35,891 bases of DNA from Streptomyces sp. (lineage in GTDB: Bacteria > Actinomycetota > Actinomycetes > Streptomycetales > Streptomycetaceae), in assembly GCA_013361925.1 (NCBI GenBank), contig JABFXD010000653.1:1-35891 (forward strand), written 5' to 3'. Positions 1 through 35,891 of this stretch are shown here, piece by piece. The notes below the pieces were generated by a model. The model did no database searches, had not been told where the DNA came from, and worked only from the letters and a program-made list of their open reading frames with translations. The translations under genes were made by a program, and so were the position numbers. The first letter of the stretch is position 1, and each line of letters starts with the position of its first letter.

Positions 1-117
1 GCAGAGGGCGACGGCGCGGGTGCGGTCTGCGCTGGTGCGGCTGAACCAGAGTTCGGGGTCGGTGGTGCGGCAGGGGAGTCCGGCGGTCGATGCAGCGAGG
101 GCGGCGAGGGTGGTCAT
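1..117 (-). CDS. WhiB-like iron-sulfur transcription factor, C-terminus cut by window edge
   Basis: Reading begins at the ATG at 117 behind a GGGGGAG ribosome site and runs off the left end after 39 codons. The visible N-terminus has the WhiB signature: a first Cys at residue 16, the motif DPELWF, and an Ala/Val-rich helix ending in a second Cys at residue 39, where the C-x2-C cluster normally starts. WhiB proteins bind a 4Fe-4S cluster and modulate sigma-factor-dependent transcription. Phage copies are known in actinophages such as TM4, where one interferes with host WhiB2. It is the most distal early gene visible here. The remaining two Cys and the GVWGG turn lie outside the window, so the family call rests on the N-terminal half only. 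Confidence 0.8.
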   Translation of the reverse strand, partial: MTTLAALAASTAGLPCRTTDPELWFSRTSADRTRAVALC

Positions 118-180
118 GGGCTCCCCCAGGTGAGGTTGGTCGTGGGGCGGTTGGTCGGCGGCGCTGAGTGGTGCTGTGGG

Positions 181-717
181 TCAGAAGCAGGCGTCGCAGG
201 TGCAGTGCGGCCGGATGGGCTTGCCGGGGCCGTTGCCGCCTCCGCAGTGGGCCCACATGGGCCAGTGGGGTACGGGGCCTGAGCGTTGGCAGCAGGGGCC
301 GGGGTGGGGGTTGGTGTCGCGCATGTGGTCGTATGCGGCGCGGTCGTGGGGCATGACGGTGGGCTGCGGGCTGAGGGCGTTGCGCGCTTCGGCGATGGCG
401 GTGGTGGGGTCGGGCCAGCAGAAGAGGCGGTCGACGCTGAGGGCGCTGATGGCCTCCTGCCATCCCTCGGTCGTCCATGCGCGGCCGCCGCCGGACGCCA
501 TGGTGCTGACGGCCCATCCGTCTCCGTGGGCGAGGGTCTGGCGGCGGGCGATGAGGGTGATGCCGCCGTGGTCGGGCAGGGCGACCCGGTATTCGGTGGC
601 GTCGGCGGCGAGGGTGTGGGCGTGTTCGAGTTCGGCCTTGAGGCGGGTGATCTCGGCGGCGAGTTCGGCGGTGGTGGGGTCGGGTTCGTAGCGGGTCTCG
701 TAGTCCTGCTCGGTCAT
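181..717 (-). CDS. Hypothetical early protein, coiled-coil N-terminus and Cys/His-rich tail
   Basis: A 178-residue protein whose ATG overlaps the stop of the upstream initiator gene (ATGA), which fixes the start and suggests translational coupling. Residues about 15-40 form a short charged helix (AELAAEITRLKAELEHAH) likely to be a coiled coil. The C-terminal 40 residues hold several Cys and His (PCCQRS, HCTCDACF) that could bind zinc. I do not recognise the family. It lies between the initiator and the WhiB gene at the end of the early operon. Confidence 0.75.
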   Translation of the reverse strand: MTEQDYETRYEPDPTTAELAAEITRLKAELEHAHTLAADATEYRVALPDHGGITLIARRQTLAHGDGWAVSTMASGGGRAWTTEGWQEAISALSVDRLFCWPDPTTAIAEARNALSPQPTVMPHDRAAYDHMRDTNPHPGPCCQRSGPVPHWPMWAHCGGGNGPGKPIRPHCTCDACF

Positions 718-1520
718 GCGCTGTGCCTTTCGTGGTCGGTGGTGGCGTGGCCCTCACAGCGGGTGTGGACGGTGCGGTCGGGTCGCTGGGGGTCGGGCAT
801 GATCCGGCGGTGGCAGCCGGGGCAGATGCGCCACGTGGTGTGGTCGTTGGGGTCTGGCTCTTGGGGCGATTCGTGATCTTGGGGAGCGCCCACTAGCTGA
901 GGTTTGAAAGAGACCTCAACCCCGTCATGGGAAGACCCTGGGAACCCCCCTGGGTTATTCGGGGCGCTGTCCCCCGAACTGGTCGGGGCGCTGTCCCCCG
1001 AACTCCAACGGGGCGCTGTCCCCCGAACTTCTTCAGCCGTACCGCCGGTAAGTTCGGGGCGCTGTCCCCCGTTCTGGTTCGGGGCGCTGTCCCCCGAACT
1101 TTCGGCGGGCTGATCCCACCCCGGAGCCCGCTTCCGAGCCGTCGACCGGAGGTAGCCCTCGGCCGCCGGCCAGTCCGGGAAGGGGTGCACGAAGATCGCA
1201 TAGCGGGTCGCCTTGCCGCGCTTCCGCTCGCCGAGCACCTGCACGACCCCGGCCCGGATCGCGGCCTCCAGGTAGCGGCGGGCTTCCTTCTCGTCGCAGC
1301 ACGCGGCCTTGGCGATGTCCTGGATCCGGATCGGCTTGCGGTCGCTGGCGAAGGCGATCTCGCCGGACGCGGCGGCGAGGTTGCGGAGTTGGCACAGGAG
1401 CAGGGGCAGGCCAGACCGCCGCAGGTACGCGGACATCTGCCGCGTCCACTTCCACGACAGGGCGTTCCCGAAGGCGTTCGGGACGCTGCCGCTCGCGGGG
1501 GCCTGCTCGTCAGTGCTCAA
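714..1520 (-). CDS. Replication initiator-like winged-helix protein with internal iterons
   Basis: A 268-residue protein. Residues about 20-125 look like a winged-helix DNA-binding domain: a helix pair (LLLCQLRNLAAASGEIAF), a recognition helix in IQDIAKAACCDEKEARRYLEAA, and a basic wing near GERKRGKATRYAIF. Residues about 141-188 are low in complexity because five copies of a 21-bp dyad repeat run through the gene, read in different frames as SSGDSAPN, GGQRPEL or RGTAPR. The C-terminal 50 residues carry Cys/His pairs (CPGCHRR) suggestive of a zinc knuckle. A DNA-binding initiator with its own binding sites inside its gene is the lambda O arrangement, so I infer a replication initiator. A transcriptional regulator is the alternative. 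No helicase or loader gene is visible in the window. Confidence 0.65.
   Translation of the reverse strand: MSTDEQAPASGSVPNAFGNALSWKWTRQMSAYLRRSGLPLLLCQLRNLAAASGEIAFASDRKPIRIQDIAKAACCDEKEARRYLEAAIRAGVVQVLGERKRGKATRYAIFVHPFPDWPAAEGYLRSTARKRAPGWDQPAESSGDSAPNQNGGQRPELTGGTAEEVRGTAPRWSSGDSAPTSSGDSAPNNPGGFPGSSHDGVEVSFKPQLVGAPQDHESPQEPDPNDHTTWRICPGCHRRIMPDPQRPDRTVHTRCEGHATTDHERHSA
898..918. repeat. Short inverted repeat beside the iterons
   Basis: TGAGGT and ACCTCA are separated by nine A/G/T-rich bases, 40 bp from the first iteron. This stretch is less GC-rich than its surroundings and might be part of the origin region. The evidence is only the dyad and its location. Confidence 0.3.
958..1098. repeat. 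Five iterons with dyad symmetry; candidate replication origin
   Basis: Five near-identical 21-bp units start at about 958, 982, 1007, 1053 and 1078. The full unit is TTCGGGG, seven bases (CGCTGTC), CCCCGAA, so each is an inverted repeat with 7-bp arms. Units 1 and 5 are perfect; units 2 and 3 vary at the left edge and unit 4 at the right. Spacing is 24, 25, 46 and 25 bp, roughly two helical turns or a multiple, with one unit apparently missing in the middle. They sit inside the initiator-like gene, as lambda ori iterons sit inside O. An alternative is a cluster of repressor sites. Confidence 0.65.
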
Positions 1521-1601
1521 CTCGGGCTCTTCTCAAGGTTGGTGCGGAACCGATCCGGCAAGATCCGCCCGGGGCGACGACTCCCGCCCGGGCGGAGGCG
1601 G

Positions 1602-1988
1602 TCAGCCTCGGTTGATGCCCATGACGTGGCGCTCCCACGGGCTCGCGAAGCCATCGAGGGGCATGTCCGGGGTCATCGACCCGAACGTCTCTCCGCACTG
1701 ACAGCGGCCGTACAGCTCGCAGTCGCCGTACTCGACGACGAGGGAGTGCCCGCCGTCCCATGTGGCGGGGAAGCCGAGGTCGCCCGACGGCGGGCCCGGG
1801 TTCTCCTTCTTGCCGTCCCACTGCTCGGCGACGTTGCGAAGGATGTAGGCGGCGTCTTCCTTGCCGAGTCCGTTGGCAAAGGCCTCGATCGTCACGTTGC
1901 CGTGGGTCTCCGCGGGGCGGACGATGACGGCCGCGAGAGCGTCTCGGCCGTCAACGGCGGTCATGGTCGTTTTGGGCTGAGTGGTCAT
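1602..1988 (-). CDS. Hypothetical early protein (128 aa)
   Basis: ATG at 1988 (protein begins MTTQPKTTMTAVDGRDAL); an in-frame ATG eight codons in is an alternative start. The middle carries ILRNVAEQWDGKKENPG and the C-terminal part a Cys cluster (GDCELYGRCQCGETFG) that could bind a metal. It has its own gap on both sides (119 bp upstream, 81 bp downstream), unlike the overlapping genes around it. I do not recognise the family. The longer frame that continues upstream to 2474 is a shadow of the ParB-like gene. Confidence 0.7.
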   Translation of the reverse strand: MTTQPKTTMTAVDGRDALAAVIVRPAETHGNVTIEAFANGLGKEDAAYILRNVAEQWDGKKENPGPPSGDLGFPATWDGGHSLVVEYGDCELYGRCQCGETFGSMTPDMPLDGFASPWERHVMGINRG

Positions 1989-2107
1989 CTGTTCTGTCCG
2001 TTCTGGTGGTGGTGTCGGTTTGGGGTCCGGTCCCGCCGTGGGGGCGGCGGGACCGGGTGACGGCCGCGGGCGGGAGGGCGCCAGTGGGGCCGGCCGTCGG
2101 AGGGTGG

Positions 2108-2938
2108 CTACTTGGGCAGCGGCATCGGGCTGTTCGGCGGTTGAACAAGGCGGTCCAGGGAGCGGCCTTCGCGGACCGCGTTCCAGGTGCGGATCCGATA
2201 GGCCATGTGGCGGGCTTCCGACATGCGCACGCTGTCCAGACGTTCGGACGTGACGCGGGCCCGCAGCGCGAGGACCGGGTGGCCGAGGGGCAGCGAGGCG
2301 CCGTCGCCGATGCGCTCGAAGAACCATGCGGTCGTCTCGGCGTCGAGGCGGGAGAACAGGTGGTGCGCGGTGCCGAGGACGGACTGAGGGATGTGGGGGA
2401 AGGCGTGGCGGGTACGTACGGCGATCTCGGCGGAGCGTCGGATGTTGGGCTGTTCGGCGAGGAGTTGGGCGCACTCACGGTTGGTGGCCGAGTAGGAGCC
2501 GCTGAACTTCTTGTCGCCCTGGTCCCAGGCGTAGACGCGGCGCAGGACGGCGGCGAGGGTGTGCGCGTTCGCTTCCCCGCGCAGGCCCATGACGTCGCCG
2601 GTGGTGCGCTTACGGCCAGTGTCCATGGTCTCCTGGGCCTCGGCGGGCAGTCCCACTACGACGAGCATCTGCACGGTCGTGTCCGACTCGACGACGGCGC
2701 GAAGGCGGTGCTGTCCGTCGAGCAGGGACCCGTCGTGCGAGAACTTGATCGCTTCGCCGTTGAGGTTCCAGTGGCCGGCGGCCATGTCTCGGGCGTACTC
2801 CGTGACGGCCCGGTCGCGGGTCTTGCGGTTGCGGGTGTTGGCTCGGAGCCAGACGCGGGCGAGTTCGGGGGTGACGTCGATGACGACGGCGGTGGGCTCG
2901 TCGGTGACGGGGAGGCTGGGTAGGCTCTGGGTGTTCAC
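2108..2938 (-). CDS. ParB-like nuclease-domain protein
   Basis: A 276-residue protein from a GTG at 2938 that overlaps the stop of the preceding gene (GTGA), preceded by AAAGG. Residues about 15-90 resemble the ParB/Srx fold: VVIDVTPELARVWLRANTRN, then NGEAIKFSHDGSLLDGQHRL with the DGQHR motif typical of ParB N-terminal domains, then a VVVGL strand. The rest is helical and may bind DNA. Phage proteins of this type are often annotated as ParB-like nucleases or regulators; a partition role is unlikely without a ParA nearby. The domain call is reasonably secure; the exact activity is inference. Confidence 0.65.
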   Translation of the reverse strand: MNTQSLPSLPVTDEPTAVVIDVTPELARVWLRANTRNRKTRDRAVTEYARDMAAGHWNLNGEAIKFSHDGSLLDGQHRLRAVVESDTTVQMLVVVGLPAEAQETMDTGRKRTTGDVMGLRGEANAHTLAAVLRRVYAWDQGDKKFSGSYSATNRECAQLLAEQPNIRRSAEIAVRTRHAFPHIPQSVLGTAHHLFSRLDAETTAWFFERIGDGASLPLGHPVLALRARVTSERLDSVRMSEARHMAYRIRTWNAVREGRSLDRLVQPPNSPMPLPK

Positions 2939-3186
2939 GAGTTGTGGCCTTTCGGGGTCAGGGCGGCGGTGCCGGGCTGGGCGCCGCCGCTTTGCTCTGT
3001 CGTGGTGGGGCCCGGGTGAGCGGCGCGGTAGGTGTAGATGGCGCGCGGTCCCGGAGCCGGACGCGGCAGGCCTCGCACGGCCCACGGCGAATGCGCGTCG
3101 CACTTCCAGCCGGTGACGTAGAAGCGGACCTCGCCGTCGTGGCCGTTGTTGGGGACGTCGCAGGGCTCCGGGAGGCGCGCGTTCAT
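2935..3186 (-). CDS. Small hypothetical early protein (83 aa)
   Basis: ATG at 3186 overlaps the stop of the gene before it (ATGA), and its stop overlaps the GTG of the ParB-like gene (GTGA), so both ends are fixed by coupling. It begins MNARLPEPCDVPNNGHDG and contains VRFYVTGWKCDAHSPWAV, with Cys and His residues and aromatic strands suggesting a small beta-rich, possibly metal-binding, domain. The family is not recognised. Confidence 0.7.
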   Translation of the reverse strand: MNARLPEPCDVPNNGHDGEVRFYVTGWKCDAHSPWAVRGLPRPAPGPRAIYTYRAAHPGPTTTEQSGGAQPGTAALTPKGHNS

Positions 3187-3758
3187 GCCGCACTCGCCCG
3201 TACGGCTCGCTTCTGCTCGGCCTTGCACGCCTCGCAGTACGCCGTGCGACCGTCCGGCGAGTACCGGCCGTGCTCGGCGAGGTCGTGACCGTGGACGCAG
3301 TGCGCCTTCCGCTCCGGACCGCCGAGGAGCAACCGGATCTGCTCGCGCAGCTGCTGACGGCCGGGCTCGTCCTCGACGCAGCCGGGCGCGATGCACTGCC
3401 GCACACCGCACTCGGCGATGACGTAGCCCTGCGGCTCGCGGGCGTGCTGGATGCGGAACGCCAGCGCGGCCGGGCTGTAGCTGGCGTCCCGGTACCGAAG
3501 CACCGGTGTGCGCGACCTGCCGACGCGCTCTCCGGTCCACTCCAGGTGACCGCCGGGGAGCGGGCGGGTGTTGGCCGCCCACTTGTCCTCCAACGTCAGC
3601 GGCTGTTGCGGCACTTTGGGCAGGCCGAGGCTCTTCCGGATGTCGGTGACGCGGTGCCGGTCGCAGCCGAGGTCACGAGCAATGCGGCTGTCGCTGCGTC
3701 CCGTTCGCAGGGCGCGGACGATGTCGGCGCGTGAGGCATTTGCCGCGCGGGCGCTCAC
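3183..3758 (-). CDS. Helix-turn-helix protein with HNH-type zinc-binding tail
   Basis: A 191-residue product from a GTG at 3758 that overlaps the previous stop (GTGA). Residues about 10-45 form a resolvase-like helix-turn-helix (RADIVRALRTGRSDSRIARD followed by CDRHRVTDIRKSLG). The C-terminal part has the Cys/His pattern seen in phage HNH-type endonucleases: CGVRQCIAPGC, then HCVHGHDLAEHGRYSPDGR and CEAC. It may be a homing-type or packaging-associated HNH nuclease or a DNA-binding regulator. A clear catalytic HN-H triad is not obvious to me, so activity is uncertain. Confidence 0.6.
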   Translation of the reverse strand: MSARAANASRADIVRALRTGRSDSRIARDLGCDRHRVTDIRKSLGLPKVPQQPLTLEDKWAANTRPLPGGHLEWTGERVGRSRTPVLRYRDASYSPAALAFRIQHAREPQGYVIAECGVRQCIAPGCVEDEPGRQQLREQIRLLLGGPERKAHCVHGHDLAEHGRYSPDGRTAYCEACKAEQKRAVRASAA

Positions 3759-4039
3759 TCGGCACCGCCCGGCGGGGTCGGGTCGACGGTGATCGTGCGG
3801 CACGTCCAGCACTGCCGGCCGCCGAGGCGGAGGAACGCGTGCAGCGTGTCCCGCTCCTCGGCCGGGCAGTACGCGACGTCGTTGACCATGGCCTCGATGG
3901 GACGCAGCAGGTCGTCACCGGGGCGGGTGAGCGTGCGGAGCGACATGGTGGCCTCGGGGCACCCCGTCGTACGGGCGCCCTTCCGGCGGTGGCCGTGGCC
4001 GGGCTGCATGATGCGGCGCAACCGCGCGAGCGCGCTCAC
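3755..4039 (-). CDS. Small Cys-containing hypothetical protein (94 aa)
   Basis: The GTG at 4039 overlaps the upstream stop (GTGA), and its own stop overlaps the next GTG in the same way. The N-terminus is strongly basic (VSALARLRRIMQPGHGHRRK). The C-terminal half has YCPAEERDTLHAFLRLGG followed by CWTC, so three Cys that could hold zinc. The family is not recognised. Longer in-frame starts further upstream would run into the neighbouring gene and are less likely. Confidence 0.65.
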   Translation of the reverse strand: MSALARLRRIMQPGHGHRRKGARTTGCPEATMSLRTLTRPGDDLLRPIEAMVNDVAYCPAEERDTLHAFLRLGGRQCWTCRTITVDPTPPGGAE

Positions 4040-4698
4040 GACTCGTCCCGCAGGCTGATCGCGTGCTCCATGCCCGACCAGTTGTCGACCCCGGCCGCCT
4101 CCAGGCAGGACAGCCACTCGTCCCGCTTCTCCAGCTCGGCCAGCCGCTTCCGTAGCTTCTCGACGTCCTCGCCGTCACCTGCAGCGGGCGCCAGGGCCGG
4201 GGGGACAGCGGCGCCGAGGCGACCCTCCCGCCACGCCTGCGCGATCGCCGCCTTGCCCATGTCCGGAACGGTCATCCGCGTGTACGCGGCCCGCCCCTGC
4301 ATGGTCACGCCCGGCACCTCGTGGATCACGCCCGTCCCGGAGTCGACCCACTCGACGACCCCGGCCGCCGTGACCTCGTCGAGGATCTTCTTCTGGAAGC
4401 CGGGCTTCACGGTAGTGACGAACTTCCGCTCGATCTCCGTGCCGAAGTTCGCCATCACCCACGCGGTAAACGCCTCGGCGTCCGTGACTGAGGCGGCGGC
4501 CTTCGGCTGGACCAGGCTGACGGTCCCGACGTCGGGCCCCTCGCCGAGACTGACGCCGATCTTCTGCGTGCCGGTCTCCTGCTTCGCGGTCCGCAGGCCA
4601 GCCTCCAGCTCCTTCTTCGCTGCCTTCAGTTCGGCGCCAATGGCGTCGTGAAGGGTGGAGAGGACGGTGGCTCGGGCGGCGATGTCCTTGAGGCTCAT
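4036..4698 (-). CDS. Hypothetical protein paired with the Rad52-like annealing gene
   Basis: A 220-residue protein beginning MSLKDIAARATVLSTLHDAI, with ATG at 4698 overlapping the stop of the annealing-protein gene (ATGA). The first 45 residues form a charged helix (IGAELKAAKKELEAGLRTAK) and the last 60 contain a coiled coil (EDVEKLRKRLAELEKRDEWL). The centre is a mixed domain (EAFTAWVMANFGTEIERKFV). Its place directly after a single-strand annealing gene suggests a recombination accessory role, for example a nuclease inhibitor or loader, but I see no diagnostic motif. Confidence 0.7.
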   Translation of the reverse strand: MSLKDIAARATVLSTLHDAIGAELKAAKKELEAGLRTAKQETGTQKIGVSLGEGPDVGTVSLVQPKAAASVTDAEAFTAWVMANFGTEIERKFVTTVKPGFQKKILDEVTAAGVVEWVDSGTGVIHEVPGVTMQGRAAYTRMTVPDMGKAAIAQAWREGRLGAAVPPALAPAAGDGEDVEKLRKRLAELEKRDEWLSCLEAAGVDNWSGMEHAISLRDES

Positions 4699-5585
4699 GC
4701 GGCGGCGCTCCCTGCCATGAGGTCGCGGGCCTGCCGGAACTCGGCGGCGGTGCCCTGGTCGATGGGGTGGCCGAAGGCGGTGACGAACTGGTCAGGGAGC
4801 CCGGCCTCGAAGTCGACGGTGCGGGCGGCGGCCCACATCTCGGCGAGGGCGGTCTCCCGCTCCTTTGCCCCGGCGGGCGGCATGGCGCCGGGGCGCGGCT
4901 CCTGCGGCGGGTCCGGTACGGCGGCGGGCGCGGCCGGGGCCTGCTGCACGGGCGCGGCGGGCGGCGGGGTCGGGTCGGGCTCCGGGTTGTTCGGAGTCGC
5001 GTCCGGCTCGGCCTCGACGGGCGGGTCCTCGGGCTTGACCTCGTCGGTCCCGGCCACGGGTCCCCGGATCGTGAGGTGAGGGTGTGCGGCCGACCAGATG
5101 ACGACGGGGTCCGGCTTGCCTCCGTTGTAGAGGGACAGCCCGAAGGCGTCGCCGAGGTTGACCGCCGCTCGCTTCAGGGACTGCGAGTCAGCTTCCTTTA
5201 CGGCGCCGTCGTGGGCGTCGCCGAGGCTCGGCTGATTCTGCGCGTCGCCCGTGGCCACGCCGTCGAAGGTGGCGATCGGGCGCCCCGCGATGTCCTTCAC
5301 GGTGAGCCGCTGGTGCACCCGGTACACGACCGTGTACCGGTACCGCTGGTTGCCGTAGTCGTCCTTACCGGAAGGGCGCTCGATCTCACGGACGCACTCG
5401 ATCGACACCAACTCCGTGTCGTAGCCGCCGAACCCGAAGACGCGGATCAGGAAGCGGCGCACGTCCCACTGCTGGACGTGGGAGAACCCCTTGGGGTTCT
5501 TGCCCACTCGGGACTTGTGCATCTCCGAGAAGAGCACCTTGAGTTGCTGGTCGGTGAGCCTGCTGCGCAGGTCGTTGGTGCTCAA
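4695..5585 (-). CDS. Rad52-family single-strand DNA annealing protein
   Basis: A 296-residue product. The start is a TTG at 5585 that overlaps the upstream stop (TTGA) and lies nine bases after GGAAGGA; no ATG or GTG fits as well. Residues about 10-150 match the Rad52/Rad22 annealing fold: SHVQQWDVRRFLIRVFGFGG, a beta sheet with YTVVYRVHQRLTV, then the hallmark KEADSQSLKRAAVNLGDAFG and LSLYNGG. The following about 80 residues are an acidic Pro/Ala-rich linker (residues about 185-250), and a conserved-looking C-terminal helix ends the protein. It would anneal complementary single strands during phage recombination or replication. Family call by motif only. Confidence 0.8.
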   Translation of the reverse strand: MSTNDLRSRLTDQQLKVLFSEMHKSRVGKNPKGFSHVQQWDVRRFLIRVFGFGGYDTELVSIECVREIERPSGKDDYGNQRYRYTVVYRVHQRLTVKDIAGRPIATFDGVATGDAQNQPSLGDAHDGAVKEADSQSLKRAAVNLGDAFGLSLYNGGKPDPVVIWSAAHPHLTIRGPVAGTDEVKPEDPPVEAEPDATPNNPEPDPTPPPAAPVQQAPAAPAAVPDPPQEPRPGAMPPAGAKERETALAEMWAAARTVDFEAGLPDQFVTAFGHPIDQGTAAEFRQARDLMAGSAAA

Positions 5586-5869
5586 GGGGTGCGGTCCTTC
5601 CGGTTGATCGGCGTGTAGAAGCGGGAGTTGGGGCGCTCGTGGAGCTGCATGAGCCCCTGACGTGCGCGGCGGGACAGGAAGGCTCGGGCGTGGGGGCGGC
5701 CGAGCCTGCGGCCGTAGCGGGTGAGGTAGAGGTGCTGGACGCGCGCCGTGTCCCACTCGCCGCCCCATGCGCGGATGGCGGTGTCGAGGACGCGGTCCCA
5801 GTCGGCCGGCCACGTCGGGGCCGGTCCGGCGGCCGGGGCCTGAGCCCCGGCCTGCACGGTCGTCGTCAT
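5582..5869 (-). CDS. Small winged-helix-like protein (95 aa)
   Basis: ATG at 5869 overlaps the upstream stop (ATGA) and the stop overlaps the TTG start of the annealing gene (TTGA). After a Thr/Ala-rich N-terminus come helices in WDRVLDTAIRAWGGEWDTAR and VQHLYLTRYGRRLGRPHARA, then FLSRRARQGLMQLHERPNSR and a FYTPINRK strand. This is the same layout as the C-terminal half of the 157-residue protein two genes upstream (two helices, basic helix, NSRFY/NRYY strand), so both look like winged-helix DNA-binding domains and may be paralogues. Confidence 0.65.
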   Translation of the reverse strand: MTTTVQAGAQAPAAGPAPTWPADWDRVLDTAIRAWGGEWDTARVQHLYLTRYGRRLGRPHARAFLSRRARQGLMQLHERPNSRFYTPINRKDRTP

Positions 5870-6048
5870 CCGAGGACCACCCCCAGGGCCGCCGCGAGGG
5901 CGGCGAGGATGGTCATCGCGATGAGGAGGCAACCGGGTCCGGTCACCGGCTGGTTGTCGTAGGACGCGCGGTCCTGGAGTTCGCGGCGGGAGTGGCCGCG
6001 CTGCGGGTTGGTGGGGCGGTGCCAGTCGCCGCCGAAGGTGTCGCCCAT
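5866..6048 (-). CDS. Small membrane protein (60 aa)
   Basis: ATG at 6048 overlaps the upstream stop (TGATG). A basic, hydrophilic N-terminal 36 residues precede a single C-terminal membrane segment (LLIAMTILAALAAALGVVLG), so it is probably tail-anchored with the N-terminus in the cytoplasm. No family recognised. A membrane protein between DNA-binding genes is unusual in an early operon; exclusion or host takeover would be possible roles, but this is speculation. Confidence 0.6.
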   Translation of the reverse strand: MGDTFGGDWHRPTNPQRGHSRRELQDRASYDNQPVTGPGCLLIAMTILAALAAALGVVLG

Positions 6049-6521
6049 CAGGCACCACCCGTCCGGCGCCGCAGCGTGTAGTACCGGTTGTCGCTCGCAC
6101 CGTGCTGCGTCAGGTGTCCACGGCGGGCCAGCTCGGCGAGGTCACGGCGGGCGGTCCCGCGCTGCGCCGGAACACCGGTCGTCCGGCGGATCTGCTGGAC
6201 GCTGTGGCTCGTCCACTTGCCGTCGTGGGTGCGGATCGTGTCGAGGAGCTGTGCCAGGCGGCGTTCGCGGGCGGCGGCCTTGTCGGGAGTGGCGTCGACC
6301 GTCGGGCGGCTGCTCTTCTCCTCGACGCGCGCGGCCTCCTCGTCGAGGAGCTGGTCCACCGGCGTGGAGAGCAGCGCGCCCGCCTGCCGCACGTTCCGTA
6401 CGTGCTGAGCGGCCTCGCGGAACGTCTCGGCGCGCAGGTTGGCGATGAGCTTGCGTGCCAACTCCCGGTCGCCGTCGTAGTAGACGGTCAGCGCGTGCTC
6501 GACAACGGAGCGGGCAGTCAT
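6048..6521 (-). CDS. Winged-helix DNA-binding protein (157 aa)
   Basis: ATG at 6521 overlaps the preceding stop. The N-terminal half is helical (VVEHALTVYYDGDRELARKL) with a coiled-coil-like stretch to about residue 95. The C-terminal 65 residues read as a winged helix: RLAQLLDTIRTHDGKWTSHS, VQQIRRTTGVPAQRGTARRD as recognition region, LAELARRGHL, and a YYTLRRR wing strand. A DNA-binding regulator or replication accessory protein is likely; no specific family recognised. Confidence 0.7.
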   Translation of the reverse strand: MTARSVVEHALTVYYDGDRELARKLIANLRAETFREAAQHVRNVRQAGALLSTPVDQLLDEEAARVEEKSSRPTVDATPDKAAARERRLAQLLDTIRTHDGKWTSHSVQQIRRTTGVPAQRGTARRDLAELARRGHLTQHGASDNRYYTLRRRTGGA

Positions 6522-6919
6522 CGCGCACCGCCCGTCTCAGCCAGCGCCGCACGCTGCCGACGCCGCGCCCGGTACTCACTGACAGCCGTCCTGTTCGCCG
6601 TCGTGCAGTCAGCACACCGGCATCCGCAGTTGCGGTACGTCGACGCCTTGCCGTGCCCGGCCCGGTCCGCGCTGGACGGGTCGCGCTGCCACTTCTCCCG
6701 AAGCGCCGCCTGGTAGAGACGTTGCGCATCGCGGCAGGTGTCGCAGCGGCAGCCCTTCTTGTAGGTCAGGGAGTTGCCGTGCCCGTGGTCGACTGCCGGT
6801 CGTCCGGGCCCGCGCTTCGGCTTGGGCAGGGTGATGCCGAGCATGTCGATGAGCAGGCGGCAGTCGTCGGCACCGTGGGCGTGGGCGGCGACAACGCGCA
6901 GTACCTTGCGGTCGGTCAT
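6518..6919 (-). CDS. Protein with two tandem Cys-rich zinc-binding repeats
   Basis: A 133-residue protein with ATG at 6919 overlapping the stop of a 38-codon gene. Two copies of a motif follow each other: HGHGNSLTYKKGCRCDTCRD and, 50 residues later, GHGKASTYRNCGCRCADC. Each has a HG...Y...GCRC-x2-C core followed by a basic helix (AQRLYQAALREKW, ANRTAVSEYRARRR). The CRC-x2-C pattern is common in actinophage HNH-associated and other small proteins. The repeat suggests zinc-dependent nucleic-acid binding; catalytic residues are not evident. Confidence 0.7.
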   Translation of the reverse strand: MTDRKVLRVVAAHAHGADDCRLLIDMLGITLPKPKRGPGRPAVDHGHGNSLTYKKGCRCDTCRDAQRLYQAALREKWQRDPSSADRAGHGKASTYRNCGCRCADCTTANRTAVSEYRARRRQRAALAETGGAR

Positions 6920-7032
6920 CGCTGACCACCCCGCAGCCACCGACCGACCAGCGTCGGAACGTCGAACAGCGTGTACAGCAGGAACACCGACCAGACCAAC
7001 GCGGCGTAGAAGATCCCCTCGACGGCGCTCAC
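6916..7032 (-). CDS. 38-residue single-pass membrane microprotein
   Basis: A short frame between two larger genes, from a GTG at 7032 that overlaps the upstream stop (GTGA) to a TGA that overlaps the next ATG (ATGA). The product has one membrane segment (IFYAALVWSVFLLYTLFDV) followed by a basic tail (VGRWLRGGQR), an inside-positive pattern. Perfect coupling at both ends and sensible codon use make it a credible gene despite its size. Confidence 0.6.
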   Translation of the reverse strand: MSAVEGIFYAALVWSVFLLYTLFDVPTLVGRWLRGGQR

Positions 7033-7478
7033 GAGGCATCACCCCGCGGCGTGAACGTCAGCTTCTTCCCGGCCTCGGTCTCGGTCACGTCCACCTGCGG
7101 GCCGACCTGCGCGCGCTGCCCGGCGAGGAGCGCCCGCAGCTTCCGCACCTGCGGCCGTACGTCGTCCTCGTAGCGAGTCGGCGCGAACTCCCCGCACCCG
7201 GCGCAGCCGTCCGGCCCGTAGCCGTCCGGCCCGTAGCCGTTCGGGTGGTCGCACGCCTCGGCAACCTTGTCGGTCAAGGCGTACGCGATCGGGTCCTCGT
7301 CGACCGGGTGGTCCGACACCGCGAACCGCGCCCGCAGACGAGCCAGTTCAGCAGCCGTCTCGGTCGTCATCAGCAGGCCCGCCGCGTCCAGTGCCAGCGC
7401 GATACCCGCCGCCGTCCGGTTCTGCGTCAGCGCCGCGTTGATCACGCCCGCAGCCGAGGTGATGGCCTTCGTGTTCAT
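7029..7478 (-). CDS. Hypothetical early protein with short tandem peptide repeat (149 aa)
   Basis: ATG at 7478 overlaps the preceding stop (ATGA). The first 50 residues are a helical Ala-rich domain (ITSAAGVINAALTQNRTAAG). The centre has a Cys/His patch: CDHPNGYGPDGYGPDGCAGC, in which GYGPD is duplicated by a 15-bp tandem DNA repeat near 7211-7240. The C-terminus (RKLRALLAGQRAQVGPQVDV) is mixed helix and strand. The Cys patch could bind zinc. Not recognised. Confidence 0.7.
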   Translation of the reverse strand: MNTKAITSAAGVINAALTQNRTAAGIALALDAAGLLMTTETAAELARLRARFAVSDHPVDEDPIAYALTDKVAEACDHPNGYGPDGYGPDGCAGCGEFAPTRYEDDVRPQVRKLRALLAGQRAQVGPQVDVTETEAGKKLTFTPRGDAS

Positions 7479-7909
7479 GCCGACACCTCGTTCGCATCGG
7501 CCGCCGACTCCAGTACCGCAACCGCCGACTCCGTGGTCCGACCCTCGTTGTCGCCCCAGCTGTCGATGTGCGCCTCAAGGTCGAAGATCCCGCCGTACAA
7601 CGGGCCCTCGCCGTCGACCTCCAGCCGCAGCGCGAGCACGGCGATCGCGTCGTCCACGATCAGCGCGGTGCGGTGGGGGTCGCCGGTCGTCGCGCACTTC
7701 AGCGCGGCCACGATCGACATGGGGCGGAACGCGTGCGGGATGCACATCTCGCGGTCGAACACGTCGGGCACGAAGTCGCCCTGGTACAGGCCGCGCTTGG
7801 CGAGCAGCCGCGCCGCCGCCCGGTACACACCGGACACCGTCGTCGGCTCGGCCACGGGCGACGCGTGCAGCGGGAGTACGGCGCTGCTCGTCTGGGATGA
7901 TGTCCCCAT
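7475..7909 (-). CDS. DUF6197-like hypothetical protein (144 aa)
   Basis: ATG at 7909 with an AGAGAGG ribosome site; it starts a block of coupled genes that runs leftwards. The body (VYRAAARLLAKRGLYQGDFV, then ALKCATTGDPHR and AVLALRLEVDGEG) resembles small actinobacterial proteins grouped as DUF6197, whose role is unknown; that family label is from memory and not checked. A CCCCATTCGGGG dyad overlaps the start codon and resembles the operator family seen further right. Confidence 0.65.
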   Translation of the reverse strand: MGTSSQTSSAVLPLHASPVAEPTTVSGVYRAAARLLAKRGLYQGDFVPDVFDREMCIPHAFRPMSIVAALKCATTGDPHRTALIVDDAIAVLALRLEVDGEGPLYGGIFDLEAHIDSWGDNEGRTTESAVAVLESAADANEVSA

Positions 7910-7998
7910 TCGGGGCCTCTCTTTCGGATTGGTAGGGGCGCCGAGTCGGGGGCTGCTCAGGCCGGCACAGTCGGAGCGGCCCTTCGGCGCATCTGGGA

Positions 7999-8277
7999 TC
8001 AGGCGGCGGCGGTCTTGCCCTTCGAGCGCCGCGCCCTCGCCGAGGCCAGCGCGAGGCGCGTGAAGTACGCCTTCCGCAGGTGCTCGGCGACGCGGGCGAT
8101 CTCCTTGTCGCTCGCCCCGGGGTGCTTCTCGCGGGCCTCGGCCTCAAAGCGGGCGTTCGCCGCGGCTCGGGCCTTCGCCGTGCGACTCGTGGGGTCGACG
8201 GTGTTCGCCCAGCTGGTGTGCGCCGCGAGCCTGGCTCGAAGCGATCGGTCCTGCGGGTCCATGTCCCTCTTTCCCAT
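7999..8277 (-). CDS. Small basic helical actinobacterial protein (92 aa)
   Basis: Start uncertain: ATG at 8277 is used here; ATG at 8262 (MDPQDRSLRARLAAHTSWAN) begins the conserved-looking part and could also be right. The product is strongly basic and Ala-rich and all helical, with TAKARAAANARFEAEAREKH and HLRKAYFTRLALASARARR. Similar short proteins are common in Streptomyces genomes and follow XRE-type regulators, but no function is known to me. The upstream HTH frame overlaps it by 134 bases. Confidence 0.65.
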   Translation of the reverse strand: MGKRDMDPQDRSLRARLAAHTSWANTVDPTSRTAKARAAANARFEAEAREKHPGASDKEIARVAEHLRKAYFTRLALASARARRSKGKTAAA

Positions 8278-8539
8278 CGTCATCCCCATCCTCGAATGAG
8301 GATGGAGTGGGCGAAAAAAGAGCCCGTCGCTGGAACCGGAGATGCCGCGCAATCGCGTTGGCTTCCGGCTTGCTGACGGTCGGTCGTTCCTCGCTCGTGA
8401 GCTTCTGGATCTTGCTGAACGAGAGGCCGGTGACCAGGGCCAGAGACCTGACCGTGTGGACCACGCCCCCCGGTTTCGGGTGCTTCATCAGGTGCTGGAG
8501 TAGCTCACCGTCATGCACTCGATATCTGTCGTCGGGCAC
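8144..8539 (-). CDS. Small XRE-like helix-turn-helix regulator, first gene of early operon
   Basis: GTG at 8539 with GGAGG four bases upstream. Residues 1-75 match a family of short Streptomyces HTH proteins: YRVHDGELLQHLMKHPKPGG, SLALVTGLSFSKIQKLTSEE as helix-turn-helix, and EANAIARHLRFQRRALFSPT. After about residue 80 the frame becomes acidic then low-complexity and overlaps the next gene, so the real protein may end near residue 80-90 with a frame disruption, or the 131-residue frame is genuine with a non-conserved tail. As the first leftward gene, facing the repressor, it could be a Cro-like regulator or a recombination directionality factor. Confidence 0.6.
   Translation of the reverse strand: MPDDRYRVHDGELLQHLMKHPKPGGVVHTVRSLALVTGLSFSKIQKLTSEERPTVSKPEANAIARHLRFQRRALFSPTPSSFEDGDDDGKEGHGPAGPIASSQARGAHQLGEHRRPHESHGEGPSRGERPL
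8279..8304. promoter_or_regulatory. Operator-like inverted repeat (copy 1) at the start of the 92-aa gene
   Basis: CATCCCCAT and ATGAGGATG flank CCTCGA, an inverted repeat with one mismatch. It contains, on the minus strand, CATTCGAGGATG, a match to the CATTCGNGKATG consensus shared with sites at 8562, 8707 and 10634. It is inside the HTH frame and just upstream of the 92-aa gene. Confidence 0.5.
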
Positions 8540-8553
8540 CTTGCCTCCGTGCT

Positions 8554-8580
8554 GTCATCCCCATCCTCGAATGGGGATGG
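8554..8580. promoter_or_regulatory. Operator-like inverted repeat (copy 2) at the early promoter
   Basis: A perfect inverted repeat, CATCCCCAT and ATGGGGATG around CCTCGA, nearly identical over about 26 bp to the copy at 8279. It ends against the probable -10 region of the leftward early promoter and lies 15 bases upstream of the HTH start codon, so a bound protein would block leftward transcription. Confidence 0.6.
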
Positions 8581-8613
8581 CTATAGCTAAGCACAGCGCT
8601 AGCGGGATGTCGA
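8580..8613 (-). promoter_or_regulatory. Probable leftward early promoter
   Basis: On the minus strand TCGACA (8613-8608) resembles a -35 box and, after 18 bases, TAGCTA (8589-8584), or the overlapping TATAGC (8585-8580), resembles a -10. The operator repeat lies immediately downstream and the 11-mer GCACAGCGCTA (8591-8601) sits in the spacer. The match to consensus is moderate; the position in front of the first early gene is the main support. Confidence 0.4.
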
Positions 8614-8623
8614 GCACAGCGTT
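8591..8623 (-). promoter_or_regulatory. Two copies of an attP-shared motif in the early promoter region
   Basis: GCACAGCGCTA at 8591-8601 is the reverse complement of TAGCGCTGTGC, present twice in the attachment region (10741 and 10859). A near copy, GCACAGCGTT, lies at 8614-8623. Both surround the presumed -35 box, as expected for a protein that acts both in transcription control and at attP. Confidence 0.45.
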
Positions 8624-8706
8624 GCCCCTGTTTCACTCCGCCCCATGCGCCCCGTATGCGTACACAAGCGGGGCGACTTTGCGACTGTTTGAGCAGGCCA
8701 GCTACC

Positions 8707-8718
8707 CATTCGCGTATG
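8707..8718 (+). promoter_or_regulatory. Operator-like site upstream of the repressor gene
   Basis: CATTCGCGTATG, matching the operator consensus, about 90 bases upstream of the repressor candidate start. A weaker relative, CATGCGCCCCGTATGCG, occurs at 8644-8660. These would allow autoregulation of a rightward transcript. Confidence 0.45.
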
Positions 8719-8756
8719 AGGTTGTGGACAATGGCCATGAGTTGCGAGGACCCCCC

Positions 8757-8780
8757 GCCGGGTGAGCCGACACACCCGGC
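8757..8780 (+). other. Perfect 8-bp hairpin in the repressor leader
   Basis: GCCGGGTG and CACCCGGC flank an eight-base loop, 27 bases before the repressor start codon. It has no U-tract, so it is more likely a leader RNA structure affecting stability or translation than a terminator. Confidence 0.4.
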
Positions 8781-8807
8781 CCTCGCTCAAGACCTGGAGA
8801 CCTCTAC

Positions 8808-9221
8808 ATGAGCACTCGGGACGCCGAGACGCTGGAACAGCTCGTAAGTGCCGTGGTAGGCAAAGGGAAGCGGTACACCAACGAGCAGCTCGCAAACCGG
8901 TCAGTCGACCCGGAGACCGGCTACAAGCCGAGCCCCAATCTGGTCTGGTCGATCTCTGCGGGCAAGAGCGTCAAGATGAACCCGCGGCTCGTGCGTGCTC
9001 TCGCGCGGGGCCTCGACATGGACCCGCAACGGGTCGCAGACGCCGCGCACCGACAGTTCCTCGGCTGGTACACCAAGGAGCCGCCAGGCGGCGAGGAGCT
9101 AGCCGAGGGTGACGACGCGATCTACCGCGTGGCCGCACGGCAGGGCGTCACGCCCGAGCAGATGCCGGCCGTCCTGGAGTTCTTCGAGCAGCTCAGGCGC
9201 GAACGTGGAGAAGAGGCGTAG
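8808..9221 (+). CDS. Candidate immunity repressor (HTH protein)
   Basis: A 137-residue protein from ATG 8808 with GGAGA ten bases upstream. Residues about 20-80 form an XRE-like DNA-binding domain: KRYTNEQLANRSVDPETGYK, a linker, LVWSISAGKSVKMNPRLVRA and LARGLDMDPQRVADAAH. The C-terminal part (GDDAIYRVAARQGVTPEQMP, then FFEQLRRERGEEA) is helical and may dimerise. It is transcribed away from the early operon with repeated operators in between, the layout of a lysogeny switch, and is followed by a small gene and the convergent integrase. No peptidase domain for RecA-type cleavage is present. Confidence 0.65.
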   Translation: MSTRDAETLEQLVSAVVGKGKRYTNEQLANRSVDPETGYKPSPNLVWSISAGKSVKMNPRLVRALARGLDMDPQRVADAAHRQFLGWYTKEPPGGEELAEGDDAIYRVAARQGVTPEQMPAVLEFFEQLRRERGEEA

Positions 9222-9376
9222 GAGCCGAACACAGCTCCTACACTCACGGAACGTTTCACATTCACCTCATTGGGTGACCACGATATTGCGACACTCGGCG
9301 TAGAGTGATCGGACCTCGCGTGATTCGTACGCGTGTGCGATTGTTGCTGCCTGCGCGCACGCGGGAAGGGGGCCGA

Positions 9377-9631
9377 GTGGCAGAACCGAGGCCGAGGGTG
9401 CACGTCCACGCCAAAGACCTCAGGGGCGAAACCCCCGTAGCAGTGCGCGACGGTACTCAGCACTACGACCTAGCAATCGACTTCTCATGGCCAGCGGAGG
9501 ACATCGTCGCGGGCCTTCAAGAGCTCCTCCAAGACGGCGTCGACAGTGGCCGTTGGTCCCGCAGCGACCACAGCGCAGCCCCCGAGGAAGAGAACGAGGC
9601 CGCCCCCCACCCGGAAGGCGACCTCGACTGA
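9377..9631 (+). CDS. Small hypothetical protein (84 aa)
   Basis: GTG at 9377 behind GGAAGGGGG is the best start; an upstream ATG at 9305 lacks a ribosome site. The product has a beta-rich core (VHVHAKDLRGETPVAVRDGT, then HYDLAIDFSWPAED) and a helix IVAGLQELLQDGVDSG, then an acidic disordered tail. It lies between the repressor candidate and the convergent integrase. No family recognised. Confidence 0.55.
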   Translation: MAEPRPRVHVHAKDLRGETPVAVRDGTQHYDLAIDFSWPAEDIVAGLQELLQDGVDSGRWSRSDHSAAPEEENEAAPHPEGDLD

Positions 9632-9648
9632 GCAGCGAACCCGGCGAC

Positions 9649-10620
9649 TTACAGGCGGTCGCCGGGGCTCAGGTCCCGATGCAGCTTCAGCGCCCGCTCC
9701 TGGCCGGCCGAAGCGCCGTAGCGCGCGAGCATCTGCCGCGACCGCCATCCCATGATCCGCATGAGCGCATCGTCGCCCCCCCCGTTGACCTGCCACAGGT
9801 GCGCGAACGTATGCCTGAACTGATGCGGATGCACATGGTCGATGCCCGCCTCCTTGCACCGGTTCTCGATCATCGTGCCGACGCCCCAGACCGTCATGGC
9901 CTGACGCCGCTTCACGCTGAACCACAAGGGATCGCTGAGCTCCAGCTGGCGGCCGAGGTACTTGCTGGCAGCGCGTAGATACCGGTCCATGGCGAGGGCC
10001 GTCGTCCGACCGAACGGCGCGGGCCGCTCACGGTCTCCCTTGCCGACCACGTGCAGCACGTTGAGGTTCAGGTCGAGGGCCGACTGTGGTCGTTCGGTCA
10101 GTTCGCTGAGCCGTGCCCCCGTGTCGAGGAACATCATGATGATGGCGGTGTCCCGCCGATCCTTGTACCCCTTGCCCTTGCAGGTGTCGAGCAGCTTCTT
10201 CAGCGCATCGGCCGAGACGATCGGCACCTCCACCTCGGGCACGATCGGCGCCTTCATCGTGCGCATAGGGGAGCGGTCCATCTCCTCCTCGTCCACGGCC
10301 CAGTTGAAGAACGTCTTCAGCGAGCGGAAGTGCTGGTGCGCGTTGCCGGGGGATGTGCGCTGGATCAGGTCGGCGATGTACGCCTCGACGTGCTCGCGAT
10401 GGATGCCGCCCTCGCCCTCCAGTGTCGTGGGGGCCGGCCGTCCGTCGTCCTCGCCCGGCTGGTAGTCCAGGAGGTACGCGCGGAACTGGGCGGCGGCTCG
10501 GCTGTAGATCCGCTGCGTGCTGTTGCTCAGGTTCCGCGAGCGTAGGGAGCGCATCCACGATGCGGTGAGCGGGCCGAGGTCGTACGGCTTGGGGTCGTCG
10601 GTGGTCTTGGTGGCGGTCAC
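9649..10620 (-). CDS. int: Tyrosine-family site-specific integrase
   Basis: A 323-residue recombinase from a GTG at 10620. Residues about 15-115 are the SAM-like core-binding domain (NSTQRIYSRAAAQFRAYLLD, FRSLKTFFNWAVDEEEM). The catalytic domain carries the full active-site set: Arg170 in GARLSEL, Lys194 in GKGDRERP, His266 and Arg269 in HPHQFRH, Trp292 in MGWRS (in the place of the usual His/Trp) and nucleophile Tyr301 in ARYGAS. Length and motifs match actinophage integrases that use tRNA genes. It sits next to the tRNA-like att site, and an 18-bp palindromic operator lies 14 bases upstream of its start, suggesting repression by a phage regulator. Confidence 0.95.
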   Translation of the reverse strand: MTATKTTDDPKPYDLGPLTASWMRSLRSRNLSNSTQRIYSRAAAQFRAYLLDYQPGEDDGRPAPTTLEGEGGIHREHVEAYIADLIQRTSPGNAHQHFRSLKTFFNWAVDEEEMDRSPMRTMKAPIVPEVEVPIVSADALKKLLDTCKGKGYKDRRDTAIIMMFLDTGARLSELTERPQSALDLNLNVLHVVGKGDRERPAPFGRTTALAMDRYLRAASKYLGRQLELSDPLWFSVKRRQAMTVWGVGTMIENRCKEAGIDHVHPHQFRHTFAHLWQVNGGGDDALMRIMGWRSRQMLARYGASAGQERALKLHRDLSPGDRL

Positions 10621-10633
10621 GCCTCACCGTCCT

Positions 10634-10651
10634 CATTCGGGTATGCGAATG
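10634..10651. promoter_or_regulatory. Palindromic operator at the integrase start
   Basis: CATTCG, six bases (GGTATG), CGAATG: a perfect 6-bp dyad starting 14 bases upstream of the int GTG. Its left half matches the CATTCGNGKATG consensus found in the switch region, so int is probably under the same regulator. Confidence 0.55.
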
Positions 10652-10721
10652 GCTGTCCGCCCTCGGATCGGTGGTGGGTCATCCGGGGGATGGCTACGAC
10701 GCTACGCCGATTCGCAAAAGG

Positions 10722-10736
10722 TGCAAGGCGCTTGGC
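10722..10736 (+). repeat. Arm-type repeat R1, left copy
   Basis: TGCAAGGCGCTTGGC, identical to 10908-10922. The two copies flank the tRNA-like core in the same orientation. A related inverted form (GCCAAGCGCTTAG) lies in the core at 10831-10843. Probable binding sites for the integrase arm domain or an accessory protein. Confidence 0.55.
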
Positions 10737-10740
10737 TAAA

Positions 10741-10751
10741 TAGCGCTGTGC
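10741..10751 (+). repeat. Motif R2, left copy
   Basis: TAGCGCTGTGC, identical to 10859-10869 and, inverted, to 8591-8601 in the early promoter region. It lies four bases from the R1 copy. Confidence 0.5.
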
Positions 10752-10763
10752 GAGGGGGACATG

Positions 10764-10800
10764 AAAAAGCCCCCCACCTGTTTTCGCTGGTGAGAGGGTG
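10764..10800 (-). terminator. Intrinsic terminator directly after the tRNA 3' end
   Basis: On the minus strand, three bases after the tRNA-like end, CCTCTCACC pairs with GGTGGGGGG around a ten-base A-rich loop and is followed by CTTTTT. The stem uses some G-T pairs. It would end transcription of the completed tRNA in a lysogen and insulate int from it. Confidence 0.6.
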
Positions 10801-10803
10801 TTT

Positions 10804-10846
10804 GCGCCCCCGGCAGGACTCGAACCTGCGGCCAAGCGCTTAGAAG
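10804..10846 (-). other. attP: Attachment-site core: 3' part of a tRNA-Arg(UCU) gene
   Basis: On the minus strand: anticodon loop CTTCTAA (anticodon TCT), 3' anticodon strand GCGCT, variable bases TGGCC, T arm GCAGG-TTCGAGT-CCTGC, and acceptor strand CGGGGGC. Upstream of it the sequence cannot form the 5' anticodon strand, D arm or acceptor partner, so this is a 3' fragment and not a tRNA gene. Integrases often use this tRNA part as crossover region so that integration restores the tRNA. With late genes on one side and early genes on the other it is best read as attP. Confidence 0.8.
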
Positions 10847-10858
10847 GTGTACGGGCCT

Positions 10859-10869
10859 TAGCGCTGTGC
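10859..10869 (+). repeat. Motif R2, right copy
   Basis: TAGCGCTGTGC, same orientation as the copy at 10741, 13 bases beyond the core. Together the two R2 copies bracket the core region. Confidence 0.5.
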
Positions 10870-10907
10870 TCACCAGGGTTTTCCCAGCTGCGCGTTCACC
10901 GCATTAA

Positions 10908-10922
10908 TGCAAGGCGCTTGGC
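10908..10922 (+). repeat. Arm-type repeat R1, right copy
   Basis: TGCAAGGCGCTTGGC, a second exact copy of the 15-mer at 10722, 186 bp away. It marks the probable right arm of attP. Confidence 0.55.
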
Positions 10923-10970
10923 CAATCCTCTGCCTCATTTTGGCGAGGACTCGACGGCCCCGACAGAGGC

Positions 10971-11004
10971 GCCGCCCCGGACCCACTGTAGGGCCCGGGG
11001 CGGC
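10971..11004. terminator. Strong GC hairpin, possible terminator
   Basis: GCCGCCCCGG and CCGGGGCGGC form a perfect 10-bp stem with a 14-base loop that itself can pair ACCC with GGG. There is no U-tract, as is common for Streptomyces terminators. It would stop leftward transcripts of the four-gene accessory operon before attP. The rest of 10923-11128 holds no gene that I can support. Confidence 0.5.
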
Positions 11005-11128
11005 AGGGAGTCTGTGGCTCCGCCATCTGGACGGAAGGAACCTCGCGTGAAGTCCGACCACAGCTCCCGTCGGGCGCAACCTCGAACGGGCACTCAGGCA
11101 TATGCCCCGCGGTTGCAAGATCATTCGA

Positions 11129-11148
11129 TGTAGGCGAACTCGCCTACA
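11129..11148. promoter_or_regulatory. Perfect 20-bp palindromic operator before the XRE gene
   Basis: TGTAGGCGA, two bases, TCGCCTACA: 9-bp arms without mismatch. The heptamer CATTCGA occurs on both sides (11122-11128 and 11151-11157). It lies about 26 bases upstream of the proposed XRE start, a typical autoregulatory position. Confidence 0.65.
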
Positions 11149-11173
11149 GACATTCGACCATGATCACGCGAGC

Positions 11174-11434
11174 GTGGCCCGCGTGCCCCTGCCCGCCCCG
11201 CCGCCCGACCGAGACCAGCTCATCGCGCGCCGCGCCGCATTCGGCATACGGCTACGAGCAGCCCGGCACCAGGCAGGCCTCACCCAAGAGGAAGTCGCCG
11301 AGCGCGCGGGCATCGATCGGCCGGCGTACTCAGAGCTGGAGCGCGGCTTACGGGACGCGCGTCTGTCGACGCTGCTGCGGATCGAGATCGCCCTCGGCGC
11401 CGAGCTGGACATGCTGACGGCGAAGGACAGCTGA
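11174..11434 (+). CDS. XRE-family helix-turn-helix regulator (86 aa)
   Basis: Start chosen as GTG 11174 because it places the palindrome upstream; an earlier ATG at 11102 would put the operator inside the gene. No strong ribosome site is visible for either. The domain is a textbook XRE fold: FGIRLRAARHQAGLTQEEVA, ERAGIDRPAYSELERG and LSTLLRIEIALGAELDML. A single compact DNA-binding domain, probably a dimer on the 20-bp palindrome. It could be a second switch protein or control the accessory genes beside it. Confidence 0.8.
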   Translation: MARVPLPAPPPDRDQLIARRAAFGIRLRAARHQAGLTQEEVAERAGIDRPAYSELERGLRDARLSTLLRIEIALGAELDMLTAKDS

Positions 11435-11453
11435 CGTGACCGGGGCCGCGCGG

Positions 11454-11630
11454 TCAGTCGCCCTCTCGTATCCGCCTGCGGCGGGATACGGGGCCGGACT
11501 GTGTAGGTGGCCGCTTGCACAGCTTGGCGTGCAGACGGACAGTGGCCCCGGCCCCGGTGAGCTGGTCGACTTCATGCGTGTCGTACGCCTCGCCGGACAA
11601 GATCGGCATGCCGCATCGATCACACCTCAT
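11454..11630 (-). CDS. Cys-pair microprotein, last gene of accessory operon (58 aa)
   Basis: ATG at 11630 preceded by GGAGG; the start lies 11 bases inside the end of the upstream gene. The product begins MRCDRCGMPILSGEAYDTHE and continues with ATVRLHAKLCKRPP, so a C-x2-C pair and a later H-x3-C pair could form a zinc site. The C-terminus is basic (RRRRIREGD). Similar proteins occur in Streptomyces plasmids and integrative elements, as far as I recall; the function is unknown. Confidence 0.65.
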   Translation of the reverse strand: MRCDRCGMPILSGEAYDTHEVDQLTGAGATVRLHAKLCKRPPTQSGPVSRRRRIREGD

Positions 11631-11838
11631 CAGACCTCCGGTACATGCTCGGGCAGCTGGGGCCGCATGCGTAGACCTCCATGTCGAGGACGTGCGCACC
11701 GGAACTGCCGCGCGATATCCCCGCGGAGATGGCCCCGCGCACGTGCAGCAGATTCGCCCCGCACCAGCAACAGGCCCACCCGGTGTACTGGGCTCGGCTC
11801 AGCTGGCTCACCGGTGGCGGGGACGGAAGCGTCGTCAC
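11620..11838 (-). CDS. Cys-pair microprotein (72 aa)
   Basis: GTG at 11838 overlaps the upstream stop (GTGA). The middle reads WACCWCGANLLHVRGAISAG and the C-terminus MEVYACGPSCPSMYRR, so C-x2-C at the front and C-x3-C at the back, a treble-clef or ribbon-like layout. Unknown function. Confidence 0.6.
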   Translation of the reverse strand: MTTLPSPPPVSQLSRAQYTGWACCWCGANLLHVRGAISAGISRGSSGAHVLDMEVYACGPSCPSMYRRSDEV

Positions 11839-12041
11839 GACGGGTCCGAGATGGGCTTCAAGTCGTTCAGGGCACGGCACTGCGGGCAGGCCCCGGCGAG
11901 GGGGCGCTTGGGACCGCCCTCACGGTCAGGGGTTGCCACGATTCGGACATTGCTCGCGTACCCCTCGCACCAGTGGCAGTACCCGAACACACCGGCCAGC
12001 CGGTCTACGTCCGGCAGGTTGTCGGGCTGCGGCTGCGTCAT
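11835..12041 (-). CDS. Zinc-ribbon microprotein (68 aa)
   Basis: ATG at 12041 overlaps the upstream stop (ATGA). CHWCEGYASNVRIV and, about 23 residues later, CPQCRALNDLKP give a canonical C-x2-C ... C-x2-C zinc ribbon with a beta hairpin between. Zinc ribbons of this size usually bind nucleic acid or protein. Unknown function. Confidence 0.65.
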   Translation of the reverse strand: MTQPQPDNLPDVDRLAGVFGYCHWCEGYASNVRIVATPDREGGPKRPLAGACPQCRALNDLKPISDPS

Positions 12042-12274
12042 GCCGTCACCTCGTCCTGGATCAAGGCCCACACCTCGGGGCCCATCGGGGTGTACGCGCT
12101 CCCCCACGCGTCAGCGGTGCGCAGCGCGCCGTACACCTGTTCCCACCGCGCCACGTCAGCGGGCGCGGGGGCGGGCGCGTGGATGCGTATGCCGCGCTCC
12201 GTGCTCAGCACATGCACCGGATCATCAAGCGCGCGTTCCAGTGCGGTCCGCAAAGCCGCTGCTCGCAGGCTCAT
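12038..12274 (-). CDS. Small hypothetical protein, first gene of accessory operon (78 aa)
   Basis: ATG at 12274, 19 bases from the GntR-type operator. The protein starts MSLRAAALRTALERALDDPV and contains VHVLSTERGIRIHAPAPAPA and a helix DVARWEQVYGALRTADAWGS. It lacks Cys. It opens the divergent operon facing the GntR gene, so its transcription is probably repressed from the shared operator. Confidence 0.65.
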   Translation of the reverse strand: MSLRAAALRTALERALDDPVHVLSTERGIRIHAPAPAPADVARWEQVYGALRTADAWGSAYTPMGPEVWALIQDEVTA

Positions 12275-12292
12275 AGGCACAGCACATCCCCG

Positions 12293-12326
12293 CTCTCGTG
12301 CGAGAGAATCACTCTCGTACGAGAGT
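12293..12326. promoter_or_regulatory. Double palindromic operator between GntR gene and accessory operon
   Basis: Two palindromes, CTCTCGTGCGAGAG (12293-12306) and ACTCTCGTACGAGAGT (12311-12326), with centres about 19 bp apart (two helical turns); a half-site, TACTCT, follows at 12350-12355. This is the type of site bound by HutC/FarR-class GntR dimers. It is placed to control both divergent transcripts. Confidence 0.7.
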
Positions 12327-12377
12327 AGCGAGGCGACCACTACTCTGTCACGTAAGTCACACGGAAGGGAGCAGCCG

Positions 12378-13136
12378 GTGAGCACCGACACGCCGCTGTA
12401 CCTACGCGTCGCGGACGACCTCCGTGCACGCATCGAGTCCGGCGAGCTGCAACCGGGCAGCCGCCTCCCCTCCGTCGCCGAGCTGATCCAGCAGTACGGC
12501 GGCAGCAACAGCGTGGCGAGCCGCGCCTACCGGCTGCTCGTGGATGAGGGCCTGGTCGTCTCCCGCCACGGCGCCGGCCACTACGTCCGCGGCCACGACA
12601 CCCCCGACCTCCTCGTCCGCCAGCACCGGCGCCGCAGCGAGGACAGCCCCTTCGCCGAGGGGGCTGCGCGGCAGGGGTCTGTGGGTACGTGGCAGCACGA
12701 CTCCACGACGGAGAAGGCGAGTGCTGCGGTCGCGGCCCGGCTCGGCCTCGCCGAGGGTGAGCCGGTCATGCACACCTCGTACGTCTACCTCGCCGACGAC
12801 AAGCCGGTGCAGCTGGCCGAGTCGTGGGAGCCGCTCGCCCTCACGGGCCAGTCGCTGATCGCGCTTCCCGAGGTCGGGCCGTACGCGGGCGTCGGGGTGG
12901 CCGCGCGGATGCGGGTCATCTCCATCGAGGTCGGCGACCCGGTGGAACGGGTGCGGGCGAGGCAGGCCACGCGGCAGGAGGCGCAGGCCCTCGGCATGAC
13001 GCCGCCCGGACCGGTCCTCGCGATCGAGCGGACCTACTACGACCAGGCCACCGGCCGCCCCGTCGAGACCGCGGACATCGTCATGCGCGGGGACCGGTGG
13101 CTGTCGGTGTACGGGCAGGCCCCCGCCGCCACCTGA
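12378..13136 (+). CDS. GntR-family regulator, HutC/UTRA type
   Basis: A 252-residue protein from GTG 12378 behind GGAAGGGAG. Residues 5-75 are the GntR winged helix: LYLRVADDLRARIESGELQP, GSRLPSVAELIQQYGGSNSV and AYRLLVDEGLVVSRHGAGHY. Residues about 105-245 are a UTRA ligand-binding domain (LGLAEGEPVMHTSYVYLADD, AESWEPLALTG, ALGMTPPGPVLAIERTYYD). UTRA regulators release DNA on binding a small ligand, often a sugar, histidine derivative or fatty acid. It is divergent from four tiny genes with a double operator between, and its stop abuts the fiber gene stop end to end. Confidence 0.9.
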   Translation: MSTDTPLYLRVADDLRARIESGELQPGSRLPSVAELIQQYGGSNSVASRAYRLLVDEGLVVSRHGAGHYVRGHDTPDLLVRQHRRRSEDSPFAEGAARQGSVGTWQHDSTTEKASAAVAARLGLAEGEPVMHTSYVYLADDKPVQLAESWEPLALTGQSLIALPEVGPYAGVGVAARMRVISIEVGDPVERVRARQATRQEAQALGMTPPGPVLAIERTYYDQATGRPVETADIVMRGDRWLSVYGQAPAAT

Positions 13137-14276
13137 TCAGGCAGGGGCGGGGCCCATGTTGGCTACGAAGACGGCACCGGAGTAGCCGGGGCCGCCGCCG
13201 AAGTACACCTTCTGCGTCGTGCCGTCCGCGCTGTTGCCCCTGTACGCGAGCACGATCTTCGCGTTGCCTGAGCCGTCGACTTCGCCCGACTGCACGACGA
13301 ACTGCCGCAGGCCCGCCTCGCCCGCGAACGCGCTCTGCGGGTACAGCGGGGCGTACCCGTCCGCCTCTGGCGTCGAGGTGCCTGAGCTGACGTACCGCGA
13401 GACGCCGCCCGCCGCAGCCTTGATCCCCAGATCAAGAACGATCCCGTACGTGCGGAGGAACGAGACCGAGAACCAGAGCCGGTCACCGACGGCCGCAGGA
13501 ATCGCCGTGCCGATCTCGACGCCGCCCGACGTGGTGACGATCGCCCACCCTGCCACCACAGGCGGCACGATGATCTGCTGGTCGATCCGGCCGTCGAGGC
13601 TGACGATCGAAGAGCCGCCCCCGCCCTCGGCAACCACGCGGTCGACGTACGCCTTCCGGGTCAGTTGGTTGTCGAACTCGGGGTCGAACCCCGGACCGAG
13701 AGGAATCCTCTGGCCGAAGTTCTTCTCGCCGTCAACGACTTGATCGCCGGTCAGCAGGACCACGCCGTCGAGGGACGGAGAGGTGCCCGGCTCGCCCTGC
13801 GGTCCTGCCGGTCCGGTCGGCCCCTCTGGTCCCTGCTGTCCGGTGGCCCCTGCGGGTCCAGTTGTGCCCGTTGCTCCGGTGGGTCCGGCGGGGCCCTGCG
13901 GTCCGGCGGGTCCGGGCACGAGGACGTACTCCCCGTCGTCGGCCGTCGCCGGGATCAGCTCGGACAGGTCCACCGTGCCGTAGCTCTTCGGCAGGGACAC
14001 GTACAGGTCGACACCTCCGCCAAGATCCAGACGGTACGTCCACCCCGTCGGCGTGAACCCGTCGGCGTCGTTCGCCACCAGGACCACAGACCACGCCCCA
14101 CCTGCGTCCGGAGTCACGACGACGGGTTCGTCATTGCGGACGACGACGCCCCACTGCGCGCCGACGACGCGCGTCGGAGTAGGCCGGATCTTCACCGGCA
14201 GTAGACGGCCCTCGCCGTCCGCGAGCGTCTGGTGTCCGGTCAGGGTGACGGTCTGCACCCCAGAAGGAAACGCCAT
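13137..14276 (-). CDS. Tail fiber with collagen-like repeats
   Basis: A 379-residue protein. Residues 1-120 are a beta-rich attachment domain ([38 protein letters not shown]). Residues about 121-166 are Gly-X-Y triplets ([16 protein letters not shown] and on), about 15 repeats that would form a collagen-like triple helix. A linker with [16 protein letters not shown] precedes a C-terminal beta-rich domain, probably trimeric and receptor-binding. It is downstream of the lysis genes, the last late gene before the attachment region. Confidence 0.8.
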
Positions 14277-14280
14277 GGGG

Positions 14281-14682
14281 TCACACTCCAGTTCGCATGT
14301 GCTCGCGCACGAGGTCGTGAATGTCGTCCGACTCGGGCGCGTTACCCCGCTCCCGCATACGACCGATCAGCTTCTCCACAGTCCACGAGTAGGCGCGCAG
14401 CAGCGCCGACATGGTGTCGATACGCTGCGTCTGCTCCTCGATCTTCCGGTCCTGCTGGCCTATCCGCCGGTCCAACCCCTCGCGGATCTCCCTGAACGCG
14501 GCGAGATCCTGCGCCCGTTGTGCTGGCTCGGCGGCGACGTTGGCCGCCGTTCGCTGCGCTTCGGCCGTCGTGAGCGCCGCCGCCTTCGTGGCGCGCGCTG
14601 CGAACAGGCCACTCCCCAGCAGCGCGAGCGCTCCGAGAATCGACCCCGCGATCCCTGCGGCAACCCCCCACGATCCGCTCAC
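14281..14682 (-). CDS. Membrane protein with coiled coil, lysis cassette (133 aa)
   Basis: GTG at 14682 overlaps the previous stop (GTGA). One N-terminal membrane segment (GVAAGIAGSILGALALLGSG) is followed by a long helix with heptads (FREIREGLDRRIGQQDRKIE, QTQRIDTMSALLRAY). The layout (single anchor, soluble coiled coil) resembles phage holin partners or spanin-like proteins, but the host is Gram-positive, so an accessory lysis or holin-regulator role is only a suggestion. Confidence 0.65.
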   Translation of the reverse strand: MSGSWGVAAGIAGSILGALALLGSGLFAARATKAAALTTAEAQRTAANVAAEPAQRAQDLAAFREIREGLDRRIGQQDRKIEEQTQRIDTMSALLRAYSWTVEKLIGRMRERGNAPESDDIHDLVREHMRTGV

Positions 14683-15110
14683 GGTCTCTCCCCACGTGCA
14701 AGGTGGGGCATCTCGTACTCCGGCACGGACGCAGCCCACAGGATCATTCCGACGTGGCTGGTGGCGTACCAGCCGAAGATCGCCAACCCGCGCGGGAAAT
14801 CACCCGCCGCGGCCCCCCACAAAAACGCGGACCCCCACACGAACGGCGGCACCAGCGCAGCGATAAACCCCCACCGGTCCCGGCCGATCCGCAGCCACGC
14901 CGACCCGAACGTGACCGCACCACACACCACCCACAGCGACGCCCAACAGCGCAGGTCCGCCCACCGGGTCAGCGCCTCCAGCCCCTGCGGGTTCGGCGCC
15001 GGGCTCAGGATGTAGCCGAGGCCGAAGCACACCTTGCCCGTGCCAAGGAGCACGAGCGCTGCACCGCGGCGGCCCAAGCGCTGGCCGAGCCGCCGAGCCG
15101 CCGCGCGCAT
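14679..15110 (-). CDS. Four-helix membrane protein in lysis cassette (143 aa)
   Basis: ATG at 15110 overlaps the holin stop (TGATG). After a basic N-terminus there are about four hydrophobic segments (ALVLLGTGKVCFGLGYIL, WASLWVVCGAVTFGSAWL, FIAALVPPFVWGSAFLWG, AIFGWYATSHVGMILWAA). It lies between a holin-like gene and a one-pass protein, so it may be a second holin or an antiholin. No family recognised. Confidence 0.65.
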   Translation of the reverse strand: MRAAARRLGQRLGRRGAALVLLGTGKVCFGLGYILSPAPNPQGLEALTRWADLRCWASLWVVCGAVTFGSAWLRIGRDRWGFIAALVPPFVWGSAFLWGAAAGDFPRGLAIFGWYATSHVGMILWAASVPEYEMPHLARGERP

Positions 15111-15292
15111 CAGACCGTCGTCTTCGGCTTGTTGGGCACCGCGTAGACGATGCCCCACGCCCCGAGGACAGCGAGCGCTATCGTCACGCCCTCCCCAGTG
15201 GTGAGGACGTTGTCCTGCACGGCGGTTACCGCCGCGGTTGCACCGGCCGCGATCCCCGCGGTGATGGACTTGGCGATGCTGGAGATTCTCAT
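15110..15292 (-). CDS. Holin-like small membrane protein (60 aa)
   Basis: ATG at 15292, seven bases after the end of the amidase gene. Two hydrophobic segments (ITAGIAAGATAAVTAV and VTIALAVLGAWGIVYAV) are separated by QDNVLTTGEG, with a basic C-terminus (PNKPKTTV). Size, topology and place next to the endolysin match small actinophage holins, which form membrane pores that release the endolysin. Confidence 0.75.
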   Translation of the reverse strand: MRISSIAKSITAGIAAGATAAVTAVQDNVLTTGEGVTIALAVLGAWGIVYAVPNKPKTTV

Positions 15293-15299
15293 GGGTGCC

Positions 15300-16076
15300 T
15301 CACTTCGATTCGAGGGCAGCGATCCGCTTGCCCTGCTTGGCGACGGTCTTCTCCAGAGCGGAGAGCCGCTGTTCGGTGGTCGGCTTGGGCGTCGGTGTCG
15401 GAGCCGGGGAGGACGTCGGCGGCGACCACGACGCCGCGTGCTTCAACCGCTCGGCCACGTCGGCGCGGAACTGCTTGCCGCTGAACTCGAACCGGCCACG
15501 CGTGCCGTACCCCTCAACAGGCCCGCGCGGGTCGACCTTCCCCTCGACGGACGTCTCCTTGTGCAGCCCGCACGACTCGGCAGACCAGCCGTGATGACGG
15601 CACACGGCCGCGTTGATCCGCACCCACGCGTCGTACTGCCCCCGCGGATACACGTCCTTCCCGTCGCCGAGGTTCTCCGTCTCGACCCCGTAGGCGACGT
15701 CGTTCCCGTCGATCGTGCCCGACGACTTGGCGGGCGCCGGGTGCGTCGTCTTCTCGTCGAGGAACGAGGTGTAGGCGTTGGCCGCCATCAGCCCGGCGTG
15801 GTTCGCCCGGCCCGCGCTGCACATCGTGGCGACGCCCGACTTGGCGAGGTAGACGTGCGCGAGCGGCGCCGGAAGTCCGGCCACGCCGTTCTTCGCCACG
15901 GTGTCCCGCGCGCTCAGGCCTGCGGTGTGGTGGTTGAGGAACATGTGGACCGGGCCGAACGTCTTGCCGGTCTCGTCGTCCCTCTCCCGCGTGCGCCAGC
16001 CGGGGTACTCGGAGACGCTGACGCCCTCGGCCTTGAGTATCTTCAGCCACTGGTCAGGGGTGAGTGGAGGTGCCAT
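15300..16076 (-). CDS. Endolysin: N-acetylmuramoyl-L-alanine amidase (Amidase_2/PGRP type)
   Basis: A 258-residue protein. Zinc-amidase features: NHHTAG with His49/His50, a GRANHAG motif (His93), VETEN (Glu132/Glu134), and HKE (His172) before DPRG (Asp182). It cuts the bond between muramic acid and the stem peptide of the cell wall. The catalytic domain spans residues about 25-215. A Pro/Thr-rich linker (PPTSSPAPTPTPKPTTEQ) leads to a C-terminal coiled coil (RLSALEKTVAKQGKRIAALE) that may oligomerise or bind the wall. No signal peptide, so export needs the holin. Confidence 0.9.
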   Translation of the reverse strand: MAPPLTPDQWLKILKAEGVSVSEYPGWRTRERDDETGKTFGPVHMFLNHHTAGLSARDTVAKNGVAGLPAPLAHVYLAKSGVATMCSAGRANHAGLMAANAYTSFLDEKTTHPAPAKSSGTIDGNDVAYGVETENLGDGKDVYPRGQYDAWVRINAAVCRHHGWSAESCGLHKETSVEGKVDPRGPVEGYGTRGRFEFSGKQFRADVAERLKHAASWSPPTSSPAPTPTPKPTTEQRLSALEKTVAKQGKRIAALESK

Positions 16077-16087
16077 GGTGCCTTCTT

Positions 16088-16570
16088 TCAGAGGAGTCGG
16101 GCGTAGCGGGGCGAGCAGCCGATGGAGCCGCCGCCGCCGTACTTGCCGCCGGTCGTAGCGCCCGCAGTCCGGCGCACCTGGATCTGCACCTTCAGCTGAT
16201 CGGCCGCCCGGTACGGGGTCAGGTCAAGGGAGAGCGCGGGGAACACGAAGCTGAAGGTGGCCGGCACCGTGCCGGACGCGGCGACGGTCGACCCCGCGAG
16301 GACGACCTGCCAGTCCCCGCCCGTGTTCGTGCTGGAGACGACGTCGCCGATCAGGACCAGGCCGAGCGCGAGGGTGGCCGAGCGCGGGCTGAGGATCGTC
16401 TCCCACACCGTGACGAACGAGGTGCTGTCCTCGTACCCCAGGCCGTTCAACGACGTCCGGAAGAAGGGCAGTTCGTCCCGCTCCCACCCGGCGCGCTGGA
16501 GCGCGGCGACCTGCTCTTGCAGCTCGGCCAGCTGCTGGAGGAAGTCCGTGGACTTGGCGACCTTGGGCAT
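16088..16570 (-). CDS. Minor tail protein (160 aa)
   Basis: Begins MPKVAKSTDFLQQLAELQEQ with a short coiled coil, then a beta-rich domain (FVTVWETILSPRSATLALGL, TFSFVFPALSLDLTPYRA, QLKVQIQVRRTAGATTGGKY) with a GGGGS-like end. It lies between two baseplate-type genes and the amidase, a usual place for small minor tail proteins. It stops one base before the previous coding end, so the late operon stays tightly packed. Confidence 0.65.
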   Translation of the reverse strand: MPKVAKSTDFLQQLAELQEQVAALQRAGWERDELPFFRTSLNGLGYEDSTSFVTVWETILSPRSATLALGLVLIGDVVSSTNTGGDWQVVLAGSTVAASGTVPATFSFVFPALSLDLTPYRAADQLKVQIQVRRTAGATTGGKYGGGGSIGCSPRYARLL

Positions 16571-16571
16571 G

Positions 16572-17780
16572 TCACGCCGCCACGCAGGTCAGACGGACAC
16601 GCTCGGGCCCGTTCACGCTGGTGTTCTCGATCGTCACGATCCGAAGCACGCCCTCGCGTCCGTTCGGTGACTGCGGCTCGGGGTCGATCACGAACAGGGC
16701 CTCGTCGCCGACGGAGTACGAGCCGAACTCGGGGTCGCCGTCCGCGCTCACCTCGAAGGTGGGCTGCGTCGTGTACTGGCTGCGCGCGGTGAGGTCAGCG
16801 TTGGTGAGGCCCTGCACCTGCGCCTCGTCCGTGAGGTCGCCGTACGACTCGACGCCTTCGAGGAGCGGCCACCCGGAATCGATCAGGTCCTGCGCCGCCG
16901 CCGTCTTCACGATCTTCGCCTCGCCCGAGCCCGCGCCGAGCCCGGACATCTCCGTGACCAGCGACGTCCCGTCTTCGGGCCAGTCGTAGCTGAGGATCGA
17001 CCCGTACCCGCCGCCCTTCGAGAACACGAGGCCGCTCTCCGCCGCGGTCCGGCCGCGCCGCGGGAACCACGTCTTCGCCCGCCGATACCGCACCGGCGCC
17101 TGATTGTTGGCCGCCGACGTCCAGCCCACCTCGATCGTGAAGTCGAACCCGTTGTCGGCCGCAGCGAGTTCGCTGATCGACTTGTAGATCTCCGGGCGCT
17201 CGTACCCGAAGTACGTGACGGTGCGCGTGATCCCGTGCCCCGGCGACGTGAGCGGGTTGATGTCGATGTTGATGTTGCCGCCAGGCTGGTCATTGGCGTA
17301 CCGCAGCAGGCTCCAGACGATGAACTTCTGGTCGGCGTACAGTCGCTGCCCGCCGAAGTCCACGAAGGCCGGATCGATCAGCAGGCTCGTGTCCGTGGAC
17401 AGTGTCTTCTTCACGTACCGGTGCTGGAAGTACGACAGGAACTCGGACGCCTGGATGCTCTTGCCGCCCGCCGTGTCCTCCCGGGTCCACACAATGCCGC
17501 CCCACACGAGGACCCCGTCCCTGTCCACGTACACCGCGGTCCGGCCCGGCGTGCACGCCGTCTCCGGGTCCAAGGGGAACGTCTCGTCGTTGTAGGGCAC
17601 CGCCGCCCGCAGCGTCCCGATCCCGTTCAGCTCGAAGCTGTACGAGACGTTCGAGAGCGGGAGCTCGGCGAGGAGTGTGTCCGTGCGCAGGTCGCAGAAC
17701 AGGTACGTGTACGTGTGCTCGGGCTGCTCGCTCGCCGCCGCGAACAGCTGCGCAGACAGCGCCGTCAAGTCGGCCGTCAT
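16572..17780 (-). CDS. Minor tail / tail-tip protein (Gp37-like)
   Basis: A 402-residue product with ATG at 17780 overlapping the upstream stop (ATGA). It has the layout of tail-tip proteins of actinophages: SFELNGIGTLRAAVPYNDET, then AVYVDRDGVLVWGGIVWTRE, SEFLSYFQHRYVKKTLSTDT, and a C-terminal SYSVGDEALFVIDPEPQSPN and VRLTCVAA. This resembles ReqiPepy6 Gp37-like proteins that sit at the distal tail (recalled, not searched). No peptidase motif seen. Confidence 0.75.
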   Translation of the reverse strand: MTADLTALSAQLFAAASEQPEHTYTYLFCDLRTDTLLAELPLSNVSYSFELNGIGTLRAAVPYNDETFPLDPETACTPGRTAVYVDRDGVLVWGGIVWTREDTAGGKSIQASEFLSYFQHRYVKKTLSTDTSLLIDPAFVDFGGQRLYADQKFIVWSLLRYANDQPGGNINIDINPLTSPGHGITRTVTYFGYERPEIYKSISELAAADNGFDFTIEVGWTSAANNQAPVRYRRAKTWFPRRGRTAAESGLVFSKGGGYGSILSYDWPEDGTSLVTEMSGLGAGSGEAKIVKTAAAQDLIDSGWPLLEGVESYGDLTDEAQVQGLTNADLTARSQYTTQPTFEVSADGDPEFGSYSVGDEALFVIDPEPQSPNGREGVLRIVTIENTSVNGPERVRLTCVAA

Positions 17781-18868
17781 GCGATCGGCTCCACGATCAG
17801 CTGCCCGTCCGAGCAGTTCGTGACCGTGCCGATCGTGCCGACACTGGAGAACTGGTACTGAGGGGTGATCGTCAGCGAGGCGCCCGGCGTGAGCCCGGAC
17901 CGGACCACAGACCGCGAAGCGTACGAGCGGGTGCCCGCCGTCGACACCGCGTTCTTGATACCGCCGCCCTCGGTCAGCGCACCCGACGCCCGCCACAACA
18001 CCCACGCCGTGGACGCCGAGGTGTTCGTGTTCACCAGGGCCGCGCCAACCGTGATGCGCACCATGCCCGACGGCGGCACCGTGATCGTGACCGGCGGCCA
18101 CTGACCCGACGTAAAGTCCGTCACCGCGCCCGTCACCGGCGAGGCCGGCAGACTCACCTGATCCGACGACGACGGCCGCACGACCTCACGGACCTGACGC
18201 TTCGTACCTGCCTGCTGCCCGACCTCGAACAGATCCGTGTCGGTCTGGTAGACCACCTGCCCCGGATGCAGCCGAGTAGGGGCGGCACTGCTGCTCACGG
18301 GAACGATGCCGCCCGCGGCCACGGTGTAGTTGCGGACGTCGGTGATGTTGCCCGTGGCTACGCTCGTCTGCGACGGGCCGACCGCGATGTCCGCGAGAAC
18401 CTGCGCGTTCGCCGGGAGCGTGCCCCGCACCGTCGCGCCAGCCGACGCGGCATACGGACCCTGAATGACCTCAAGGCGCCACTCATTCGCGGCGCCCGCG
18501 TACTCGCCGTCGTAGACGCTCGCGACAATCGTGTCCTTGCGGAACTGGCCGGCACCACCGGCCGCGGCGATCGTCAGGGTGTAGTCCGCGTCGTTGACGC
18601 ACACGTACGTGCCGACGCCGCCGGTGTCGTGCTGGTCGATGAACGCGTACCCCGCGGACACGATCACCGTCATGTTCGGCGTGGCCGCTGCGCGCACCTT
18701 CAGCTGGTAGTTGGTGTACGACGGCTTCACGCCCTGCCGGATCCGCATCGGTGTCGCCTCGTCCACGGCAAAGCCGGGGTACGACAGCAGCGACGCGATC
18801 ACCAGTCGGTCGCTTCGGGCCGGGTAGCTACCGGCCTGCATCCAGGTCGGCGGGTTGATCGGGGCCAC
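17777..18868 (-). CDS. Minor tail protein, baseplate/receptor-binding candidate (363 aa)
   Basis: GTG at 18868 with a strong AAGGAGG. The N-terminal 165 residues (WMQAGSYPARSDRLVIASLL, SYTNYQLKVRAAATPNMTVI, FRKDTIVASVYDGEYAG) resemble the domain seen in baseplate upper proteins that carry receptor-binding heads. A middle strip (GQVVYQTDTDLFEVGQQAGT) leads to a C-terminal beta-sandwich (SLTITPQYQFSSVG). Located between the distal tail protein and the Gp37-like protein. Confidence 0.7.
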   Translation of the reverse strand: MAPINPPTWMQAGSYPARSDRLVIASLLSYPGFAVDEATPMRIRQGVKPSYTNYQLKVRAAATPNMTVIVSAGYAFIDQHDTGGVGTYVCVNDADYTLTIAAAGGAGQFRKDTIVASVYDGEYAGAANEWRLEVIQGPYAASAGATVRGTLPANAQVLADIAVGPSQTSVATGNITDVRNYTVAAGGIVPVSSSAAPTRLHPGQVVYQTDTDLFEVGQQAGTKRQVREVVRPSSSDQVSLPASPVTGAVTDFTSGQWPPVTITVPPSGMVRITVGAALVNTNTSASTAWVLWRASGALTEGGGIKNAVSTAGTRSYASRSVVRSGLTPGASLTITPQYQFSSVGTIGTVTNCSDGQLIVEPIA

Positions 18869-18883
18869 CGTGGGCCTCCTTTC

Positions 18884-20209
18884 TCACAGGCTGGTGTCGC
18901 GCCAGGTGACGGTCAGCAGGGACGTTTGACCGGGCGCGCCGGGTAGGGCGCTGCCTCGGTAGGCGAGTTCGTTGGAGCCGGGTTCGAGGACGGGCCACAC
19001 CGACCCGGCGCGGACCCACGAGCGGCGCGGCGCCGAGCCGCCGAGGAGGACCGCCCGGGACCGGGTGTCGATCAGCAGGTACTCGCCCGCCTGCAAGCTG
19101 GCGTCGAGCTGGAGGATGCCGCCCGTGGTGACGTCCTCGATCGCGGGGGAGGCGACCGGGCCGTCCAGCCGCAGCACCGGATACGCCGCCGAGGCGCCGT
19201 CGTTGACCGCGGTCAGCCGTCCAGAGGTGCCCGCGACGCCGTACGTACGGAACCCGGAGGCGACGTCTTGCAGGAAGTACACGTCGTCCACGAACAGCAC
19301 GTCGGTGGCGGGCGGCGTGGACGGCACGGTCGGGGCGAGCTGTCCGAACGCGGCCCCGACCGGGGCGTTGAACCCCGCATTGAGCTGAGTCCACGTGTTC
19401 GCCGCGACCGCCACCGCGTTGGTACTGGTCGACATGTAGGTGTGCGAGGCGTTGTACCAGTTGACGTTCAGCGCCACGCTGCGGGCGGTGACGCACCTGA
19501 GCCAGCCCTGCGCCCGGTAGTTCTGCCCGGCCACCACCGCGAACTGCTCGGACTCGGCACGCGGCGAGGGACTCGTGCCGTTCGGGGTCAGCTGCATCGA
19601 CCACGACCCGGAGTGGGCCTGCGTACTGACGCGCGCGATCGCCCCAGTGTTGCCCGTCCAGTTGGACAGGTCCGTCTCGAAGGTGCCGTTGGCGTTCAGG
19701 GCGGTCGGCGTGACGCCGTAGACGAGCGGGTACGAGCGGCCGGCCGCCGGACTGTACGCCGTCGTCGAGGCCGACTTCTCGTCCAGGCCGTACAGGTAGG
19801 GGTCGGCGCAGTAGAACTCCAGCACCGCCTCGCCGATCGACCAGAGGTACTCGGCGTCGTAGGGGAGCGACCGCTTGCGGACCTTCGCCCACACGAGAAC
19901 GTCTTGGTCGAGGAACTGGAGCGGCTGTGGCTGCCGCTGTGGCTGCGTCGCGTTCCGAAGGGCGAGAGTCAGCGCGCGCAGATCGTCGGGGCTCGCGCCC
20001 CTCAATCCGAGCTTGATCGGAATGGTGCGGGCCTCGGTCCAGTCCGGGCCCGTGTAGTCACCGTGCTGCCCCGGCCGCTCCACGTCTTCCGACCGGATAC
20101 CGGGCAGGTCGTCGAGGCCCTCGATCGCCGTCACGTGGTACTGCGAGCCGGGGCCGAAGGTGAGGTCGCCCCACTGGACACGGCCGAGCTTCTGCTGCGC
20201 CACCGTCAC
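18884..20209 (-). CDS. Distal tail protein (Dit-like) with carbohydrate-binding insertion
   Basis: A 441-residue product from a GTG at 20209 that overlaps the tape-measure stop (GTGA). Residues 1-130 are Dit-like: GRVQWGDLTFGPGSQYHV, GDYTGPDWTEARTIPIKLGL, LYGLDEKSA after a strand/helix belt. Residues about 165-310 form a jelly-roll module: NGTFETDLSNWTGNTGAIAR, AHSGSWSMQLTPNG, a long NYRAQGWLRCVTARSVALNV region, resembling carbohydrate-binding modules of the CBM4/9 type. The C-terminus is again Dit-like. It links tape measure to baseplate and may help recognise host wall sugars. Confidence 0.75.
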   Translation of the reverse strand: MTVAQQKLGRVQWGDLTFGPGSQYHVTAIEGLDDLPGIRSEDVERPGQHGDYTGPDWTEARTIPIKLGLRGASPDDLRALTLALRNATQPQRQPQPLQFLDQDVLVWAKVRKRSLPYDAEYLWSIGEAVLEFYCADPYLYGLDEKSASTTAYSPAAGRSYPLVYGVTPTALNANGTFETDLSNWTGNTGAIARVSTQAHSGSWSMQLTPNGTSPSPRAESEQFAVVAGQNYRAQGWLRCVTARSVALNVNWYNASHTYMSTSTNAVAVAANTWTQLNAGFNAPVGAAFGQLAPTVPSTPPATDVLFVDDVYFLQDVASGFRTYGVAGTSGRLTAVNDGASAAYPVLRLDGPVASPAIEDVTTGGILQLDASLQAGEYLLIDTRSRAVLLGGSAPRRSWVRAGSVWPVLEPGSNELAYRGSALPGAPGQTSLLTVTWRDTSL

Positions 20210-23200
20210 CGCCTCCCCACGAGGCCCTGCCACGACAGGGCGCGCAGCATCCCATCCGGCGTCGCCTCGGTCCCGTAGAGATAGATGTTGTTGGTCTGGT
20301 CGCCCCGGCCGCCGCCTCCCGCGTACACCGCGGCAAGCTGGCCGGCCGTCGGCGTCACCGACAGGGAGCCGCCCGCCCTGGAGGCGACGTCGAGGGCGGC
20401 GCCGGCCATCGACCGGGCGGCGTCACGTACGCGCTTCGTCGAGGCGAGCAGTCCCTCGCGCAGGCCCTCGCCGTCCATCTCGCCGAGCCACCGGAACTCG
20501 CGCGACGGGGACTTGGTCTTGTGGGCCTTCTTCACCGTCTTGAGCATGTCCTCGGCGATCTTCCGCATCTGCTTTTCGATCGCCTTCTCCTGCGACTTCA
20601 GCCCCGCCACGAGCCCCTCGGCCGCGCGGATGCCCGCCCCGTACAGGGCGTCGCCCACGGTGTTGCCGGTCGCCGTCGCGCTCTTCGCGAGCTGCCCCTG
20701 CAAGTCGTTGATCTTCTTCAGCTCGGCCGGGGTCGCCTTCGCCAGTGCCGCGGCCGTTGCCCCGCCCGCATCGACACCTGCGTCGGCGATCTGCTGGAGC
20801 AGGTCGCTGCGGAGTCCGGCCTTCTTCAGCTTGGCGATGTTGTCCTGGAACGCCTTCGTCGCCTTGAGGGACTGCTGGAGTCCCACGGTGATTGCCGAGA
20901 CCGAGTTGACGTCGGAGTGCCCGGTCGTGATGTTCGCGTCCTGGAGGATGCCCTCAGTGATGCCCGCCGCCGCCTTCGAGCGGGCCTTCAACAGGTCATC
21001 GAGCTTCTTCTGCGCAGCCGCGAGCCGCTTCACCACGGCGTCCCGCCGCGAGACGAGCTTCTCCAGGGTGGCGGTCGCCTTCGCGAGGCTCTTGCCGACA
21101 CCCGAACTCACGTTGTCGGGCAGCGCCTTGGTGATCGACTGGAGCTTCGACTTCAGCTTGGCCGTGCTCTGGTCGATGCCCGCGATGAAACCGGCGATGA
21201 GCAGCTGGCCGGCCGGGGTGAGGATCTTCGCGTCCTTCGCGGGCGGACCCTTCCAGCTGGTCAGGTTGTCGGTGAGCCCGCCGAGCTTGTCCTTCACCGC
21301 GCCGAACATGCTGGAGATGCCGTCGATGAACCCCTGGATCAGCGACTTGCCCGCGTTCCACAGCACACTGGCCATCGACCCGACGGCCTTCTGTGCCTTA
21401 GCGGGCAGGCCCGTCAGGAACACGACCGACTCGGCGACCTTCTTCCGGATGGCGTCGACCAGCCCCTGCCCGGCCTTCACCGCAGGCGTCACCATCTGGA
21501 CAGCCAGGGAGACCAGCGCGTTGAAGGCTCTGCCCGGCAGCCCCGCCAGCCAGCTCACCGCGGCGCTCACGCCGTCGCCGACCGCCCGGCCGATCGCTAC
21601 CGACTTCTCTGCGATCCACGACGCGGCAGAGCCGACGGCGTCCTTCGCGGTCTGCCACGCCCCGGAGAAGTCGCCGGTCAGGAGCTGGCCTACGACGGTG
21701 AGGACGGGCACCAGTACGTTGGTGATCGCCCCGGCCAAGATCGTCGTGAGTGTGGTCGCCAGGCTGACGGCGATCTCGATCAGCGGCTGGATCGCGGGGA
21801 GCAGGTTCTCCAGGATCAGCACGGCGAGTTTACCGAAGGCGGTCAGGATCGGGCTGGCCGCGACCAGGAGTTCAGCGAAGGCGGTACCCAACTCCACAAG
21901 ACTCGGACCGAGTTGGACGAGGAGATCTGCGATGACGGGGAGCAGGGTCTCTGCCAGCTGGACGAGCAGGGCCGCGAACGGCGCCACGAACTCTGGCATC
22001 TGCGCGAGGATCGGGCTCAGCGCGTCGAGGAGGATGTCAGCGACTTCCTGAATGATCGGCGCGAGGTCCGCGAAGATCGTGCTGAGTGCCTCGAAGAGCG
22101 GCATCGCCACCGGCAGCAGCGCGGTGATCAGCTGGCCGAGCACGGTCAGAAGCGGCGACGCCGCGACGATGACCTCACCCACGGCCTCGGCGACAACCTG
22201 AAGGACCGGGCCCAGGGCCTCAATGATCGGGGTCAGCGCCTCGCCCAGGGCGGTGACCAGGGTCTGCACCGGCGGTCCGAGGGCCTCGACAACCGGGCCT
22301 ACCGCCAAGAGCGCCTCGGCGAGCAGCGGAGCCACGGTGGACGCGATCGTCCCCATGGTCTCGAACAAGGTCGTGAGCCCGCCCTGTACCTCGCTGGTGT
22401 TCACGACGTCGGCGATGGCGCCCGTGATCTCCTGCAAGGTGTTGATCAGCCCGCCGCCACCCTCGGGCACGGCGTTGAAGATCGCGCCGATGATCTTGCC
22501 GACGTTCGAGCCGACCGTGAGCAGCTGGCCGAGCAGGTCCATCGCCGTCTCGATGGCGTCCTGCATCGCGCCGGACTCGAACGCGTCGCTCAGCTTCTCG
22601 CCGATGCCCGCCGCAGCATGGGCAGCACCATCGGTGAGCGACTCGAACGACGGCCCGGCCGCCGCGCCGATCTGCCCCAGCGCCGTGACCACGATGCCCG
22701 GGACCCCGGACAGGTTCCGCAGGCCAGTGCTCGCCGAACCGAGCGCCTTCCCCAGCGTCCCGTTGTCCGCCAGCTCCTTCGCCGCGCCCATCGCGCCGGC
22801 CGCCATGTCGCCGAGCGCGGTCGCCGAGTTGAGCAAGTTCGTGCGCAGCACCGGGAGCACGCTCTTCGCGGTGCGCTCAAGGTTGTCGCCGAGGCCGCGG
22901 AACACCTCCTCCTGCACGGCCTGCTGTACCTCGCGCAGGGCCGGGCTCAGGTCCCGCACCGTGGTGGCGAACTTGGCCGCGCTCGGCGACAGCTTGTCGA
23001 GAGCCTTCTCGAACTCCTCGGCCTTCGACGGATCGAGCGCGGCGCTGAGGGCGTCGTCCATGCCGACGGCCGCGAGCTTGACCGTGCCGGACGCCAGCTG
23101 CACCGCAGCCATACCCGTCACCGCGATGCCCGCCGCCGGGGCCACGTTCGCGAGGGTCTGCACGACGCTCGCGAGGAGCGGCACCGCCGAGCCCAGCATC

Positions 23201-23748
23201 CCCGCGGACTTGGCCGCGCCGCCGAGAGCGCCCGCCGCCCCGCCCGCGGCGCCCTTGATCTGGCCGAGGATGCCGGTCAGCCGTCGGGGCCGGTCGACGT
23301 CCACGTCCACGTCGATATCGACGTCCGTGTCATCCACCCGGCGGGCTGCGGCGAGGAGTTCGTCCAGCTGCCGGGCTGCGGCGCGCGTCGTGACCTGCAC
23401 CGTGACGTCGGGGTGCTGGTCCGAGAGCCGGTTGATGTGCGGCTGAAGCTCGTTGATCCGACGCAGCGCCTCATCGATGCTGATGTCGACGCCGATGCGC
23501 TGGTTCGACAGCTCGTCCAGCTCACGGCGCACCCGCGCCATGTCCCGATCCAGCTCGGAGCTGTTCCCGTCGATCTGGATGTCCGGCAGGTGCGAGACGA
23601 GGTCTCGCAACTCCCGCTGCACACCCTGGCCGAGGGCGGCGCCGATGCTGGAGCCCTGCCGCGCCGCATCGGCGACCGTGCCGTTCAGCCCGTCGAGGTT
23701 GACCGCCAAGTGGCTGACCAGGTTCGGCAGGTTGATGTCATCAGCCAC
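20206..23748 (-). CDS. Tail tape measure protein
   Basis: An 1180-residue protein, by far the longest in the window, from a GTG at 23748 behind GGAGGTGA. The N-terminal 190 residues include coiled-coil stretches (DMARVRRELDELSNQRIGVD) and an Asp-rich segment. The middle (about 400-720) is a run of hydrophobic helical repeats of the L-x-P-I/V type, and the C-terminal third has WKGPPAKDAKILTPAGQLLI and a SRRDAVVKRLAAAQKKLDDL helix, all typical of actinophage tape measures. It sets tail length and helps DNA ejection. Located between the chaperone pair and the Dit gene, as expected. Confidence 0.95.
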   Translation of the reverse strand: MADDINLPNLVSHLAVNLDGLNGTVADAARQGSSIGAALGQGVQRELRDLVSHLPDIQIDGNSSELDRDMARVRRELDELSNQRIGVDISIDEALRRINELQPHINRLSDQHPDVTVQVTTRAAARQLDELLAAARRVDDTDVDIDVDVDVDRPRRLTGILGQIKGAAGGAAGALGGAAKSAGMLGSAVPLLASVVQTLANVAPAAGIAVTGMAAVQLASGTVKLAAVGMDDALSAALDPSKAEEFEKALDKLSPSAAKFATTVRDLSPALREVQQAVQEEVFRGLGDNLERTAKSVLPVLRTNLLNSATALGDMAAGAMGAAKELADNGTLGKALGSASTGLRNLSGVPGIVVTALGQIGAAAGPSFESLTDGAAHAAAGIGEKLSDAFESGAMQDAIETAMDLLGQLLTVGSNVGKIIGAIFNAVPEGGGGLINTLQEITGAIADVVNTSEVQGGLTTLFETMGTIASTVAPLLAEALLAVGPVVEALGPPVQTLVTALGEALTPIIEALGPVLQVVAEAVGEVIVAASPLLTVLGQLITALLPVAMPLFEALSTIFADLAPIIQEVADILLDALSPILAQMPEFVAPFAALLVQLAETLLPVIADLLVQLGPSLVELGTAFAELLVAASPILTAFGKLAVLILENLLPAIQPLIEIAVSLATTLTTILAGAITNVLVPVLTVVGQLLTGDFSGAWQTAKDAVGSAASWIAEKSVAIGRAVGDGVSAAVSWLAGLPGRAFNALVSLAVQMVTPAVKAGQGLVDAIRKKVAESVVFLTGLPAKAQKAVGSMASVLWNAGKSLIQGFIDGISSMFGAVKDKLGGLTDNLTSWKGPPAKDAKILTPAGQLLIAGFIAGIDQSTAKLKSKLQSITKALPDNVSSGVGKSLAKATATLEKLVSRRDAVVKRLAAAQKKLDDLLKARSKAAAGITEGILQDANITTGHSDVNSVSAITVGLQQSLKATKAFQDNIAKLKKAGLRSDLLQQIADAGVDAGGATAAALAKATPAELKKINDLQGQLAKSATATGNTVGDALYGAGIRAAEGLVAGLKSQEKAIEKQMRKIAEDMLKTVKKAHKTKSPSREFRWLGEMDGEGLREGLLASTKRVRDAARSMAGAALDVASRAGGSLSVTPTAGQLAAVYAGGGGRGDQTNNIYLYGTEATPDGMLRALSWQGLVGRR

Positions 23749-23769
23749 TCGGGGTCACCTCCTCGGGGT

Positions 23770-24425
23770 TCAGCCGCGGCTCATGCGGGCCATGTCGAGC
23801 AGGCCGGGACCGGACTGCATCGCGGGCTGCTGCTGGGGACGGGTGCCGCCGGTCTGGTTGGCGGCCTGGTGCTCATCGGCCAGCGTCATCAGCTGGCCGA
23901 ACGTCATGTCCCAGAAGTCGTGGGGAGGAATGTGGAGGGCACCGATGGCGAGGTAGTAGAGCTGAGACCAGGGGAAACCGTCGTCGTCTCCGGAGTGGCC
24001 CCGTTGTCCTTCGGGGCGTCGTCGTTTCCCAGGCCCGCCAGAGCCTTCGTCAGCGCGGCGTTGAAGGTCTCGACATAGCGGGCCAGTTCGCCGGGCAAGA
24101 GGAGGTCCGCGAGGTCGACGCCGTCCGTACGGCGGCGGTAGGTGATGTCGCCTGAGATGCGCCTCTCGCCCTTCGCGTCCTGGTGCTCGCGGAAGTGCGG
24201 CTCGAATCCACCCGGCCCGATGCAGCCGGCGCCGATGAGCTGGACGAGCGGGCCGAACGCTGCACCCTTGCCGGTCACGTCGATGGCGCGCTGAGCGGCC
24301 TCGACGGACCCATAGCGGGCCTCCAGCAGCGCCAGGGAGCGCAGCGGGTAGCGAAGGGGGATCTCGGTTCCGTCGGACAGCGGGATGCTGCCGCTGCCTC
24401 CGAGCAGGTCAAGGCCTTGCGTCAT
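23770..24425 (-). CDS. Tail assembly chaperone, -1 frameshift form (gpGT-like)
   Basis: Predicted fusion: codons 1-134 from 24425 to 24024, then a -1 shift on GGGAAAC, re-reading base 24024, and 84 more codons to a stop at 23770-23772. The added part has WSQLYYLAIGALHIPPHDFW, DMTFGQLMTLADEHQAAN and ends LLDMARMSRG, typical of the T domain of tail chaperones (helices followed by the W/F-rich motif). The frame has no stop between shift and end, and it ends 22 bases before the tape-measure start. The T domain recruits tail tube protein. Confidence 0.8.
23904..24425 (-). CDS. Tail assembly chaperone, short form (gpG-like)
   Basis: The 173-residue zero-frame product from ATG 24425. The sequence (IPLSDGTEIPLRYPLRSLAL, EARYGSVEAAQRAIDVTGKG, VDLADLLLPGELARYVETFN) matches the helical tail chaperones encoded between the major tail protein and tape measure in siphophages. 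Termination at 23904 gives the short form; a slippery site at 24030 allows the long form. The last about 40 residues are a Thr/Ser/Pro-rich tail that looks non-coding in this frame, consistent with the frameshift. Confidence 0.8.
   Translation of the reverse strand: MTQGLDLLGGSGSIPLSDGTEIPLRYPLRSLALLEARYGSVEAAQRAIDVTGKGAAFGPLVQLIGAGCIGPGGFEPHFREHQDAKGERRISGDITYRRRTDGVDLADLLLPGELARYVETFNAALTKALAGLGNDDAPKDNGATPETTTVSPGLSSTTSPSVPSTFLPTTSGT
24024..24030 (-). other. Programmed -1 slippery heptamer GGGAAAC
   Basis: On the minus strand the zero-frame reading is CTG GGA AAC, so the heptamer is in the right register (G GGA AAC) for tandem slippage to GGG AAA. It is a canonical XXXYYYZ sequence and the -1 frame encodes a T-like domain. 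Confidence 0.8.
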
Positions 24426-24517
24426 GGTGGTGGGTCCCTACGTGAGTGCCGGGTTTCGGCCTGCGGATGAGGGGTGGCCGGCCGGGCGCGCTGAGCGAGA
24501 ACGCGCCCGACCGGAGA

Positions 24518-25084
24518 TCAGGCGATCGCCGCGGCGGTCTCGTTGATGACGAGGGAGATCCAGTCGTCCGTGGAGATGAGCGGGTCGGCGTCCGCGGTGA
24601 AGCTCGCGATGCGGTAGTCCTCCTCGGCGAACCCGAGGTCCGGGAACGCGCTGAGCGTGAGCTTGTGGAGGACCACGTGGAAGTCGCCGCCGATCAGGTC
24701 GACGCCGTTCTCGGGCGTGACGCCTTCGAGCTTGAAGGCCGGGAAGTTGGCGGTCGCGCCCTTCAGATCCCATCGGGAGGTCTCGGCGGCACCGGTGCCC
24801 GAGTCGGTGACCGTGCCGCCGAGGATCGCCACGAGGACGTCGAGCGACACCTTCGCGTGGCTGATGGCGACCTGCACGTTCGTCAGCGCCGAGTTCGACG
24901 CCAGCTTCTTGTTGTCGCCGCGCAGCTGCTTCACCTCCACGTCACCGGAGATCTCGAAGCTCTTGATGCCGGGCACGTCGATCAGCGCGCCGTACGTCGG
25001 GGTGCCGGACGCGGGGTCGGCCGTCAGAGGCGCGATCTTCGCGTCCTCGATGCCGTACACCTTCGTGAACCGCTGAATGGGCAT
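24518..25084 (-). CDS. Major tail tube protein
   Basis: A 188-residue protein from ATG 25084 with GGAAGGA nearby; a longer in-frame start at 25234 would intrude on the neighbour and is rejected. Tail-tube features: FTKVYGIEDAKIAPLTADPA, then VPGIKSFEISGDVEVKQLRG and GDNKKLASNSALTNVQVAIS, and TADADPLISTDDWISLVINE at the end. The mixed beta fold and place before the chaperones match siphophage tail tubes. It forms stacked hexamers. Confidence 0.85.
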   Translation of the reverse strand: MPIQRFTKVYGIEDAKIAPLTADPASGTPTYGALIDVPGIKSFEISGDVEVKQLRGDNKKLASNSALTNVQVAISHAKVSLDVLVAILGGTVTDSGTGAAETSRWDLKGATANFPAFKLEGVTPENGVDLIGGDFHVVLHKLTLSAFPDLGFAEEDYRIASFTADADPLISTDDWISLVINETAAAIA

Positions 25085-25116
25085 GTCCTGTCCTTCCTGG
25101 TGCCGGGGTCCGGCCC

Positions 25117-25398
25117 TTACGTGAGGGGTGGGGCGTCGACTGCGGGTTCGGGGACGGTCTCCAGCGGGCAGCCGGGGAGCGCAGGGGCGGGGCCGGCGTC
25201 TTGCGGGACGATCAGCCCGTCGACCGCCCACCACGCGGTACCGGGCTGGTCGTCGGCGTCGTGCACCGAGACCGCGCCGTGCTCGATGGCGACGGCCGCG
25301 CCGATCCGGGCGACGACCGCACCGGGGCGGGCCGGCCAGTGCGGGCCGAGGGCGGCGAGTGCGTCCTCGCGGGACGTGGGGGTGTGGGTGATCCTCAT
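25117..25398 (-). CDS. Small hypothetical protein (93 aa) between tail terminator and tube
   Basis: ATG at 25398 overlaps the upstream stop (ATGA). Sequence MRITHTPTSREDALAALGPH, then VARIGAAVAIEHGAVSVHDA and TAWWAVDGLIVPQDA. Mixed alpha/beta, Pro-rich tail. Not recognised; it may be a tail accessory protein by position. Confidence 0.6.
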   Translation of the reverse strand: MRITHTPTSREDALAALGPHWPARPGAVVARIGAAVAIEHGAVSVHDADDQPGTAWWAVDGLIVPQDAGPAPALPGCPLETVPEPAVDAPPLT

Positions 25399-25838
25399 TG
25401 CGGGACCACCTCCTGTGTGAGGAGCGCCCGGCGGACCGTGATCGTGATCGAGTGGCGGACGCGGTTGTCCTCGATCGGGATGCGGTCGATGTCCTGCACG
25501 CGGACGGACGTCACCTTCGCCGGGTGTGCTGGCAGGCCGTGTCCGTGGAGGGCGGCGGCGATGGCCTCGGCCAGCCCGTACCGTTCGGTGTTCTTGGTGG
25601 TGACTGCGCCGGTCTTCGCGCGGGCCCGCTGCACGAGGTCGACCACGATGGTTTCGTTCACCTGCGGATCGGCCCCGGCGTCACCGGCTGCCGTGAGGTC
25701 GATCGTTGCGGGGAGCCCTTCCTGCACGACGATGTACGGCTCGGCCTGCTTCGGTCGGGGGCCGTCGCGGAAGACGGGCACGCCGAACTGGAGGCTTTCG
25801 AGTCGGGCCTTGATGGCGCCCGAAGTCGACGCGGCCAT
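25395..25838 (-). CDS. Tail terminator-like protein
   Basis: A 147-residue protein from ATG 25838, overlapping the preceding stop (TGATG). It has the fold pattern of phage tail terminators: an opening helix (AIKARLESLQFGVPVFRDG), paired strands (YIVVQEGLPATIDLTAAG, NETIVVDLVQRARAKTG), a helix (GLAEAIAAALHGHGLP) and a final strand with HSITITVRRALLTQ. Its place after the HK97-gp10-like gene and before the tube gene fits. It caps the tail tube before head joining. Confidence 0.75.
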   Translation of the reverse strand: MAASTSGAIKARLESLQFGVPVFRDGPRPKQAEPYIVVQEGLPATIDLTAAGDAGADPQVNETIVVDLVQRARAKTGAVTTKNTERYGLAEAIAAALHGHGLPAHPAKVTSVRVQDIDRIPIEDNRVRHSITITVRRALLTQEVVPQ

Positions 25839-26305
25839 CAGCGCCGTCCGATCTGCGAGGCGTGCGCCCGCCAGAAGATGGGCGTCAGCTCGATCGCCGG
25901 ACGGAGGAACGGCTGAGCCGCCGTGCCCGGGTGGTTGACCTGCGCGACCGGATGCGCAGCGCCCGGCCAGTACAGGGCCTGCTTGTACTTGGGCTTGATG
26001 ACGTGCGGCGCGGTGCCGTACTCGACGGCCGCCGCGTAGTTCACGTTCGACCCGACCATGTAGCCGAGCGACCGCCCGCCGCCCTCGGCACGCGAGACGA
26101 TCGAGGACCGCAGACGGCCCGTGTCCACCGGGGCCCGGCGCCTCGCCTCGTTCTGCACATCGATCCGGGTCCGGTCCACGGCGCGCGCCACGTCATCCGA
26201 CATGCGGCCCATCACCCGGCGCAGACCACGCTCGTACGCCCTCGTGTTGATCCGCGCCGTCGTCGAGGCAGAGGCCCGCATCGAGACACTGCGACGCACC
26301 CGCAT
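25838..26305 (-). CDS. HK97 gp10-like tail completion / head-tail connector protein
   Basis: The start is ATG 26305 overlapping the upstream stop; a GTG at 26308 just before is equally possible. The 155-residue product carries the gp10 signature: helices with RTRIDVQNEARRRAPVDTG, RLRSSIVSR, YMVGSNVNYAAAVEYGTAPH and the ending PGTAAQPFLRPAIELT. This family acts in head-tail joining. Confidence 0.85.
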   Translation of the reverse strand: MRVRRSVSMRASASTTARINTRAYERGLRRVMGRMSDDVARAVDRTRIDVQNEARRRAPVDTGRLRSSIVSRAEGGGRSLGYMVGSNVNYAAAVEYGTAPHVIKPKYKQALYWPGAAHPVAQVNHPGTAAQPFLRPAIELTPIFWRAHASQIGRR

Positions 26306-26991
26306 CACACACCCCCGATCAGCGACGCACCGCGGTTCAGGTACGGGGCGAGAAGGGCGTCAACCTGCGTCGATCCAGTCGACGACGACGGGGCCACAAC
26401 GTCAGACGGGGCGTCGTCGTCGGCGTCCTCGATGCGCACGTTGTTGCCCTCGTCATCCGCGTCGAGGGAGTCATCCACCGCGGCGTCCGCATCCGACGGC
26501 GCCGCCCGGCCCTGCATCTCCGCGGCGAGCAGCGCGTTGCCCAGGGACACCGTCATCGGCGTCTCGGCGTAGCCGAAGCTCCCCGCGACCCGAACCTGAT
26601 CGGCCCCCCACCGCGACCACAGCCCCTGCCAGCCGCCGTTGTACGACTCGGCCCCCACCACCAAGTCGTCGTAGCCGCCGAACGCCAGATGCAGGGCGTC
26701 GATCTGTCCGAGCACGTCAGACGACGTGACCCGGTACGCCGACGACGGGATGAGGGGGCCGTCGTCGCCGTTCAGAACAGGCGTGACGCTGGTGATTGTT
26801 CGGACGCGCCGCGGGAGGATGACCAGTCCCCCCGCGGCCACGTCCGCCACCACCACCAGGTCGGTTGGTTCGAAGAGCTGGAGCGTGTAGGCGGTGATCC
26901 GCTCCCGGGCAGCAGCAATCCACGCGGTGACCTCGGCATCCGTGCCGGTACACCCCGCGTCTCGTGCGGCCTCAAGGGAGCAGTACGCCAT
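26305..26991 (-). CDS. Head-tail connector protein
   Basis: A 228-residue protein with ATG 26991. The N-terminus (MAYCSLEAARDAGCTGTDAE, VTAWIAAARERITAYTLQLF) is the helical region of adaptor proteins in the HK97 gp6 group; the middle has LPRRVRTITSVTPV and FGGYDDLVVGAESYNGGW. The last 60 residues are acidic (DADAAVDDSLDADDEGNNVR). Located between the capsid and the gp10-like gene, so it most likely connects portal to tail. Confidence 0.75.
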   Translation of the reverse strand: MAYCSLEAARDAGCTGTDAEVTAWIAAARERITAYTLQLFEPTDLVVVADVAAGGLVILPRRVRTITSVTPVLNGDDGPLIPSSAYRVTSSDVLGQIDALHLAFGGYDDLVVGAESYNGGWQGLWSRWGADQVRVAGSFGYAETPMTVSLGNALLAAEMQGRAAPSDADAAVDDSLDADDEGNNVRIEDADDDAPSDVVAPSSSTGSTQVDALLAPYLNRGASLIGGV

Positions 26992-26994
26992 GGG

Positions 26995-27294
26995 TCAGCC
27001 CTGCTCGCCCTCGTCGGACTGCTCGCCCGCGTCGAGTTCCTTCTTCACGCCCGCGGTGATGAGTCCGCCCTTGGCGACGATCTGCCGGGCGTAGCCACCC
27101 GGGTGGGAGTGGACGACGGGGCCGGTCGGCTCGCCGGTGCCGGCGGAGTCGAGGGCGCGGAACGCGTCGTCGGGCGCCTGCTGGCCGACCTCCCATCCCT
27201 CGCCTCCGGAGTACTGGCGGGTGGACACGACGGCCGGGTTCGGCTGCTCGTCAGGGGTGTCGGGGGTGTCGGGGCTGGGCTTGCGTGTGGCCAT
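26995..27294 (-). CDS. Small hypothetical protein downstream of the capsid gene (99 aa)
   Basis: ATG 27294 with GAGGAG eight bases upstream; the longer frame to 27609 overlaps the capsid gene and is rejected. Residues 1-25 are Pro/Asp-rich, followed by YSGGEGWEVGQQAPDDAFRA and VVHSHPGGYARQIVAKGGLI. Its C-terminus is acidic. It may be a head-associated protein by position. Not recognised. Confidence 0.6.
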   Translation of the reverse strand: MATRKPSPDTPDTPDEQPNPAVVSTRQYSGGEGWEVGQQAPDDAFRALDSAGTGEPTGPVVHSHPGGYARQIVAKGGLITAGVKKELDAGEQSDEGEQG

Positions 27295-27371
27295 GGTGTG
27301 GCTCCTCGCGCGAGTGTCAGGAGAGGGGGGGGAGGGAGGCGCGGCCGGGGACCGCCGGCCGCGCCCGTCGA

Positions 27372-28688
27372 TCAGGAGGTGGCCGCAGCGAACGTGATCT
27401 TCACGAAGGCCTGCGGGGTGTGCACGGCGATGTTGGCGCGGCGCTCGGCGAGGATGACCAGCGTGTTCGCGGTGAAGTAGTCCGCGTGGCTGTCGGTCAT
27501 GAGGATCGTGATGCCCTGCCGCTCCCACAGCGTGGCGCCGGTGCGGAACCCGCCGAGGAGCGCGGTGCCCGCGGTCATCGCCACCGTGGTGACGACGGTC
27601 AGACCCCACAGGCGCATCGGCGCGCCGGGGTCGGTGACGTTCGCGATGACGCGGAACTGGCCGTTGTCGTCCTCGTCCAGCTCGATGTCCTGCCAGTCCA
27701 TCGGGTTGAGGACGATCGCCGACGGGGGGTACAGGGCGAGTTCACCCTGCGTCTTCGCCTTGCGGACCGTGATCAGCTTGACGTCCGTGTTGCCCACGCC
27801 CGGCTGGTAGGTGCCGATGCCCGAGGTGGTGAGGATGCCCTGCATCTCGGTCGTGCCGTTGCCCGTGAGGATCTCGCGATCCATCTTGTACTCAAGGCCG
27901 TACGTGAGACGGCCGTTGATGTACCCCATCAGCTGGCCGTTGTCGTCCGCGGCCTGCCTCGTGATGGGCACCCAGTGCGCGACCGTCTTCAGCGTCGTGG
28001 TGATGAGGTCGAACACGAACGGGCCGCTCTTGGGCTTGTCCGCGCCCTCGGCCACAACCGCGGCCTTGTTCCACGTCGACTGCGGGCCGGACATGTCCCG
28101 CATGTATTCGAGCGTGGTGCCGTCCGACGTCTGCCTGTCGAGCAGGCTCGCGACCAGCAGCGGGAAGTCCGGGTTGTTCGGGATGATCCCCGGCACCCTG
28201 GTGTTCTGCTGCGGCTGCGTGGTCGTGGTGACCGTGCCGGTCGGGGCCGCGCGGTGCTCGAAGGCGAACTTGCCCCGCTTGCCGTTGGCGCGGAAGATCT
28301 CCAGCGCCGAAGACCGGACGAACCCTTCGGCGACGGTGAGCGGATGCTCGTTGCCGTTCGCGTCGGGCTGCATGCCCGGCTCTGTGCGGCGGGTGTCGGG
28401 CTGCGGGTCGCCCGGGGGGACTGCGGCCTGGAGGGCGCGCAGTCGAGCGTCGCGCTGCTGTGCCTGCTCGATCTGCGCGGTGATGTCGTCGGCGCGCTGG
28501 AGCAGCTCGGCCACGTCACCGTCGAAGTTGGGGTCCTGGAGCAGGCGTACGACCTCGTCGCGCTGCTCCAGCAGGGTGGGTGCGCCGCCCTTGATGGCGT
28601 AGATCGGGTACCGCTTGGCCGGGTTCTCGCCGCACGCGGCGCGGCCCTTGCGGTAGCCGATGGGGTGGACGCGGGCAAAGTTGCTCAC
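27372..28688 (-). CDS. Major capsid protein, HK97 fold
   Basis: A 438-residue protein from GTG 28688 with GAGGAGGA as ribosome site. The N-terminal part (RDEVVRLLQDPNFDGDVAEL, LQRADDITAQIEQAQQRDAR) is a coiled-coil delta-like domain likely removed by the protease. The shell domain shows PLLVASLLDRQTSDG, VAHWVPITRQAADDN, a GRLTYGLEYKMDREILTGNG region and the C-terminal VNPMDWQ-like and LGGFRTG motifs typical of HK97 capsids. There is no separate scaffold gene, in line with the delta domain. Confidence 0.9.
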   Translation of the reverse strand: MSNFARVHPIGYRKGRAACGENPAKRYPIYAIKGGAPTLLEQRDEVVRLLQDPNFDGDVAELLQRADDITAQIEQAQQRDARLRALQAAVPPGDPQPDTRRTEPGMQPDANGNEHPLTVAEGFVRSSALEIFRANGKRGKFAFEHRAAPTGTVTTTTQPQQNTRVPGIIPNNPDFPLLVASLLDRQTSDGTTLEYMRDMSGPQSTWNKAAVVAEGADKPKSGPFVFDLITTTLKTVAHWVPITRQAADDNGQLMGYINGRLTYGLEYKMDREILTGNGTTEMQGILTTSGIGTYQPGVGNTDVKLITVRKAKTQGELALYPPSAIVLNPMDWQDIELDEDDNGQFRVIANVTDPGAPMRLWGLTVVTTVAMTAGTALLGGFRTGATLWERQGITILMTDSHADYFTANTLVILAERRANIAVHTPQAFVKITFAAATS

Positions 28689-28886
28689 GAGATCCTCCTC
28701 GGCCGGTGGACGGCGCGCAGCCGCCCAGGTGTCTGGGTGTCTGCGGTCCGTCTTCTACGGCCGGTGGATCGCGCCCGGCGTGCTCGCGGCTTTTACGTCC
28801 GGTGCGAGCGGCCCGGATGTGGGGAGGGTAGATCGATTGCTGGTGTGCGTGTGGGTGGGGGCTGCAATTCGCGCGGCGACGGGCGT
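28689..28886 (-). promoter_or_regulatory. Untranslated leader before the capsid gene
   Basis: This 198-bp stretch, the longest gap in the late operon, has no convincing gene. It ends in the strong capsid ribosome site and contains one copy of an 18-bp repeat (28856-28873) also present upstream of the small terminase gene. A promoter or RNA processing site boosting capsid expression would fit, but no -35/-10 pair is clear. Confidence 0.4.
28856..28873. repeat. 18-bp intergenic repeat, capsid copy
   Basis: TGGGGGCTGCAATTCGCG, identical to 34916-34933. It is the only shared segment between the two leaders. Confidence 0.6.
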
Positions 28887-29036
28887 CTACCTGCGTCGGT
28901 CCGTCAGCTTCGAGAGTGCTGACGCGGTGGTGACCGCTACGAAGGCGAGCACGGCGAGGTAGATGCGCGGCCACCCGTCCACGGCGTATGCAGGGACGAG
29001 CACCAGCAGACCGAACACGATCAGTGCCCACATCAT
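28887..29036 (-). CDS. 49-residue two-helix membrane protein
   Basis: ATG at 29036 (or 29033) with GAGGAGG ten bases upstream, overlapping the stop of the previous small gene. The product has two hydrophobic segments (WALIVFGLLVLVPAYAV and IYLAVLAFVAVTTASAL) joined by DGWPR and a basic end (KLTDRRR). An unusual item between protease and capsid genes. Confidence 0.6.
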   Translation of the reverse strand: MMWALIVFGLLVLVPAYAVDGWPRIYLAVLAFVAVTTASALSKLTDRRR

Positions 29037-29176
29037 CAGCGGCGCCTCCTCTTGCCGCGCACCCTACTCGGCAGGGACCGGTACGAGCGGATGCGGTGAG
29101 CCCGCGTACGGGCCCACGGCATCTTTCGGGCGAACGCCCACCGCCACTGTGCGCGGCTGCGGAACCGGCCCGGCAT
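29036..29176 (-). CDS. 46-residue very basic protein
   Basis: ATG at 29176 overlaps the protease stop (TGATG); the stop overlaps the next start (TGATG). Sequence MPGRFRSRAQWRWAFARKMP followed by more Arg, ending VRGKRRRR. About a third of residues are Arg or Lys. It could bind nucleic acid or be a capsid-associated peptide. Not recognised. Confidence 0.5.
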   Translation of the reverse strand: MPGRFRSRAQWRWAFARKMPWARTRAHRIRSYRSLPSRVRGKRRRR

Positions 29177-29835
29177 CACGCGCCGCCGACGGCCGTCAGC
29201 CGAAGCAGCGCGGCGCGGCGGCGGCGCCGGACCATCTCCTGCTCGTGCGCGAGTGCCGAGTCGCGGCCGTGCTCGCGGTCGTACTCGGCCAGCCGCTCGG
29301 CGAGGGTCGGCTCGCCGACGGTGTCGGTGTACAGGGCGCCGAGCGCGGACCGGACGACCTTGAGCTTCGAGCCGGGCACGGCCGCCATGCGCGCGGTGAT
29401 CTGGCTGACCTCCACGAGCCGCGCCGACCGGATGTTCTCCAGCACGTCGGCCCGGTCTTCGTCGCCCATCTCGGCGAGCTTCTTCCACTCGGGCAGATCG
29501 GTGCGCACGAACCCGACGCTGAGTTCGCGGGCCGACCCGGACCGGGCCATCGCCCGCTTGTCGCGGCCGTCCACGGTGTCGTCGTACCGGCCGCCGATGT
29601 GGAGGAGGGTCGGCTGTTCGTCGGCCTTGAAGGTGCCGATGGGCGTGAAGGGGCTGTGCATCCACAGGTAGGCGTAGCTGTTCTTGTCGATGCCGCGCTT
29701 GAAGACGCCGGGATGGAACGTCGTGCCGTACGAGTCCTTCTTCCCGTACTGGCAGGCGATCCCGTCGAAGGTCCCGTCGTCGTCCTCGCCAACGCGAAAC
29801 TCGTGCTGCTGGAACGTGCGGAACTCGATCTCCAT
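29176..29835 (-). CDS. HK97-family prohead protease
   Basis: ATG at 29835 (a GTG at 29838 is also possible), overlapping the upstream stop. Protease signatures: WMHSPFTPIGT with the catalytic His about residue 60, ARELSVGFV with Ser about 104, and ARLVEVSQIT with the supporting acidic residue about 141. The protein cleaves the capsid delta domain and itself during head maturation. C-terminal residues about 185-219 are a charged helix with RRRRR. Confidence 0.9.
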   Translation of the reverse strand: MEIEFRTFQQHEFRVGEDDDGTFDGIACQYGKKDSYGTTFHPGVFKRGIDKNSYAYLWMHSPFTPIGTFKADEQPTLLHIGGRYDDTVDGRDKRAMARSGSARELSVGFVRTDLPEWKKLAEMGDEDRADVLENIRSARLVEVSQITARMAAVPGSKLKVVRSALGALYTDTVGEPTLAERLAEYDREHGRDSALAHEQEMVRRRRRAALLRLTAVGGA

Positions 29836-30182
29836 CACTGGCCTCCCTTGGCCTTGTTGAGGGCGTGCTCGGCGTAGACCTCGGCCACGCCGTTGATGAC
29901 GTCCCGGTGGCTGCTGCTGAGGTTCGGGGCGTACCGGTAGACGGCGCGGCCGTTGGTGTCGCGGCCGTCGTACTCGTAGACCACCTGACCGTTGCCGAAC
30001 GTCATCAGCTTGGGCACGTCGCCGTTGATGTCCGTGCGGACGGCGATGTCTCGCTTCCCGTCGAACGGACCCCGGCGGACTTCCTTGAAGGGGACGCCGG
30101 GTGGGCAGTACGCGCCCTGGTACTGCGCGTGTCCAGCGGGCTGGAGGATGGCGCGGACTTCACCGCGCAGCAGGGTGGCCAT
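29835..30182 (-). CDS. Hypothetical head-region protein (115 aa)
   Basis: ATG at 30182, two bases after the stop of the gene before. The protein has MATLLRGEVRAILQPAGHAQ, FDGKRDIAVRTDINGDVPKL and VVYEYDGRDTNGRAVYRYAP, with a C-terminal helix VAEVYAEHALNKAKGG. Located between portal-MuF and the protease; family unknown. Confidence 0.65.
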   Translation of the reverse strand: MATLLRGEVRAILQPAGHAQYQGAYCPPGVPFKEVRRGPFDGKRDIAVRTDINGDVPKLMTFGNGQVVYEYDGRDTNGRAVYRYAPNLSSSHRDVINGVAEVYAEHALNKAKGGQ

Positions 30183-30184
30183 GG

Positions 30185-30487
30185 TCAGGACTCCTCGGTC
30201 TCGTCGTCCCACACGATGCGTGTGTGGCCGCCGTGACCGTGGACCTCCTCGGCGTAGGTGAGGGTGTCCCAGAAGACGATGGACGGACGCGGGCCGACCC
30301 AGCGGATCGACACTGAGCCGTCCGGCCACAGCACTCCGTCCGCGACGCGCCCGGTACCGGATACGCCCGTCACGTCGTGGTCGCGGATCAGCGAGAACAC
30401 GCGCGGGCGAAGCGGCTGAGCCTCGGAAAGGTCCGGGCCCGGCAGATGTTGGGCGAGGGACGGATGGACGTTCTCGTACTCGGACAT
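30185..30487 (-). CDS. Hypothetical head-region protein (100 aa)
   Basis: ATG 30487, immediately after the portal-MuF stop at 30490. The protein (MSEYENVHPSLAQHLPGPDL, FSLIRDHDVTGVSGTGRVAD, WPDGSVSIRWVGPRPSIVFW) is a beta-rich domain with an HGHGGHTRIVW stretch and an acidic end. Not recognised. Confidence 0.65.
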   Translation of the reverse strand: MSEYENVHPSLAQHLPGPDLSEAQPLRPRVFSLIRDHDVTGVSGTGRVADGVLWPDGSVSIRWVGPRPSIVFWDTLTYAEEVHGHGGHTRIVWDDETEES

Positions 30488-30489
30488 GG

Positions 30490-32814
30490 TCAGGACTCCT
30501 CGAAGGTGTAGGTCAGCGCGCACCGGCACTGAATGGACTGCGCGGCCGGGGCGGTCGGATCCGCCGGCCACCGGGACTTGGTGAGCGTGAACCGCTTGTT
30601 CATGGCGGCGCTCTTGCCGTCGGCTTGGCGGTGGGTCTCGCGGGTCCGCTGGTCCTTCGTGGACAGCCACGTCTTGGTGGTCGCCCCGGCGTCGAGCGCG
30701 GCGAGGAACGATGCCTGCGAGTAGCCGCCGACCGTCTCGGTACGGGCGATCATCGTGGCCCGGTAGTCGGAGAGGTTCGCGAACACCCGCTGGAGCCGCG
30801 CGCGCAGCTCGGGCACCGACTCACCCTCGGCAACACCGTGCGCGAGGATCTGCGAGCGGAGCACCGCCTCGGTCGTCGCGGTGACCTGCCCGGCCAGCTC
30901 CTCGATCCGGTCCCGGAGCGCGTCAGCGACCGCCGGTTCGTCGAGGTCGAAGTCCGAGGAGATCGACGTGCCACCGCGCCGCCATGCCCGCTCCACGAAC
31001 GGCCGCAGCACGTCAGCGGTGCGCCGCCGCCAGTACCCCGGGTCGAACAGGTCCCGCACCTTGATGCGCTCCTCCCACCCCTGCGGCCCGGACGCCACGT
31101 CGAGGTCAGTGAGGCGCGCGGCCGGCACCTCCTCGGGGTCGGGCGGGGCAAGGGTCAGTGTCTGCTCGCGGGCGAGGGCGGCGGACTGCGCGCGCACCTC
31201 TTCCAGCCACGCGGCGGACCGCTCGGGCTTCTTCATCAGCCGTTCGAAGTCCCGCAGCACGCGGTCTCGCTGCTCGCGGGCGAGAGCCTGCACGGCGCGG
31301 CGGCCGGTGCCCTCCAGCTCGTCATAGGCGGCGTTGATGTCGGCGAGCGACGGCGACGACGGGGTGTCGTCGGCTCGGGACAGACGGGGCGTCGGACGGG
31401 CGTCGACCTGCGGTGCAGGACCGCCGAGGAGACGGGCGAGAGCAGCCTCCACGGCGCGCTCGACGACGGCCCCGACGTCGGGCGTCGGCTGCGGGAGACG
31501 GGACCAGTCGACGTCCCACGACCGAGCCGCGTCGGTGCCGGCCGCGCCCTGCACCGGGGCGAACTGCGCCCGGTACGGGGTCAAGGTCATCTGGCCGATG
31601 CCGTCGGGGAGCGGGTCAAGGCCGAGGACGGCGCGGGCCTCATCCACCATCGTGATATCCGCGTACATCGACGCCCGAGCCCGGTTGGCGATGGAGTCCT
31701 GCGCCTCCTGGAGAGCGTCGACCGTGGACAGGTCGAACTCGGCCTCCTCGGCGTCGTCCGGAAGCATCCGGAGATCGATCTCCGAGCCGATCGTCTCCAG
31801 CTTCGGCGTCAGCGTGTCTGACCACAGCGTCGTACGGGCTGCCGACCGGTTCTCGTACGTCGTGCCGCCCGCGAGGTAGTCGTGCGGGATCCCGAAGGCG
31901 AGCATCACCTCAGCCGCGTTCGCCATCCGCGACTCCAGGTACTCCATCTCCTCGGGTGTGAACGTCATTCGCTCGACGGCGATGCCCTTGCCGCCGTTCT
32001 GACCCCCGGAGCCGGGCTGCGAGCGCACGAACAGGCTCTTCCCGGCGTTCTCCGGGCCCCGCACCGACGCCTTCCACGCCGCGACGGTCTGGTTGTACTC
32101 GGTCTCGTTCATGTCGCCGAGGTAGACGACGTTCGAGGGGCGGCCACCGTTGGCGTAGCTGGAGCGCTGCCACTCCCGGGCGAAGGCGTCCATGTCCACG
32201 GCGTGGCGGGCGGCCTTCCACGGGGGCAGGCAGCCCAGCGGATCCCACGGATGCGCGTAGCGGAGCCACAGCATCTCCTCGGGCAGCACCGGGAATTGCG
32301 TGCCGTCGCCGCGGCGGATGACGAACCCAATCACGTTCGCGGTGGTGGGCCGCTGCATGAGCGGCTTGTCCACGATGACGTCGACCTGGTCGAAGACGAG
32401 GTGCATCTCCGTCACGTCGCCGAGGCCGGTCTCGCCGCGGTCCAGCCACACGAACGACTGCCCGGCGAGTTCGAGCTGCTGGAGCAGCAGGGACTTGAAG
32501 ACGCGCGCGCTCATCAGCGGGTTGGGCTTCTTGTTGAACAGGTGGGCGACGGGGTGAGGTTCGATGGCCTCACCGTCCGGGCGCCGCACCACGAGGGGCA
32601 CGGAGCTGCCGTTGTCGGCGATGGCGGCCACGCACCGGTATGCCACGGCCGAGTTGGCGTAGCCGCGGGCCTCGGCGTCCAGAGCCATGGTGAGGGACTG
32701 CTGACCGCCGACCGAGGCCACCGTGATGGGCATGCGGTCGCGCAGGGTGTCGAGGCCGATCGCGGCCCGGGTCTCAGCCGCCCTGCGCAGGGCCCGGTTT
32801 CGGTTGTGGCTCAC
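30490..32814 (-). CDS. Portal protein fused to a MuF-type head protein
   Basis: A 774-residue protein from GTG 32814 with GAGGAGG. Residues about 30-400 are an HK97-type portal (AVAYRCVAAIADNGSSVPLV, LLLQQLELAGQSFVWLDRGE, MLAFGIPHDYLAGGTTYENR). Residues about 480-600 are a helical linker. Residues about 690-774 are the phage Mu F/SPP1 gp7 domain: MIARTETVGGYSQASFLAAL, TWLSTKDQRTRETHRQADGK and QCRCALTYTFEE. Portal-MuF fusions are known in some actinophages. The portal is the ring for DNA packaging and the MuF part may be ejected with DNA. Confidence 0.9.
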   Translation of the reverse strand: MSHNRNRALRRAAETRAAIGLDTLRDRMPITVASVGGQQSLTMALDAEARGYANSAVAYRCVAAIADNGSSVPLVVRRPDGEAIEPHPVAHLFNKKPNPLMSARVFKSLLLQQLELAGQSFVWLDRGETGLGDVTEMHLVFDQVDVIVDKPLMQRPTTANVIGFVIRRGDGTQFPVLPEEMLWLRYAHPWDPLGCLPPWKAARHAVDMDAFAREWQRSSYANGGRPSNVVYLGDMNETEYNQTVAAWKASVRGPENAGKSLFVRSQPGSGGQNGGKGIAVERMTFTPEEMEYLESRMANAAEVMLAFGIPHDYLAGGTTYENRSAARTTLWSDTLTPKLETIGSEIDLRMLPDDAEEAEFDLSTVDALQEAQDSIANRARASMYADITMVDEARAVLGLDPLPDGIGQMTLTPYRAQFAPVQGAAGTDAARSWDVDWSRLPQPTPDVGAVVERAVEAALARLLGGPAPQVDARPTPRLSRADDTPSSPSLADINAAYDELEGTGRRAVQALAREQRDRVLRDFERLMKKPERSAAWLEEVRAQSAALAREQTLTLAPPDPEEVPAARLTDLDVASGPQGWEERIKVRDLFDPGYWRRRTADVLRPFVERAWRRGGTSISSDFDLDEPAVADALRDRIEELAGQVTATTEAVLRSQILAHGVAEGESVPELRARLQRVFANLSDYRATMIARTETVGGYSQASFLAALDAGATTKTWLSTKDQRTRETHRQADGKSAAMNKRFTLTKSRWPADPTAPAAQSIQCRCALTYTFEES

Positions 32815-32824
32815 GTCGTCCTCC

Positions 32825-34168
32825 TCAGGCGACCGCGGCGGAGTTGCCCGCGGACGCGAGCATGAGAGCGGTGAGGGCCCACACCATGGCGTCCAGCCGG
32901 TCAGGGCTGGTCTTGCCGGGGACCCAGGTGGTGAGCTGCGTCTCCAGCTCGGGCAGGCTGTTCACGATGTGCGCCGCGTTCTGCGAGAACGCGGCGGCCA
33001 CGGGCTCAGCTCGGGTGGCCTTGCCCCGGGTGGCGGTGACGGTGTCGTAGTTCACCGTGCGGTCGATCTGCCGCAGCGTCGTACCGATCCAGTCGCCACC
33101 GTTGTTGGTCTCGGCGATCACGACGTCCGCCTTCCACGCGTGATACGCCTCGGCCGCCTTCCGCATGCACTCCTCGGGTGACATGCGCCCGGAGAGGTCA
33201 TCGAGCACGTAGCCGTGCTGTCGAGCGAACCCGTTGCGGTCGGGGATGTACGCCTGCCCGAGGCCGGCCACTACGAGGCCCATCTCGTCGGACTCGTCGC
33301 CGTCGGTGGCGGCCGGGTCGATGGCGATGACGATGCGGGTCATGGGCGGGGCCGCGCCGACTCGCGTGCGGTCGAGGGTGAGACGCTTCCACAGCGTTCC
33401 CTCGATGTCCTTTAGCAGCTTGCCGTCCAGCTCTTGGGCCTCGGTCGCGGTACCGGCATGGCGGCGAATCAGCTTGTCTCGCTGCTCCTGCGGCAGGTGG
33501 ATTGCGTCGCGGGTTCGACCGCGGGTGACGATGACGTCGGCGCGCTCGGACAGTTCGATGATCTCGGTCCGTGGCTTGGGTGTGGTGCTGCCGATGTAGT
33601 GGGGGTTGGGGCCGATGCGCAGGCCCATCTCGCTGTGCGTGATCGCTTCCTTGAGGCGGCGTTGCGCGGCGACCTCTTCCATCCACACGAGGCACCGGTT
33701 ACCACCGGCACGGAGACGCTCGACGTCGTCCGGGGTGTGCGCCCCGAACAGCTTCGCCTCGGCCCCTGAGGGCCACCGGGCGAAGGTGCCGCCTGCGGTC
33801 GTCCTGAGCACAACGCGCGGGTCGTGCGCCTTGAGCCCGGACGGTCCGTTGACGCATGCCTCGACGGCGTCTCCCTGCGTCGGGGCGATGATGGCCATGC
33901 GGTGCCCGCCCTTCAACCGCGGGTCGCACGGGGGGCCGTTGACGTGGGCGACCATGTAGCGGGCGCATCCGTCCGTCTTGCCGGTGCCGCGCCCGCCGAG
34001 CTGCAACCACCACCCGAGGGTCTCGATCGCGTCGGGCGGGACCTGCCACGGGTACGGCTTCCACCGCCCCCACCGCTTGTGCCACAGCCGGTCCGCCAAC
34101 TCGGCTTCGAGCAGCTCAAGCTCGGCCGGGGACATCCCGGCCATGGCTGCATCGAGGTCGACGGACAC
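32825..34168 (-). CDS. Terminase large subunit
   Basis: A 447-residue protein from GTG 34168. ATPase: Walker A GGRGTGKT (58-65) and Walker B LVWMEE (160-165), followed by the coupling motif GSTTPKP. Nuclease: Asp284 in AIDPAATDGDES, Glu353 in VIAETNNGGD and Asp426 in SPDRLDAMVWAL. It powers DNA packaging and cuts the concatemer. The genome end type (cos or pac) cannot be told from the motifs alone. Confidence 0.95.
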   Translation of the reverse strand: MSVDLDAAMAGMSPAELELLEAELADRLWHKRWGRWKPYPWQVPPDAIETLGWWLQLGGRGTGKTDGCARYMVAHVNGPPCDPRLKGGHRMAIIAPTQGDAVEACVNGPSGLKAHDPRVVLRTTAGGTFARWPSGAEAKLFGAHTPDDVERLRAGGNRCLVWMEEVAAQRRLKEAITHSEMGLRIGPNPHYIGSTTPKPRTEIIELSERADVIVTRGRTRDAIHLPQEQRDKLIRRHAGTATEAQELDGKLLKDIEGTLWKRLTLDRTRVGAAPPMTRIVIAIDPAATDGDESDEMGLVVAGLGQAYIPDRNGFARQHGYVLDDLSGRMSPEECMRKAAEAYHAWKADVVIAETNNGGDWIGTTLRQIDRTVNYDTVTATRGKATRAEPVAAAFSQNAAHIVNSLPELETQLTTWVPGKTSPDRLDAMVWALTALMLASAGNSAAVA

Positions 34169-34175
34169 GCGGCGG

Positions 34176-34442
34176 CTACTCCCATTCGTACGTCTGGCCG
34201 TTGACGGTCGCGGTGTGGACGAGGCGGAACGCGGCGTGGTTGTCGAACTCGATCTGGCACACGACGCCAGGCACGTTGGGGTACACGGCGCTGCACGGGG
34301 TGTCCGACGGGACGACGGGCTGCTGCTCGCCCGGGGGTTCCTCCTCGGCCGGCGGTTCCTCCTCGACGGGCGTCGGTTCGTCGGGGGTGGGGTCCGGGTC
34401 GGTGGGGTCCAGGGGCGGGGTGTCGGGGCTGGGCTCGGTCAC
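34176..34442 (-). CDS. Acidic Pro/Glu-rich small protein (88 aa)
   Basis: GTG at 34442 overlaps the small-terminase stop (GTGA). Residues 1-47 are almost only Pro, Glu, Asp and Thr (PDPTPDEPTPVEEEPPAEEE), then CSAVYPNVPGVVCQIEFDNH and LVHTATVNGQTYEWE form a compact beta fold with two Cys. It sits between the terminase genes; I do not know its role. Confidence 0.6.
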   Translation of the reverse strand: MTEPSPDTPPLDPTDPDPTPDEPTPVEEEPPAEEEPPGEQQPVVPSDTPCSAVYPNVPGVVCQIEFDNHAAFRLVHTATVNGQTYEWE

Positions 34443-34864
34443 GTGTCCTCCAGCTGTGCGATCTCGTCTGCGAGCGCCTTGATGCGCGAGGTCATCTCGT
34501 CCGTGACGGTGACGTTGGCCTTCACGGGGGCGTAGAGGCCGAGCAGCTTCGCCTCGTGGTCCATGGCGCGGACGATCGCCTCGGCCGCTTTCGGGGCGTG
34601 CATGCCGCCTGCGCGGACCATGGGCATGAGTCCGTCGATGACGTGCTGGCAGGCGGCGAGCTGCTCGCCGACGTACGCGCCGAACGCCTCTTTGGCCTCT
34701 TCGTGTTGGCGGGCTCGGGCGCGCTTCCATGCCTGGTGGGTGTTCTTGACGTCGGCGCCGATGCGCTCGGCGATGTCGCGGAACGCCATCCGGTCGCGGG
34801 TGCGCAGCAGCATGACTTCGTCCTCGCGTTGCCGCGCGATGTCCTCGTTCTCCTTGGTCGCCAT
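34439..34864 (-). CDS. Terminase small subunit
   Basis: A 141-residue protein from ATG 34864 with GGGAGGTGA. A helix-turn-helix (VMLLRTRDRMAFRDIAERIG, ADVKNTHQAWKRARAR) at residues about 18-55 precedes a helical oligomerisation part (EQLAACQHVIDGLMPMVRAG) and a C-terminal coil with KALADEIAQLEDT. Size, HTH and position upstream of the large subunit are typical. It recognises the packaging start site. Confidence 0.8.
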   Translation of the reverse strand: MATKENEDIARQREDEVMLLRTRDRMAFRDIAERIGADVKNTHQAWKRARARQHEEAKEAFGAYVGEQLAACQHVIDGLMPMVRAGGMHAPKAAEAIVRAMDHEAKLLGLYAPVKANVTVTDEMTSRIKALADEIAQLEDT

Positions 34865-34915
34865 GCCGTCACCTCCCTGCGGGGGACGGTACGGTTTTCG
34901 GGCGCGGCAGGATCT

Positions 34916-34933
34916 TGGGGGCTGCAATTCGCG
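34916..34933. repeat. 18-bp intergenic repeat, terminase copy
   Basis: TGGGGGCTGCAATTCGCG, the second copy of the repeat at 28856. It lies 52 bases upstream of the small-terminase start, in a 125-bp intergenic gap (34865-34989). Confidence 0.6.
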
Positions 34934-34989
34934 GGGACGACGACGCCCCGCCGACGCAGGTCGACGGGGCGGTCGGTGGTGCTGCTGGG

Positions 34990-35334
34990 TCAGGTGCTCT
35001 TCAGCACTCCGGCTTCACGAAGGCTGTCAAACACAGGGCGCATGGCTTCAGACGCCACGCGGATGCGACGCCACGCTTCGGCTAGCACGTCTTCCTCTGG
35101 GCCGCCGAACCGCTCCCGCGCCAGATCCAACAGCTGAGCGTTGCTCAGCGACTGGAGGTATGCCTGTCGCTGCTCTGCAAACTGGGCTTCAGCCTTCTCA
35201 AGTAGCGGCTTCTGGCGGCCTGCTGCGTCCACCAGAGCGCGCTCGCCGCTCGACGTGAGTTCGATGGTGACGGTTCCGTCGTCGCCCTGGTGGAGGGAGG
35301 TGACGTCGGCGGGGCTCAGGTGCAGGGTGGTCAT
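34990..35334 (-). CDS. Hypothetical protein upstream of the terminase genes (114 aa)
   Basis: ATG at 35334 (MTTLHLSPADVTSLHQGDDG). A short beta part (TVTIELTSSGERAL) is followed by charged helices (EKAEAQFAEQRQAYLQSLSN and EEDVLAEAWRRIRVASEAMR). Unknown; may be an early-late boundary gene or a moron. Confidence 0.65.
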   Translation of the reverse strand: MTTLHLSPADVTSLHQGDDGTVTIELTSSGERALVDAAGRQKPLLEKAEAQFAEQRQAYLQSLSNAQLLDLARERFGGPEEDVLAEAWRRIRVASEAMRPVFDSLREAGVLKST

Positions 35335-35365
35335 GGGTCCATCCTCCCGGATCGGGGCACCCACG

Positions 35366-35821
35366 TCAGCAGGCGTCGTACTTCCAGTCGCCGCCCTCAC
35401 GGGCCCACGGCTGCGCGTCCTGGTCCAGCTTCGGCAGCCCGGACACCTTGTACGTGACGCGGGCCAGCTTCCCGGACACCTCGGCCTCGACGTCGGTCGC
35501 AGAGTGGTCCGGGCCGTAATCGGCCGCGGCCTGGTCCACGAGGCTGCCGTACGCCACGGCGTCAATCTTCCCCTTGCAGCGCTTCGACAGCGCGCCGTAC
35601 GCGGTGTCGCCGTCGCCCTTGAAGTACGCCGTGGTGTACCTCTGCACGGCCGCGGTGAGTTCGGCTGACTCGGCCGGCGTCGGGGTGGTGGTCGGCTGCT
35701 CGACGGTCGCGGTGGGGCTGCTGGCCGGGGTGTCGGCGTCGCTGCTGTCGTCGGACGAGGAGCAGGCGGTGAGCGCGAGCAGGAGCGCTGCGGTGGTGGC
35801 GAGCGTGGCGGTGGTGCGCAT
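35366..35821 (-). CDS. Secreted lipoprotein
   Basis: ATG at 35821 behind GGGGGGAA gives a typical lipoprotein signal: basic start, hydrophobic ATLATTAALLLALTA and the lipobox LTAC with lipid-modified Cys20. The mature part starts with a Ser/Asp/Thr/Pro-rich linker to about residue 50, then a small alpha/beta domain (ELTAAVQRYTTAYFKGDGDT, AYGALSKRCKGKIDA, SGKLARVTYKVSG) that looks NTF2-like. It would be attached to the outer face of the membrane. Phage lipoproteins sometimes block superinfection; host-benefit functions are also possible. An earlier in-frame ATG at 35857 is less likely. Confidence 0.75.
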   Translation of the reverse strand: MRTTATLATTAALLLALTACSSSDDSSDADTPASSPTATVEQPTTTPTPAESAELTAAVQRYTTAYFKGDGDTAYGALSKRCKGKIDAVAYGSLVDQAAADYGPDHSATDVEAEVSGKLARVTYKVSGLPKLDQDAQPWAREGGDWKYDAC

Positions 35822-35891
35822 GGTTCCCCCCATGGGCGTGTGTGGCTGAGGGGGCATCGTGCCATGGGTGAGGCCCCGCCCGGGGGAAAGT

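Follow-up and report, generated by a model that had tools for sequence, protein, structure and literature searches.

The window, by which we mean the whole 35,891-nucleotide stretch of Streptomyces DNA analyzed here (contig C436 of a 6.2 Mb assembly), contains genes for portal, capsid, tape measure, tail and integrase proteins, recognized in a PHROG scan, as well as a Rad52-type gene, and is therefore assigned to a temperate siphophage or prophage. A gene in the early region of this phage (positions 714 to 1520, minus strand), delimited by its open reading frame and its relatives, encodes a protein of 268 amino acids from a TTG start. Its N-terminal part (codons 10 to 135; 1116 to 1493, minus strand) is predicted to be a winged-helix DNA-binding domain, on the basis of AlphaFold2 models and their fold neighbors and in line with an earlier note on this DNA; modeled alone, the domain reached a mean pLDDT of 87.2 and a pTM of 0.81. 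Codon 76 (Asp; 1293 to 1295, minus strand), assigned as the specificity residue from covariation and the AlphaFold2 model, occupies the N-cap position of the predicted recognition helix (residues 77 to 90). The domain is followed by a linker (codons 136 to 220; 861 to 1115, minus strand) that is predicted to be disordered (pLDDT below 50), whose DNA holds a set of iterons, and which is marked by its codon-position pattern and by a drop in GC3 from.93-.97 to.63. A Cys/His zinc-ribbon-like domain at the C-terminus (codons about 225 to 262; 735 to 848, minus strand) was assigned from the CPGC...H..C pattern of the translation and a pLDDT of about 70 to 90; a Pfam match to Zn_ribbon_SprT was found in one of 41 relatives.

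Several other genes in the window are of separate interest. The open reading frame at 4036 to 4698 encodes a longer protein with a fused C-terminus that matches the RecBCD inhibitor gp5.9 of phage T7 (PF25708, E 2.8e-14), and directly adjoins the Rad52-type open reading frame (4695 to 5813). The gene at 13137 to 14276 encodes a tail-fibre protein, with matches to 'collagen like minor tail' families as well, and that at 18884 to 20233 encodes a minor tail or Dit-like protein, one stretch of which matches the phosphodiesterase family phrog_24476.

The five iterons were located by sequence on the minus strand and are, in gene order, at 1078 to 1098, 1053 to 1073, 1007 to 1027, 982 to 1002 and 958 to 978. 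They have 71% GC, and CGGGGCGCTGTCCCCCG is common to all five, with an identical core of 17 bp. The earlier note had described five 21-bp dyads with 7-bp arms in this gene; the five units stand and exceed chance expectation, but perfect 7-bp arms are present only in the outermost iterons (those starting at 958 and 1078), while the other three carry one, two and two mismatches. With up to two mismatches allowed, the window has six dyad matches, compared with a shuffle mean of 0.22 and none of 100 shuffles reaching six; the sixth match (33728 to 33748) is isolated. A single copy of the core, also standing alone, is present elsewhere in the same genome (contig C811). As had been noted before, the dyads are read in different frames: three copies lie in one reading frame and one in each of the two others.

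Directly past the array in the direction of the gene lies a post-iteron element (880 to 957, minus strand) of lower GC content, with three CCCA motifs spaced 11-12 bp apart, which is conserved regardless of iteron type and is a putative unwinding or loading region; it includes an imperfect dyad, TGAGGT...ACCTCA, recognized from the sequence at 896 to 920. Positions 894 to 957 have 56% GC, compared with 70% for the window; 1.0% of window 64-mers are this low. The earlier note saw no obvious AT-rich region beside the iterons; a relative dip is in fact present at 894 to 957, though with 56-57% GC it would not count as AT-rich on an absolute scale. The dip is matched or exceeded elsewhere in the window: in a list of the fifteen non-overlapping 60-mers of lowest GC, 869 to 928 shares seventh place. 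Averaged over 42 genes of the family, the GC minimum of the gene, 57%, falls 20-59 bp past the last iteron (in a 40-bp step), with 64-75% upstream. All three CCCA motifs are present in 31 of the 42 tails, ACCTCA is exact in 37 and TGAGGT in 15; both dyad arms are found within two mismatches in 39 of 42, by a permissive test that has no shuffle control. GC skew over the first three kilobases is +0.28, +0.01 and +0.22 and, with the window ending beside the gene, speaks neither for nor against an origin.

Relatives of the gene were collected from the phages OnionKnight and Chymera, 12 genome loci and 34 viral contigs, and after six exact duplicates were dropped the set comprised 43 genes including that of the window. 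An array of 4-6 copies, in the same region of the gene and at near-fixed spacing, is present in 42 of these; the 43rd (L056) is truncated by the end of its contig and matches a gene (L027) that has an array. Even the Chymera protein, which is 31% identical to the window protein, is encoded by a gene with six copies. Every relative with a named source comes from a Streptomyces genome or phage. Matches to the gene were found in 16 of 394 genomes sampled at the level of the family, 21 of 392 in the genus and 14 of 391 in the order, in overlapping samples that include the window's own genome, and a class-wide sample of 394 genomes gave four matches, all within the window's genus. No match was found among 72,556 plasmid records. 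A further 38 loci, 12 of them duplicates, showed arrays in 21 of the remaining 26; the five exceptions are two short, distant genes (L075, L077), two matches of marginal E-value (L078, L097) and a partial gene at a contig start (L100). The short relative represented by L121 and L075 consists of the winged-helix part alone, with about 118 codons between the start of the match and a stop and no iterons, and is possibly a decayed copy or a regulator.

The geometry of the arrays is highly constrained. In 62 arrays with 318 copies, 4-7 sites per array lie deep inside the coding sequence, and the spacings are 24-25 bp (153 cases), 35-37 bp (48) or 46-48 bp (49), with spacings of 23, 28, 38 or 39 bp in six cases in total; the last two are 25 and 24 bp in 59 of the 62. 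The clusters at 24-25, 36 and 46 bp differ by about one helical turn, and steps of about 10.5-11 bp thus hold the iterons in a constant helical relation. The exact tandem iteron pair was matched in 16 viral contigs, of which 15 carry it inside this gene, one pair per contig, and the 16th also carries the initiator gene; none of the 16 has the array without the gene, as a satellite or other element might.

Conservation was compared by codon position in 25 genes of one spacing type. In the DNA-binding domain the three positions differ in identity (.75/.82/.64), whereas each of the five iterons has a flat profile; iteron 2, for example, has.78/.79/.78 and iteron 5 has.87/.86/.90. Synonymous-codon identity is.67 in the winged-helix part versus.80-.92 in the iterons. 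A flat pattern (.62/.63/.64), with a synonymous identity of.82, is seen in the poorly conserved C-terminal part as well, and these two measures are therefore not specific to the array when taken alone. An expanded low-complexity coding tract, which the repeated SGDSAP-like peptides might suggest, is scarcely credible as the whole explanation: it is contradicted by the use of three frames, the fixed spacing and the equal conservation of codon positions within the iterons, and one base change common to the copies has a different effect on the peptide in each frame. The proposal that the iterons are kept at the DNA level is thus borne out by arrays in 42 of 43 genes, flat codon-position identity and near-fixed spacing; close relatives, where a loss might have been seen, do have the arrays, and the spacing and frames make the repeats more than a coding tract. 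Judged from these sequence comparisons, the array is kept for DNA reasons, with the protein co-evolving with it.

The clearest sign of this co-evolution is at residue 76 of the protein and base 7 of the iteron half-site, where the copies within one phage change largely together. Asp76 occurs with G at base 7, Arg76 with C, and Ser76 or Asn76 loosely with T. Counted per copy, Asp76 arrays have G in the left half in 170 of 170 and in the right half G in 156, T in 13 and A in one; Arg76 arrays have C in both halves in 88 of 88; and the 60 Ser/Asn76 copies have T in 55 and C in five right halves, with T in 29, C in 24 and G in seven left halves. Across 42 genes residue 76 carries the highest information on bases 7-8. 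For bases 14-15 the linker-side columns 136 and 125 are slightly above residue 76 in raw information, while residue 76 has the highest share of its own information. The rule (Asp-G, Arg-C, Ser/Asn-T) was written down before the further loci were examined, L063 to L078 having already been retrieved and not yet viewed. It was followed by nine of nine held-out Asp genes, nine of nine Arg genes and one of three Ser genes; of the two Ser exceptions, L095 differs and L076 is too distant for its register to be clear. One more gene, located by pattern (L111), has Arg76 with C, in agreement with the rule.

As a control for kinship we used a 62-row tree built with column 76 left out. On this tree the distinction between Asp and other residues at position 76 requires at least eight changes. 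Seven independent Asp/not-Asp pairs are concordant at the left base in all cases (p 0.016), with a mean of 6.9 at the right base; Arg alone gives three independent pairs, too few for a test, and six Ser/Asn pairs are concordant in three cases at the left and a mean of 4.9 at the right, with none opposite, which is not significant. Each of the ten inferred changes of base 7 shares its branch with a change of residue 76 (hypergeometric p 8e-14, a nominal value with no correction for the number of columns tried), the next best column having p 0.018, and 20 other roots gave an overlap of ten in 16 and nine in four. At the mirror position, base 15, eight of 11 changes fall on such branches (p 2.6e-8). 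The sole residue-76 change with no base change is from Asn to Ser. Other iteron positions have weaker partners, the best being residue 51 for position 13 (nominal p 1.3e-4). Transfer of a recombined segment carrying both residue 76 and the iterons is, from these comparisons, an unlikely cause, because no other residue approaches the score of residue 76. In the AlphaFold2 model residue 76 caps the helix 77-90 that serves as recognition helix of the predicted winged helix; the usual contacts would be satisfied by Asp opposite the C of a G-C pair and by Arg opposite a G. Given this joint change and the performance of the rule on held-out genes, the initiator very probably binds its own iterons.

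The same data bear on the idea that the repeats act in RNA, as mRNA hairpins for attenuation or translation control, and not as protein-binding DNA. Every dyad could form a hairpin, giving five per message. The symmetry of the arms is often broken, however, both in Asp76 arrays with T in the right half and in mixed Ser/Asn arrays; the changes track a residue of the DNA-binding helix, which hairpins would not need, and helical-turn spacing has no obvious RNA reason. We regard this reading as highly improbable. Nor do we give much credence to a parS-like partition site or a packaging site read by the protein, very unlikely in our estimate even though GC-rich palindromes clustered in a prophage-like element might call such sites to mind: 26 distinct window open reading frames scanned against PHROGs, a subset of the total, have no match to ParA or ParB families, and an integrase is present, so that plasmid partition is not needed.

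By contrast with the post-iteron element, the iteron core depends strongly on the residue-76 class, with an identity of.87 within versus.61 between classes; the tails have.70 and.68, respectively. That this element stays constant while the adjoining array switches suggests a host-facing or unwinding role. Taken together, these observations make it highly likely, in our assessment, that the gene encodes a phage replication initiator and harbors the origin within its own coding sequence, working along the following lines. The N-terminal winged helix, probably dimeric, would bind the five dyads in the codons of the flexible linker, with base 7 of each half-site (TTCGGG-N7) read by residue 76 at the recognition-helix tip. 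The bound array could then form an O-some-like complex, proposed on account of the fixed helical spacing of the iterons; opening would follow at the lower-GC element directly past the array, and the C-terminal zinc-ribbon-like domain may recruit the host replisome. We infer dimers, physical contact, unwinding, recruitment and replication itself. Recruitment of the host replisome or helicase is suggested because no phage helicase loader was recognized nearby: the 26 scanned open reading frames gave no recognized helicase, primase, polymerase or loader, and the genes downstream at eight loci (three with no match, four in families of unknown function and one methyltransferase) include no loader family of the P or DnaC type. 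Since these downstream genes mostly belong to no family of known function, an unrecognized loader is possible.

The principal competing view sees the protein as a transcriptional regulator that has its operators, the dyads, inside its own gene, for autoregulation or control of a neighboring operon, with no origin. Such a protein could well have the predicted winged helix. Its weak PHROG matches (E up to 0.01) point in more than one direction, to 'replication initiation O-like' (phrog_391) in ten of 41 members, 'replication initiation protein' in six and 'transcriptional regulator' in nine, and its fold neighbors in the PDB are mostly MarR, CRP, Fur and similar regulators. These neighbors are generic winged helices with tied Z-scores and decide nothing; the 'Initiator' and 'Rep-DNA complex' entries 4pql, 4pt7 and 5kbj, which we take to be pSK1-type RepA, are among them at Z 6.7-7.6, tied with unrelated regulators. 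A sequence search of the PDB with the window protein gave no match, and one with the family profile gave two marginal matches (E 0.07 and 0.19). Operators would hardly be expected as 4-7 sites deep within a coding sequence, with the exact tandem pair occurring once per viral contig and in-gene at all 15 loci that show the gene, or to be followed by a conserved lower-GC element. SV1-type proteins of like layout are annotated as replication initiators, and the 62 annotated genes of OnionKnight name no other initiator and no helicase, primase, polymerase or loader. We consider the regulator unlikely and the replication initiator the better account of the locus.

If the initiator works as proposed, the covariation may be read as a one-residue, one-base code by which origins are re-keyed, with Asp, Arg or Ser/Asn at position 76 specifying base 7, Ser/Asn being tolerant with mixed left halves, and the opening element remaining constant through about ten switches. 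The result would be natural orthogonal origins, driven by competition between co-resident prophages or by defences aimed at origins; we give this fuller interpretation somewhat better than an even chance. Two genomes carry two array-bearing genes of differing type: G449 has Asp/G (L086, by its identity to L022) and Arg/C (L098), and G507 has Ser/T (L079, by its identity to L019) and Asp/G (L099). Differing types in both would fit the avoidance of incompatibility, but two cases are no proof. In a third genome (G541) a full gene is accompanied by a partial one, and the two are of the same type.

We found no report of these iterons, or of such an origin in a Streptomyces phage, in the open-licence PubMed Central literature; an excerpt of one article there cites work on the replication of the plasmid-phage pZL12 (PMC7157519). 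A predicted origin can now be given for the isolated phages OnionKnight, Chymera and SV1. The family makes testable how an initiator and all of its sites switch specificity together without loss of replication, and an orthogonal, GC-rich set of natural origins would serve Streptomyces vectors.

A second family, that of phage SV1, has the same layout as the window family but a different dyad, GGGCCGGAATCCGGCCC. SV1 gp38 is annotated as a replication initiation protein, and its gene (L123, 4670-5566) lies four genes beyond one for DNA repair and contains six GC-rich dyads and a GC dip. Five phages of this type were examined (L123-L127) from ten matching records, in which some phages are represented twice. 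The spacing 36/30/24/46/23 is common to SV1, Picard, Tubberson and ToastyFinz. This family too has a tail of lower GC, with 47-57% in the 40 bp past the array. Eklok has a spacing of 37/30/35/46/23, a different dyad and, in the likely recognition helix, a different stretch following LN; ToastyFinz also differs in this stretch, with a similar dyad. The loose dyad pattern (up to two mismatches) also matches ten times outside gp38 in 10.5 kb of SV1, and only exact copies and shared spacing are therefore counted. The SV1/Picard-type initiator (phrog_6643) has an N-terminal match to the O-like PHROG 391 and a conserved tail past the dyads. Profile similarity between the two families is marginal (probability 13%), and phrog_6643 is not among the families matched by 41 window-family members at E up to 0.01.

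The comparison with phage lambda made in the earlier note holds for the layout, in which a DNA-binding domain, linker iterons, a lower-GC segment and a C-terminal domain follow one another as in lambda O and its origin. The design is lambda-O-like, with several iterons in the initiator's own gene; membership by sequence is not established, and profile comparison with hhalign detected no similarity to lambda O, for which the PDB copy searched has no solved structure. An O protein of phage Min27 is among the fold neighbors, at rank 15. Lambda likewise has its iterons in the gene, four imperfect dyads with starts 20, 24 and 23 bp apart, and in both genes the coding sequence continues beyond them; the O genes of Stx phages have six iterons, according to the excerpted text of PMC7466680. 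The low-GC segment directly past the lambda iterons has 27% GC, against 50% in a 2.1-kb region, and the dip in the window is milder. The window gene also differs from lambda O in the 71% GC of its iterons, its zinc-ribbon-like C-terminal domain, spacings in helical steps and the lack of a recognized adjoining loader gene.

The RepA_N initiators of plasmids such as pSK41 and pSK1 offer a second parallel. As described in passages of PMC5703833, their winged-helix N-terminal domain binds Rep boxes located centrally in rep, the origin encodes the linker, and the C-terminal domain is thought to be host-specific; the window gene resembles them in its predicted N-terminal winged helix, its in-gene iterons and a linker encoded by the putative origin. 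The hybrid pPR9 uses a helix-turn-helix of PF13730, and this family is also the best, sub-threshold, Pfam match of the window protein. The RepA_N boxes differ in including an A+T-rich tract, and the plasmids are those of Firmicutes; no Pfam match to the RepA_N domain was found in 41 window-family members at E up to 0.01. Exchange of specificity has a parallel in PLE, the satellite of phage ICP1, where, in the text excerpted from PMC8263062, the DNA-binding domain of RepA and the origin co-vary and an origin-directed nuclease is suggested as the driver of origin exchange. Whereas PLE, as described there, swaps whole domains, in the Streptomyces phage family a single residue tracks a single base, through ten inferred switches.
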